DNA of 47,134 nt from Verrucomicrobiales bacterium (GTDB lineage: Bacteria; Verrucomicrobiota; Verrucomicrobiia; Verrucomicrobiales; DEV007), in assembly GCA_028047635.1 (NCBI GenBank), contig JAOFXR010000020.1, forward strand, positions 1 through 47,134, written 5' to 3'. Within the stretch, counting starts at the first letter, position 1; each line of letters opens with the position of its first letter. The position numbers and the translations under genes are program-made. Shown here piece after piece: positions 1-47,134 of the stretch. The notes beneath the pieces are model-generated. The model was not told the origin of the DNA. It did not search any database and saw only the letters and a program-made list of their open reading frames with translations.

Positions 1-44
1 ACACGGAGACTCAACCGGAGTGATCGAATCTCTTTTTTCCTAAG

Positions 45-1149
45 TTACCGCGCTAGAAAAATTTCCGAATCGTCGGCGACCTTACTCTCGACCGAACCAA
101 GAAGCCTGTCGCAAATACGGTGACGCTTTGTCTTCGGTTTTAAGGTGAGTGAAAGCAAATTCGTATGCTCTCGCTCAATTTCGCCGGAAGTCGGAATCTC
201 AGTCCCGATTTCCGAGCCTCTGACAAGGCCGTCTTCACGATGCCAACGTTCGATGCAGCGAATAAAGAGATCTGCAGCAGGCTCGAAACGCGCATGTTCA
301 TCAGCTTCAGCTCGAAGGTATTCGTGCCAAACACCGTTCATCGCAAAACCGCAGCTGGCCGCGAGGACATCTTCCTCGTTGCTGAGAAATGCCAACTGCA
401 TACCCAGGTCACTGTCTTTTGACGCTTCACCGAGCGCGCAAAATAATTGAAAATCGAGTTCGGGAAGCTCGGCCCCTTCAGCCTTGCAGCGCGCAAAAAA
501 CTCAAACGCATTCGCGAGATCATTCACCCGCATTTCACACCCTCTGAGAACCGTAAGCCGGTCCATGGGGAATCTCTGATTCAAAAATATGCCCGCCTGA
601 CGTAGACGGATCGCCCCGGAATCATTGAGCGATTGGAGATAACTCTCGCCCCCTTCTTTCAAGCTTGAAGGAATCGCTGCTACCGGCGTCACGGGCCACA
701 TACTTCCAGCCCTCTTCATTTTCCTCTACTGCACGAATCGATTCGTGAATAAGACTTCCCTCGCTGACAGAGCGAAAATGTAATTTATAACCGTTTCTAA
801 ATTTCCGCACCCAACTACTCGCTCGAGCGACGAGCTCAGCCGCAACGGTGGGATTTGCCGCAACCATATCGTTGCAGGGACTGATTTCGTCAGCAGCGAG
901 GTGTAGTTTAGCCCCCACGCGATAACAGGGCAGAATTGCGACGATCCCCTTTTCATCGACGAGTGTGAAGACCAGCATTTCATCGATCCACTCGCTCCAG
1001 CGGTGGAAAAAGGCCTGAACCCACCCAAACGTTTGAAAAGGAGACGTATCAGACTGAACGAGACGATTCCAACCGTGCTCGATGCGATCCATCGATCTCA
1101 GATCTGAAATGACCTTCATATGCATGGCCACCTGTGAAAAGTCACGCAT
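45..1149 (-). pseudogene. CelD/BcsL-like GNAT (FemAB-type) acetyltransferase, frameshifted
   Basis: Two overlapping minus-strand reading frames together resemble one protein of the CelD/BcsL acetyltransferase family (Acetyltransf_6), which transfers acyl groups in exopolysaccharide or cell-envelope metabolism. The upstream frame (1149 to 622) has the family N-terminus, including SPFQTFGWVQAFFHRW and a region on evaluating the status quo of the local protein (LVDEKGIVAILPCYRV). The downstream frame (about 660 to 45) has the C-terminal GNAT-like half. The frames join cleanly if one G is removed from the G5 run on the minus strand (plus-strand C5 at 649-653), giving ...KLERRGESYLQSL and a protein of about 367 residues, normal for the family. 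The start may be 1149 or the internal Met at 1119. Family assignment is by pattern recognition. Whether the extra base is real or a sequencing error cannot be told from the sequence. Confidence 0.6.
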
Positions 1150-1349
1150 AGCACCGATCCCCGGAGGATGATGTAATCCGGAATAATTCCGTTCTGTAAT
1201 CGCCGAATTTCTCAGGTCCTGCTAATCATCGTTTAAGATATTCTGCACCGGTTCGGTGTGTGTTCTCAGGCAATTCACTTCTCAATAATTTCAGCCTTCG
1301 CGAAAAATTCGAATGATACGGGATTTACCACTGCCCCGAACGACAGCGG

Positions 1350-3209
1350 CTACGGCAGGTTAATAGGTCCTTCCGACTCCGCCGGCTCAACCTTTACAGG
1401 CTCGTACCCGTCATCGGTTTCCGGCTCAATCACCAGGCTGATTAACTGATCTCCGGCCGACGGTGCCGTTGATCCCGGTGTGACAACAATGAGCCCTCCT
1501 GAAGGAGTAATCCGAAACAGTATCGTTGCCGAGTCTCCGTAGAGCTTCTCAAATGACTCGATAGTGAAAGATTCATTCAGAGAGGTGCACTTCACAACCG
1601 CACCCGCTTTTTTCTGCTTCTCAAACTCTGCCGCGGTCAACGAAGTATTCCCGATGAGGCGTCCGTTGTATTCAGTCGAAGAGGATTTCCGTTCAGATTC
1701 CTCCACATCTTCCGGCTTGATTTGGAAGACATGAGAAATGCCGAGGGTGTGCCCCAAACTGACACAGGCTAGCGTGTTGACTTGATCATTACCTGTCGCG
1801 GCGACCATGCTACCAATCCCAACGAGGTCGAGTTCTTCCGCCGCAAAATCAGAGAGAACATTCGCGTTTACCGCCGGCACCCCTGCCATTCTGGCATCCC
1901 GGGTCGGGCCGTAGTTGGTGTCCATCATCAGAACCCGAAAGCCAGCGTCTTGAATCGCCTTCGCGGCCTCGATAGACCAGTTCTTAATACCAATAAAGAG
2001 CACCCCTTGAGGATTCTTCGTCGCAAGGCCGAGCTTTCGAGCCACAATCCCCGCAAGAAGTCCGTAGAAAGCCACCGTCCCGACAATCACGGCATACACG
2101 ATAGGAACAATCCGGGAGGCTTCAGCCGCATACTCGGTGTGCTCCGCCAAATCGAGAGCAAAGACCGAGGAAACCGCCGCCGCTACAATACCCCGGGGCG
2201 CCATCATCGAGAGAAAAACCTTCTCCTTAATCGATACATTCTTAAGTCCGATCGTGCTGATGAACACCGAGGCAGGACGAATCACAACAATCAAGGCGAG
2301 AAGAAAGAGCAAGGCCTCTTTCCAAACGAGCACAAAATCATCGACCCCGATCCTGCCCCCGAGGACGATGAAAAGACAAGAGATGAGCACCGTTCTTAAG
2401 ACCTCCTTAAATTCGACGACATGACGAATTTTGGCCCGGTGTTGATTTGCCAGGCCAATACCGATGATGGTAACGGTCAGCAAACCTGACTCATGTTGAA
2501 TCCAATTCGAAATTGTAAACAATGCCAATCCAACCGTGAGGACGACAACACTTTGTAAAAAGTCGGGAACCCAGTGTTTGCTGAGTGCATAGGAAAGCGC
2601 CCACGCCGCGATATAACCCAGCCCCACTCCAACGAGTAGTGTTTTACCCAGCCCTAAAGCTACGCCAACCCAGCCCATCTGCCCGTGGCCATGCCCGAAA
2701 AAGACACCAAAGACAAGGACAGCGAGAATAGCTCCCACCGGATCGATCACGATACCTTCCCATTTTAAAATGGAATTCACGGATCGGCTCGGCTTGATCG
2801 TCTTCAAGATTGGCCCAATCACCGTTGGGCCGGTGACGACAACGAGTGCGGCAACCAGAAGTGCAACCGGCCAGCTAAAGCCGGCCAAAAAGTGCGCCGC
2901 AACCGCAGAAAGCCCTAAAGTCACGAGAGACCCTGGCCCGACTAATCGAAAAACGGCAGGCCCTGCTTCTTTCAGTTCTGAAAACCGGAGCGTCAATCCA
3001 CCTTCAAGGAGAATGACTGCTACCGACAAAGAGACGAGAGCAAAGAGCGTTTCCACGTCAATGATCGCCGTCTGATCGTAGAGCATTCCCGCTCCAAAAC
3101 CGAAAGCTAACAGGAGCAGAATGGATGGCAACTTCAACTTCCAGGCAAGCCACTGGGCACCGATGCCTAGAGCTAAAACTGAAGTAAAAAAGATGAGGCG
3201 TTCTTCCAT
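1350..3209 (-). CDS. Cation:proton antiporter with C-terminal RCK/TrkA-N domain
   Basis: A 619-residue membrane protein of the monovalent cation:proton antiporter superfamily, expected to exchange Na+ or K+ for H+ across the inner membrane. About twelve hydrophobic segments fill residues 1-395. Family motifs include TGPTVIGPIL (about residues 126-135), EGIVIDPVGA (151-160) and MAPRGIVAAAVSS (336-348). From about residue 400 a Rossmann-like RCK/TrkA-N domain follows (VLFIGIKNWSIEAAKAI, then a TGNDQVNTLA strand-loop), which in this family binds nucleotide and gates transport. A last region near residues 510-610 may be a TrkA-C-like module. The start was set at 3209 (MEERLIFF) because the longer frame to 3275 adds a non-hydrophobic stretch and would leave only 9 bp to the divergent channel gene. 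The exact ion is not determined. Confidence 0.88.
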   Translation of the reverse strand: MEERLIFFTSVLALGIGAQWLAWKLKLPSILLLLAFGFGAGMLYDQTAIIDVETLFALVSLSVAVILLEGGLTLRFSELKEAGPAVFRLVGPGSLVTLGLSAVAAHFLAGFSWPVALLVAALVVVTGPTVIGPILKTIKPSRSVNSILKWEGIVIDPVGAILAVLVFGVFFGHGHGQMGWVGVALGLGKTLLVGVGLGYIAAWALSYALSKHWVPDFLQSVVVLTVGLALFTISNWIQHESGLLTVTIIGIGLANQHRAKIRHVVEFKEVLRTVLISCLFIVLGGRIGVDDFVLVWKEALLFLLALIVVIRPASVFISTIGLKNVSIKEKVFLSMMAPRGIVAAAVSSVFALDLAEHTEYAAEASRIVPIVYAVIVGTVAFYGLLAGIVARKLGLATKNPQGVLFIGIKNWSIEAAKAIQDAGFRVLMMDTNYGPTRDARMAGVPAVNANVLSDFAAEELDLVGIGSMVAATGNDQVNTLACVSLGHTLGISHVFQIKPEDVEESERKSSSTEYNGRLIGNTSLTAAEFEKQKKAGAVVKCTSLNESFTIESFEKLYGDSATILFRITPSGGLIVVTPGSTAPSAGDQLISLVIEPETDDGYEPVKVEPAESEGPINLP

Positions 3210-3284
3210 TAGAGAAATTGGGGGCGGCTGTAAAAAAGAGATTTTCGCTCCAGCACTAACAATGAAACAACTCAATACACTGGC

Positions 3285-5093
3285 ATGATTCAGCGTTCAA
3301 TGAGAAGATACAGCATGCCTCTCCTTTCGGTCACAGTGAAAACAGCCACCTTGAAGGTCTTCCTAATCCTACTTTTCACTCTTCCCACGGTCAGCCAGGA
3401 TCAAGCAAGACAGGTTGAAAATGAGGCAACTGAATCCGCCTTAACAGATACGGAGAACGCTCCGAGACAAACCTCTGATGCGGAAAAATCAGTCGAAGCT
3501 CTCTCCTCGGTTCTCGAATCAATCGAGACCAATCAGAAGAGAATAGAAGAACTCACCGGTGATCTCGCCAAAGCCCCCGAGGTCGAGAAAGAGAACATCA
3601 ACAATGAAATCAGAGCACTCACTGAAGTCAGGGAAGACCTGCAATCGGATTTCGAAACGATCGCCACTGGTATCGATACCGATGAGTATGATGAATCAAC
3701 AGAAGAGAGCTTTGTCCTCGGCGATGAGCTGGACAGTATTCTCGAGCCCATCATCGCGGAATTAAAAGATCTCACCGAGAAACCGCGCGAAATCGAAGCG
3801 CTTCGAAGCGATCTGGCCAGTTGGCGGAAGCGCCTCGTCACGACGGAAACGGCTCTTATTAACCTGAGCAGCATCCCCTCAACCACTGCAGGGGAACTCC
3901 AGAATAACTTAGCTGAAACCCGGCAAAAATGGACTGAGCGGAAAAATCAGGCCGAAAACCGAATCCAGGCCATCACCTACCAACTTGAGCAAGCCGAGCG
4001 GAACAGGCCGTCTTTCATCACTACGATCAGCGAGAGCTTCCGTGGATTCTTTCGCAGCCGGGGACGTAATTTTCTTCTCTGCCTCTTCGTTTTCTTCCTC
4101 ACCTTTTTCCTTTTCCGATTTCTACACCAGCGACTTGATCGTTTAAGTCCGTGGCGCCGCAAAGGCCAGCGCCCGTTCTACATACGCCTCATTGATGTAG
4201 GACTGAACGTCTTTTCCTTCATCGGAGCCGTCGTGGCATCGCTTATCGTTCTCTACGCAACCGGTGACTGGGTTCTCATGGGCCTCGCCATCATCATTCT
4301 CTTCGGCGTCATTCTCGCTGCCAAAAACAGCCTTCCTAAATTCTATGATCATGCTCGAATACTGCTCAACCTCGGAGAAGTGCGTGAAGGAGAGCGAGTC
4401 ATCTTAAACGGTCTCCCATGGCGAATCGAACGACTCAGCTTTTATTCCATTTTGAAAAATGATCAACTTCGCGGCGGCATTATCAGGCTGCCGGTAAAAG
4501 TGCTGGGAGACTGCATTTCACGTCCTATCAGCGAAGAAGGTGAAATGTGGTTTCCCTGCAACGAAGGAGACTGGGTTGACCTACCCGACGAAGGCCGGGG
4601 GAGGATCATCGCGCAAACGCCTGAGTATGTTCAAATGGTAAAGCTCGGTGGCGCAAAAATAACCATCCCCACGATCGACTTTCTCTCAAAAGCGCCGAAA
4701 AACCTCTCTCAGAATTTCCGGATCAAATCGACGTTTGGGATCGATTACAAGCATCAGGCAGATTGCACCGACAAGATCCCCGAAACACTTTGGGCATACA
4801 TCACCAAGGGAATTTACACGATCATTGATGACCGAGAGTCGTTGCTGAGTCTGAAAGTTGAGTTTTCCTCAGCCGGCGCTTCCTCTCTTGATTACGAAAT
4901 CATTGCTGATTTCGGAGGAGAACATGCTCCGCGATACGAAATGCTTTTGCGCGCCCTGCAACGCCTCGCAGTCGAATGCTCCAATGAAAACGGATGGGAA
5001 ATCCCCTTCACGCAGATCACCCTGCACAATGCTTACCCGGAAGACAAAAAACCGGAAGTGCCAGAGCCCGCGCCACGGCCCAAACTCCCTTAA
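3285..5093 (+). CDS. MscS-family mechanosensitive channel with long N-terminal coiled coil
   Basis: A 602-residue protein likely to form a pressure-relief channel in the inner membrane. Residues 10-38 look like a signal peptide. Residues 60-245 are charged and rich in heptad-like Glu/Lys/Leu, predicted as a periplasmic coiled coil. Three transmembrane segments lie at about 262-280, 306-325 and 328-347. The MscS beta-domain follows (LGEVREGERVILNGLPWRIE, then RLPVKVLGD), and a soluble alpha/beta tail runs to a Pro-rich end (PEPAPRPKLP). The architecture recalls the larger MscK/YbdG-type members rather than the small MscS. It is divergent from the antiporter gene across 75 bp, so the two may share control by ion or osmotic stress; that is inference. 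Confidence 0.82.
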   Translation: MIQRSMRRYSMPLLSVTVKTATLKVFLILLFTLPTVSQDQARQVENEATESALTDTENAPRQTSDAEKSVEALSSVLESIETNQKRIEELTGDLAKAPEVEKENINNEIRALTEVREDLQSDFETIATGIDTDEYDESTEESFVLGDELDSILEPIIAELKDLTEKPREIEALRSDLASWRKRLVTTETALINLSSIPSTTAGELQNNLAETRQKWTERKNQAENRIQAITYQLEQAERNRPSFITTISESFRGFFRSRGRNFLLCLFVFFLTFFLFRFLHQRLDRLSPWRRKGQRPFYIRLIDVGLNVFSFIGAVVASLIVLYATGDWVLMGLAIIILFGVILAAKNSLPKFYDHARILLNLGEVREGERVILNGLPWRIERLSFYSILKNDQLRGGIIRLPVKVLGDCISRPISEEGEMWFPCNEGDWVDLPDEGRGRIIAQTPEYVQMVKLGGAKITIPTIDFLSKAPKNLSQNFRIKSTFGIDYKHQADCTDKIPETLWAYITKGIYTIIDDRESLLSLKVEFSSAGASSLDYEIIADFGGEHAPRYEMLLRALQRLAVECSNENGWEIPFTQITLHNAYPEDKKPEVPEPAPRPKLP

Positions 5094-5100
5094 CCGCCAT

Positions 5101-5128
5101 CCCTCAAAATATGAGGGACTAAAATTTT
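5101..5128 (+). terminator. Candidate hairpin terminator after the MscS-like gene
   Basis: Inverted repeat CCCTCA (5101-5106) and TGAGGG (5112-5117) with a 5-nt loop, followed by ACTAAAATTTT. It begins 7 bp after the stop codon of the channel gene. The T tract is short and slightly offset, so intrinsic termination is likely but not certain. Confidence 0.45.
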
Positions 5129-5162
5129 CCGAATTTTCACACGAACAGGCTCCGTGATAACG

Positions 5163-5190
5163 TTGACTTTCGTATCCTGAACTCTACACT
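5163..5190 (+). promoter_or_regulatory. Candidate sigma70-type promoter for the Deg protease pair
   Basis: TTGACT (5163-5168) and TACACT (5185-5190) are separated by 16 bp and lie about 60 bp upstream of the ATG at 5249. Match is by eye to the TTGACA/TATAAT consensus. Confidence 0.45.
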
Positions 5191-5248
5191 TCCCACTCCT
5201 CGGTATTGGCATGCATTGAGCCAAATCGGGAAGTCTTACTGAACTTAT

Positions 5249-6997
5249 ATGAAAGCCCTTCATCCTTTCTTTTCACGCTCCACACTAATCGTGAGCCTGC
5301 TTCTGGCATCGAGCACTGCCTATGTGTTTGCCCAGAAAACAGCCGCACCTGCGCCAGGACCGAGACTCGCTCCCCCGTCCAAATCTCCCGTACTGGTTCC
5401 CGGGCCGATAACACCTCCCTCGGCACCATCGGCGGATGTCACCATTTCCGAATCTCAACAGGCCGATATTTCTGAAATCGATTTTGATGCCATTGTTCGA
5501 GTCGAGGTTGACACGAAGCAGCCAAACTTTCGCGTTCCGTGGAATATCGGAGGCATGGGAAGCGGCAACGGAACCGGTTTTCTCGTTGGCCCTAATCGCT
5601 TTCTGACCAACGCACACGTAGTTAGCAACAGCCGGCTTATTTATATTAAGAAAGTCAGCGATCCCAAGCCCTACAAGGCCCGCGTCGTTAACGTCGCCCA
5701 CGACTGTGACCTCGCGCTTCTTGAGCTTGAGTCAGACACGGAGTTCGAATCCGCTTTCAAGGATCTCACTCCCCTCTTTATCGGAGGCCTTCCCAAACTG
5801 AACACGACCGTTGTTGCCGTCGGATACCCCATCGGCGGTGAGCGTATCTCCGTAACCCGCGGTGTTGTCTCACGTATCGACTTCCGCGCTTACAGTCACT
5901 CCAGCGTAGACAACCACCTTGCTATTCAGGTTGATGCCGCGATCAACCCTGGAAACTCCGGCGGCCCAGTCCTTCAAAACAACCAGGTCGTCGGCGTTGC
6001 CTTCCAGGGCTACTCCGGAAATGTTGCCCAAAACACGGGATACATGATCCCTGTTCCCGTGATCGAACGATTCCTTAAAGATGTCGAAGACGGCAGCTAT
6101 GATCATTACGTCGATATTGCGACAAGCATTCTTAATATCCTCAACCCCGCTCAGCGCCGCGCCCTTGGCCTGCCGAATGACGGAATTGGCGTCATGGTTG
6201 CCGTAGCCGACGTTTCCGGTTCAGCTGGCGGTATTCTTGAAACCAAGGACGTGCTCCTTTCCATTGAAGGTCACCCCATCGCCTCCGACGGATTCATCGA
6301 GATTGAAGGCGAGCGAGTTGATCTCAACGAAATCATCGAGCGCAAGTTCGCAGGCGACACCGTTGATTTGGAAATCTGGAGAGATGGCAGCCGCAAGGAA
6401 GTCGTCCTCGAGCTAAAGCGGTTCATCCCCTACCTCATCCAGTCGAGCCAGTATGACAAACTTCCCAACTTCGTGCTCTACGCCGGCCTTCAGTTCCAGC
6501 CACTGGATCGCAACATGATGGCAGCCCACTCGATCACAGATCTCGAAACACGCTACTTCTACAATTACTACAGCCAGGATGAGCTCTACCGCGAGCGCCC
6601 TCAGGTCATTGCGCTAACGGAAGTGCTTCCCGACACCGCCAACACCCACCTTCAGCCATACGTTCACAAGGTCATCGACAAGATTAACGGAAAGAAGATT
6701 CGCCTTCTCCAGGACGTGTTTGACGCCTTCCACGGCGATTTCCACGAAGAAGGCCACGAAGACTATCACGTCGTGCGCCTGATCGGCGAAGGTCGCCCCC
6801 TCGTTTTGAAACGAAAAGAATCAGCCATTGCTCATGAGCGGGTCAAAGCCAAATATAATGTGGGTTTCGACCACTTCATCGAAGAACCTGAAATCCTTCA
6901 GCTCAAAGGTCTTTTCGGTGAAGACGGTGAAGAAATAAACCCGGAAAAGAAAGAAGTGCCCACCGCTGAAGCCACAGAGGAAAAGAAAGCGGCCTGA
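5249..6997 (+). CDS. Deg/HtrA-like periplasmic serine protease with PDZ domains
   Basis: A 582-residue secreted trypsin-fold protease, expected to degrade or remodel damaged envelope proteins. Residues 1-28 are a signal peptide (hydrophobic core, AYVFA-Q cleavage) followed by a Pro/Ala-rich linker to about 60. The protease domain shows the full triad: His123 in FLTNAHVV, Asp154 in DCDLALLEL and Ser237 in NPGNSGGPVL. A PDZ-like domain follows near 300-405 (DVLLSIEGHPIASDG) and a third module near 430-555 resembles the C-terminal PDZ domain of plant Deg-type proteases (KVIDKINGKKIRLLQDVFDA). The tail is rich in Glu and Lys. The next gene, 51 bp downstream on the same strand, is a degenerate paralogue, so the two are probably co-transcribed and may act together. 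Confidence 0.9.
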   Translation: MKALHPFFSRSTLIVSLLLASSTAYVFAQKTAAPAPGPRLAPPSKSPVLVPGPITPPSAPSADVTISESQQADISEIDFDAIVRVEVDTKQPNFRVPWNIGGMGSGNGTGFLVGPNRFLTNAHVVSNSRLIYIKKVSDPKPYKARVVNVAHDCDLALLELESDTEFESAFKDLTPLFIGGLPKLNTTVVAVGYPIGGERISVTRGVVSRIDFRAYSHSSVDNHLAIQVDAAINPGNSGGPVLQNNQVVGVAFQGYSGNVAQNTGYMIPVPVIERFLKDVEDGSYDHYVDIATSILNILNPAQRRALGLPNDGIGVMVAVADVSGSAGGILETKDVLLSIEGHPIASDGFIEIEGERVDLNEIIERKFAGDTVDLEIWRDGSRKEVVLELKRFIPYLIQSSQYDKLPNFVLYAGLQFQPLDRNMMAAHSITDLETRYFYNYYSQDELYRERPQVIALTEVLPDTANTHLQPYVHKVIDKINGKKIRLLQDVFDAFHGDFHEEGHEDYHVVRLIGEGRPLVLKRKESAIAHERVKAKYNVGFDHFIEEPEILQLKGLFGEDGEEINPEKKEVPTAEATEEKKAA

Positions 6998-7048
6998 TCC
7001 AATCTCCATCTTCCCGGCACCCCAACCAACTTCATTACTATTTCTGCC

Positions 7049-8533
7049 ATGTCTCTTATCAAAACCTTACTTGTAACGGTTTCCTGCCTCGGACTGAGCG
7101 CCCTCTCTGCGAGCGCTCAGGATTCGTCGCCTGAAAATTCTATCGTTCGCGTGAACGCAACACTCCAGAGCTACAGCTTTCTCCGCCCCTGGGAAAAAGG
7201 TGCTCCCACCCCACGACGCGGCCTCGGGGCACTTCTCAGCGGTAATCGCGTGCTCGTCACTTCCGAAATGTGCGTGAACTCGACTTTCCTCGAACTAGAG
7301 CACCCCTCCAGTGGCGCGCGTGTTCCCGCAAAAATCGCCGGAATCGACTACGAAGCCAATTTAGCAGTTCTCGAGCCGGCCAACTCCGACTCAGCCGTTT
7401 TTGATGGACTCACTCCGCTCAAACTGAACAGTTCAACCAAAGCAGGTGACGAACTCGATGTCTGGCAGATTGAAGACAACGGAGACGGCGTCAAAACACA
7501 GGTGGAGGTGCTTCGCGTCACCGTCGGTCGCTACTTCATCCCCGATTCCGTCTTCATGATGTATCAGGTGAAGGGCTCACTCCAATCCCGCGTGAACAGC
7601 TTTACGCTCCCTGTCATCAAGGAGGGTAAGCTCGCAGGAATGCTACTCAGTTACTCCTCCAAGGAACAAACCGCCAACGTCCTTCCAACCCCCATCATTG
7701 AAAAATTCCTCGCCGATCTCGAGGACGGCGACTACAAAGGATTTCCGAATCTCGGAGTCAGTTTCGCGCAAACACTCGACGAAACGCTGCGCGACTTTGT
7801 TGGCATTGCGGAAAAAGACGGGGGCATTTTCGTTCGCAACATCGCAAAAGAAGGTTCGGCCGACAAAGCGGGAATCAAAAAGGGAGACATCATCCTTTCG
7901 ATTGGAGGCATGCCCATTGACTCACGAGGCAATTACGAGCACGCCGAATACGGAAAACTCAGTTTCTCTCACCTTGTCAGAGGCGGAGCCAAAACCGGTG
8001 ACGTGGTTAAAATTGAAGTCATTCGTGACGGAGAGCCCATGAGCATTGACGTCGAGCTCGCCAGAAAGCCACCCGAAACCTATCTCGTCGATCCCTACAT
8101 GTTTGATCGAGGTCCAAAGTATCTTATCTTCGGTGGCCTCATCTTTCAGGAGCTTACATTGCCCTACTTGCAGAGCTGGGGCGACGAATGGCAGAACCGG
8201 GCACCTTTCAAGCTCGTCCATGCCAATGCCAACCCGGAGCCATTCGAGAAAGAGGGGCGCGATAAGCTGGTCTTTCTCAGCAACGTTCTCAAAACGCCAA
8301 GTACGCTTGGCTACGAGGCGATCAACTCCGCGATCATCACCGATGTAAACGGCCAATCGATCAACAACATCCAGGATCTCGCCACAGCAATGGCGACCCC
8401 TCCTGCTGATGGTATTCACGTGATTGAATTCAGTGATTTCCCTAAGATCATCTACGTCGACGATCGTGCCTCAAAAGCAGTCAACCAACAGCTCACCAAC
8501 TACGGAATCGGACAGCTTCAGCGCCTTGAATAG
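7049..8533 (+). CDS. Secreted Deg-like pseudoprotease with PDZ domain
   Basis: A 494-residue paralogue of the preceding protease with signal peptide 1-23 (LSASA-Q). The order of domains is the same: trypsin-like fold, PDZ (GIFVRNIAKEGSADKAG, GDIILSIGGMPIDSRG at about residues 258-290) and a C-terminal PDZ-like module. The catalytic residues are not conserved. The His position of the active paralogue reads Glu73 (VLVTSEMCV), the Asp position reads Asn104 (EANLAVLE), and the GNSGG oxyanion loop is VNSFTLP, which keeps a Ser (174) but not the glycines. I infer a catalytically inactive partner, perhaps a substrate-binding or regulatory subunit. Alignment was done by eye to the upstream gene. Confidence 0.82.
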   Translation: MSLIKTLLVTVSCLGLSALSASAQDSSPENSIVRVNATLQSYSFLRPWEKGAPTPRRGLGALLSGNRVLVTSEMCVNSTFLELEHPSSGARVPAKIAGIDYEANLAVLEPANSDSAVFDGLTPLKLNSSTKAGDELDVWQIEDNGDGVKTQVEVLRVTVGRYFIPDSVFMMYQVKGSLQSRVNSFTLPVIKEGKLAGMLLSYSSKEQTANVLPTPIIEKFLADLEDGDYKGFPNLGVSFAQTLDETLRDFVGIAEKDGGIFVRNIAKEGSADKAGIKKGDIILSIGGMPIDSRGNYEHAEYGKLSFSHLVRGGAKTGDVVKIEVIRDGEPMSIDVELARKPPETYLVDPYMFDRGPKYLIFGGLIFQELTLPYLQSWGDEWQNRAPFKLVHANANPEPFEKEGRDKLVFLSNVLKTPSTLGYEAINSAIITDVNGQSINNIQDLATAMATPPADGIHVIEFSDFPKIIYVDDRASKAVNQQLTNYGIGQLQRLE

Positions 8534-8561
8534 GTCCTAAAAACTCTCGCTATAAGTCTCG

Positions 8562-8589
8562 TTGACAATTTGATCTGCGCTTTTATTGT
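8562..8589 (+). promoter_or_regulatory. Candidate promoter of the rpmH operon
   Basis: A perfect TTGACA (8562-8567) and a TATTGT (8584-8589) are spaced by 16 bp. Initiation near 8596 would give a leader of about 85 nt before the rpmH ATG. Confidence 0.55.
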
Positions 8590-8682
8590 TGCGGCCCTTC
8601 CCTCATGGTTGCGCCGATTGATGTTCAAGCGGCATTTCTAGAGACAAAAGACCGAGAATTAGACAATTTACCAATCGGAACG

Positions 8683-8868
8683 ATGAAACGGACCTATCAA
8701 CCATCCAAGCGCACACGCAAAAATCAGCACGGTTTTCGCGCACGTATGTCAACCAAAGCGGGACGCGATCTCATCAAGCGTCGTCGCCAAAAGGGACGTA
8801 AGCGCCTCATTCCTAAGGGTGCGGAGCTTCAGTACAAGCGCCACACCGTTCAGCACAACACAAAATAG
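8683..8868 (+). CDS. rpmH: 50S ribosomal protein L34
   Basis: A 61-residue very basic protein, a structural component of the large ribosomal subunit. The start [20 protein letters not shown] is the diagnostic L34 N-terminus, and [19 protein letters not shown] matches the rest of the core. A longer frame opens at 8605, but the conserved N-terminus fixes the start at 8683. The protein continues about 17 residues past the usual end of L34 ([19 protein letters not shown]), making it longer than the common 44-47 residues. First gene of the rpmH-rnpA-yidD-yidC-jag cluster. Confidence 0.96.
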
Positions 8869-8955
8869 TCGTTTTCTTCTCCCGCTTTTTAGGGAGGGAA
8901 ATGCCTGTCTATCTTGTTGTCAGACAGTTTGGGTGACCTCACCGGTTTCGGGACC

Positions 8956-9330
8956 ATGAAAATCCCCCGCACGCGTCGAATTCGATCTCGATCGGAATTT
9001 CTTTGTGTTCGCAAAGAAGGTGAGTCAATTCGCGGGAAATTCCTCGTGCTTGGTTTCTTAGCTGACGACAGCTTGGACGAACCTTTTAAGCTGGGATTGA
9101 TCACGACGAAGAAAATCGGTGGAGCAGTGGTCCGAAATCGAATAAGACGTCGTATTCGCGGAATCGTCCATCGAACAGGCGAGCGAATTCGCCCCGGATT
9201 CAGACTGGTGGTCATTGCCAGATACCGCGCCGCCGAAGCCTCTTCGGACCAGCTTGAGAAAGAGTGGAAATGGATGCTCCACCAATCAGGCCTCATGAAA
9301 CCCAGAATGGCGACTGACGGACCAACGTGA
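8956..9330 (+). CDS. rnpA: Ribonuclease P protein component
   Basis: A 124-residue basic protein that joins the M1-type RNA to form RNase P, which trims the 5' leader of precursor tRNA. The RNR motif is seen as GGAVVRNRIRRRIRGIVH (about residues 57-74), and the start ...IPRTRRIRSRSEF matches the usual 'L...FR.....G' entry of RnpA. The start at 8956 was chosen over 8914 because the upstream residues do not resemble the family. Its stop overlaps the GTG start of yidD by 4 bp (GTGA), which suggests translational coupling. Confidence 0.92.
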   Translation: MKIPRTRRIRSRSEFLCVRKEGESIRGKFLVLGFLADDSLDEPFKLGLITTKKIGGAVVRNRIRRRIRGIVHRTGERIRPGFRLVVIARYRAAEASSDQLEKEWKWMLHQSGLMKPRMATDGPT

Positions 9331-9644
9331 AAGCGGTCCTCATATTTCTGGTTCGGATCTATCAGGTGGTGATTTCCACACCACTTCATTTTCTTTGCGG
9401 CCCCTACAGCGGATGCCGTTTCACCCCCCAATGCTCCCAATATTACATCGACGCAGTCACCGTAAACGGACCGATCAAGGGGTCATGGCAGGGTTTTTGC
9501 CGAATCTTAAGATGCAACCCGTGGGGAGGACTTGGACATGATCCACCTCCCGGTTGGGAAGAATATGTGGCGGAACACCCCGAAGCCGCTTATGTAGGCC
9601 GCCGGAAGTGCGACATTCCTCATTCAGACATTTCAGAACCTTAG
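9327..9644 (+). CDS. yidD: Membrane protein insertion efficiency factor YidD
   Basis: A 105-residue small protein that assists YidC-dependent insertion at the inner membrane. The family signature is clear: IYQVVISTPLHFLCGPYSGC followed by RFTPQCSQYYIDAV, then GFCRILRCNPWGGLGHDPPP. It starts with GTG inside the rnpA stop codon region (9327-9330). The position between rnpA and yidC is the canonical one. A C-terminal extension of about 25 residues beyond the core has no recognised motif. Confidence 0.93.
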   Translation: MKAVLIFLVRIYQVVISTPLHFLCGPYSGCRFTPQCSQYYIDAVTVNGPIKGSWQGFCRILRCNPWGGLGHDPPPGWEEYVAEHPEAAYVGRRKCDIPHSDISEP

Positions 9645-9674
9645 AAGTAGAAAGATACCATTGCTGTGAAAAAC

Positions 9675-11609
9675 ATGGATAGAACATCCTGGATTGGGGC
9701 GCTTGTTTGCCTCGGACTTCTCTTTGGATGGGGCTGGTGGAGCTCTAAAGAAGCTGCCAAGCAGGCCGTAGAACGCGCGCGTCTCGCTGAGATTGCTGCC
9801 GCGAATGCACCTCCTGCCACCGATCCCAAGAACGCCACAACCGCCCCCGCTGCTACCAAATCAGCTACAGGTGAAGAAACCACTGCGGTTGCCCCTCCAG
9901 CGGAAGCGAAAGAGTCCATTCTTGAAAACGAAGGCCTTAAACTTCACCTCACGACAAGAGGCGCCGGAATTCGCATCGCCGAACTTCGTGATCACAAACG
10001 TTACCTCGAGGGTGATGAGCTGATCACAATCAACCGCACCGCCTCCAACGGCGTCGCTGTCATCTCCGAAGGCCCGGGGCTCTTCGACGAGACCAATTGG
10101 GAGTTTGTCTCACAGGACGCTGCCTCAGCTACCTACAAAACCACGACTCCTGCTGGATTTGAGCTGACAAAGACCTTCACTCTTCCCACCGGTGAAGAAT
10201 ATGACTCCCATGAGGTTCTGCTGGAGATGACCGTCAGAAACGCGGGCGAAACCCCACTGAACTTTGCCAATCGCTATCTCTACACCGGTTCAGCAGCCCC
10301 ATTACACCTTAATGAGTGGTCCATGCAAATCGGCATGTATTGGATGAACAAGAGTAGTAAATTCGAATACGAAACCGTCGACTATTTCGGAGGAAAGAAA
10401 GTCATGGGCGTGTTTGGGAAGAACGAAATACCATCTGATTCTTTCGGAGTTGAAACCCTCGACTGGGCCGGTGTAAACGACCAGTTTTTCACGACAATGA
10501 TTCGTGCGGAAGAGCCCTACTCTACGAAAATCTGGGGCAGCCGGTTTCCCGTAGTCGTCGAAGATGACGAAGCCGCTTCGCTGAAGAAACGCATGTTTGC
10601 TGCTGAAATGGGCGTTGGTCTTCCCGACCTCACCCTCAACCCGGGCGATCAGCAAACGCTCCGCTACAGCATCTACCTCGGACCAAAAGAATTTTCCCGC
10701 CTCAAAGGACTGGGCGAAGATCGCGAAGAAGTCATGCACTATGACGCCATTCCAATCTTTGGATTTCTCTTTGGTTGGGCAATCAAGCCTCTCGCTTCTT
10801 GGCTCATCATGGGGCTGGTCGCCCTCAATGGACTCGTTGGAAATTTCGGTATCTCGATCATCATCGTCACGATTCTTATTCGCCTTTTGATCTGGCCCGT
10901 CTACGCAAAGTCAGCTCGAAGCATGAAACGGATGTCCAAACTGACTCCGTTGATGAAGGAAATTAAGGAGAAGTATGCCGATGATCCCCAAAAGGTGAAT
11001 CAGGAGACCATGAAGCTGTATCAAACCTACGGCATCAATCCTCTCGGCGGCTGTTTGCCGATGTTCATCCAGCTTCCCGTTTTCCTCGCCTTCTATCGCA
11101 TGCTTTGGAGCGCGGTTGAGCTGCGCCACGAATCGTTCCTCTGGGTCGATGACCTTTCGATGCCCGACTACCTCTTCACGATTCCCGGGCTCGAGATCCC
11201 ATTCAATCTCCTCCCCATCCTCATGGGACTGACGAGTTTTATCCAAATCGCGATCACTCCGAAGACCGGGGACAAGACGCAGCAGATGATCTTCATGTTC
11301 ATGCCGCTGATCTTCCTTGTGATCTGTTACAACTTTGCCGCAGCACTCGCACTCTACTGGACGACTTCAAACGCCTTCTCAATCCTCCAGACCTGGCTCA
11401 TGAACAAGATGCCCGAGCCCGAGCTGAAAAAGAAAGCGAGCTCCGGCAAAAAAGGCTTCATGGCAAGAATGCAGGATCAAGCTGAAGCCGCTCAGAAAGC
11501 CAAGGCAGCTGGTGGCAGCGCCCCGGCTCCCGGCGGCGCCAAGAGCCGCACCAAGATGCCCGGAGAAAAAGGTGATCGTCACACCAAGGGCAAAAAGAAG
11601 AAGCGCTAA
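9675..11609 (+). CDS. yidC: Membrane protein insertase YidC
   Basis: A 644-residue inner-membrane insertase (from the ATG at 9675; a GTG at 9666 would add three residues). Residues 1-22 form the N-terminal membrane anchor (MDRTSWIGALVCLGLLFGWG). A long Ala/Thr/Pro linker precedes the large periplasmic beta-domain. The conserved insertase core starts near residue 365 (IFGFLFGWAIKPL) and includes the groove arginine in TILIRLLIWP, then KMKxL-like amphipathic helices and GGCLPMFIQLPVFLAFYRML. The C-terminal tail is Lys/Arg rich (KGKKKKR), as is usual for ribosome contact. It lies 30 bp upstream of jag and follows yidD. Confidence 0.95.
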   Translation: MDRTSWIGALVCLGLLFGWGWWSSKEAAKQAVERARLAEIAAANAPPATDPKNATTAPAATKSATGEETTAVAPPAEAKESILENEGLKLHLTTRGAGIRIAELRDHKRYLEGDELITINRTASNGVAVISEGPGLFDETNWEFVSQDAASATYKTTTPAGFELTKTFTLPTGEEYDSHEVLLEMTVRNAGETPLNFANRYLYTGSAAPLHLNEWSMQIGMYWMNKSSKFEYETVDYFGGKKVMGVFGKNEIPSDSFGVETLDWAGVNDQFFTTMIRAEEPYSTKIWGSRFPVVVEDDEAASLKKRMFAAEMGVGLPDLTLNPGDQQTLRYSIYLGPKEFSRLKGLGEDREEVMHYDAIPIFGFLFGWAIKPLASWLIMGLVALNGLVGNFGISIIIVTILIRLLIWPVYAKSARSMKRMSKLTPLMKEIKEKYADDPQKVNQETMKLYQTYGINPLGGCLPMFIQLPVFLAFYRMLWSAVELRHESFLWVDDLSMPDYLFTIPGLEIPFNLLPILMGLTSFIQIAITPKTGDKTQQMIFMFMPLIFLVICYNFAAALALYWTTSNAFSILQTWLMNKMPEPELKKKASSGKKGFMARMQDQAEAAQKAKAAGGSAPAPGGAKSRTKMPGEKGDRHTKGKKKKR

Positions 11610-11639
11610 TTCCGATTCACCTCCACCGAAAAATTCACG

Positions 11640-12110
11640 ATGGACCATTTTGATACCGCACAGGAAATTCTCGACACCATGCTTGGACACCTCGGCTTCG
11701 CCGCGAAGGTGGATCTCGATCGTGAATCAGGAACCCTCAATGTGACCTGCGCTGAAAGCAAATTGCTGATCGGTCACAATGGGAGCCGTCTCGACGAGAT
11801 TCAGTATCTCCTAAACCGGGTGCTACAAGATCGCATCCCTGAAGCACCCAAGGTAAAAGTCGATATCGAAAGCTTTATCGCCTCCCGCGACTATGGCCTT
11901 ATCGAAGACGCCGAGTCAGCGGCTGCAGGTGTCATCGCCAGTGGCACTCCCGCGAAACTGGAGCCAATGAACTCCTACCAGCGTCGTCTCGTGCACCACC
12001 ATTTTGCGGATCACCCTGAAATCAAAACCTGGAGTCCCGGCGATTCAGCCCGACTCAAGCGAATGACGATTTCCTCAAAAAATGCACCCCAAACCAGCCC
12101 GGAAGGCTGA
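11640..12110 (+). CDS. jag: KH/R3H RNA-binding protein Jag (KhpB-like)
   Basis: A 156-residue cytoplasmic RNA-binding protein. A KH-type domain carries the GxxG loop GHNG at residues 45-48 (KLLIGHNGSRLDEIQYLLNR), and an R3H domain has the R-xxx-H signature at Arg115 and His119 (SYQRRLVHHHFADH). The N-terminal Jag_N domain of longer homologues is absent, so this is the short form. It completes the rpmH-rnpA-yidD-yidC-jag cluster. Homologues affect cell division and envelope in Gram-positive bacteria; the role here is not known. Confidence 0.9.
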   Translation: MDHFDTAQEILDTMLGHLGFAAKVDLDRESGTLNVTCAESKLLIGHNGSRLDEIQYLLNRVLQDRIPEAPKVKVDIESFIASRDYGLIEDAESAAAGVIASGTPAKLEPMNSYQRRLVHHHFADHPEIKTWSPGDSARLKRMTISSKNAPQTSPEG

Positions 12111-12126
12111 TAGAGTGCTGTTTTTA
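12095..12126 (+). terminator. Weak candidate terminator at the end of jag
   Basis: CAGCC (12095-12099) and GGCTG (12105-12109) form a 5-bp stem overlapping the jag stop codon; a T5 run begins only about 11 nt later. The wide gap to the T run makes function doubtful. Confidence 0.25.
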
Positions 12127-12241
12127 TTACAAATTAGTTGAATTTTTCAATAAAAGCGCTATGCGCAAGGGTTTGTTGTTCGTTTAATTTGAACTACAGG
12201 CTGTTTTTTACCCGAAAATCCCATCCGGAAATCGCTATCCC

Positions 12242-12538
12242 ATGTCAGAAGAAGGCTCGAACATCGTTGACTTCCCCGGCACGGAGAAACCGAAACCCTC
12301 TGGATACCAAGCAGGAACAGGCTCCATTAATATGAGAAGTGACTTAGTCGTAGAGGCATCCAAAATAATTCCGGAACCACCGGTTCTTATCAATCTTGTT
12401 TCCAGCCGTGTAAAGCAGCTGAACCTCGGACGGACTCCGCTCGTCGAGACTGACCACCGCATGGGCGCCGCCGACATCGCTCTCACTGAGATCATCGAAG
12501 GCAAAATCAGCTGCGAAGATCGCGACGAAGACGAGTAA
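12242..12538 (+). CDS. rpoZ: RNA polymerase omega subunit
   Basis: A 98-residue protein matching the small omega subunit, which stabilises the beta' subunit of RNA polymerase. The family core is residues about 31-92: RSDLVVEASKIIPEPPVLIN, then RVKQLNLGRTPLV and AADIALTEIIEGKIS. The first 30 residues are a non-conserved, Gly/Pro/Ser-containing extension, so an internal start at about residue 31 (MRSDLV) is possible. The gap upstream (12111-12241) contains two short palindromes, TTGAA-TTT-TTCAA at 12138-12150 and GCGC-TAT-GCGC at 12156-12166, of unknown meaning. Confidence 0.85.
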   Translation: MSEEGSNIVDFPGTEKPKPSGYQAGTGSINMRSDLVVEASKIIPEPPVLINLVSSRVKQLNLGRTPLVETDHRMGAADIALTEIIEGKISCEDRDEDE

Positions 12539-12653
12539 ACTCCATCTTCGGAGTTGAAACAGCATAGGACAACGTTTCGATACGTAAACCCATGCCAGGA
12601 ACATACGGATTTTGCCTCTTGCGCAGGCGGAATCTCATAGCGAACGTTGCCGC

Positions 12654-14798
12654 ATGTCTCTCTTCAGCCTTCGTTCCGAATACTCTCCGCAGGGCGATCA
12701 GGAACAGGCGATCGCCAAATTAACGAAGTCCCTTCGTGCAGGGAACGATCATCAGACACTGCTCGGGGTGACCGGCTCTGGAAAGACTTTCACGGTCGCG
12801 AACGTGATCCAGAACATCGAGAAGCCGACATTGATCATGTCGCACAACAAGACGCTTGCGGCGCAGCTTTACAGCGAGTTTAAAAGCTTCTTTCCCGACA
12901 ATGCAGTCGAGTATTTCGTCTCTTACTTCGATTACTTCCAGCCGGAAGCCTATATTCCCCGGACCGATACTTACATCGAGAAAGATTCCTCGATCAACGA
13001 TGAAATTGAGCGCCTTCGCCTTTCCGCAATGAGCTCTCTCCTCACGCGAAAGGACGTCATTGTCGTTTCCAGTGTCTCCTGCATCTACGGCCTCGGTTCA
13101 CCCGACGACTACAAAAACATGATGATTCCTGTTCGTGTTGGGCAGCTCATCGATCGGGACGACTTTCTCAAAAGCCTCGTCGGGATTCTCTACGAGAGAA
13201 ACGACATCGAATTTACCAGAGGACACTTCCGGGTCCGGGGTGATGTCGTCGAGATTTACCCCGCTTACCTCGACAATGAAGCGATCCGGGTAGAATTCTT
13301 TGGCGACGAAATTGATCGTATCTCCGCCATCAATCCCCTCACTGGAACGGCCCGGTCACAGCTCGACGAATTTACCTTCTATCCCGCGAAACAGTTTGTT
13401 ACGCCCAAGGATAAAATGAATCGAGCCATCGTTGAGATTCGGAAAGAACTCAAAGAACAGGTCGAAAAATTCGAAAACAATCAGCAATACCTCGAAGCGC
13501 AGAGAATTAAGCAGCGAACCGAATACGACATCGAAATGATGCAGGAAATGGGTTTCTGCCAGGGGATTGAAAACTATTCCCGCCATCTCACGGGGCGACC
13601 TCCCGGAGAAAAGCCCGGAACGCTAATCGACTTTTTTCCCGATGACTTCCTCACCGTGATTGACGAATCCCACGTCAGCATCCCCCAGATTGGGGGCATG
13701 TATGAAGGAGACCGTTCCCGAAAAACCACCCTCGTCGATTTCGGCTTTCGACTTCCCAGCGCACTCGACAACCGGCCGCTCAAATTCGACGAATACATGA
13801 AGGCGACCGGACAACGCCTCTACGTCAGTGCCACCCCGGCCAAGTTCGAGATTAAAAATTCTACCGCCGGGAGAAAAGGTTACCTGCCTCACAAACGAAA
13901 AGTGATCGGCGAGCCGGAACTCGTTCCTGAAAGACTTCCCCGCATCTCAGGAAGTAAGCAATCGATCGACAAATTCGATCCCGGCAAAAAGGGAGTCGAT
14001 CTCATAGTCGAGCAGATCATTCGCCCGACCGGACTGATCGATCCGGTGATCACCCTCAAGCCACTCAAAGCCCAAATTGACGACACGATCGAACTCTGCC
14101 GCCAGAGGATCGAGAAAGGCGAGCGGGTCCTTGTCACCACCCTGACAAAGCGCACTGCCGAAGATCTCACCGATTACATGAGAAATATCGGGCTCGCAGT
14201 TCGCTACATCCACGCCGACGTCGATGCCATTGAACGGGTCGAGATTTTACGAAGTCTCCGTGCCGCCGAATTTGATATCCTGATCGGCATCAACCTCCTC
14301 CGAGAAGGTCTCGATCTTCCTGAAGTCAGCCTCGTCTGCATTCTCGACGCGGATAAAGAGGGCTTTTTGCGGAGCGAAACCAGTCTCATTCAGACCGCCG
14401 GACGCGCCGCCCGACACATCAACGGCGAAGCAGTCCTTTTCGCCGACAATATTACCGATTCGATCCAGAGCCTTCTCAGCATCACTGAATACCGCCGCCG
14501 CGTTCAGACCGAACACAACGAAAAGCACGGCATCATTCCCTACACGGTGACGCGGAGCGATCAGGAAACGCTGCGCAAGTACACCAACGGCAAAGCGGTC
14601 GAGGAATCACTCGTCGCCGAATCGGGAGGCGATGTCGATACGCTCGCCGTGATCAAAGAACTCGAAGAGGAAATGCAGGAAGCGGCTACCAAACTCGAGT
14701 TCGAACGAGCAGCCCTCATCCGCGACCAAATCAACAAACTCAAGAAAGACGCCGGCGAGAAACCGCTTCCGATTAAAAAGAAGAAAATCTCGTATTAG
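12654..14798 (+). CDS. uvrB: UvrABC excinuclease subunit B
   Basis: A 714-residue DNA-damage recognition helicase of nucleotide excision repair, which receives damaged DNA from UvrA and recruits UvrC. Walker A is GVTGSGKT at residues 38-45. The beta-hairpin that separates the strands is [20 protein letters not shown], and the DESH box is [16 protein letters not shown]. The C-terminal UVR domain that contacts UvrC is intact ([20 protein letters not shown]). The ATG at 12654 was chosen over an upstream TTG at 12612 because homology begins at [17 protein letters not shown] hairpin downstream may terminate it. No uvrA or uvrC gene is in the window. Confidence 0.96.
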
Positions 14799-14809
14799 AA
14801 ACCAAATCG

Positions 14810-14833
14810 TTGCCGGCATGGTTGTCGGCAACC
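14810..14833 (+). terminator. Candidate hairpin downstream of uvrB
   Basis: TTGCCG (14810-14815) pairs with CGGCAA (14826-14831); a competing smaller hairpin GGTTG-TCGG-CAACC lies at 14820-14833. No good T run follows, so it could be a pause site, a folded 3' end or a chance repeat. Confidence 0.3.
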
Positions 14834-14845
14834 AAAGCCCGCCCG

Positions 14846-14874
14846 ACAGGGTTAGGTTACTGACTCAACCCTGT
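14846..14874. repeat. Inverted repeat of dispersed element AACCCTGTTGR (copy A)
   Basis: ACAGGGTT (14846-14853) and AACCCTGT (14867-14874) form an 8-bp perfect inverted repeat with a 13-nt loop, in the uvrB to ricin-like gap. The same core appears in two other intergenic regions of this window. Confidence 0.5.
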
Positions 14875-14929
14875 TCAATCCGAAAAGAAGATCGCTCTTC
14901 TCCTCTCCTTCTGGCAAACTCCGTCTGCT

Positions 14930-15535
14930 ATGAAGTCCATGATCTCCCTCGCGATCCTTATTAGCAGCCTGCTGATGCTGCCGGAAACTTTCGCGGAGAC
15001 AATTGAAATAACCGCTTCACGAGATGGCTACGAAGTCGTAAGGCTTCCATCAAAAGAAAACCACCCTTCACGCACAGAGGAATTAGAAGGCGTAGAGCCC
15101 ACCACCTATTTCCCGATTCTTTCCAAAGCATCGGGAAATGCCGTTGCGGTCAGCTTAGCAAACAAAGCGAACGGGGAAGGTGTCATCGAATGGACATCGA
15201 GAAAGTCACACGAGCAGCAATGGAGAATTGTCAGGTTCGAGGGAGAAGACGAATTTCAACTACAGGCGAGACACTCCAACAAAGCACTCGCGGTTCGCGA
15301 GGGGAAAAAGGAAGCCGGAGCCGATATAATCCAATGGCAATCCATCCCCGGCAGGCAAATGTGGAAAATGGAATTCGATGGAGATGGCTACGTCCGACTC
15401 ATTAATCAAAATAGCGGCCACGCTCTCAGTCTTAGAATGTCCCATGGGCAGCGCGGCAAACGCCTTATCCAAGCGGAACGAGCTGACACCGACGACCAGA
15501 AATGGCTCTTTCAGCTCGTCGATATCGTGGAATAG
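14930..15535 (+). CDS. Secreted ricin B-type lectin-domain protein
   Basis: A 201-residue protein with a signal peptide at residues 1-22 (ends ETFA-E). The mature part reads as a RICIN/CBM13-like beta-trefoil: repeated units with 'Q-x-W' endings, seen as SHEQQWRI, GRQMWKM and DDQKWLFQ, and SGNAVAVS / NKALAVRE / SGHALSLR strands. Such domains usually bind carbohydrate. There is no attached catalytic domain, so it is a free-standing lectin-like protein, probably periplasmic or exported. It converges with the CPBP protease gene, leaving 5 bp between the stop codons. Confidence 0.72.
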   Translation: MKSMISLAILISSLLMLPETFAETIEITASRDGYEVVRLPSKENHPSRTEELEGVEPTTYFPILSKASGNAVAVSLANKANGEGVIEWTSRKSHEQQWRIVRFEGEDEFQLQARHSNKALAVREGKKEAGADIIQWQSIPGRQMWKMEFDGDGYVRLINQNSGHALSLRMSHGQRGKRLIQAERADTDDQKWLFQLVDIVE

Positions 15536-15540
15536 ATTCT

Positions 15541-16272
15541 TCACGCGTTCAGCGCGATCCACCCCACCCACATGAGCCCGAGATCGATAATCATGTGACT
15601 GATCCAGGCTCCGAGGAGACTACCATAGCGATGGTAAATGAGACTCCACACCGCGCCGCCGATTCCCACACAGGAGCCAAGAATCAGCGCCCAACCGAGC
15701 GGGAAAAACTGAGTCAGAATCACGACATGATGAGCAGCAAAGCCAACTGCCGCCCAAAAGCAGGCCCACGGCACCGAAATCAATTTTCTTAACTGACCAA
15801 AGGCAAACCACCGCCAGAAAAACTCTTCGAGAGCAGCGTGAGCAAACGAGATAAACAAAGCAAACCAGAGATAGTGCTCAGCGACGCCAAGCCCATGGAT
15901 TCGTTCAGAAATACGGGCGCTGTTCTCCGTAATCAGATAGGCGAAAGGACTTCCTTTCACCAACCAAAACAAAGAAGCGAACACAACGAGACCAAAAGTC
16001 GTTCCGGCGACGGCTGAAGGGAAATGGCGTTTCTCCCGATTCTTTTCGATGAGCGGTTCCCTCATCAACCAACACACCGCGATGAACGGCCACGCTAAGA
16101 GGAAAACCTTAATCCCCGAGTAAAATGAGTTTCCTAAGAAAGTCCCCGGAAAAAGGACAAAGTAGAAAAACGAGGCGGCAAGCGGCAAACACATCGCCGG
16201 AGCAACAAGGGCCCACCGCTTTCGTGTCGAGGTGATTGAGTTGATTGGTTGATTCACCCGACCAGTGTCCAC
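15541..16272 (-). CDS. CPBP-family intramembrane metalloprotease
   Basis: A 243-residue polytopic membrane protein of the CPBP/CAAX protease family (PF02517). The conserved motifs are present in order: EE-FFWR at Glu149-Glu150 to Arg154, a His pair His181-His182 in GFAAHHVVIL, and His226 in WISHMIIDL. These match the zinc and catalytic positions of the family. Related proteins process prenylated or membrane substrates, or act in bacteriocin self-immunity; no such context is seen here. The start is the ATG at 16272. Confidence 0.82.
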   Translation of the reverse strand: MDTGRVNQPINSITSTRKRWALVAPAMCLPLAASFFYFVLFPGTFLGNSFYSGIKVFLLAWPFIAVCWLMREPLIEKNREKRHFPSAVAGTTFGLVVFASLFWLVKGSPFAYLITENSARISERIHGLGVAEHYLWFALFISFAHAALEEFFWRWFAFGQLRKLISVPWACFWAAVGFAAHHVVILTQFFPLGWALILGSCVGIGGAVWSLIYHRYGSLLGAWISHMIIDLGLMWVGWIALNA

Positions 16273-16353
16273 GTTTCCGAGTGTCCCTCAAATCACTATT
16301 TCCAATCTTGTTATTGATGAAATCGATGTCAATATGATGGCGTCTCCATTTAA

Positions 16354-16367
16354 TTAAGAATACTTAA
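16354..16367. promoter_or_regulatory. Palindrome TTAAG-N4-CTTAA upstream of efp
   Basis: TTAAG-AATA-CTTAA lies 17 bp before the efp start and is followed by GTAAA. A related element precedes scpA at 23272-23286. No known binding protein is assigned. Confidence 0.35.
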
Positions 16368-16384
16368 GTAAACTCCCTGAAATC

Positions 16385-16945
16385 ATGGCTATCGTAGCAA
16401 CCAACCTAAAACGCGGACAATGCATCAGCTACAAAGGCGAACTCGGCCTTGTTCTCGGACTGGAGCACCGCACCCCGGGAAAGGGAAATGCGCTGATCAT
16501 GGCCACGATCCGTTCCTTTAACTCAGGCAAGACCAAAGACATTCGTTTTGCTTCAAGTGATAAGGTAGACATCGTGCAGTCCGATCGTCAGAAACTCGAA
16601 TTCAGCTATTCAGACCAGTCCGGATACCATTTCATGGACCCGACGACTTTCGATACGATTACGTTTCAAGAAGAGTTCATCGAAGACAGCAAAGACCTCC
16701 TCATTGATGCGATTGAAGTGGAAGTGCTCTTTGTCGACGGCAAGCCGGTTACGATCGAACTTCCCGCCAACATCGAACTCGAAGTCACGGAGTCCGCTCC
16801 CGGTGTCAAAGGCGACACAGCCACTGCGGCAACCAAAGAAGCGGTCCTCGAAACCGGCCTTCGTGTTCAGGTCCCGCTCTTCATTGGCCCCGGCGACAAA
16901 ATCAAGGTCGGCAGCGCTGATAAAAAATACGTAGGCCGGGCGTAA
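16385..16945 (+). CDS. efp: Translation elongation factor P
   Basis: A 186-residue factor that relieves ribosome stalling at polyproline stretches. Three beta domains are expected: the KOW-like domain I with the modification-site loop TPGKGNAL (Lys33, in the position that is lysylated or otherwise modified in other bacteria), then domains II and III with the C-terminal signature LETGLRVQVPLFIGPGDKIK. The ending DKKYVGRA is typical. No gene for a modifying enzyme (EpmA, EarP or similar) is in the window, so whether Lys33 is modified is unknown. Two membrane-protein genes follow on the same strand (16978 and 17859). Confidence 0.94.
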   Translation: MAIVATNLKRGQCISYKGELGLVLGLEHRTPGKGNALIMATIRSFNSGKTKDIRFASSDKVDIVQSDRQKLEFSYSDQSGYHFMDPTTFDTITFQEEFIEDSKDLLIDAIEVEVLFVDGKPVTIELPANIELEVTESAPGVKGDTATAATKEAVLETGLRVQVPLFIGPGDKIKVGSADKKYVGRA

Positions 16946-16977
16946 AGCTCTGCCTCGATTCCCGAGGGTCATTTACT

Positions 16978-17814
16978 GTGCCGGCTAAACGCAAAAGAGT
17001 CAGGAATAAGCGCACGCGAAAGCGGCGTCCTTCTCCGCATCAGGGCCTCTCGGCCTTTGTTCAGGCAAAAGCAAAGACACGTTCGACCGGCTTCGATCAA
17101 TCGACCCTGATCTTTTTTAAGTTCTGGATCGGAATCTTCCTGCTCCCGTTTTGCTGGGTGCTGGTTGAAACATTCCTTGTCCTCCTCACCGCCGACACTT
17201 TTGGCGGTGACTACTGGCGCTCGAAAGAATTTCTCTTCTTCGGCGTCGGCTGCCTTCTCTGGCTGGCCCTTTTCTATGGCTTCCGCACCCGCTTCATGAT
17301 GTGGTGCTACGTCGCCGGCCACGAGCTCACCCACGCACTCTTTGTTCTCATCTGTCAGGGTAAGATCACCAAAATCCACATCTCGGCAGAGGGCGGACAC
17401 GTTCTCACGAACCGGAACAATTTCCTCATTTCGCTCTCCCCGTATTTTTTCCCCTTCTACACCGCCGTCGTTATTCTGATCTGGGCGCTGATGGAATGGA
17501 CGCTGAAGGAGATCAAACAACCCGACACCGTGTGGCTTTACGGACTCATCGGACTGAGCTGGATGTTTCACCTCACCTTCACGATCTGGATGATTCGTCG
17601 CGAACAACCCGACCTTGATCAAAATGGAAGACTCTTCTCCTTCGTTATCATTTTCATCGCCAATATTCTGCTGATCTGCACCATGTTGATCATCGCCTCC
17701 CCCACCGCGACATTTGAAGGATTCGGGATTTCGCTGCTCGAGAATACGAGGACGCTTTTTTCGAGATTCTTCGAGTCTGCGCGGGAGGTTTTTAGATTAT
17801 TTTCTAAAGTCTGA
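16978..17814 (+). CDS. Polytopic membrane protein with HExxH motif (M50-like)
   Basis: A 278-residue protein starting at GTG. The first 35 residues are strongly basic (KRKRVRNKRTRKRRP), followed by hydrophobic segments around residues 44-70, 84-110, 150-175, 185-205 and 215-240. The zinc-metalloprotease motif HELTH is at residues 115-119 in YVAGHELTHALFVL, and GGHVLTNRNNFLISLSPYF resembles the region after HExxH in M50-like membrane proteases. It starts 32 bp after efp, so the two may share a transcript. An intramembrane or membrane-associated protease is inferred; the substrate is unknown and the family assignment is by motif only. Confidence 0.6.
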   Translation: MPAKRKRVRNKRTRKRRPSPHQGLSAFVQAKAKTRSTGFDQSTLIFFKFWIGIFLLPFCWVLVETFLVLLTADTFGGDYWRSKEFLFFGVGCLLWLALFYGFRTRFMMWCYVAGHELTHALFVLICQGKITKIHISAEGGHVLTNRNNFLISLSPYFFPFYTAVVILIWALMEWTLKEIKQPDTVWLYGLIGLSWMFHLTFTIWMIRREQPDLDQNGRLFSFVIIFIANILLICTMLIIASPTATFEGFGISLLENTRTLFSRFFESAREVFRLFSKV

Positions 17815-17858
17815 TTTTTTGGTAGGCTCGACTAGATCGACTTCTAAAAGCGAGTTTT

Positions 17859-19232
17859 TTGAAAAGTCTAAAGCCAATTAATTTTCGAATTCTTGCAGGA
17901 CTTGCACTAGCGCTTCTTTTTGTTGCCTATTTGCTGCACCTCGCCGGAATCGATCGATGGGTAAGCCCCCGCGACGAATCCCGTCACTTCGAGGACATTG
18001 AGTTTTACACTGCTTCGGAGACTCCCAAACCAACCACTCCTCCGGCACTCTCTCGCAAAGAAGTTCAACGTAAGCAGACGAAAGAGAAACTCTTGTTTGT
18101 CTGGAAAGACACCAGACAGCATTGGACACGCGCGATGGCAGGACACGTCCCCCCTCGACTCGTCGATGATAAAAAACAGATGATTAGTCTGCCTGGAGGA
18201 GGGTCGATCCGCGTCGGTTGGGCGGGAATGGGATACCACCCCGACCTCAGTAGTTTTCCAATAAAAGAAAAATTCACACCCACAGAAGTAATCGTTCGCG
18301 GGGACACGTGGGAACCTCTTAATGACACGGCTTTTCGTGAATATCAGGAAGAAGTATTAGGATTTAAAAATACAGTTTCTCCCTTCCTATCAAGGTGGAG
18401 CCCCGGCAAGTCCTCTCTAGACTTACATTTCATTCATGAAGGGGTCCTGAATCTTCGTGCCGTCAGCACTGTTGAGCTAATAAATCTCGACACTTTGACA
18501 AAAGTGGATTGGAACACAGGCGGCAGTCTCAACAGCTATCGGGAAGGCGTCTTCCTTTCGATGCCAGCCATTGATATTTTTCACCCCGCGCGAATCGCAG
18601 CCGGATTCGATGTTGCCTACGGCGCTTTCGAGGAGGCAACATTTTCGATGAAAGCGGGCGAGCGGGAGAAGTTATCGGATCTCGAAATGGAGATTCTGGC
18701 GATCGAGCGCATTGGATACTCTTCAGGACACAGCAGCGGCTGCGTGAAGCGAACTAAAAATGAAGAAACGCGAACCACGGGATTCGAGATTGATTCCTCC
18801 CGAGACCCGGTGACTTCAATTCTCTTCTCACTCTCTCCCCAGGAAATGGGGCACTTCTGCGACATCGTCCTCGTAAATAAAGCAGGAGAAGAAGAAGTCA
18901 GAGAATTAAGAAAAACCTATCTCGTCGACTACGTAACTACCAAAACGCCACCAGAGGAACTGAGTGAACTGCGCCTGCGATACCGCCCCCACCAGGCTCG
19001 ACTTGTTTTCGAGCTTCCGCCACTGCCCGGCATTCCGGAGTCCAACCGCAATACGCAAAACCTGTTTGATGTGACCATTCCGCATCTCAAGATTACCAGA
19101 GAATCAAATCTCAAACGTGCCATCGCCAAATATGCCGCCGTCGAGATGCTCATCCCTGATGCGGCATTCCCCGGTGACTACTTCCCCCGTTACTACGAAA
19201 ACACGACAGCGCGGGAGTTGCTCAACGAATAG
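17859..19232 (+). CDS. Hypothetical single-pass membrane-anchored protein
   Basis: A 457-residue protein with an N-terminal membrane segment (residues 10-29, LAGLALALLFVAYLLHLAGI), followed by a large soluble part. It starts with TTG at 17859; the next in-frame Met is at about residue 92, so the TTG start keeps the anchor. A Pro/Thr linker (KPTTPPALSRKE) leads to the soluble domain. I recognise no motif: Trp/Arg-rich and beta-like patterns (SLPGGGSIRVGWAGMGYHP, PGDYFPRYY) are visible. It lies 44 bp after the HExxH membrane protein, so they are probably co-transcribed with efp. Function is not known. Confidence 0.6.
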   Translation: MKSLKPINFRILAGLALALLFVAYLLHLAGIDRWVSPRDESRHFEDIEFYTASETPKPTTPPALSRKEVQRKQTKEKLLFVWKDTRQHWTRAMAGHVPPRLVDDKKQMISLPGGGSIRVGWAGMGYHPDLSSFPIKEKFTPTEVIVRGDTWEPLNDTAFREYQEEVLGFKNTVSPFLSRWSPGKSSLDLHFIHEGVLNLRAVSTVELINLDTLTKVDWNTGGSLNSYREGVFLSMPAIDIFHPARIAAGFDVAYGAFEEATFSMKAGEREKLSDLEMEILAIERIGYSSGHSSGCVKRTKNEETRTTGFEIDSSRDPVTSILFSLSPQEMGHFCDIVLVNKAGEEEVRELRKTYLVDYVTTKTPPEELSELRLRYRPHQARLVFELPPLPGIPESNRNTQNLFDVTIPHLKITRESNLKRAIAKYAAVEMLIPDAAFPGDYFPRYYENTTARELLNE

Positions 19233-19417
19233 CTTGCCCACTACCCTGACAAGAATCAAATCCGACTGGAGCGAGACTTCTATACAATCAAAATTCCGAA
19301 GCCAACTCGTATCGATGAGATTTGGAAAAGCGTTCGTAAGTGGGCGAAGTTTTAAGGAGCCCGAAAGATTCAGGGAGTCACAGGTGATTTAAAAGTTCAG
19401 GAGTTACCATTCGCCAC

Positions 19418-19810
19418 TCACTTACCAAGCGTCTCTTCTTCTTTCATTCGCTCTAATCCCTCCTTAAGCATTGGATCCCACCAGTCGGGGATGTCGAAAT
19501 CTGATGTAGGCGTAAGATCGTTCGCTCCCGACACACTCACAATTCTCAATCCTGTTTTCGTCGTGTGTATCTTCACCCGCCACCCTTCGCCCCCCGGGGT
19601 CAGGCAGACCTCGTATTCATCATTATCGATACGGGTTACCCAGTGTCGGAGAGTCCATTTCTGATCCTTTTCGGGATCGATGTAGCCAGAGCTAACGACG
19701 CGCCCGTCGCTTCCGATGTGCATGAACTCGTTTTTCTCAAGACACTCGGAACAAGGCCATTTCCACATTCCACTGAAAGCCTCAAACGGATTATTTTCAC
19801 TGGAAAGCAT
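19418..19810 (-). CDS. Hypothetical 130-residue protein with CxxC
   Basis: A small protein without signal peptide or membrane segment. Cys20 and Cys23 form a CxxC pair (MWKWPCSECLEKN) that could bind zinc, and the C-terminal half is beta-rich (VRVSG-like strands, DIPDWWDPM). It starts 5 bp after the stop of the TPR-protease gene on the same strand, so it is the second gene of that operon. No function is assigned. Confidence 0.6.
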   Translation of the reverse strand: MLSSENNPFEAFSGMWKWPCSECLEKNEFMHIGSDGRVVSSGYIDPEKDQKWTLRHWVTRIDNDEYEVCLTPGGEGWRVKIHTTKTGLRIVSVSGANDLTPTSDFDIPDWWDPMLKEGLERMKEEETLGK

Positions 19811-19815
19811 TGAAC

Positions 19816-22395
19816 CTACTCTTCTTTTGAATCTTCTTTCATCTCAGTGAGCAATTCATACGCCTCCTGATACCGCAACGAATCGGCGAGCGAGTCGAGG
19901 ACGTAACGCTTTGCTTTTTCTTTATCCGTTCCGGCGAGAAGTCGAGCGATACGAAATCTCACTTCCGATGGATTGGCAGGATCAAGGGCGAGAGATTTTT
20001 TAAAAGCTCCAACCGCTGGTCCCGCTTCTTTAAGACCTTCATGAGCGCAGCCCTGACAGTAATGGGTACGCTCGTAGAAAGGATTGATTGCGAGGCTCCT
20101 ATCGGAGTTTGTCAGGACACCGCTCCAGTCGCCGGTATTGAATTTTGCTTCGATAAGGCGATTGTAGGCGGTCGGTGCTTCAGCAGAAAGACTTGCAAGT
20201 TTTTCGAGGACGGCGACTTCGCCAGCGGAGTCCCCTTTCTCACGGAGGGCTCCGGCCTTCATCGCATACCCGTTGCCCTGCCCTGCAAATTCGGGAAGCA
20301 AAGCGATAAGTTGATCGGCCGACTGTATCGCTTCCTCCCATTTTTCGGCCTTCAAGAGATTACCGGTGTGAATTTGCAGTCCCCACAGATTTCTTGGATT
20401 CTTTTTTACAAAGGCCCCTACCGCAAGACCGCTTAACGGATTCACTTCCTCTCTCGTTGGATCTGACCAATCCACGTCGTTCCCAAAATTAGTCGCAAGG
20501 TCCACGACCGTCTTAGCAAAGCCCTGCTCCAGTGCTTCTATACCTGTCGTGTTCTTTTCAATCGCCTCGTTGATAAGAACGCCTTCTGCAAGATCTGCGA
20601 GAATCCCGCGAAGGGAGTCCTCGCCAAAATTTTTCACGATGTAATCGACCACCAACATCGACTGGTAATAGGCAAACATGACATGCTCGCCGCTTTTCGG
20701 ACTGAAAAAGGCCTGGCTCATATTCCCAATCGGAGTGAGCGCTTCCTCCTCGAGAATCATCTTTCGATAGCGTGGCGACATCCGCTGCCCCCAGTTGGAT
20801 TGGCGCTGCATTTCCTCATAGACCGAGATCCCTTCGCTCAGCCAGCGGGGCATTTTATTATTCGTCGCAGTGAGAGTGACAACATGACAATACTCATGCC
20901 AAAGCGTAGCCTCCCAATTGCTCTTCCCTGAAGTCACACTACCCGGACTGTTCATTGTCACGACGGAGCCGAAACAAACTCCAAGCAACCCCTCACCGCC
21001 AAGCGCGCCGAACGAGCGAACCGCAAAGTCCTGCTGATTTGGATAAAACTCAATCAAGGTCGGCTCGTCGATCACGAGCCCGTATTTCTCACAAAGAACC
21101 GATTTCGCCTCGGTGAGTAAAGACACCACTTGATCGCCATAAATCGGAGCCTCTTCCGGCGGAAGCCGAATGATAAAGTCATCTGTGATCACAGAGGCAA
21201 AACTATCGATCTCCTTCTGAAGCACTTCGAGATTGTAAGCGAGGACGTTGTATTCGTCAGCCGCTCCCACTTCCTTTGCGAGTGGCCAGGCCTTCTCGAC
21301 CTCACCAAGCCTCAGATAATCGAGCGCCAACTGGAGTTTTGACGGGAGGTAATCAGGATCAAAATCGAGCGCCCGCTTCTGGGCTTCGGCTCCTTCGGCG
21401 TAGCGATATTTTTTCGAAAGCACCCGACCAATCACATGATCAATTTCAGGATTGCCCTTCCACACCGAAAGAGCCTTATCGCGCGCCATATCAAACTGCC
21501 CACTGTTTGGTTCGACCAGTTCAGCTAGAATCGCGCTGTAGGCCCACGCCATGGGATGACGGGGATTAATCGCCAAAACCACCTGCAATCGCTTCACTGC
21601 TTCTTCGTAGTTTTCAAAAATGATCGCATACTCGGCCTCAAGAAGAAGCGCACCAAAATGCCTCGGTGAGAGCACGAGGAGATCTTCGAGATATTTCCCT
21701 CCCAACTGGCGGCTCGTCGGAAAATAGGCGCGGGCCAATCCAAACAAGGTGTCAGTCCGATCGGGAGCCAGCTTCAAAGCCGCTTCGAAAGCGGTCGCCG
21801 CTTTTGCAAAATCATCTTTCTCCAGCGCAAGCTCACCGGTGTGAAGATGAGCCTCAATCACTCCTTCAGGAACGTCACGACCTTTGATCTTAGTTTCTTT
21901 AGCAGGGCCAAAATACTTCGCTATCACCGTATCAGGATCAGCACCGAGAATAACAGCGGCACGTCCAAGAAAAACCAAGTCGAGCGGCGTCCGCTCACGC
22001 GTCGGGACCGCTTGAGCTGCTTTATTAATGCCCATGAGGATCCGTTCAGCGTCTTCGTCGTTGCCGGTTTCATCAAAGAATGTGTGCGCTTCTAACAAAG
22101 CGCCGAGGGCATCGGGAAAGAGTTCCGTAGTCGCACGAGCCTCATCGAGCGCTTCCTCGTAACGACCAAGCGCCTTGAGTGCTTGAAACCGAAGCGTGCG
22201 CCACTCCCAGGAAGGCTGACCACGCTGCAGCGAATAGTCGCAGATCTGGACAATCATGTCGTAGCGCCCGGCCCTGAAGACCTCGCGAGCCATCGGTAGA
22301 TTGTCCTCGTCGTAATAACGTTTGTAGTCAGCTTGTCCGAAAACAGAACCGCTTAGGCTAATTAGCAAAATGATGAGAGAAAAAACGCGCCACAT
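19816..22395 (-). CDS. Secreted TPR protein with MA-like gluzincin protease domain
   Basis: An 859-residue protein with signal peptide residues 1-20 (GSVFG-Q). TPR-like helical repeats occupy about residues 30-395 (e.g. GRYEEALDEARATTELFPD, NYEEAVKRLQVVLAINPRH) and again about 690-850 (ALDPANPSEVRFRIARLL). Between them lies a peptidase-MA-like domain with the gluzincin zinc motif His500-Glu501-x-x-His504 (LWHEYCHVVTL) and Glu521 (RWLSEGISVYEE), placed as in family M-type HExxH...E proteases. The likely site of action is the periplasm or outer surface. The combination of TPR and MA-like domain is common in PVC bacteria, but the substrate is unknown. The first gene of a two-gene operon. Confidence 0.78.
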   Translation of the reverse strand: MWRVFSLIILLISLSGSVFGQADYKRYYDEDNLPMAREVFRAGRYDMIVQICDYSLQRGQPSWEWRTLRFQALKALGRYEEALDEARATTELFPDALGALLEAHTFFDETGNDEDAERILMGINKAAQAVPTRERTPLDLVFLGRAAVILGADPDTVIAKYFGPAKETKIKGRDVPEGVIEAHLHTGELALEKDDFAKAATAFEAALKLAPDRTDTLFGLARAYFPTSRQLGGKYLEDLLVLSPRHFGALLLEAEYAIIFENYEEAVKRLQVVLAINPRHPMAWAYSAILAELVEPNSGQFDMARDKALSVWKGNPEIDHVIGRVLSKKYRYAEGAEAQKRALDFDPDYLPSKLQLALDYLRLGEVEKAWPLAKEVGAADEYNVLAYNLEVLQKEIDSFASVITDDFIIRLPPEEAPIYGDQVVSLLTEAKSVLCEKYGLVIDEPTLIEFYPNQQDFAVRSFGALGGEGLLGVCFGSVVTMNSPGSVTSGKSNWEATLWHEYCHVVTLTATNNKMPRWLSEGISVYEEMQRQSNWGQRMSPRYRKMILEEEALTPIGNMSQAFFSPKSGEHVMFAYYQSMLVVDYIVKNFGEDSLRGILADLAEGVLINEAIEKNTTGIEALEQGFAKTVVDLATNFGNDVDWSDPTREEVNPLSGLAVGAFVKKNPRNLWGLQIHTGNLLKAEKWEEAIQSADQLIALLPEFAGQGNGYAMKAGALREKGDSAGEVAVLEKLASLSAEAPTAYNRLIEAKFNTGDWSGVLTNSDRSLAINPFYERTHYCQGCAHEGLKEAGPAVGAFKKSLALDPANPSEVRFRIARLLAGTDKEKAKRYVLDSLADSLRYQEAYELLTEMKEDSKEE

Positions 22396-22487
22396 ACGAC
22401 TCTAATGAAGCGGATAAACCCCATGTGGTAAAGGCCGCGTTCAGGCTTCGATGCCGAAACCAACTGCGTTCCCTTCGGCCGACAAAC

Positions 22488-23233
22488 TCAATCAGGAACG
22501 ACATCGCCAAAGGCTTTTACCTCCCCCCACTCGCGCCCTCTTTCTAAAAAGGGCTGCACATCAACCGCGTAGACATCACCATCGACCGCTCGAATGTAAT
22601 TTCGAGGGTGAGCATCCTGAGCCAAAACCCCATCCTCTTCGCGAAGAAAACTCACATTTTCCCCGTCTCTCGTGAATCCAAGCCCGGTCATGAACTCACA
22701 CACCGCCTCCATTGTCGGGACACCCTCCATTGGATCAGGAAGAATGTAGCGTTGAGAAGTGACGATACTCAGGCCATCGGGACGTTCCCAAATCCCCTCA
22801 AACCGGACGTCATCCCCGAAGACAAGGTTAGAAAGACGCAACCGTCTCAGATACCCAAACGGGGTCGAATAACCTGAAGGGCCAAATCCGGCGTAACCCG
22901 CAAAGGTCGATTTCCAGAAACGATCCTCATGTGGGTCGTGGAAAATTTCGTGTTCCATGCCGCCTTTCCCGTAATCGAGAGAAGGTAAATCGGCACGAGT
23001 TAGGAAACAGTCACGTTCTTTTGCGAACGCGGTGAGATTTCGAAACTGGTCGGCGACGGCTCGCTCCCAGGCTTCAGCCGGATCCCGTGGTGGTGGAACA
23101 TCTGCCACTCTGCCGCCTGCTTCACGAGATCTCGATCCGCCTGCGATAGAGGCCGTTTCTGCTTCATCAAGCTCCATATCCGCTTCGCTTCGGAGCGGGA
23201 AATGGGCTTTGGGTCTGCCTTGCTGACGCTCAT
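22488..23233 (-). pseudogene. Kinase-like protein (polyvalent-protein kinase type), frameshifted
   Basis: Two overlapping minus frames appear to be one gene of about 248 residues. The upstream frame (23233, MSVSKADPKPISRSEAKRIW) ends near codon AAEWQMFHHHG; the downstream frame (from about 23085) gives DPAEAWERAVADQFRNLTAF and then the conserved part. One more G in the short G3 run (plus-strand C3 at 23084-23086) joins them. The C-terminal half has LRLSNLVFGDDVRFEGIW, VTSQRYILPDP and a catalytic-loop-like AQDAHPRNYIRA with a following AVDVQPF, resembling the serine/threonine kinase-like domain found in polyvalent and PVC proteins. Function is unclear. The lesion may be a base-calling error. 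Confidence 0.5.
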
Positions 23234-23271
23234 CTGCTAGAAAGTAGAGTAATTATTGAGGATTTCAACAA

Positions 23272-23286
23272 TTAAGGATTTCTTAA
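23272..23286. promoter_or_regulatory. Palindrome TTAAG-N5-CTTAA in the divergent scpA upstream region
   Basis: TTAAG-GATTT-CTTAA, followed by GTAAA, lies between the kinase-like gene start (23233) and scpA (23393). It shares TTAAG...CTTAAGTAAA with the element before efp. Confidence 0.35.
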
Positions 23287-23392
23287 GTAAAAAGGCGCTC
23301 CGAAAAAGCTCAACTATCGTGCCAACTCCTCCACCTCTCGCCTTGCAAATGTCCTCCGCTGGCGCTTTGATCTACTCAACCATTCGATCTTT

Positions 23393-24271
23393 TTGAACGA
23401 CGACACCACAGAAGCAGAGGAACCTCAGATTCCAGAAAGTGAAACGCCCACGGAAACGGACGTTTCAGAAGAGATTGCCGTCGCAGAAGAATCGGATTCG
23501 GAAGCGATGCCTTCTGATGAAGAGGCGCCCTCTAAAGATTTCAGCGAGTCCACCTACAAAGTGGAACTCGATATGTTCGAAGGGCCTGTGGATCTTCTTC
23601 TCTACCTCATTAAAAGGGACGAGATCGATATCTACGACATTCCTATCGAGACCATCACTAAACAATACATGGCATACCTTGAGACCTTCAAGATGCTGAA
23701 TATTGGCCTCGCTGGAGAATTTCTCGTCATGGCGGCGAACCTTTGTTACATTAAGAGCCGCATGATGTTGCCGAAACACGTGCAGCCTCCCGAGGAAGAT
23801 GCGGATGAAGAGGATCCACGCTGGGATCTGATTAAGCAGCTCATTGAATACAAAAAGTTCAAAGAAGCCGCACGCCAACTCGCCGAGAAAGAGGAAACGC
23901 AGCAGAATCTCTTTTCCCACAAGCCGGACAAGATTAAAAGCGCAGAAGGCGAAGAGCGTCCCCTTTCCGATGACGTCAGCGTTTTTGACCTGATCCGTGC
24001 CTTCCAGAGTATTCTTGACCGGTTTCAGGATGACAGTCTCGGCGAGATCGTCGATGATCAGTTCACCGTGAGCGACAAGATCGCCTACATTCTCGATCAA
24101 GTGGACCCCGGCGGCACGATCAGCTTTATTGACCTCTTCAAAAGCGCGGCGAGCAAGAATGAAATGATCGTGACATTTCTCGCCGTTCTAGAGCTCATGA
24201 AGCTCAACTATTTCAAGGTTCAGCAAAAAGTTGTCCTCGGGGAAATCAATCTGAGACGGAACGAATTTTGA
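23393..24271 (+). CDS. scpA: Segregation and condensation protein A
   Basis: A 292-residue kleisin that bridges the SMC heads and works with ScpB in chromosome organisation. The signature N-terminal part of the kleisin is YKVELDMFEGPVDLLLYLIK (about residues 56-75), with KSRMMLPK and a C-terminal winged-helix region. Residues 1-50 are a Glu/Asp/Ser-rich extension not seen in the typical ScpA, so the TTG start at 23393 is uncertain, though no upstream stop excludes it. scpB follows after 92 bp and pheA after that. The smc gene is not in the window. Confidence 0.9.
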   Translation: MNDDTTEAEEPQIPESETPTETDVSEEIAVAEESDSEAMPSDEEAPSKDFSESTYKVELDMFEGPVDLLLYLIKRDEIDIYDIPIETITKQYMAYLETFKMLNIGLAGEFLVMAANLCYIKSRMMLPKHVQPPEEDADEEDPRWDLIKQLIEYKKFKEAARQLAEKEETQQNLFSHKPDKIKSAEGEERPLSDDVSVFDLIRAFQSILDRFQDDSLGEIVDDQFTVSDKIAYILDQVDPGGTISFIDLFKSAASKNEMIVTFLAVLELMKLNYFKVQQKVVLGEINLRRNEF

Positions 24272-24363
24272 TGGCGCTCAAAAACCGCGTGAGAATCCAC
24301 TTTAATTCCCGTGAATTCAGCGCAATTTACGAGCCATCCCGCCACCTCTCTATAGAGACCTAA

Positions 24364-25164
24364 ATGGAACTGATTCACATCGTCGAGGCCTTGATTTATG
24401 CCGCCCCAGAACCTGTATCTTCCGCTGAAATAGCGAAAGCAGTTCGACGGGCAGCTGAAGACTCAGCCATCCCCGAAGCACAAGAGTGGGAAACGATCAA
24501 CGCTTCCGACATCGAAACCGTGATCTCTGAACTCGATGAGAGATTAGTGCAGACCGGAAGCGCGATTCAACTGAGCGAAGGTTCAAATGGTTGGCGCTTC
24601 GTGACCCGTGAGATCTACGCCGACTGGATTCGCGCGCTTCTTCCCGAGATGCGCCCCGAGAAATTGAGTGCCGCGGCTCTCGAAACGATCGCGCTGATTG
24701 CCTATCGCCAGCCCATCACCAAAGCTGACATCGAGGCCGTTCGCGGAGTCTCTGTCGATGGACAAATTCAAAAGCTAATCGATCGCCGTCTAATTCATAT
24801 TGCCGGTCGCGCCGATCTCCCGGGCCGCCCCATGCTCTACGAGACGACTGAAGATTTCATGGAGCACTTCGGGATTAAGGAATTGGATGACCTTCCCAAT
24901 GCCTCCGAATTACGCATCGTTGAGTTGCCGACGCCCGAAGAAGAGCCAGCAGAGGAAGAAGTTGCCGATACCGAAGAAGCTGAAACCGCCGAAAGTGAAG
25001 AAGTCGACGACAACGCCGCCCGAATTGCCGCTCTGGAGGCCGAAGAAGAATCGGCTGAAGCGGAATCTGATAACGAAGAAGAATCCGAAGAAAGCAGCGA
25101 AGCAGAGGAAATTAAATTTTCTGAAGACGACGCACCGGAGGAAACCGAGCAGCCTGCCAACTGA
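24364..25164 (+). CDS. scpB: Segregation and condensation protein B
   Basis: A 266-residue winged-helix protein that dimerises and binds ScpA in the SMC complex. The conserved core covers about residues 1-185: [40 protein letters not shown] and [20 protein letters not shown]. From about residue 195 to the end the sequence is strikingly acidic (Glu/Ala/Asp runs), about 70 residues longer than the usual C-terminus. The start is the ATG at 24364. pheA starts 13 bp after the stop and may be co-transcribed. Confidence 0.92.
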
Positions 25165-25177
25165 CCCCTAAATTTTT

Positions 25178-26236
25178 ATGAGCCTCGAAGAACAGCGCAT
25201 CAAAATCGATGCCATCGATACCGACATCATCCGCCTTCTCAATGAGCGAGCCGACGTTGTCCACGAAATCGGTGAGATCAAGAAAAAGAACGGACTCGAA
25301 ATCTACGCGCCCGAGCGTGAAGAGAAATTGCTCCGTAGCCTCTGCCAAAAAGGAGAAGGAGGTCGCCTGCCAGATGACTCGATTCGCGCAATTTACCGCG
25401 AGATCATGTCGGCAGCACTCGCGCTCGAAGAGGATCTCAAAATCGCCTACCTCGGGCCTGCAGGAACCTGGACCCATCAGGCTGCAATTGGCAAATTCGG
25501 TCACAGCGTAAAGTATCTTCCTCAGCCGAGTTTCGGAGATGTCTTCAATCAAGTCGAGCGACGCATCGCGGACTATGGAGTCGTGCCGATTGAGAATTCA
25601 ACCGAAGGAGCCGTCACGCACACGCTCGATCTCTTCGCCGACTCTCCCCTGAAAATCTACGGTCAGGTCATGCTCTCAATTGAGAACAATCTCATGGCCA
25701 ATTGCCCGCGTGAAGAAATTCAGCAAATTTACAGCCATCCCCAGATCATTGCTCAATGTCGCGGCTGGCTCTCAAAGAATTTCAACGAAATCCAGCCGGT
25801 CGAGAAATCGAGTTCTGCTGCTGCCGCCGAAATCGCGGCGAAGGAACCCAATGCAGCCGTCCTCGGGGGCTCACTTCTTTCGGAACTTTACGGCATCGAT
25901 ATGCTCGAGCGTTCGATTCAGGACATCGCGAATAACACGACTCGCTTCCTCGTCATCAGCCACAAAACCTGTCCGCCGACCGGCAATGACCGCACTTCGG
26001 TCATGTTCTCCGTTCGTGATGAACCAGGCTCTCTCCACCGCGCTCTTGAGCCCTTCGAAAAGCTTTCGATTAACATGTCAAAAATCGAAAGCCGCCCCTC
26101 GAAACGCCGCGCATGGGAATACTACTTTTTCGTCGATATAGCAGGCCACTGCAAAGATCCCGAGTTGGCGAACGCCATCGAGGAGATTGGCAAGAATTGC
26201 TCATTTGTTAAGACACTCGGAAGTTATCCTGCTTAG
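25178..26236 (+). CDS. pheA: Bifunctional chorismate mutase/prephenate dehydratase (P-protein)
   Basis: A 352-residue enzyme converting chorismate to prephenate and then to phenylpyruvate in phenylalanine synthesis. Domains in order: AroQ-type chorismate mutase (about 1-85, IDAIDTDIIRLLNERADVV), prephenate dehydratase (about 88-270, IAYLGPAGTWTHQAA and the catalytic TRF in NNTTRFLVIS), and a regulatory ACT domain (about 275-352) with the ESRP phenylalanine-binding motif (SKIESRPSKRRAWEYYFF). All expected motifs are present and the length is normal. It sits 13 bp after scpB and converges with the oxidoreductase gene. Confidence 0.96.
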   Translation: MSLEEQRIKIDAIDTDIIRLLNERADVVHEIGEIKKKNGLEIYAPEREEKLLRSLCQKGEGGRLPDDSIRAIYREIMSAALALEEDLKIAYLGPAGTWTHQAAIGKFGHSVKYLPQPSFGDVFNQVERRIADYGVVPIENSTEGAVTHTLDLFADSPLKIYGQVMLSIENNLMANCPREEIQQIYSHPQIIAQCRGWLSKNFNEIQPVEKSSSAAAAEIAAKEPNAAVLGGSLLSELYGIDMLERSIQDIANNTTRFLVISHKTCPPTGNDRTSVMFSVRDEPGSLHRALEPFEKLSINMSKIESRPSKRRAWEYYFFVDIAGHCKDPELANAIEEIGKNCSFVKTLGSYPA

Positions 26237-26276
26237 TAGGTCATGCCGTAACGGCTGACTGCATTGCGTAATCCCG

Positions 26277-27353
26277 CTATTCTCCCACCAGCGGCAACGC
26301 TTTACCCTCCCTCGCGCTTTCATAGGCGGTATCGACGATCTGCTGACCGATCCTCGAAGTTTCAATACTCAGTGGGCCCTCAATCGGCAGGTCCTGCTCA
26401 AGGCAACTGAGGAAATACTCGATCGGATTCCGGAAAGGGGCGCTCAGAGCCGGCGCTTCAACCTGTCGCCCCTCCGGCGAAGCCGCATCCTGCAGCGTCA
26501 CAAAGGACTCATAGTCGTAGCTGGAAATCGTGCCCGCCGTGCCCTTGACGACAAAGCCACACTTCGGCTGCGGCTGATGCGTCCAGGGGTCTGAGAACGT
26601 CCCCCACTTCGTTTCAAATTTCGAAAGTCCACGCGCATACCGAGCCACCGTGATGCTGTGTTCATCCACTTCGAGGCCACTGCCGTTTCGATCCCACATC
26701 GCCATCACATCGATCGGTTTCTGACCGCCGTTGAACCAGGTTCCCAGTGTGGTGCCATAGCCCAGATAATCCTGCATACTCCCCCCGCCTTCCGACTCGC
26801 GATAGAACCAACTCGCGTCCTTATCCTCCGCGGTCGGTTCGTGTTCGATCTTATCCGCGCCGTGCCACAGTGGTCCGCGATTGCCATCGTAAAAATGTAC
26901 CTCACAGACCTCGCCGATTGATCCTGACGCAATTAACTCGTGACACTTCACGTGCGACGGAACCCATGCCAACGGCCAGTTGATCGCAAGCCGCTTTCCT
27001 GTTCCTGCCATCGCAGCGATCATGCGATCGGCCTCGTCGAGAGTCGCCGCGAACGGTTTCTCAACGAGAATATGACATCCAAACGGAGCCACTTTTTCGA
27101 CCCATTCGGCATGCCTCGCTGCCGCTGGGCAAAGAATCACGAGATCCGGCTTCGTCGCGTTGAGGCACTCTGTGTGGTCAGTAAACACTTGATCACTTTG
27201 CAGAGAAAAATTCGTCGTCGCCTCAACCATTCGGTCAGGCTTCTCGTCAGAAATCCCGACAAGATCCACCTGTGGGTGATCGTAAGCTAAACGCAGGAGA
27301 TCACCCATGTGGAAATGATCAAAATTGATCCCAGCTACTTTCCAACGTTTCAT
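26277..27353 (-). CDS. Gfo/Idh/MocA-family oxidoreductase
   Basis: A 358-residue NAD(P)-dependent oxidoreductase, probably acting on a sugar or inositol-type substrate. The N-terminal Rossmann domain carries the family EKP motif (HILVEKPFA, Glu98-Lys99-Pro100), and the C-terminal alpha/beta domain follows from about residue 125. The usual glycine-rich start is altered here (GINFDHFHMGDLL), as in a PVC subgroup of the family. The nearest minus-strand gene upstream is an MFS transporter, suggesting uptake and oxidation of the same compound. The substrate cannot be named. Confidence 0.85.
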   Translation of the reverse strand: MKRWKVAGINFDHFHMGDLLRLAYDHPQVDLVGISDEKPDRMVEATTNFSLQSDQVFTDHTECLNATKPDLVILCPAAARHAEWVEKVAPFGCHILVEKPFAATLDEADRMIAAMAGTGKRLAINWPLAWVPSHVKCHELIASGSIGEVCEVHFYDGNRGPLWHGADKIEHEPTAEDKDASWFYRESEGGGSMQDYLGYGTTLGTWFNGGQKPIDVMAMWDRNGSGLEVDEHSITVARYARGLSKFETKWGTFSDPWTHQPQPKCGFVVKGTAGTISSYDYESFVTLQDAASPEGRQVEAPALSAPFRNPIEYFLSCLEQDLPIEGPLSIETSRIGQQIVDTAYESAREGKALPLVGE

Positions 27354-27386
27354 TTCAAATCACAGTAAAGCCGGATAAGCTAATCC

Positions 27387-27427
27387 CACCCAACCCTTTC
27401 TGGTCAATGATTCAACAGGGTTAGGTG
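27387..27427. repeat. Inverted repeat of dispersed element AACCCTGTTGR (copy B)
   Basis: CACC-C-AACCCT (27387-27397) pairs with AGGGTT-A-GGTG (27417-27427), an 11-bp stem with one mismatch and a 19-nt loop, between the MFS and oxidoreductase genes. Confidence 0.5.
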
Positions 27428-27438
27428 CGCCACTAGAG

Positions 27439-28800
27439 CTATTCGGCTTCGTCTTCCGTAACCCGGGTTTTATCCCAGAAGGTAAAAAAGAAGATCACAG
27501 CAATAACGATCGCCATGAGAGCAGGCGTCATCCAGAACACTTTCCACTGACCCATCGCTTTCTCCAACAACGTCGGGTCAATACCATCAGGCATATTCAC
27601 CGAAAACATTTTGGCTAGCTTCTGTCCAGCGGTCAGCGTTTGCTCACCTCTCCCGGCAAGAATCGCCTCAGTCAAAGCGCCGGAGTCAGCCAGCTTAGTT
27701 GCCTGCCCTTCGAGGCCGAACCACGATTTTCCGAATACGATTGAATAGCCAATCCACATTCCAAGTCCCTGAGTCACAAAAATCAGCAAACTCTGAGCCT
27801 GTCCCCGAACTTCTTTCGGAGCGACGCGGTCGGTGTACATAAATCCAGTGACGAAAAAGAAGTCATAGCAAATTCCGTGAAGCGCGATTCCGAGGAACAT
27901 CATCCAGGCAACTTGGTCAGGAGCGCCGAATGCGAATAAGAGATAGCGAACAAACCAAGCGACCATTCCTACAATAATCATCCATTTCACACCAAGCCTG
28001 CGAAAGAAAAACGGGATTAAAAGCATGAAGATAATTTCGGACATTTGCCCAATGGTCATTGTCGAAGCGGCCTCTTCAAACCCGGCATTCGCCAGGTAAG
28101 GTCCGGTCATGCCAAAGTAGTAGGCCAGCGGAATACAGACCAAACCGGAGCAGAGAATGAAGACAAGAAAGGAAGGCTTCGCCAGCAACTTGAGAGCATC
28201 CAACATCAGCAATGCCCGGATATCAATTTTCTGCCCCTTGGCTGGAGCGGGCGTGTGCGGAAGAAAGAAACAGAAAACGCCCAGCATAAGGGAAGCGTAA
28301 CCTGCCACCTTCATAATACCAAGATCAGCACTCCATCCCAGAGCTCCGATCGTCAACCCCGCAGCGATCCAACCGATCGTTCCCCACACGCGAATCTTCG
28401 GAAAATCAATCCGCTGAAGATGAGTAAATCCAATCGTATTTCCCAGTCCCAGGGTCGGCATGTAGCAAAGCATGTGCGCTAAAAACAACTGAGACATGAG
28501 CGGCCCATTGCCAGCCTCCGCCGCGTCGCCTGCCAGGAAGATCAGCACTCCTCCAACCAGAAAGAGAACTCCCATGATGAACTGCGAAGGAAAAAAGCGA
28601 TCAGCAATCAGCCCCAGGAAGAGCGGCGCAAAGATAGCTCCCAGAGGGACCGCGGCATAAGCACCGCCGATGAAATCACCTAAGTCAGCAGCACCCAGCG
28701 CTACATTGATCGTAGAAAACCACGTCCCCCAGACAAAAAACTGAAGAAACATCATGATGCTAAGCATCGGCATCGCGGATTTAGGTTTCGTATCGGCCAT
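27439..28800 (-). CDS. MFS transporter, nucleoside-permease (NupG/XapB)-like
   Basis: A 453-residue transporter with about twelve hydrophobic segments. The first segment MFLQFFVWGTWFSTINVAL matches the nucleoside:H+ symporter family, and loops such as DRFFPSQF and TDRVAPKEVRGQAQSL follow MFS spacing. The start at 28800 (MADTKPKS) was preferred to 28854 because the added 18 residues are not hydrophobic and start far from the first membrane helix. It lies upstream of the oxidoreductase on the same strand. Proteins of this type in PVC bacteria are often adjacent to sugar-oxidoreductase genes, so sugars or nucleosides are both plausible substrates. Confidence 0.75.
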   Translation of the reverse strand: MADTKPKSAMPMLSIMMFLQFFVWGTWFSTINVALGAADLGDFIGGAYAAVPLGAIFAPLFLGLIADRFFPSQFIMGVLFLVGGVLIFLAGDAAEAGNGPLMSQLFLAHMLCYMPTLGLGNTIGFTHLQRIDFPKIRVWGTIGWIAAGLTIGALGWSADLGIMKVAGYASLMLGVFCFFLPHTPAPAKGQKIDIRALLMLDALKLLAKPSFLVFILCSGLVCIPLAYYFGMTGPYLANAGFEEAASTMTIGQMSEIIFMLLIPFFFRRLGVKWMIIVGMVAWFVRYLLFAFGAPDQVAWMMFLGIALHGICYDFFFVTGFMYTDRVAPKEVRGQAQSLLIFVTQGLGMWIGYSIVFGKSWFGLEGQATKLADSGALTEAILAGRGEQTLTAGQKLAKMFSVNMPDGIDPTLLEKAMGQWKVFWMTPALMAIVIAVIFFFTFWDKTRVTEDEAE

Positions 28801-28922
28801 AACAATCAAATAGTGAACTCCTTTGATGTTGTCGATATTCCACCTCAGGCGCAACAGCGAAATGAGACGGAATCACAGCCATCAGACAATCGGTAGAAAA
28901 GGCAGATCATTCGCGTCAGTTG

Positions 28923-29951
28923 CTACACTCCGAAACGATCCATAACCATTGAGCGGAGCATGGTCGGGTTGAGCGCTGGCCCGATACACACGAGCGATGG
29001 CGAGGCCCTCGAAAAAATATCGACTCTTATTGGCTTATCAACGGGGTGTTCGCCCGTCCGTTCGAAGAGCCAACGGTAACCGGGCGCTTCACTAAGCTTT
29101 ACGAGCGCCTTGGCACGCAACACTTCACGGGGCAACGACTCGAGAAAGCGCACGAGTTGAGAACTTCGGTAGAGCCCCGGAAGAGGGATCTGACACCCCG
29201 TAATACGATGAGACAGCTGATGTTCGTGATCGTGGGTGAGCGCCTCTCCACCTTGTTGCCTTGCCCGAGACGGGACTTCTGCCATTTTCATCGGCTGCAT
29301 AGCCGATGCCGCGAGGTCGGCCGCCAGTTGAAAAGCATCAACCTGGAGTGCGTATCGATTCGTTGATGCAACTGATTGCACAATTTCACCTACCGCCTCT
29401 CCCGTAAGCCCCTCGCGATGGCTGAGCAAACAGTGGGTCGCGGTTTCCACCTGCCGCACTTCAAGCGCATCGAATTCTTTTCGCCTCCCCCAATGCCGTG
29501 CGTCAACCACGGCGACTTGCCACCGTGGCATAAACGGCATCTCCTTCTCTAAAAGGGTAAACGTCTCAAGCAACGGGAGCGGGTCAGCAGTTCCGTTCAG
29601 TTCGATGAAAAAGGGCATCGCCTTTACCGGTCTGTGCCGCGAGACAAAGATTTTTGAGTTCATCGAGACTTTCACAACAAGCGCACCTAGCACCTAGCAC
29701 CTAGCACCTAGCACCTAGCACCTAGCACCTAGCACCTAGCACCTAGCGGAAAGATGGAAGATGGAAGCCTCCGATTCCGGCAGAGTTGACGCATCAATAT
29801 CTGCGTTCTCAAAATCATTCAAAATGACATCAGCGTCTCGACCTATGCAGCTGTATTCATTCAGTAGAGCGCACAGCAAAGTGGTTTTACCAGCCCCAAG
29901 AAAGCCCGCAATAAACAGAAGCGGCTTTGACACTAAAATGGCCATTTTCAC
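28923..29951 (-). pseudogene. CobW/COG0523-family GTPase, disrupted by a heptamer expansion
   Basis: Reading the two frames together gives a COG0523 metallochaperone GTPase. The N-terminal frame (29951) has Walker A GFLGAGKTT at residues 16-24 and VILNDFENADIDAS. It stops inside a tandem repeat at SARC-stop. The C-terminal frame has FFIELNGTADPLPLLETF and the CobW_C part. If only one of the nine repeat units is kept, the join reads HLSARCACCESLDELK, restoring the CxCC metal-binding motif. One more change, removal of one A in the A5 run (plus-strand T5 at 29651-29655), joins it to the second frame, for about 324 residues. The gene is therefore broken twice within 100 bp. Zinc allocation is the usual role of intact homologues. 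Confidence 0.75.
29683..29745. repeat. Tandem repeat of 7 bp, nine perfect copies (GCACCTA)
   Basis: The unit GCACCTA is repeated exactly nine times (63 bp) inside the CobW-like gene; on the coding strand it is TAGGTGC. A heptamer is out of phase with codons and each unit carries TAG, so tandem copies stop translation; a single copy would not, given the flanks. The copies are identical, which points to recent expansion by strand slippage. Confidence 0.95.
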
Positions 29952-29975
29952 TCTTTAGCAAAAAAAACAAAATCC

Positions 29976-30623
29976 TCAACAAAACGGGGACTCGCAATGA
30001 CGGTCCGCCTTCTGTTTCCGACAGGCACAAAGATTACCAAGGTGGGTGCAAATGAGCGCTATTCCGCCGAGCGTGGTAACAACGCTCGCGGGCGGCACGT
30101 AGAGCTTTGTGTTTCCCTCGCTGTCCGTCACGAGCGAGGGACAGCATGCGTCGGCACAGCCTTCGACATGAGTATCGCTTTCTGTTTCCTCCCCGACAAT
30201 CCAGACGAAATCTTCTTCAGCTCCCTGTTCGGTTGCCGCTTCCCCCGCGGATGCGATTCCAGATTTCGCCTCCGCTGCGTCACCACGATCGGGCAAGTAG
30301 GGAATAATTGCCCCGGCAATGATGAGCGTCATCCCGAGAAGGCCGACCGCAACGATCCAGCGCTCTCGATGAATCCGAAATCCGCGCAGAACCATCGCAA
30401 GCGCGAGTGGTACGACAAGAAGTGCCGCGATCCAGTGGGATGCGGGATGGACCCAGGTTTCCCCCAAAGTCGGCGCAAAGAGAAGCAGAGCAGGAGTGGC
30501 GGCGCAGTGAATAGCGCAGAGCACCGAGGCAGCCACACCAATACGGTCGGCTCCTTCTCCGCAAGAGGTCGGCGAGGGTAGATTCGAAAGTTCAACGCGA
30601 GGGTGAGAAGAAAAAGATTCCAT
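29976..30623 (-). CDS. MerC-domain membrane protein with Cys/His-rich tail
   Basis: A 215-residue membrane protein resembling MerC-type mercury/metal transport proteins. The diagnostic cysteine pair is LCAIHC (Cys36, Cys40) in the first membrane helix (VAASVLCAIHCAATPALLLF), followed by three more hydrophobic segments (about 60-80, 84-103, 165-182). A soluble, acidic loop contains HVEGCADACCPSL, and the C-terminus is Cys/His-rich (LCACRKQKADRHCESPFC). The start is the ATG at 30623, because a longer frame from 30707 overlaps the operator palindromes. The broken CobW-like gene starts 24 bp downstream. The pairing with a COG0523 protein suggests zinc or other thiophilic-metal homeostasis rather than mercury resistance. 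Confidence 0.72.
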   Translation of the reverse strand: MESFSSHPRVELSNLPSPTSCGEGADRIGVAASVLCAIHCAATPALLLFAPTLGETWVHPASHWIAALLVVPLALAMVLRGFRIHRERWIVAVGLLGMTLIIAGAIIPYLPDRGDAAEAKSGIASAGEAATEQGAEEDFVWIVGEETESDTHVEGCADACCPSLVTDSEGNTKLYVPPASVVTTLGGIALICTHLGNLCACRKQKADRHCESPFC

Positions 30624-30651
30624 GAGAAATTTGCTTGGCGCAGAAACCAAC

Positions 30652-30664
30652 GCAAGTAACTTGC
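30652..30664. promoter_or_regulatory. Palindromic operator 1 upstream of merC-cobW
   Basis: Perfect 6-1-6 palindrome GCAAGT-A-ACTTGC, centred at 30658, about 30 bp before the MerC start codon. It has the 7-1-7-like spacing of Fur-family (Fur, Zur, PerR) sites, but no regulator is encoded here and the sequence is not a published box known to me. Confidence 0.5.
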
Positions 30665-30677
30665 AATAACAATTAAT

Positions 30678-30690
30678 GCAAGTATTTTGC
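30678..30690. promoter_or_regulatory. Palindromic operator 2 upstream of merC-cobW
   Basis: Imperfect palindrome GCAAGTATTTTGC, centred at 30684. With its flanks it is an inverted copy of operator 1 (AACGCAAGTAACTTGCA against AACGCAAAATACTTGCA). Centre-to-centre spacing is 26 bp, so two dimers could sit on nearly one face of the helix. Confidence 0.45.
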
Positions 30691-30729
30691 GTTAATGTCG
30701 CCGCCAATATTTCTCACCCCGCCCCACCT

Positions 30730-31383
30730 TCACCCATAATCGCGCTTCCCAAAGATCGACGATCCGACACGAACAAGAGTCGCGCCTTCCTCGACCGCGA
30801 CTTTCGCATCATGGCTCATTCCCATCGAAAGGTGTCGCAAAGTCAGGCCATGCTTGACAGCCAAGTCATCCCGCAACTCTCGCAAAGCCGCAAACGCTGG
30901 ACGGACTCGCTCAGGGTCGGAGTCGAACTTAGGAACGGTCATGAGACCTTCGAATTTCAAATTCGGTAGCGATTGGATCTCCTCAAATTCCCCGCGCAGC
31001 TGATCCGCGGAGAATCCGAACTTTGCCTCATCGTCAGAAATATTGACCTGAAGTAAAATCGAGCAAACCAAATCAAGCTCTCCGGCGATGCGTGAAATCT
31101 GTCCTGCCAGGGCCAGTGAATCGACACTGTGAATCATGGCGCAATGGGGCAGCACCTTTCGAATCTTGTTCTTCTGCAAGTGACCAATGAGATGCCATTC
31201 AATGTCCTGAGGCAGTACCGGTGCTTTTTCGATAATCTCCTGAACCTTATTTTCCCCGAAAATGCGCTGCCCGGCATCATAAGCTTCCTGCACATACGCG
31301 GCGGGCCAGGTTTTACTCACCGCGACGAGGGTGGCAGGCGCTGTCGATGCTTGCACCGTTTTCAGATTGTCAGCAATACTCAT
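30730..31383 (-). CDS. PLP homeostasis protein, YggS/PLPBP family
   Basis: A 217-residue TIM-barrel protein that binds pyridoxal 5'-phosphate and helps keep PLP and amino/keto acid pools balanced. The PLP lysine is Lys24 (LVAVSKTWPAAYVQEAYDAG), and the family strands are clear (IFGENKVQEI, IEWHLIGHLQKNKI, LSMGMSHDAKVAVEEGATLV, RVGSSIFGKRDYG). It is not itself catalytic. The GNAT gene upstream on the same strand overlaps the start by 4 bp, so the two are co-transcribed. Confidence 0.93.
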   Translation of the reverse strand: MSIADNLKTVQASTAPATLVAVSKTWPAAYVQEAYDAGQRIFGENKVQEIIEKAPVLPQDIEWHLIGHLQKNKIRKVLPHCAMIHSVDSLALAGQISRIAGELDLVCSILLQVNISDDEAKFGFSADQLRGEFEEIQSLPNLKFEGLMTVPKFDSDPERVRPAFAALRELRDDLAVKHGLTLRHLSMGMSHDAKVAVEEGATLVRVGSSIFGKRDYG

Positions 31384-31880
31384 TTTTCAGGAAGGTTCTC
31401 AATTCCTTTACGATCCATACGCACGATTCGCCACTCCTCAAGAATTTCACCTCCGACCTGCTCGTAGAGATCGATCGCATTTTGGTTCCAGTCGAGAACA
31501 CACCACTCATAACGCCCCGCGTCCCGTTCCTGAGCAATTTTTCCGAGCGACTTCAAAAGCCTTTTTCCCACTCCTTGATGCCTGAAGGCTTCTTTCACGT
31601 AAAGGTCTTCAAGCCAGATTCCGGCTCTTCCAATAAAAGTAGAAAAGGTGGAAAAGAAAATCGCGTAACCAATGAGCCCTTTAGAGTTCTCAGCGACGAG
31701 AGCTTCCGCCACCGGAACCAGCCCGAAAAGTGAATTCTGGTAGTCCGCTTCAGTGGCCACCAGTTGATCGGATAGCTTCTCAAATTCCGCTAATTCGGCG
31801 ACCATTTCCAAAATTCCGACGACATCCTCCGGTTTTGCCGGCCGAATCTTTACGTTTTTAATTAAATTTTCACTCATCAA
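31380..31880 (-). CDS. GNAT-family N-acetyltransferase (diamine-acetyltransferase-like)
   Basis: A 166-residue acetyl-CoA-dependent enzyme. The acetyl-CoA-binding motif is seen as VKEAFRHQGVGKRLLKSLG, and the LEDLYV...CVLDWNQNAIDLYEQVGG arrangement resembles spermidine/diamine acetyltransferases. The substrate amine is a guess by similarity. The ATG at 31880 and a second one at 31877 are equally possible. It overlaps yggS by 4 bp (ATGA), so it is the first gene of that pair. The 349-bp region to the next plus-strand gene holds a long inverted repeat. Confidence 0.75.
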   Translation of the reverse strand: MMSENLIKNVKIRPAKPEDVVGILEMVAELAEFEKLSDQLVATEADYQNSLFGLVPVAEALVAENSKGLIGYAIFFSTFSTFIGRAGIWLEDLYVKEAFRHQGVGKRLLKSLGKIAQERDAGRYEWCVLDWNQNAIDLYEQVGGEILEEWRIVRMDRKGIENLPEK

Positions 31881-32229
31881 TTAATTCTAAGAGTCTCACC
31901 TCAAGCCATTTAGAAAAACGGTAATCCCGCTTCGGAATATTTCGCCGAAACTAGCTCCACTTCCCACCCGCCTTGGCACAGCAAATGCGACACTAACATA
32001 CCGTCAGATGGCCATTGGCCAAACGACAAAGGGTTGAAACCAAAACGTCGGCCCGATTGGTATATGTTCTTTAGCAGGTTTTACGGGGATTTTTCCTGCG
32101 ACAATCAATCGGGTCGATAGTTTCCCTCCTCAAGTGTTCTTCAGCCTCCCTGGCAATTTCTATTTCCCCCACCACAAACACGCAAAGACGTTGTTTGCAG
32201 GGCTCTCATTTACATCGAAGTTCCTCGAA
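31881..32229. other. Intergenic region with long inverted repeat, before the CxxCH/DUF1553 gene
   Basis: No gene is seen in this gap. It contains a palindrome GGCCATTGGCC at 32010-32020 and the inverted repeat at 32048-32117 described separately. The region is rich in structure compared with the other gaps of the window. Confidence 0.5.
32048..32117 (+). promoter_or_regulatory. Candidate structured 5' leader: long inverted repeat with nested stem
   Basis: TCGGCCCGATTG (32048-32059) pairs with CAATCGGGTCGA (32106-32117): 11 of 12 Watson-Crick pairs and one G-U in RNA. An inner stem GCAGG (32074-32078) / CCTGC (32095-32099) lies inside. The repeat ends 112 bp before the ATG at 32230. It could be a leader RNA, a cruciform-forming DNA site or a small RNA; none of these can be chosen from the sequence. 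Confidence 0.4.
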
Positions 32230-35094
32230 ATGACCGCAACCAAGGCCAGCATCCTTATTACTTTCCTCGTGTCGCTTGCGACATCGGGCGCGGTTTTTTG
32301 TGCGGATCCGCCCCCTACTTTCGAACCCGCCCAGATTGAGTTTTTCGAGAAAGAAATTCGTCCGATTTTGGCAGACAACTGCCTCGACTGCCATTCCGGC
32401 ACGAAGGCGAAAGTAGGACTTCAGCTCGATCATCGCGAAGGATGGATTTCCGGAAGCGACTACCGGAAAGTGATCCAACTCGACAAGCCTGCCGAAAGCA
32501 TTCTCGTTAAAGCAATCAAGCACTCCGGAGAAAAAGGCATCCTCTCCATGCCTGAGAAAGGCGATAAGCTGGCTGATGCTGACATCGAAAAGATCACCCA
32601 GTGGATTACGATGGGACTTCCCTGGCCTGAATACGAGGATTCAGAAAACATCGATCCGTCCGAGCACTGGTCATTTCAGCCGGTAAAAAAGCCCCCGCTT
32701 CCTGAGGACGCGGGACATCCGATTGACTACTTTTTGAAAGAGGCAAAAAAGAAAGTCGGAGTCGTTTCCGCCGACAAGGCTGATCGAAAGACACTTTACC
32801 GCCGTGCTCACTTTGATCTTCTCGGCCTGCCGCCAAAATTTGATGAGGCAGAAAAGTTCATCGCGGATTCCCGTCCCGATCAGGAGGCCTGGCCCGCACT
32901 TATAGATCAGCTACTTACTTCGCCTCATTATGGCGAACGCTGGGCACGGCAATGGATGGACATTGCCCGCTACTCAGATACAAAAGGCTACGAGGGCGCG
33001 GGGCGCGAAAGGCGGTTCGTCTACAGCTACGCCTATCGCAACTGGCTCATCAAATCGCTCAACGATGATCTCCCTTACGACAAGTTTCTGCTCTATCAGT
33101 TGGCCGCCGAACAACTCGTTGATTGGAACTCTCCTGAGAAAACGCATCTCGCCGCACTCGGATTCCTCTCCCTCAGCAAAAACGGGAAAACCGAACTCGT
33201 GATCGATGATAGAATCGACACAACGTTCCGGGGAATGATGGCCTTGACCGTTTCCTGCGCGCGCTGTCACGACCATAAATTCGATCCTATTTCTACTTCA
33301 GAATATTACGGTCTTTACGGAGTCTTCATGAATTCGTTCAAAGAAGAACGTCCCGAAGTAGGCGAACCAAAAATGGGTCCGGAGTGGGATAAATATCTAA
33401 AGGACAGAGCCGCGCAGCAGAAGCTGATCGATGATTTTCTTGCTCCCAAATTCGCAAAGCTCCGAAAAGAAGATCCAAAGCTCACTGACGACCGTGCTCT
33501 CCTAACCAGTAAGCTAAGCCGCGCAGACAAAAGAGAGCTGACAAAAAAGCAGGGAGTCTATGACAAGTTCGTTGCCGATGCAAAGATGGATCCTGACAAG
33601 GCCATTATTTTAGTCGATACAGAAAAGCCCAGAGCGCAACGTATCTTCATTAGGGGAGCGCCGGGGCGACAAGGCGATGAAGCGCCGCGCCGCTTTTTGA
33701 CCTTCGGCAAAGAAGTCGATCCGGTTGCTTTCACAAAAGGGAGCGGACGTCTCGAACTCGCACAGCAAATCGTAACCCCTGACAATCCACTAACTGCACG
33801 CAACATCGTAAACCGCGTCTGGATGTGGCATTTTGGTGAAGGAATCGTTCGCACGATCGATGATTTCGGGATCCAGGGAGAGCTTCCCGATCATCCCGAG
33901 CTTCTCGATTTCCTTGCGACCTGGTTTGTCGAGAATGGCTGGTCGATCAAGGAATTACACCGGCTCATTCTAACTTCCGAGACGTGGCAGCAAACCTCAG
34001 TGAATACAGCGGAAGAGAAAAATATGTTCGTTGATCCGGAGAATCGGCTTCTGTGGAAATATAACAAACGCCGTCTCGATCTCGAGCAGATGCGCGACGG
34101 AATCCTTGATGTCACAGGAACTCTCAGCGAGGAAATGTATGGACGCACCGTCAAGATCCTGGAGCCACCTTATTCAAATCGTCGTTCCGTTTATGCTTTC
34201 ATCGACAGACAAAATTTAAATCCGATTTTCCGGAATTTTGATTTTTCCAACCCGCAGGAAACGACTGCGAAACGCCCCTCAACAACGATCCCAATGCAGG
34301 CACTCTTCACGATGAACAGCAAGTTCATGCAGGATCGCGCCACAGAGCTCGCGAAAAAGGGAGTCACTCAGAAAGATCCGATCCAGCTCTATCACCGTGC
34401 GGTTTTCGCGAAAGAACCGACCGAAAATGATAGACTCCTTGCCGATAGTTTCTTCACTTCGGTTGAATCGGAAATGAAGGAATACGCCAAACGCCAAACG
34501 AACACCGCCTGGAGTTACGGATACGGCGAGCATGACGAGAAAAGCGAAAAAGTCTCTTTTACACCCTATCCGCTTTGGACCGGAACGCAGTGGCAGATAG
34601 AAAAGGAGACGCCGATTAAAAACAACCCGCTTTCCTATCTCTACGCCAGAGCGGGAGCAACTCACCCGGGCCACACCTCGAAAGAAAGTTCAATCTACCA
34701 GTGGCAAGCGCCGTCCGACCTGAGAGTGCGAATCGCGGGCATTATCGAACGGAATGCCGTCGGGAAAGGAAATGGAGTAAAAGTCAAAGTGATCACCAAT
34801 GGAGGCAAACTACTTTTCGATAAGGTGATGGATCCGGCAAAGAAAGCGATCCCCGTGACCGTCGATGCTTTCGACATTGCGAAAAACGATCTCATCTATT
34901 TCATCATCGATCCGCATGAGAATAACTCCGCATTCGACTCCGTCACCTGGAGCCCGCAAGTGATCGACGCCAGCGGTAAAATCCCTAAATGGGGTCTCTC
35001 GGATTCTTTCTCAGGCCCAGCGACTCCGGCGACACCCCACAGCGCCTACGTCCACGCCCTTCTGAACACGAACCGGTTTCTTTTCATCGAATAA
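32230..35094 (+). CDS. Secreted CxxCH (PSCyt1)/DUF1549/DUF1553 protein
   Basis: A 954-residue protein of a family abundant in Planctomycetota and Verrucomicrobiota. A signal peptide (residues 1-24, ending VFCA-D) precedes a planctomycete-type cytochrome c-like domain with Cys51-x-x-Cys54-His55 (NCLDCHSG). DUF1549 follows (about 165-370, RAHFDLLGLPP, CARCHDHKFDPI), then DUF1553 from about 495 (LTARNIVNRVWMWHFGEG...). A beta-rich segment of about 160 residues (YARAGATHPGHTSK to VTWSPQVIDASG) is inserted before the last DUF1553 motif (HALLNTNRFLFIE). The start at 32230 follows from the signal peptide. It is followed by the DUF1501 gene after 20 bp, the usual partner. Sugar breakdown is often proposed for such pairs; the function is unproven. 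Confidence 0.88.
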   Translation: MTATKASILITFLVSLATSGAVFCADPPPTFEPAQIEFFEKEIRPILADNCLDCHSGTKAKVGLQLDHREGWISGSDYRKVIQLDKPAESILVKAIKHSGEKGILSMPEKGDKLADADIEKITQWITMGLPWPEYEDSENIDPSEHWSFQPVKKPPLPEDAGHPIDYFLKEAKKKVGVVSADKADRKTLYRRAHFDLLGLPPKFDEAEKFIADSRPDQEAWPALIDQLLTSPHYGERWARQWMDIARYSDTKGYEGAGRERRFVYSYAYRNWLIKSLNDDLPYDKFLLYQLAAEQLVDWNSPEKTHLAALGFLSLSKNGKTELVIDDRIDTTFRGMMALTVSCARCHDHKFDPISTSEYYGLYGVFMNSFKEERPEVGEPKMGPEWDKYLKDRAAQQKLIDDFLAPKFAKLRKEDPKLTDDRALLTSKLSRADKRELTKKQGVYDKFVADAKMDPDKAIILVDTEKPRAQRIFIRGAPGRQGDEAPRRFLTFGKEVDPVAFTKGSGRLELAQQIVTPDNPLTARNIVNRVWMWHFGEGIVRTIDDFGIQGELPDHPELLDFLATWFVENGWSIKELHRLILTSETWQQTSVNTAEEKNMFVDPENRLLWKYNKRRLDLEQMRDGILDVTGTLSEEMYGRTVKILEPPYSNRRSVYAFIDRQNLNPIFRNFDFSNPQETTAKRPSTTIPMQALFTMNSKFMQDRATELAKKGVTQKDPIQLYHRAVFAKEPTENDRLLADSFFTSVESEMKEYAKRQTNTAWSYGYGEHDEKSEKVSFTPYPLWTGTQWQIEKETPIKNNPLSYLYARAGATHPGHTSKESSIYQWQAPSDLRVRIAGIIERNAVGKGNGVKVKVITNGGKLLFDKVMDPAKKAIPVTVDAFDIAKNDLIYFIIDPHENNSAFDSVTWSPQVIDASGKIPKWGLSDSFSGPATPATPHSAYVHALLNTNRFLFIE

Positions 35095-35114
35095 CCCTTT
35101 CTTCCGGAACGATC

Positions 35115-36536
35115 ATGACACCACCTTTTTCACGACGCGAATTGCTTCAGCGCACCGGCATGGGAATGGGCGCCCTCGGCATGAGTCCCTTTTTGTCCTC
35201 GCTCAACGCGGGTGACCGATCGCTCAATCCGCTCGCTCCGGGAAAGACTCATTTTGCGCCTAAGGCGAAGCGGGTCATCCATATTTTTGCAAACGGTGGA
35301 CCCTCACAGGTTGATTCGTTCGACTACAAACCGGAGCTCGAGAAATACCACGGGAAGGAAGTTCCCGGCGGGGGCTTGAGGACAGAAAGAAAAACAGGGA
35401 CACTGATGAAGTCGCCCTTCAACTTTTCCCAACACGGAAAGTCCGGCCTGTGGGCGAGTGATCTTTTTCCCAAAGTAGCGGCAATGGCCGACGATCTCTG
35501 CGTCATCAATTCGATGTATGCCAACGTGCCTAATCACGAGCCATCACTGATGCTCATGAACACCGGTGCTGAGCGCGTTAATCTCGTGCGCCCGAGCATG
35601 GGCAGTTGGGTCACGTATGGTCTTGGGACGGAGAACGAAAATCTTCCCGGCTTCGTTTCCCTCTGCCCCGGTGGTGTGCCTATCGTGGAAACCCAAAACT
35701 GGCGATCAGCATTTTTACCAGGAGCTTATCAGGGCGCTCACGTCGACACGAAAAACACGCTCATTTCGAAACTGATTCCCGATATTCGCAATCAACGCAT
35801 GCCCACGGAGATCCAACGAAAGCAACTCGATCTCGTCCAGGAAATGAACCGCCAGGACATTGGCAACGCACCCGTTGATCCTGATATGGAAGCGCGGATG
35901 CATTCGCTCGAACTGGCTTACAAAATGCAGATCGAAGCCACGGATGCATTCAACGTTGATCGCGAACCACAGCACATTCGCGACCTCTACGGCGACACCT
36001 TACACGGACGCCAAATGCTGATTGCGAGAAGACTGGTCGAGCGCGGAACCCGATTTGTTCAAGTGTGGCACGGCGCAGGTCAGCCTTGGGACAGCCACGC
36101 GGAGATCGCGAAGAATCACGGAAGGCTTGGAGCCGAAGCCGATCAACCCATCGCCGCGCTTCTGATGGATCTCAAACAACGGGGCCTACTCGAAGACACG
36201 CTCGTGATCTGGGGCGGTGAGTTTGGAAGAACCCCTACCGTTGAACTTCCAACTCCGGGGTCAAATGCTGCCGACACGAAATTGGGCCGGGATCACAATC
36301 ATCACGGATTCACGATGTGGATGGCCGGAGGCGGAGCCAAAGGTGGTTTCCAATATGGTCAGACTGACGAATTTGGATTTAAAGCAGTGGAGAATCCAAT
36401 GCACGTCCACGATCTCCATGCCACTATTTTACACCTGTTAGGCTTCGATCACGAGAAACTCACCTACCGCTACGCAGGAAGGGACTTCCGCCTAACTGAT
36501 GTACACGGCGAGGTGTTTCACGATCTGATTGCTTAA
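35115..36536 (+). CDS. Tat-exported DUF1501 protein
   Basis: A 473-residue protein with a twin-arginine-type N-terminus: SRRELLQRTGMGMGALGMSP has RR at residues 7-8 and a moderately hydrophobic stretch. The DUF1501 domain (sulfatase/phosphatase-like fold) follows: KRVIHIFANGGPSQVDSFDY, VQVWHGAGQPWDSHAEIAKN, VIWGGEFGRTPT and RDHNHHGFTMWMAGG. The His/Asp-rich signature is in order. The start at 35115 was chosen because the twin Arg follows directly; a longer frame from 34989 overlaps the preceding gene by 106 bp. It forms a pair with the CxxCH/DUF1553 protein 20 bp upstream. Confidence 0.9.
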   Translation: MTPPFSRRELLQRTGMGMGALGMSPFLSSLNAGDRSLNPLAPGKTHFAPKAKRVIHIFANGGPSQVDSFDYKPELEKYHGKEVPGGGLRTERKTGTLMKSPFNFSQHGKSGLWASDLFPKVAAMADDLCVINSMYANVPNHEPSLMLMNTGAERVNLVRPSMGSWVTYGLGTENENLPGFVSLCPGGVPIVETQNWRSAFLPGAYQGAHVDTKNTLISKLIPDIRNQRMPTEIQRKQLDLVQEMNRQDIGNAPVDPDMEARMHSLELAYKMQIEATDAFNVDREPQHIRDLYGDTLHGRQMLIARRLVERGTRFVQVWHGAGQPWDSHAEIAKNHGRLGAEADQPIAALLMDLKQRGLLEDTLVIWGGEFGRTPTVELPTPGSNAADTKLGRDHNHHGFTMWMAGGGAKGGFQYGQTDEFGFKAVENPMHVHDLHATILHLLGFDHEKLTYRYAGRDFRLTDVHGEVFHDLIA

Positions 36537-36546
36537 CCGAGTATAT

Positions 36547-37326
36547 TTAGAGTAAGCCCGCCGTTACTTCTTCCAAGAACCTTTGATGCGCAGCAACGCG
36601 CGTTTCCAAGGCCATTTCACTGGGACTCTCAAAGGTGAAAGTATCCGTAGCATGATGCATCGCGAGCCAGATCGCCTCGGGACAGCCGCCTTCTAGATCT
36701 TCATCAACGACACGCTTCAAATCGGCATCTTTTGTTTCGTGACTAAGCAGGCCATTCTCAAACTCCGAGCCGTCGACCATCGCAGCGGTTTCCCGTCGTA
36801 TTACCTCCGAACAAGCGCTAAGCAATTGATCGCCCCGACTTTGGGTCCTCACGATTTCGTAGAGATAGATTCCGAGAGCGTCGTAGTCCTCGTGCAAATT
36901 GACCGCCAGATCGAATTCCCGATCTTCCAGAAAGTCCTGCCAGCGACCAATCAAAGGAACGTTCTCATCCTGGAAATTTCGATTCAAGTCCATTCCGGAG
37001 TGATCATGACGCGTGTTCTCCACGAACCCGTGAGGATTGAGGCAGGGAAAAATCACAACCGGCTTCGAGTTCAAGATAGCAGGCTCCGTCTCGACCCATT
37101 GCAAAAGAGACCAGGGTGGTGCGCACTCATCACCGTGAACACCGGAGGATACGTAGAGCCCTCCAGCTTCGCATCTAGGAACCGCGCACTGATTTTCAAA
37201 AGCAAACACTTCATAGCCGCCCTCTTCAGAAATAACGGTCTCTTTCAGGTCGAGGTCCTGAGCGATCGTCTTCCAACGCATCGTCAGCTCCTCAAAACCG
37301 TGCCCTGAATGAGTTAACGGATTCAT
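36547..37326 (-). CDS. M14-type metallocarboxypeptidase/deacylase-like protein
   Basis: A 259-residue protein of the zinc carboxypeptidase/aspartoacylase group. The zinc ligands are visible: His64 and Glu67 in SGVHGDE, His145 in NLHEDY, and a catalytic Glu233 in FESPSE. DLNRNF (113-118) matches the substrate-binding arginine. No signal peptide is seen, so it is probably cytoplasmic. The ATG at 37326 overlaps the stop of the esterase gene by 4 bp (ATGA); another ATG at 37332 is possible. Substrate candidates are peptide or N-acyl amino acid. Last gene of a three-gene minus-strand operon. Confidence 0.75.
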   Translation of the reverse strand: MNPLTHSGHGFEELTMRWKTIAQDLDLKETVISEEGGYEVFAFENQCAVPRCEAGGLYVSSGVHGDECAPPWSLLQWVETEPAILNSKPVVIFPCLNPHGFVENTRHDHSGMDLNRNFQDENVPLIGRWQDFLEDREFDLAVNLHEDYDALGIYLYEIVRTQSRGDQLLSACSEVIRRETAAMVDGSEFENGLLSHETKDADLKRVVDEDLEGGCPEAIWLAMHHATDTFTFESPSEMALETRVAAHQRFLEEVTAGLL

Positions 37327-39323
37327 TTCCATGACTCATCGAAAAATCCCGTATCGACAATGCGACCGGGAGATTCTTCATCTGGCAATTGATCCAACCC
37401 AATCACCGCCCAATCAGGCAGCTTCGGATTTTGCTGAGAGTTCGTTTTGTCATGCCCCTCACGAAACGTCAGCCCGCTATTGATCACCACGTAACGCTTC
37501 GGATTGAGCGGATTAGGAAAAATGAAACTTGGAACATAATCCTCACACAAATAAGTCTTCCCACGAAACGTGAACTCCTTCTCATTCCACTCGATCGGCA
37601 GCCGATCAATGATTTCAGCAATCATCGCATTCGACCCCGAATTTCCCCACAAAATCAAATTGGCCGCCTCGATGTCACCGGAGTCGAGGTCATCTGCCCC
37701 ATACTCAACCGCTTTCCCACGCATGAGCGCTTCCCAACGACTCATGAAATGCTCTCGCTCAAAGTTCACCCAACGCGCTAGCGCCGGCGACTTGATTTCC
37801 GAATCGGGCGGCACGACGACAAAGTGACTCATAAAGGCATCGTCGATCGGACCCTGCATTCCCGGGCGTTTTCGAAGCCCCGCAAGTTCTCCCCACTGCC
37901 AGCTATCGCCCTCCTGCTTTAAAGTCAGAAAATCCAGCGCAAAACCGGGATCACTCGCTTTCAATATTTGCCCATTCACAATAACACTGACATTCGATAA
38001 ATCACCCATTGCACTACCACCCGCCTCAAAGGCTGAGACGTTTTCGAGATCGAGAGTCAACTCATGCCTTTCGCTATCCCACTGAGCGATCGCCTTTGCA
38101 CCTGACCAGTGTTGCTGCAGCCCCGTCAATTTTAACCATTGGTAGCCGGGATACCGAAGCGTCGGCGTCTCCCATTGAATTTTCTTCGGCATTTTTACTC
38201 GCCCCTTCTCCCAGGAGTCCTGCAACCACTCCCAAATTTCATCGACCGATTCCTGATTGTATTTGTGCCCCATCTCGGCACCGATGACATGTCGAAGCTC
38301 ATGACCAATCGACTTCAACTCGCGCTCAATTAAATCGGCCGCCTGCTTTTGTTTATCGACGCTGCCCGAATAAGCGAGGACAGGAATATTGAGCAGGTTT
38401 CGTGTGTAAAACGGTACGTCGTAGACTTTCCAAAGTGTCTGCACATACGGAGCAGGGTAATTTTCGGGAGTTAGCTTATTATACTCTTTCGTCTCAGCGA
38501 ATCCCGCTCCGGCATGAACCGCGCAGAACTGATCCGGATAATGAGCACCGATATGCCATGCGCCTGCCCCGCCCATCGAAAATCCGGCGAGAGCAATACG
38601 GTCATCATCGATTTGATAATCCCGCTTCACCGCTTCGATTGCTTCGAACACATCGCGCTCCCCTGCATGTTTCCAGCCGATGCACTGCCTACCGAACGGA
38701 TGCAAAATGATACATTCCTGCTGGTCTTTTACGAACCCACCCAGCGCCTGACTCTTGGCCATACAACGCTTTAGAAAATGCAAATCAGTCACCTTGTCAC
38801 CTCGCCCGTGCAGCCAAACCAGCAAGGGAACCGACCTTGAAAGGTCAAGGTTTTCCGGAACCTCGAGACCATAAGGCTGAAAAGACTCATCGATGGAGGA
38901 CTCGTATCCACGAACAACAAGGCCACGTGATTTGGTCCAGGAAGGGATTTCCTCCTGATCCAGCTCCTCATAACGCTCATCCGCAAGATTCAAGATCTCC
39001 TCAGCGAGAGGAATCTCACTTTCTTTGTAAAACTCACCCCATTTGACCGCGAGCTCGACCGCCTTTACTAGCGCGCCCACATCGGCGACATAAGGATCTC
39101 TGTTCACCTCCCAGATCCGATCTTCGTAGGCAGTGATGCGTGCCTCAAGAGAGGCCTTCAATTCATCAGGAAGATTGATCCCTCCAACCGGAGGTAACCG
39201 TCGCTCAATCGGGGGAATACGCTCAAGATCTTGAGCGGTGACGACAGCGGGAAAGCTCAAACCGAATGCGAGTGCCGTCGCTGCGCCCCCAAGCAACTTC
39301 CCTGCTGTTTTCCAGAACCTCAT
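37323..39323 (-). CDS. Secreted alpha/beta hydrolase (esterase/peptidase-like)
   Basis: A 666-residue protein with signal peptide residues 1-30 (AVVTA-Q). The alpha/beta-hydrolase domain (about 155-360) has an oxyanion-type strand LLVWLHGRGD, nucleophile elbow GFSMGG with Ser249, Asp323 (SGSVDKQKQA) and His353 (GAEMGHKY), fitting a Ser-Asp-His triad. It resembles PVC proteins annotated as phospholipase/carboxylesterase or prolyl-oligopeptidase-like. The region after about 400 is beta-rich and of unknown role, with an Asn/Gly-rich LILWGNSGSNAMIAEII motif. It overlaps its neighbours at both ends (TGATG upstream and ATGA downstream), indicating coupled translation. Confidence 0.75.
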   Translation of the reverse strand: MRFWKTAGKLLGGAATALAFGLSFPAVVTAQDLERIPPIERRLPPVGGINLPDELKASLEARITAYEDRIWEVNRDPYVADVGALVKAVELAVKWGEFYKESEIPLAEEILNLADERYEELDQEEIPSWTKSRGLVVRGYESSIDESFQPYGLEVPENLDLSRSVPLLVWLHGRGDKVTDLHFLKRCMAKSQALGGFVKDQQECIILHPFGRQCIGWKHAGERDVFEAIEAVKRDYQIDDDRIALAGFSMGGAGAWHIGAHYPDQFCAVHAGAGFAETKEYNKLTPENYPAPYVQTLWKVYDVPFYTRNLLNIPVLAYSGSVDKQKQAADLIERELKSIGHELRHVIGAEMGHKYNQESVDEIWEWLQDSWEKGRVKMPKKIQWETPTLRYPGYQWLKLTGLQQHWSGAKAIAQWDSERHELTLDLENVSAFEAGGSAMGDLSNVSVIVNGQILKASDPGFALDFLTLKQEGDSWQWGELAGLRKRPGMQGPIDDAFMSHFVVVPPDSEIKSPALARWVNFEREHFMSRWEALMRGKAVEYGADDLDSGDIEAANLILWGNSGSNAMIAEIIDRLPIEWNEKEFTFRGKTYLCEDYVPSFIFPNPLNPKRYVVINSGLTFREGHDKTNSQQNPKLPDWAVIGLDQLPDEESPGRIVDTGFFDESWK

Positions 39324-40273
39324 CAGATACGGTCGTCCGTGATAGGATCAATCCAGGCATGAACTTTGCCCCCTTTGAGCAACGCTTTATACTCGGTGGG
39401 AAACTTCCCGAAGATCGTGGAAACCTCAAAATTGACCGTCACGGTTTCATAGGTTCCTGCAAATTCGCCACCAATCTTTTCCGTTCCATTGTAGGTAAAC
39501 GACTGTGCCTCTTCCAACGTCACGCTGGAAGCCTCACCGTTGCGGAGGCTCGCCTTGACCGGCCCAATCCGGGGGTCACCGCTTGAGTCAACTTTCGCAG
39601 GCGCTTTACCAAGGAGAACCGCAAGACGCTCGGGATTCTTCGCGAGGGCAGCCCTCGCGGTCGAACGCTTCATTCCCACTTCCGCCTGCTTCTGAGCAAC
39701 GAACTCATTGTAACGAGCCGTGATGCGCTGTTTGAAATCGGTCTTTTCAACCGGCAACACTTCATTCAACGCCGGATTGGCAAGGCTCGTAATCGTCAGT
39801 TCATTTCCCACGAGGCGAACGGGTTTCAATTCAGTTCCCGGAGACAAATTACTCGATCCAATTTTTTGCCCGTTCTCGATGAGATCAAAAGGAATCGTTT
39901 CCGTTGAAGTAACCACTTTGGGATACGCATTCGGTGGAACGTTGCGCCAGCCATCAACAATTGTTTCGAGCGCCAGAATCTCCGGCATGGGATATCGCTT
40001 TTCCAGGAACTGATCCAACTCGGACTTCGGCCTGGGCTTTGCGACAGCCTCTTTCGGCTTACTTACTGGCTTAGCCTTAGCGACGGGAGCCGGCTTATCT
40101 GACTTCTCCTCTGCCTCTGACTTCTCCTCTGCCTCTGGCTTATCCGGCATGAGACTGTTATCGGTTAGTGTCGGGCTGCCTTCGAAAAGGGGCTTGATGT
40201 AGGGTTCATAGCAAAACCAACCTGCAGCGCCGAGGCCACAAATCACGAGAAGTGTTCCGAGAAATCCTTTCAT
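39323..40273 (-). CDS. Membrane-anchored hypothetical protein, first gene of the operon
   Basis: A 316-residue protein (from the ATG at 40273; a second start at 40282 is possible). Residues 4-22 are an N-terminal membrane anchor (GFLGTLLVICGLGAAGWFCY). Residues 45-90 form a Lys/Glu/Ala/Pro-rich linker, which contains a perfect tandem repeat of 18 bp (40101-40136) coding for EAEEKS twice. A soluble C-terminal part has no motif I recognise. It starts the operon with the secreted hydrolase (1-bp overlap, TGATG) and the M14-like gene, so a role in the same export or processing pathway is likely. Confidence 0.6.
   Translation of the reverse strand: MKGFLGTLLVICGLGAAGWFCYEPYIKPLFEGSPTLTDNSLMPDKPEAEEKSEAEEKSDKPAPVAKAKPVSKPKEAVAKPRPKSELDQFLEKRYPMPEILALETIVDGWRNVPPNAYPKVVTSTETIPFDLIENGQKIGSSNLSPGTELKPVRLVGNELTITSLANPALNEVLPVEKTDFKQRITARYNEFVAQKQAEVGMKRSTARAALAKNPERLAVLLGKAPAKVDSSGDPRIGPVKASLRNGEASSVTLEEAQSFTYNGTEKIGGEFAGTYETVTVNFEVSTIFGKFPTEYKALLKGGKVHAWIDPITDDRI
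40101..40136. repeat. Perfect 18-bp tandem duplication in the linker of the anchored protein
   Basis: GACTTCTCCTCTGCCTCT occurs twice without gap (40101-40118 and 40119-40136), in frame, so the linker has grown by EAEEKS without breaking the gene. Confidence 0.85.
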
Positions 40274-40351
40274 AAGTATCAATTAGTACGAAAGACCTGA
40301 AGCGGTCTCCTAAGGAACCGATAAATCCCCCGCCCCATGATTGCAAGCCAC

Positions 40352-40375
40352 GTCACCAAAAGTGACATTTCTTTT
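40352..40375 (+). promoter_or_regulatory. Small hairpin with U-rich tail in the fmt leader
   Basis: GTCAC (40352-40356) and GTGAC (40362-40366) with loop CAAAA are followed by ATTTCTTTT. The stem is only five base pairs. It could attenuate fmt transcription or be a chance feature. Confidence 0.25.
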
Positions 40376-40409
40376 GACCTTCGCTTTTCCCCTGCGTGAT
40401 TACCTCCAC

Positions 40410-41378
40410 ATGCCTCCATCGTTAAAAATCGTCTTTATGGGAACGGGAGAGATCGCGTTGCCGACTCTGCGTGCCCTCATAGAAGCTACGGGACCACTCG
40501 ATCTCGTTGGGGTTTACACCCAGCCGGACAAGCGGGTCGGGCGAAAGCAGCTCATCACTCCTCCCGCGATTAAAATCCTCGCCGAAGAAGCCGGTATTCC
40601 CGTCTTTCAGCCGGAATCCCTGCGAAATGACGAGGCCGCACTGGCAACATTTCAAGGCCTCGAGTGCGATCTCGCCATCGTCATGGCCTATGGGCAACTC
40701 CTACCGCTAAGTGTCATTAAGGCCCCAAAGATCGCCTGCGTAAACCTCCATGCATCACTTCTACCCCGACATCGCGGAGCCTCTCCCATTCAGGCCGCGA
40801 TCCGCGATGGCGATACCGAATCCGGAATCACCCTCATGCACATCGTTCCAAAACTGGACGCCGGTGACATGATTTTGAAAAAGACCATCCCCATCGAACC
40901 AACCGATACCGGAGGCATTCTGCACGAAAAACTCGCCGATCTGGGTCCCGGGTTGATCAGTGATGCAATGCCACTTTTTGAGAAAGGTAAGCTCGATGCC
41001 CAACCTCAGAGCGAAGATCTCGTCACCTACTCGGGGAAACTGGAGCGCGAGCATGGTGCGCTCGACTGGACAAAACCCGCCGCTGAAATTGTACGGCTCA
41101 TCCGCGCCTATGATCCCTGGCCCGGGACCTACACGTATCTAGCGACCGAGTCCGGGAGCAAAAAACTCAAAATCTACCCGCAATCCGTCGTTCTCGATCA
41201 CATGGACGCACCCGCTGGAGCCGTTGTAACGGCGGGAAAAGAACTCATCATCGCCTGCGGGAAAGGAGCCCTCAAGCTGGATGGAGACCTCCAACTTGAA
41301 GGCCGAAAACGCCTCGACCTTGCCAGCTTTCTGAATGGAAACGCCATTCAAGAGGGTATGATTCTTGGAACAACCTGA
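40410..41378 (+). CDS. fmt: Methionyl-tRNA formyltransferase
   Basis: A 322-residue enzyme that formylates Met-tRNAi for translation start. The Rossmann-type N-terminus is LKIVFMGTGEIALPTLRAL, and the catalytic motif is LHASLLPRHRGASPIQ, with Asn (VNLHAS), His and Asp (LDAGDM) in the expected places. The C-terminal tRNA-binding domain follows from about residue 205. The start at 40410 (MPPSLKIVFMGT) was chosen over a TTG at 40341 because homology begins here. The gap upstream has two small hairpins, AGACC-TGAAGC-GGTCT (40293-40308) and GTCAC-CAAAA-GTGAC (40352-40366). Confidence 0.94.
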   Translation: MPPSLKIVFMGTGEIALPTLRALIEATGPLDLVGVYTQPDKRVGRKQLITPPAIKILAEEAGIPVFQPESLRNDEAALATFQGLECDLAIVMAYGQLLPLSVIKAPKIACVNLHASLLPRHRGASPIQAAIRDGDTESGITLMHIVPKLDAGDMILKKTIPIEPTDTGGILHEKLADLGPGLISDAMPLFEKGKLDAQPQSEDLVTYSGKLEREHGALDWTKPAAEIVRLIRAYDPWPGTYTYLATESGSKKLKIYPQSVVLDHMDAPAGAVVTAGKELIIACGKGALKLDGDLQLEGRKRLDLASFLNGNAIQEGMILGTT

Positions 41379-41438
41379 GATTGCCCTTTGAAATTAAGCG
41401 CAGTTAGCGGAGGATAAAGGAATTAAAAGCCTTTTACT

Positions 41439-42152
41439 ATGCCGAGACAATATAAGCGTGTCGTTCTGAAACTCAGTGGCGAGGCCCTCCGTGAGGTAGG
41501 CAGCGAGGACAACATTTCTCCGGAAATCGTCGAGAACATTGCCAACCAAATCAAAGCAGCCCACCAAACCGGGCTGGAGATCGCTATCGTCGTCGGAGGC
41601 GGAAACTTTTGGCGTGGTGCCGCTGCTGCGGGGCGCGGGATGGATCGGTCCACCGCTGACTACGTGGGAATGCTCGCTACCGTCATGAATGCCATCGCTG
41701 TGCAGAGCATGCTCGAAGCCGTCGGTGTTCCCAGCCGCGTGCAGACCGCGATTGAGATGAAAAGCGTTGCCGAACCTTTCATTCGACGCGTCGCGATGCG
41801 TCATCTCGAAAAAGGCCGTGTCGTCATCTTCGGAGGAGGAACCGGAAACCCCTTTTTTACGACAGACACCACGGCGGCACTTCGCGCCAGCGAACTCGCC
41901 GCAGACGTTATTTTCAAAGCGACCAATGTGGACGGAGTCTACGACAAAGACCCGAATAAGCATGACGATGCGGTGCGCTACGAAAACCTCAGTTTCAACG
42001 ATGCCCTCTCGCAGAATTTAAAAGTGATGGACGGCACCGCCTTCACCCTTTGTCAGGACAACGATATTCCCATCGTTGTGTTCGATATGGGTGAGGAAGA
42101 CAATATTAGAAAAGCGCTTACCGGCGAAGCCATCGGCACCGTCGTCAACTAG
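41439..42152 (+). CDS. pyrH: UMP kinase
   Basis: A 237-residue bacterial-type UMP kinase that makes UDP. The amino-acid-kinase fold signatures are [13 protein letters not shown] (residues 7-19), [12 protein letters not shown] and [20 protein letters not shown], with [17 protein letters not shown]. Length and motifs are normal. frr follows after 35 bp, the usual order in many bacteria; rpsB and tsf, often upstream, are not present here. Confidence 0.96.
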
Positions 42153-42187
42153 CACGATTAAATCTTTTATCAGATACCCCTAAGATT

Positions 42188-42754
42188 ATGGACACAGAAA
42201 CTTTCATCCTCGAAACCGACGAAACGATGCAGAAAGCAGTCGATTTCGTTTCCCAGGAAATGGCGAGTATTCGAACCGGCAAAGCAAGTCCGGCTCTACT
42301 CGATAACATCAACGTCAATGTCGAAGCCTACGGCTCAACGATGTCGCTGAAACAGATCGCCCTCGTCTCTGCTCCTGAGCCACGTCTCCTCACCGTGCAG
42401 CCGCATGACCCAACAACAATGCAGGACATCGAGCGCGCCCTGCGTGAGTCAAAGCTTGGCATCAACCCCGCTTCTGATGGCCGTATCATTCGACTCCCTA
42501 TTCCTGAGCTTTCAGAGGAGCGTCGTAAGGATCTCGTCAAAATCATCAAGGACATGGCCGAACAAGGCCGGGTTCGTGTCCGCGGCGCTCGCAAAGACGC
42601 AATGGACAAACTCAAAACAGCCGTGAAAAGCAGCGACATTTCAGAGGATCAGTTTCACGATCTTGAGAAAGAAGTTCAGGACCTCACCAATAAACAGGTC
42701 AAAGGCATCGACGAACACTTTGCTGCCAAAGAGACGGACCTGATGACCGTTTAG
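42188..42754 (+). CDS. frr: Ribosome recycling factor
   Basis: A 188-residue factor that splits post-termination ribosomes with EF-G. The three-helix-bundle signature is clear: FVSQEMASIRTGKASPALLD, LSEERRKDLVKIIKDMAEQ and GRVRVRGARKDAMDKLK. Length is normal. It follows pyrH in the typical pair. Confidence 0.96.
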   Translation: MDTETFILETDETMQKAVDFVSQEMASIRTGKASPALLDNINVNVEAYGSTMSLKQIALVSAPEPRLLTVQPHDPTTMQDIERALRESKLGINPASDGRIIRLPIPELSEERRKDLVKIIKDMAEQGRVRVRGARKDAMDKLKTAVKSSDISEDQFHDLEKEVQDLTNKQVKGIDEHFAAKETDLMTV

Positions 42755-42764
42755 AGTCACCCAT

Positions 42765-42813
42765 GTTGACCGCACGGCCTAACCCTCTTGGGTCAACCAC
42801 ACAACCCTGTTGG
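42765..42813. repeat. Dispersed element AACCCTGTTGR, direct copies (copy C)
   Basis: GTTGACC (42765-42771) and GGTCAAC (42791-42797) are an inverted repeat, and AACCCTCTTGG (42781-42791) and AACCCTGTTGG (42803-42813) are direct copies 22 bp apart, between frr and the beta-helix gene. Confidence 0.5.
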
Positions 42814-42816
42814 CTC

Positions 42817-43515
42817 ATGTTTGAAGCTACCGAATATTTCGACCTTGCTGAGACCGAGCACGATACACTTTTCGAGAGCAATGCCCCCGTCTGGACTGCT
42901 CTCGGCCACATTGCCTCGTATCTTGAGCAAAAACTTACTGAAGTCGATGGCGAACTGATTCAAGGCTCCGTTCATCCGACCGCAATCGTCGGGCCGAATG
43001 TTTACCTCGCTGAGGGAGCCGCCGTCGAAGCAAAGGCCGTTATCCAGGGCCCTGCATGGATCGGTGCAGGAACCGTTGTCAGAAGCGGGGCCTACCTTCG
43101 AAACAACGTCATTGCAGGAGAAAATTGCACACTCGGGAATTCCTGCGAATTCAAGAACTGCCTTCTATTCAACAACGTAGAAGTGCCCCATTTCAACTAT
43201 GTCGGTGATGCCATACTCGGACACAAAGCGCACCTCGGTGCCGGGGTAATCTGCTCTAACGTTCGTCTCGACCGACGCAATGTCGTCGTGCGCGGAGCGG
43301 AGGGGCAACTCATCGACACCGGTCTCAGAAAGCTCAGCGCCATCGTCGGAGATCGCACCGAGATTGGCTGCAATTCTGTCCTCAGTCCCGGATCCATTCT
43401 CGGAAAAGACTGTATTCTGTATCCGCTCACCCACTGGCAGGGAGTTCTAGACGACGCTCAAATTGTGAAGACAAAGCAGCCCCAGGACGTCGTCGCACGA
43501 CGGATGAAAGACTAA
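42817..43515 (+). CDS. Left-handed beta-helix (GlmU C-terminal-like) protein
   Basis: A 232-residue protein with hexapeptide-repeat character from about residue 48 to 205: IVGPNVYLAEGAAVEAKAVI, then AWIGAGTVVRSGAYLRNNV, and ending with AIVGDRTEIGCNSVLSPGSI. It resembles the acyltransferase half of UDP-sugar pyrophosphorylase/GlmU proteins, without the N-terminal nucleotidyltransferase domain. The Met at 42817 (MFEATEYFDL) is preferred to 42763, because the 18 added residues fall in the repeat element. It may act on a nucleotide sugar. The stop overlaps by 4 bp the end of the convergent AcpS-LpxL gene. Confidence 0.72.
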   Translation: MFEATEYFDLAETEHDTLFESNAPVWTALGHIASYLEQKLTEVDGELIQGSVHPTAIVGPNVYLAEGAAVEAKAVIQGPAWIGAGTVVRSGAYLRNNVIAGENCTLGNSCEFKNCLLFNNVEVPHFNYVGDAILGHKAHLGAGVICSNVRLDRRNVVVRGAEGQLIDTGLRKLSAIVGDRTEIGCNSVLSPGSILGKDCILYPLTHWQGVLDDAQIVKTKQPQDVVARRMKD

Positions 43516-44714
43516 TCTTTCGATGCTTGATCGACTTTCCAGCGTTTGTGCATCCAGATCCATTGCTCGGGATGCTCGAGGATAAATCCCTCTAACACTT
43601 CGTTAAACCGTTTCGTATTTTTCGCAATAATATCACGCGTTCTCCCCTCGGTAACGATGTCTACGGGAGGAGAAAATTTCAGGACATGGGTGCCGTCCGG
43701 CTCGCGCCAACTATGCGAAGGAACTACCGGAGCTCCCGTAAACTGAGCAAGAACAGCGAGACTTTTAAACGTGCTCGCAGGATGACCGAAGAACTCCGAA
43801 ACGATTCCGTATTTGGGAATGGTGTGCTGATCAAAAATGGAAACGACGATATGATTATCTTCAAGCAGATTAAGAATATCATCGAGTGATCCGCTTTTCT
43901 CGAGCGTTCCGAATCCCGCTTTCCGAAAACGTCGCATCACGAAATCATTGAACCACTTCGGTTTGAGTGGGCGGCGAATAAAGTGGAAGAGCCCGTCATA
44001 GGCTGTGAATTGAGTGATTCCCGCCACGGTCGAGACTTCCCAGTTTCCAAAATGACCACTGAGAAGAAGGACGCCTTTACCCAACTCTCTTGCCGCATCA
44101 ACATGCTCACCACCTTCAACGCGAATGATGCCTTCCTTCTTCCGTGAGGACATAAAAGGAAGGCTGACAAATTCGCCGGAAAACTTGAGAAAATGCCCGT
44201 AAAAAGCCTGAGCAAGGGTCTCAATCTGTTGCTCATCGAGCGTCTCCCCAAAGACTCGAGTAAGGTTGGAGAGCACTGTTTCCCGCTTAATTGGAAGGCA
44301 GTGAAACATCACTTTTCCATACCATGGCGCGACTATATTTTTCACTTCGGCATTGGCAACCGCCGTGGCGCTTCCTTCGGTATGTGTCATAGAGAGATCA
44401 ATCGTATCAATGAAGTGGCGATTCATAACCGCCCTGGCTTTAGCGCTCGGAAGCGCAGAGGGTTTTCCGTAACCATCCTTCGTTACAGAGAAATCCACCG
44501 GCTCAATGGTTCCGAGACAGATTTCTTTTGGAAACAGTTTACAGCAAGCCTCCTTGGCGGCAAACCGGGCAGCGAGCTTTTGCGCTCGATTGCCACTGGT
44601 CCCCGAATCGGCGAGCTCTTCGGCAGAAAAAAATTGAGACAATCCTTCCGCATCAAGATCAGCGAGTAGCTTCTCAATTCGCGAAATTTCGACCGTATCT
44701 ATTCCCGTTCGCAT
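43512..44714 (-). CDS. Holo-ACP synthase (AcpS) fused to LpxL-type lipid acyltransferase
   Basis: A 400-residue protein with two enzyme domains in one uninterrupted frame. Residues 1-123 resemble AcpS, which attaches 4'-phosphopantetheine to acyl carrier protein: Asp6 in TGIDTVEISRIE, FAAKEACCKL with Glu55, and a final SMTHTEGSATAVA. Residues 125-400 resemble lipid A biosynthesis acyltransferases (LpxL/HtrB type): LLLSGHFGNWEVS has the HX4E signature (His221, Glu226), with DQHTIPKYGIVSEFFG and PEQWIWMHKRWK. The N-terminal membrane helix of a stand-alone LpxL is missing. It lies 70 bp downstream of two ketosynthase genes. I infer that it works on the same ACP-bound acyl chain and a membrane acceptor, as in aryl polyene clusters. 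Confidence 0.8.
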   Translation of the reverse strand: MRTGIDTVEISRIEKLLADLDAEGLSQFFSAEELADSGTSGNRAQKLAARFAAKEACCKLFPKEICLGTIEPVDFSVTKDGYGKPSALPSAKARAVMNRHFIDTIDLSMTHTEGSATAVANAEVKNIVAPWYGKVMFHCLPIKRETVLSNLTRVFGETLDEQQIETLAQAFYGHFLKFSGEFVSLPFMSSRKKEGIIRVEGGEHVDAARELGKGVLLLSGHFGNWEVSTVAGITQFTAYDGLFHFIRRPLKPKWFNDFVMRRFRKAGFGTLEKSGSLDDILNLLEDNHIVVSIFDQHTIPKYGIVSEFFGHPASTFKSLAVLAQFTGAPVVPSHSWREPDGTHVLKFSPPVDIVTEGRTRDIIAKNTKRFNEVLEGFILEHPEQWIWMHKRWKVDQASKD

Positions 44715-44784
44715 GTACCTAACGCATAGGGGCGCAGGACGGAGTCAAACACAACGATTTTCGTCACTCATGGTGACCATACGG

Positions 44785-46059
44785 TTACGCCGACACGATC
44801 ACAGCAACATTCATTCCACCGAATCCACGACAGATCACGAGTGCTTTGTCGCTGCGAGGTGTCACCGCATCTTTCGATACAGGAAAGCCGCTAATCTCAT
44901 CATCCACATTCTTGAGCGTAGCAATCCCCGGAACCGTCTTCTGCTTCAGCGCTTCCAATGTCATGACGATATCAGCAATACCGGATGCACCGATGAGGTG
45001 TCCGTAGGCCCACTTGAAGCCTGTAACAGGAGGAATATCATCACCAAAAACGCTGGTAATACCGATGGCTTCACTCAAATCAGAAGCAGGCGTTCCATTT
45101 CCGTGGGCGCAAATCATTCCGATATCCGAAGGCTCGAGACCTGCGTCGTTCAAGGCCTGCTCCACCGAGCGCTTCACGCCATCACCATCTTCCTTCAGAT
45201 CAAGAACTCCGGTGGCCTCACTGCAACAGCCCCAGCCTAAAAATTCGCCCAGCACATTCGCGCCACGAGCTTCCGCATCAGAGGCTTTTTCAAGCGTGAC
45301 CGAAGCGGCGCCCTCGCCAAAAACCGTTCCGTTTCTAGCTTCGTCAAAGGGACGAGGCGCTTCACCTGAAATGAGCCCCAGCTTATAGTAGTAGAGCACC
45401 ATCTCCGGCTCAAACGGGGCATCGTGGCCTGCCGCAATAATGCGATCCGCTTCGTCGTTCAATATCGCCGAAGCTGATTCAGCCACCGCCATGATTCCAC
45501 TCGCACATTGATTCGTGATACAGGCATTCGTTCCTTTGAACTGCCCCCTAATCCCCACATGACAGAGCACATTGTTGGGTAAATTTTTCAGCAACCACAT
45601 CGGCGTGACCTGAGCACTGAGCTCGGTGCCGAAGGCATGCAACTCCCCCTTCGCCTCATGCATGAGAGGAAGGTAGTCATAATTACTCGTGTAATTTCCG
45701 CCGCCTGAACCCACGATAAGGCCGGTTCGATCATTAAACGTCACGACTTCCTCTTCGCTGAGACCTTCGCGATGTTGGAGAATGCCCGAATTCTCAATCG
45801 CCTTCTCCGACGCATAAATTCCCAACATATCCGTTCGGGAAATCGTTTTATGCAATTTGCGATCCGGAACCAAAGTCCGGTTGTTCTCTTTGACCTCGGA
45901 CGCCACTTTAACCGGCCATTTTTCACCGTTCCAGCGCTCGTAGGGCGCCACAGAAGTTACGCCGCTGATAAGCGTGCTCCACACATCCTCAACCGTCGCT
46001 CCGGATCCGCAAACGATGCCGCTTCCGGTGATGACTATTTTTTCGTCACGAACACTCAT
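44785..46059 (-). CDS. Beta-ketoacyl-ACP synthase, FabF-like (KS1)
   Basis: A 424-residue thiolase-fold condensing enzyme. The active-site residues appear intact: Cys185 in TNQCASG (usual TACASG), His319 in ICAHGNGTP and His354 in KWAYGHLIGASG, with Lys349. It is therefore a probable ketosynthase rather than a Cys-less chain-length factor, although the flanking sequence of the Cys is unusual. The ATG at 46059 overlaps the stop of KS2 by 4 bp (ATGA), so the two are translated together. AcpS-LpxL follows. Both belong to a likely secondary lipid cluster. Confidence 0.88.
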   Translation of the reverse strand: MSVRDEKIVITGSGIVCGSGATVEDVWSTLISGVTSVAPYERWNGEKWPVKVASEVKENNRTLVPDRKLHKTISRTDMLGIYASEKAIENSGILQHREGLSEEEVVTFNDRTGLIVGSGGGNYTSNYDYLPLMHEAKGELHAFGTELSAQVTPMWLLKNLPNNVLCHVGIRGQFKGTNACITNQCASGIMAVAESASAILNDEADRIIAAGHDAPFEPEMVLYYYKLGLISGEAPRPFDEARNGTVFGEGAASVTLEKASDAEARGANVLGEFLGWGCCSEATGVLDLKEDGDGVKRSVEQALNDAGLEPSDIGMICAHGNGTPASDLSEAIGITSVFGDDIPPVTGFKWAYGHLIGASGIADIVMTLEALKQKTVPGIATLKNVDDEISGFPVSKDAVTPRSDKALVICRGFGGMNVAVIVSA

Positions 46060-47134
46060 GAATTTACCTCCTCTGGATTGCGGAAAACAAGCGAGCTATT
46101 CGAACCACCGAATCCGAGCGAGTTCGAAAGCGCTGCTCTAATTCGACCCGGCGATGGCTTATCCAACACCAAATTAACATCACAGTCAGGATCAGGCTCG
46201 CCGTAATTAGCATTTAGCGGCGAGAGGCTGTCACGAATCGCAAGACAGCATACAGCAGCCTCGACCGCTCCTGCCGCGGCGATAAGATGTCCCATACAAC
46301 TCTTCGTCGAACTCACTTTAACCTCATCAACGCGACCCTCAAACACGTGCTTCAAGGCCGCGCACTCACTGCGGTCATTCATCTGAGTGGACGTGCCATG
46401 AGCATTTACATAATCAATGTCTCCGGCATCAAGCCCGGCGTCTCCGAGAGCCTGCTCGATCGCCTGAATCGGCCCGTTCCCGTCCGGCGGTGAATCAGTG
46501 ATTCGATAACAGCTCAATGAGTTACCATCACCCGCCAGCTCAGCGTAAATGGTGGCTCCGCGCGCCACGGCCTTATCCCAATCTTCGAGAACGAGAAAAC
46601 CAGCGCCCTCTCCCAACACAAAACCATTCCGCGATTTATCAAACGGTCGGCTCGCTCCGGTTGGATTATCATTATCAGTCGAAAGCGCTCCGAGCAGACA
46701 AAAACCCGAAATCCCAATTGGATTGATCATCGAATCAAATCCACCGGCCAGCATGTAATCACACTGACCGCGACGCATTGCCTTGAGAGCAGATCCGACC
46801 GCCTGGCCACCTGAGGCACACGCCGTATGAACCGCTGTCGCATACCCACGAATCCCGAACTGTTTCGTCAGAAGCCCCAGCCCGGCATTGGACTGCCATC
46901 GGCAAAAGTTCGACGGGTTGGCGGGAAACTCAGGATCTGCCAATCCATCAGAGTCAAAAAAACCATCCTCCGTGGCGTGGTCATAAACCACTTTTAGATC
47001 GTCATAGCCGACTGACATCATCCCTGCGCCCACGGCGAGCCCCCAACTATGAGAATCTTCAGCCGTCGGAGCGATCCCGGCGTCGGCAAGCGCTTCCGCG
47101 GCGGCGGTGAGAGCAAAACCGTGTGACCGGGAAG
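46056..47134 (-). CDS. Beta-ketoacyl-ACP synthase, FabF-like (KS2), truncated at window edge
   Basis: At least 359 residues are in the window and the reading frame stays open to its end (SRSHGFALTAAAEALADAGI is visible before the apparent start), so the gene continues beyond 47134. All KS catalytic elements are present: TACASG (nucleophile Cys), AHGTSTQMND (His) and SSTKSCMGHLIAAAGA (Lys and His). The C-terminus LSNSLGFGGSNSSLVF is typical. It overlaps KS1 by 4 bp. An internal GTG at 47033 could be mistaken for the start. Upstream genes of this operon lie outside the window. Confidence 0.88.
   Translation of the reverse strand, partial: SRSHGFALTAAAEALADAGIAPTAEDSHSWGLAVGAGMMSVGYDDLKVVYDHATEDGFFDSDGLADPEFPANPSNFCRWQSNAGLGLLTKQFGIRGYATAVHTACASGGQAVGSALKAMRRGQCDYMLAGGFDSMINPIGISGFCLLGALSTDNDNPTGASRPFDKSRNGFVLGEGAGFLVLEDWDKAVARGATIYAELAGDGNSLSCYRITDSPPDGNGPIQAIEQALGDAGLDAGDIDYVNAHGTSTQMNDRSECAALKHVFEGRVDEVKVSSTKSCMGHLIAAAGAVEAAVCCLAIRDSLSPLNANYGEPDPDCDVNLVLDKPSPGRIRAALSNSLGFGGSNSSLVFRNPEEVNS

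What the first reader, a model, noticed from the sequence alone, without database searches (positions are those of the whole stretch)
43512..44714. Fusion of holo-ACP synthase and LpxL-type acyltransferase
One intact frame joins an AcpS domain (residues 1-123) to an LpxL-like domain with HX4E (221-226). This couples ACP activation and acyl transfer to a membrane acceptor in a single protein, next to two ketosynthases. Such a fusion is uncommon and may mark a new ACP-dependent lipid or pigment system.
Basis: partly seen in the sequence, partly recalled or inferred. Interest (0 to 1): 0.7.

Follow-up and report, generated by a model that had tools for sequence, protein, structure and literature searches.

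The report
ACP-priming enzyme fused to lipid acyltransferase
One bacterial protein joins the enzyme that switches on a fatty-acid carrier to the enzyme that probably delivers the finished fatty acid to a cell-envelope lipid; the fusion is real, conserved in a group of Verrucomicrobia, and sits in a fatty-acid operon resembling the one rhizobia use to put very long fatty acids on their outer membrane.

Summary
Window 43512-44714 (-) is one intact 400-aa frame: AcpS (1-123) plus an LpxL-type acyltransferase (133-393). It is not an assembly join: 41 of 45 Verrucomicrobiota loci encode it full length. In 42 aligned copies, AcpS D6/E55/K59 are invariant, the LpxL histidine is 42/42 and its glutamate 41/42. 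Both domains look under purifying selection. The AcpS part stands where LpxL normally has its membrane anchor.

The window ends inside the operon. Relatives show enoyl reductase (FabL type), ketoreductase, ACP, double-hotdog dehydratase, KS1, KS2, AcpS:LpxL. This gene set parallels the rhizobial acpXL-lpxXL cluster for very-long-chain fatty acids on lipid A. The ACP is nearest AcpXL of three ACPs compared, and KS1 groups with a rhizobial cluster ketosynthase. ACP, LpxL and KS2 fail strict membership tests. No aryl-polyene accessory gene was found in the loci.

Best reading: a verrucomicrobial variant of the acpXL-lpxXL kind, with a built-in PPTase. Product and acceptor are unproven. "Lipid" is supported; "pigment" is not.

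The parts
43512..44714 (-). AcpS:LpxL fusion gene (400 aa)
44346..44714 (-). AcpS (4'-phosphopantetheinyl transferase) domain, residues 1-123; D6, E55, K59, T110-H111 invariant in 42 of 42 copies
44319..44345 (-). short linker, residues 124-132, at the place where LpxL proteins carry their N-terminal membrane anchor (anchor recalled)
   Evidence: (profile match begins at position 42 of 295)
43536..44318 (-). LpxL/LpxM/PatA-type acyltransferase domain, residues 133-393, with H221-x4-E226
44785..46059 (-). KS2, divergent beta-ketoacyl-ACP synthase; Cys-His-His triad kept across the family
46056..47132 (-). KS1, FabF-like beta-ketoacyl-ACP synthase, 5' part missing at the contig end

Best explanation
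The gene is the last step of a dedicated type II fatty-acid elongation operon. In relatives the order is ER (FabL type) - KR - ACP - DH - KS1 - KS2 - AcpS:LpxL. The AcpS domain puts the phosphopantetheine arm on the operon's own AcpXL-like ACP. KS1/KS2, KR, DH and, where kept, ER lengthen an acyl chain on that ACP. The LpxL domain then moves the acyl group from the same ACP to a sugar-lipid acceptor at the inner face of the inner membrane, most likely lipid A, as LpxXL does in rhizobia. The AcpS domain takes the place of the usual LpxL membrane anchor; because AcpS enzymes are trimers (recalled), it probably also makes the acyltransferase trimeric and ACP-binding. Shown: architecture, conservation of both active sites, operon content in relatives, a lipid A pathway gene (LpxK) in the genome. 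Inferred: substrate ACP, chain length, acceptor, trimer.
For: Intact conserved fusion. Operon in 28 fusion loci with at least 6 kb upstream: KS1+KS2 27, DH 26, KR+ACP 23, intact FabL-type ER 17. FabL: 325.1 bits against a cut-off of 328, next family 190.6. ACP profile against one S. meliloti AcpXL 91.6, E. coli AcpP 59.0, one aryl-polyene ACP 47.0; it shares the S(I/L)DFLDIVF signature with AcpXL. KS1 with rhizobial-type cluster KS at 97/87. Gene types match the acpXL-lpxXL cluster (PMC5613085 passages), in which fabF2XL and adhA2XL mutants lose lipid A VLCFA in A. fabrum (PMC11901934 passages). LpxK in 54 of 56 genomes, the window's own included. Each of 12 fusion genomes checked has at least one further PPTase-superfamily match, so the fused one is extra.
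Against: No genome of 56 has an ACP over the NCBIfam AcpXL cut-off (best 58.1 of 83 bits); generic ACP families score slightly higher than AcpXL for the L032 ACP (58.8 and 57.0 against 55.2 bits); a fold search ranks ordinary ACPs above AcpXL. The LpxL domain is not sister to LpxXL. KS1's best single pairwise match is E. coli FabF (286 against 225 bits). KS2 keeps its Cys-His-His triad whereas the rhizobial FabF2XL-type KS has lost its Cys and one His. KS1 with housekeeping FabF or with ApeO is not rejected (p-AU 0.11, 0.179). The closest solved fold to the LpxL part is PatA, which acylates phosphatidylinositol mannoside. Two loci have LpxL without AcpS (L072, L073), so the fusion is dispensable. 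The ER is deleted or absent in several lineages, including the window's nearest relative. The window itself shows only KS1, KS2 and the fusion.
Confidence: 0.5

Rival explanations
1. Same machinery, different cargo or acceptor: a specialised acyl chain (not necessarily very long) is placed on a glycolipid, phospholipid or aminolipid other than lipid A.
For: LpxL-fold enzymes have several acceptors (recalled); PatA is the best solved match. In six loci (L052, L055, L060, L061, L066, L072) a protein family lies upstream that matches the condensation superfamily in two of three members scanned, in some loci with a hydrolase-like lipoprotein and an ICMT/PEMT methyltransferase, which hints at further lipid tailoring.
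Against: Those extra genes were not seen in loci of the window's genus group. LpxK is present and the gene set matches the lipid A VLCFA cluster.
Confidence: 0.3
2. Aryl-polyene or flexirubin-type pigment cluster, as the first reader half proposed.
For: Two KSs, KR, DH, ACP and an acyltransferase are shared roles; the KR also matches FlxB (225 bits, cut-off 340) below FabG (264.6 bits).
Against: No match to nine aryl-polyene accessory proteins in the ORFs of 45 loci, with a positive control. FabL-type ER in 17 of 28 operons. ACP least like the one aryl-polyene ACP tested. The E. coli aryl-polyene cluster has no dedicated PPTase (PMC8253772 passages). KS1 with ApeR rejected, p-AU 0.019, though KS1 with ApeO is not, 0.179.
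Confidence: 0.07
3. The AcpS domain is a structural scaffold (trimer maker, ACP dock) that no longer primes ACP.
For: Each of 12 fusion genomes checked has another PPTase match. The domain falls short of the TIGR00516 cut-off (47.2 of 59.8 bits). Two loci dispense with it.
Against: D6, E55 and K59 (catalytic by comparison with E. coli AcpS; roles recalled) and the T-H motif are invariant in 42 of 42 copies; low dN/dS.
Confidence: 0.1

Closest known systems
Rhizobial acpXL-fabZXL-fabF2XL-fabF1XL-adhA2XL-lpxXL cluster (VLCFA of lipid A)
   Same: Dedicated ACP, dehydratase, two KSs, a reductase and an LpxL-type transferase in one cluster (PMC5613085, PMC11901934 passages). The M. bullatum cluster also carries an SDR ketoreductase and an MDR reductase (unannotated there, MDR named by eye). 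ACP nearest to it of three compared, KS1 grouped with it.
   Different: AcpS fused to LpxL; N-terminal anchor region missing; ER is SDR/FabL type, not MDR; dehydratase is a double hotdog; KS2 keeps its triad; ACP is about 40 residues longer; LpxL not sister to LpxXL.
AcpS holo-ACP synthase
   Same: Fold, catalytic residues
   Different: Fused; in the window's genome a second copy beside a stand-alone AcpS
LpxL/LpxM and PatA acyltransferases
   Same: Fold and HX4E motif
   Different: N-terminal anchor region replaced by AcpS
Aryl polyene cluster (E. coli CFT073)
   Same: KS, KR, DH, ACP roles
   Different: No starter ligase, exporter, thioesterase or Lol-type genes found; ER present in most complete operons

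Membership tests
acpXL-lpxXL VLCFA cluster | Gene types acp, fabZ, two fabF, lpxL-type together | tested here: met
   in relatives: KS1+KS2 27/28, DH 26/28, ACP+KR 23/28; in the window itself only KS1, KS2 and LpxL are visible
acpXL-lpxXL VLCFA cluster | ACP over the NCBIfam PRK06508 cut-off (taken as AcpXL; name recalled) | tested here: not met
   0 of 56 genomes over 83 bits, best 58.1; yet hhalign is nearest AcpXL of the three tested
acpXL-lpxXL VLCFA cluster | LpxL domain groups with LpxXL | tested here: not met
   13 fusion rows of 42 used; separate clade
acpXL-lpxXL VLCFA cluster | One KS has lost Cys and the first His (as S. meliloti and M. bullatum KS_a) | tested here: not met
   KS2 Cys 38/39, His 39/39
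acpXL-lpxXL VLCFA cluster | KS1 groups with FabF1XL | tested here: inconclusive
   97/87 support, rival with housekeeping FabF p-AU 0.11
acpXL-lpxXL VLCFA cluster | VLCFA on lipid A | not testable with these tools
   needs lipid A chemistry
AcpS/PPTase superfamily | PF01648 and TIGR00556 cut-offs, catalytic D/E/K | tested here: met
   37.5 vs 25 bits; 52.7 vs 45.35 bits; residues invariant; the AcpS equivalog TIGR00516 is missed (47.2 vs 59.8)
LpxL/LpxM superfamily | PF03279 cut-off, HX4E | tested here: met
   142.9 vs 22.3 bits; H 42/42, E 41/42; no NCBIfam equivalog cut-off reached among the 25 listed
Aryl polyene cluster | Starter ligase, exporter, thioesterase, Lol-type genes | tested here: not met
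   no hit of nine CFT073 proteins in ORFs of 45 loci (3.2-21 kb each), control KS 83 hits

The most novel reading that the evidence does not exclude
A self-priming acyltransferase: one anchorless, probably trimeric protein both activates a private ACP and unloads the finished acyl chain from it, so the ACP starts and ends its cycle on the same enzyme, giving Verrucomicrobia an independently assembled very-long-chain lipid A pathway.
Probability: 0.3. Interest if true: 0.65.

Novelty: new variant of a known kind. Interest (0 to 1): 0.5.

Why it matters
If right, it predicts very-long or otherwise special acyl chains on the envelope lipid of uncultured Verrucomicrobiota, a trait reported from rhizobia and some intracellular bacteria (PMC11901934 passages), and offers a protein in which ACP priming and acyl unloading can be studied in one molecule. 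No paper on an AcpS-LpxL fusion was noticed in the listings (15 of 139 shown; 12 of 84 shown). One search (all 6 shown) gave nothing on verrucomicrobial VLCFA lipid A. One search gave one paper with both acpXL and Verrucomicrobia, a river metagenome that mentions them in separate places (passages).

Tried and rejected
Assembly artefact: rejected, 41 of 45 loci. KS2-AcpS-LpxL triple fusion in L041: rejected, the 786-aa frame is only an open frame upstream. Aryl polyene: see rivals. Finding the missing upstream operon in the window's own genome: L032 DNA gave only two weak hits on other contigs, and the AcpXL-family search found a single ACP in G000, of the ordinary score class; the MAG is 63% complete. 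LpxL as an LpxXL orthologue: not supported. AcpXL by fold: not supported, the specialised-ACP entry 3lmo ranks 35. KS2 placement in the KS tree: left open, long branches. Poribacteria, Lentisphaerota and one Deltaproteobacteria-labelled locus (12 non-Verrucomicrobiota loci) match the LpxL part only, and no KS or ACP match was seen among their called ORFs.

Full report
What is there. The ORF at window 43512-44714 (-) is intact and 400 aa long. Pfam finds ACPS at 4-88 and Lip_A_acyltrans at 133-393, both over their cut-offs. NCBIfam places the N-terminus in the PPTase domain family TIGR00556 (over cut-off) but under the AcpS equivalog cut-off, and the C-terminus among LpxL-like families without reaching any of the equivalog cut-offs listed (25 of 27 families shown). 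Upstream on the same strand lie KS2 (44785-46059) and KS1 (46056-47132, cut by the end of the contig). The window is the whole contig C107 of a 3.18-Mb MAG in 193 contigs, 63% complete.

The fusion is real. A scan of genome contigs gave 57 loci, 45 of them in records labelled Verrucomicrobiota or groups within it. Of these 45, 41 encode the fusion full length; L070 and L074 are contig-edge halves of one genome; L072 and L073 have the acyltransferase without AcpS. The 12 other loci (Poribacteria, Lentisphaerota, one labelled Deltaproteobacteria) match the acyltransferase only. The scan uses short peptide patterns, so distant fusions elsewhere could be missed. Among the 56 nearest genomes, 24 (the window's own included) have it full length, all within the genus group of 33; two more of that group (G001, G013) have pieces; none of the 23 genomes outside the genus has it (several of these genomes are the same as). 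In an even draw of 387 genomes of the phylum only the window's own has it at E 1e-40 (one other genome matched the acyltransferase part alone). In a tree with 13 of the 42 copies the fused acyltransferases form one clade (96/80), with L072 and L073 nested inside it, so AcpS was probably lost there secondarily.

Both halves are kept working. In 42 copies (41 loci plus the window) D6, E55, K59 and T110-H111 of AcpS are invariant, as is H221 of LpxL; E226 is kept in 41 of 42 (R in L049). Mean pairwise identity is 0.640 for AcpS and 0.615 for LpxL. dN/dS was at most 0.15 in both domains in the seven pairs compared, with dS saturated or near it in several and not computable for one domain of one pair. 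The AlphaFold2 model (pLDDT 88.7, pTM 0.86) matches PatA and LpxM with one part and AcpS structures with the other. The acyltransferase match begins at Pfam position 42 of 295, and the alignment with E. coli LpxL shows the N-terminal region missing, where LpxL has its membrane anchor (recalled). The highest 19-residue hydropathy in the fusions is 0.97-1.62 against 1.56 for E. coli LpxL, so hydropathy alone does not settle whether the fusion is anchorless. The L072 and L073 proteins start at the same point and lack that region too.

The operon. The nearest relative L032 (94% identical fusion) and L033 show the gene order ER - KR - ACP - DH - KS1 - KS2 - AcpS:LpxL. Of 28 fusion loci with at least 6 kb upstream, KS1+KS2 are present in 27, DH in 26, KR and ACP in 23, and an intact FabL-type ER in 17; the ER is truncated in 3 (L032, L043, L071), absent or decayed in 3 (L035, L045, L048), and the KR/ACP/ER block is missing in 5 (L041, L046, L050, L065, L082) (counts repeated). 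The ER of L033 scores 325.1 bits to FabL (cut-off 328), far above the next family at 190.6. The dehydratase has two hotdog parts. The ACP is about 138 aa with a conserved C-terminal extension (20 aligned). Both KSs keep Cys-His-His (KS1 39/39; KS2 Cys 38/39, His 39/39).

What it resembles. The S. meliloti cluster and the M. bullatum one (unannotated, read from its ORFs) contain ACP, FabZ, two KSs, reductase(s) and LpxXL. PMC5613085 (passages) says five such genes occur in all bacteria that make VLCFA-modified lipid A; PMC11901934 (passages) reports that A. fabrum fabF2XL and adhA2XL mutants lose VLCFA from lipid A. The verrucomicrobial ACP profile is nearer one AcpXL (91.6) than E. coli AcpP (59.0) or one aryl-polyene ACP (47.0); in sequence searches of the PDB the specialised ACP 2kw2 (an AcpXL, recalled) ranks second among ACPs. 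KS1 groups with the cluster KS of S. meliloti, Shinella and M. bullatum (97/87), though grouping with housekeeping FabF (p-AU 0.11) or ApeO (0.179) is not rejected; ApeR is (0.019). Against membership: AcpXL cut-off missed, two generic ACP families score a little above AcpXL, ACP fold search prefers ordinary ACPs, KS1's best pairwise match is E. coli FabF, LpxL not sister to LpxXL, KS2 unlike FabF2XL. So it works like the acpXL-lpxXL cluster but is not filed as a member of it.

Mechanism. The AcpS domain primes the operon ACP, the elongation enzymes build the chain, and the LpxL domain unloads it to an acceptor. LpxK is present in 54 of 56 genomes, the window's own included, so lipid A is an available acceptor. 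All 12 fusion genomes checked have another PPTase match, so the fused domain is an extra, probably dedicated, one. Chain length, acceptor and trimer are inferred; AcpS trimers and LpxL membrane anchoring are recalled, not from a call.

Not an aryl polyene. None of nine aryl-polyene proteins of E. coli CFT073 has a match in the ORFs of the 45 loci (E 1e-3, none at E 10), while the ApeR ketosynthase used as a control gave 83 hits. The E. coli cluster has no PPTase of its own (PMC8253772 passages). The loci span 3.2-21 kb, so genes further off were not examined.

Literature. Searches for verrucomicrobial lipid A with VLCFA, holo-ACP synthase with LpxL, PPTase with lipid A and domain fusion, and acpXL with Verrucomicrobia were seen as listings, capped. 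The one paper names the two words in unrelated places (passages). I noticed no paper on this fusion.

Noticed in passing
L032:4551-5042; L043:about 5117-5293; L071:about 5038-5292: The FabL-type ER gene shows internal deletions that keep its start and its end (which abuts the KR start) but remove the catalytic middle; decayed remnants also in L035 and L045. Loss looks repeated, which may mean the middle is dispensable while translation into KR is kept.
   Followed up: partly
L072 and L073, about 9900-10950: Two operons with LpxL but no AcpS domain, still without the N-terminal anchor region; each genome has one PPTase match elsewhere.
   Followed up: partly
L027, L028, L029, L031: A different LpxL paralogue in verrucomicrobial genomes is a 645-668 aa frame whose C-terminal half looks, by eye, like a GT9 heptosyltransferase: a second LpxL fusion in the phylum.
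   Followed up: no
L052:1371-4342; L060:1465-4492; L066:318-3822; also L055, L061, L072: Upstream of the operon in these loci: a family that matches the condensation superfamily (two of three members scanned), in some also a hydrolase-like lipoprotein and an ICMT/PEMT methyltransferase, suggesting extra lipid tailoring.
   Followed up: partly
G000:C2:52338-53147 and similar places in G007, G012, G014, G025, G029: Type I PKS-like KS domains in open frames of about 4000 aa in the window's genome and its genus.
   Followed up: no
   Followed up: no
window 32134-36536: Two adjacent long ORFs that read by eye like a DUF1549/DUF1553 cytochrome-c protein and a DUF1501 protein, typical of Planctomycetes and Verrucomicrobia (names recalled).
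   Followed up: no
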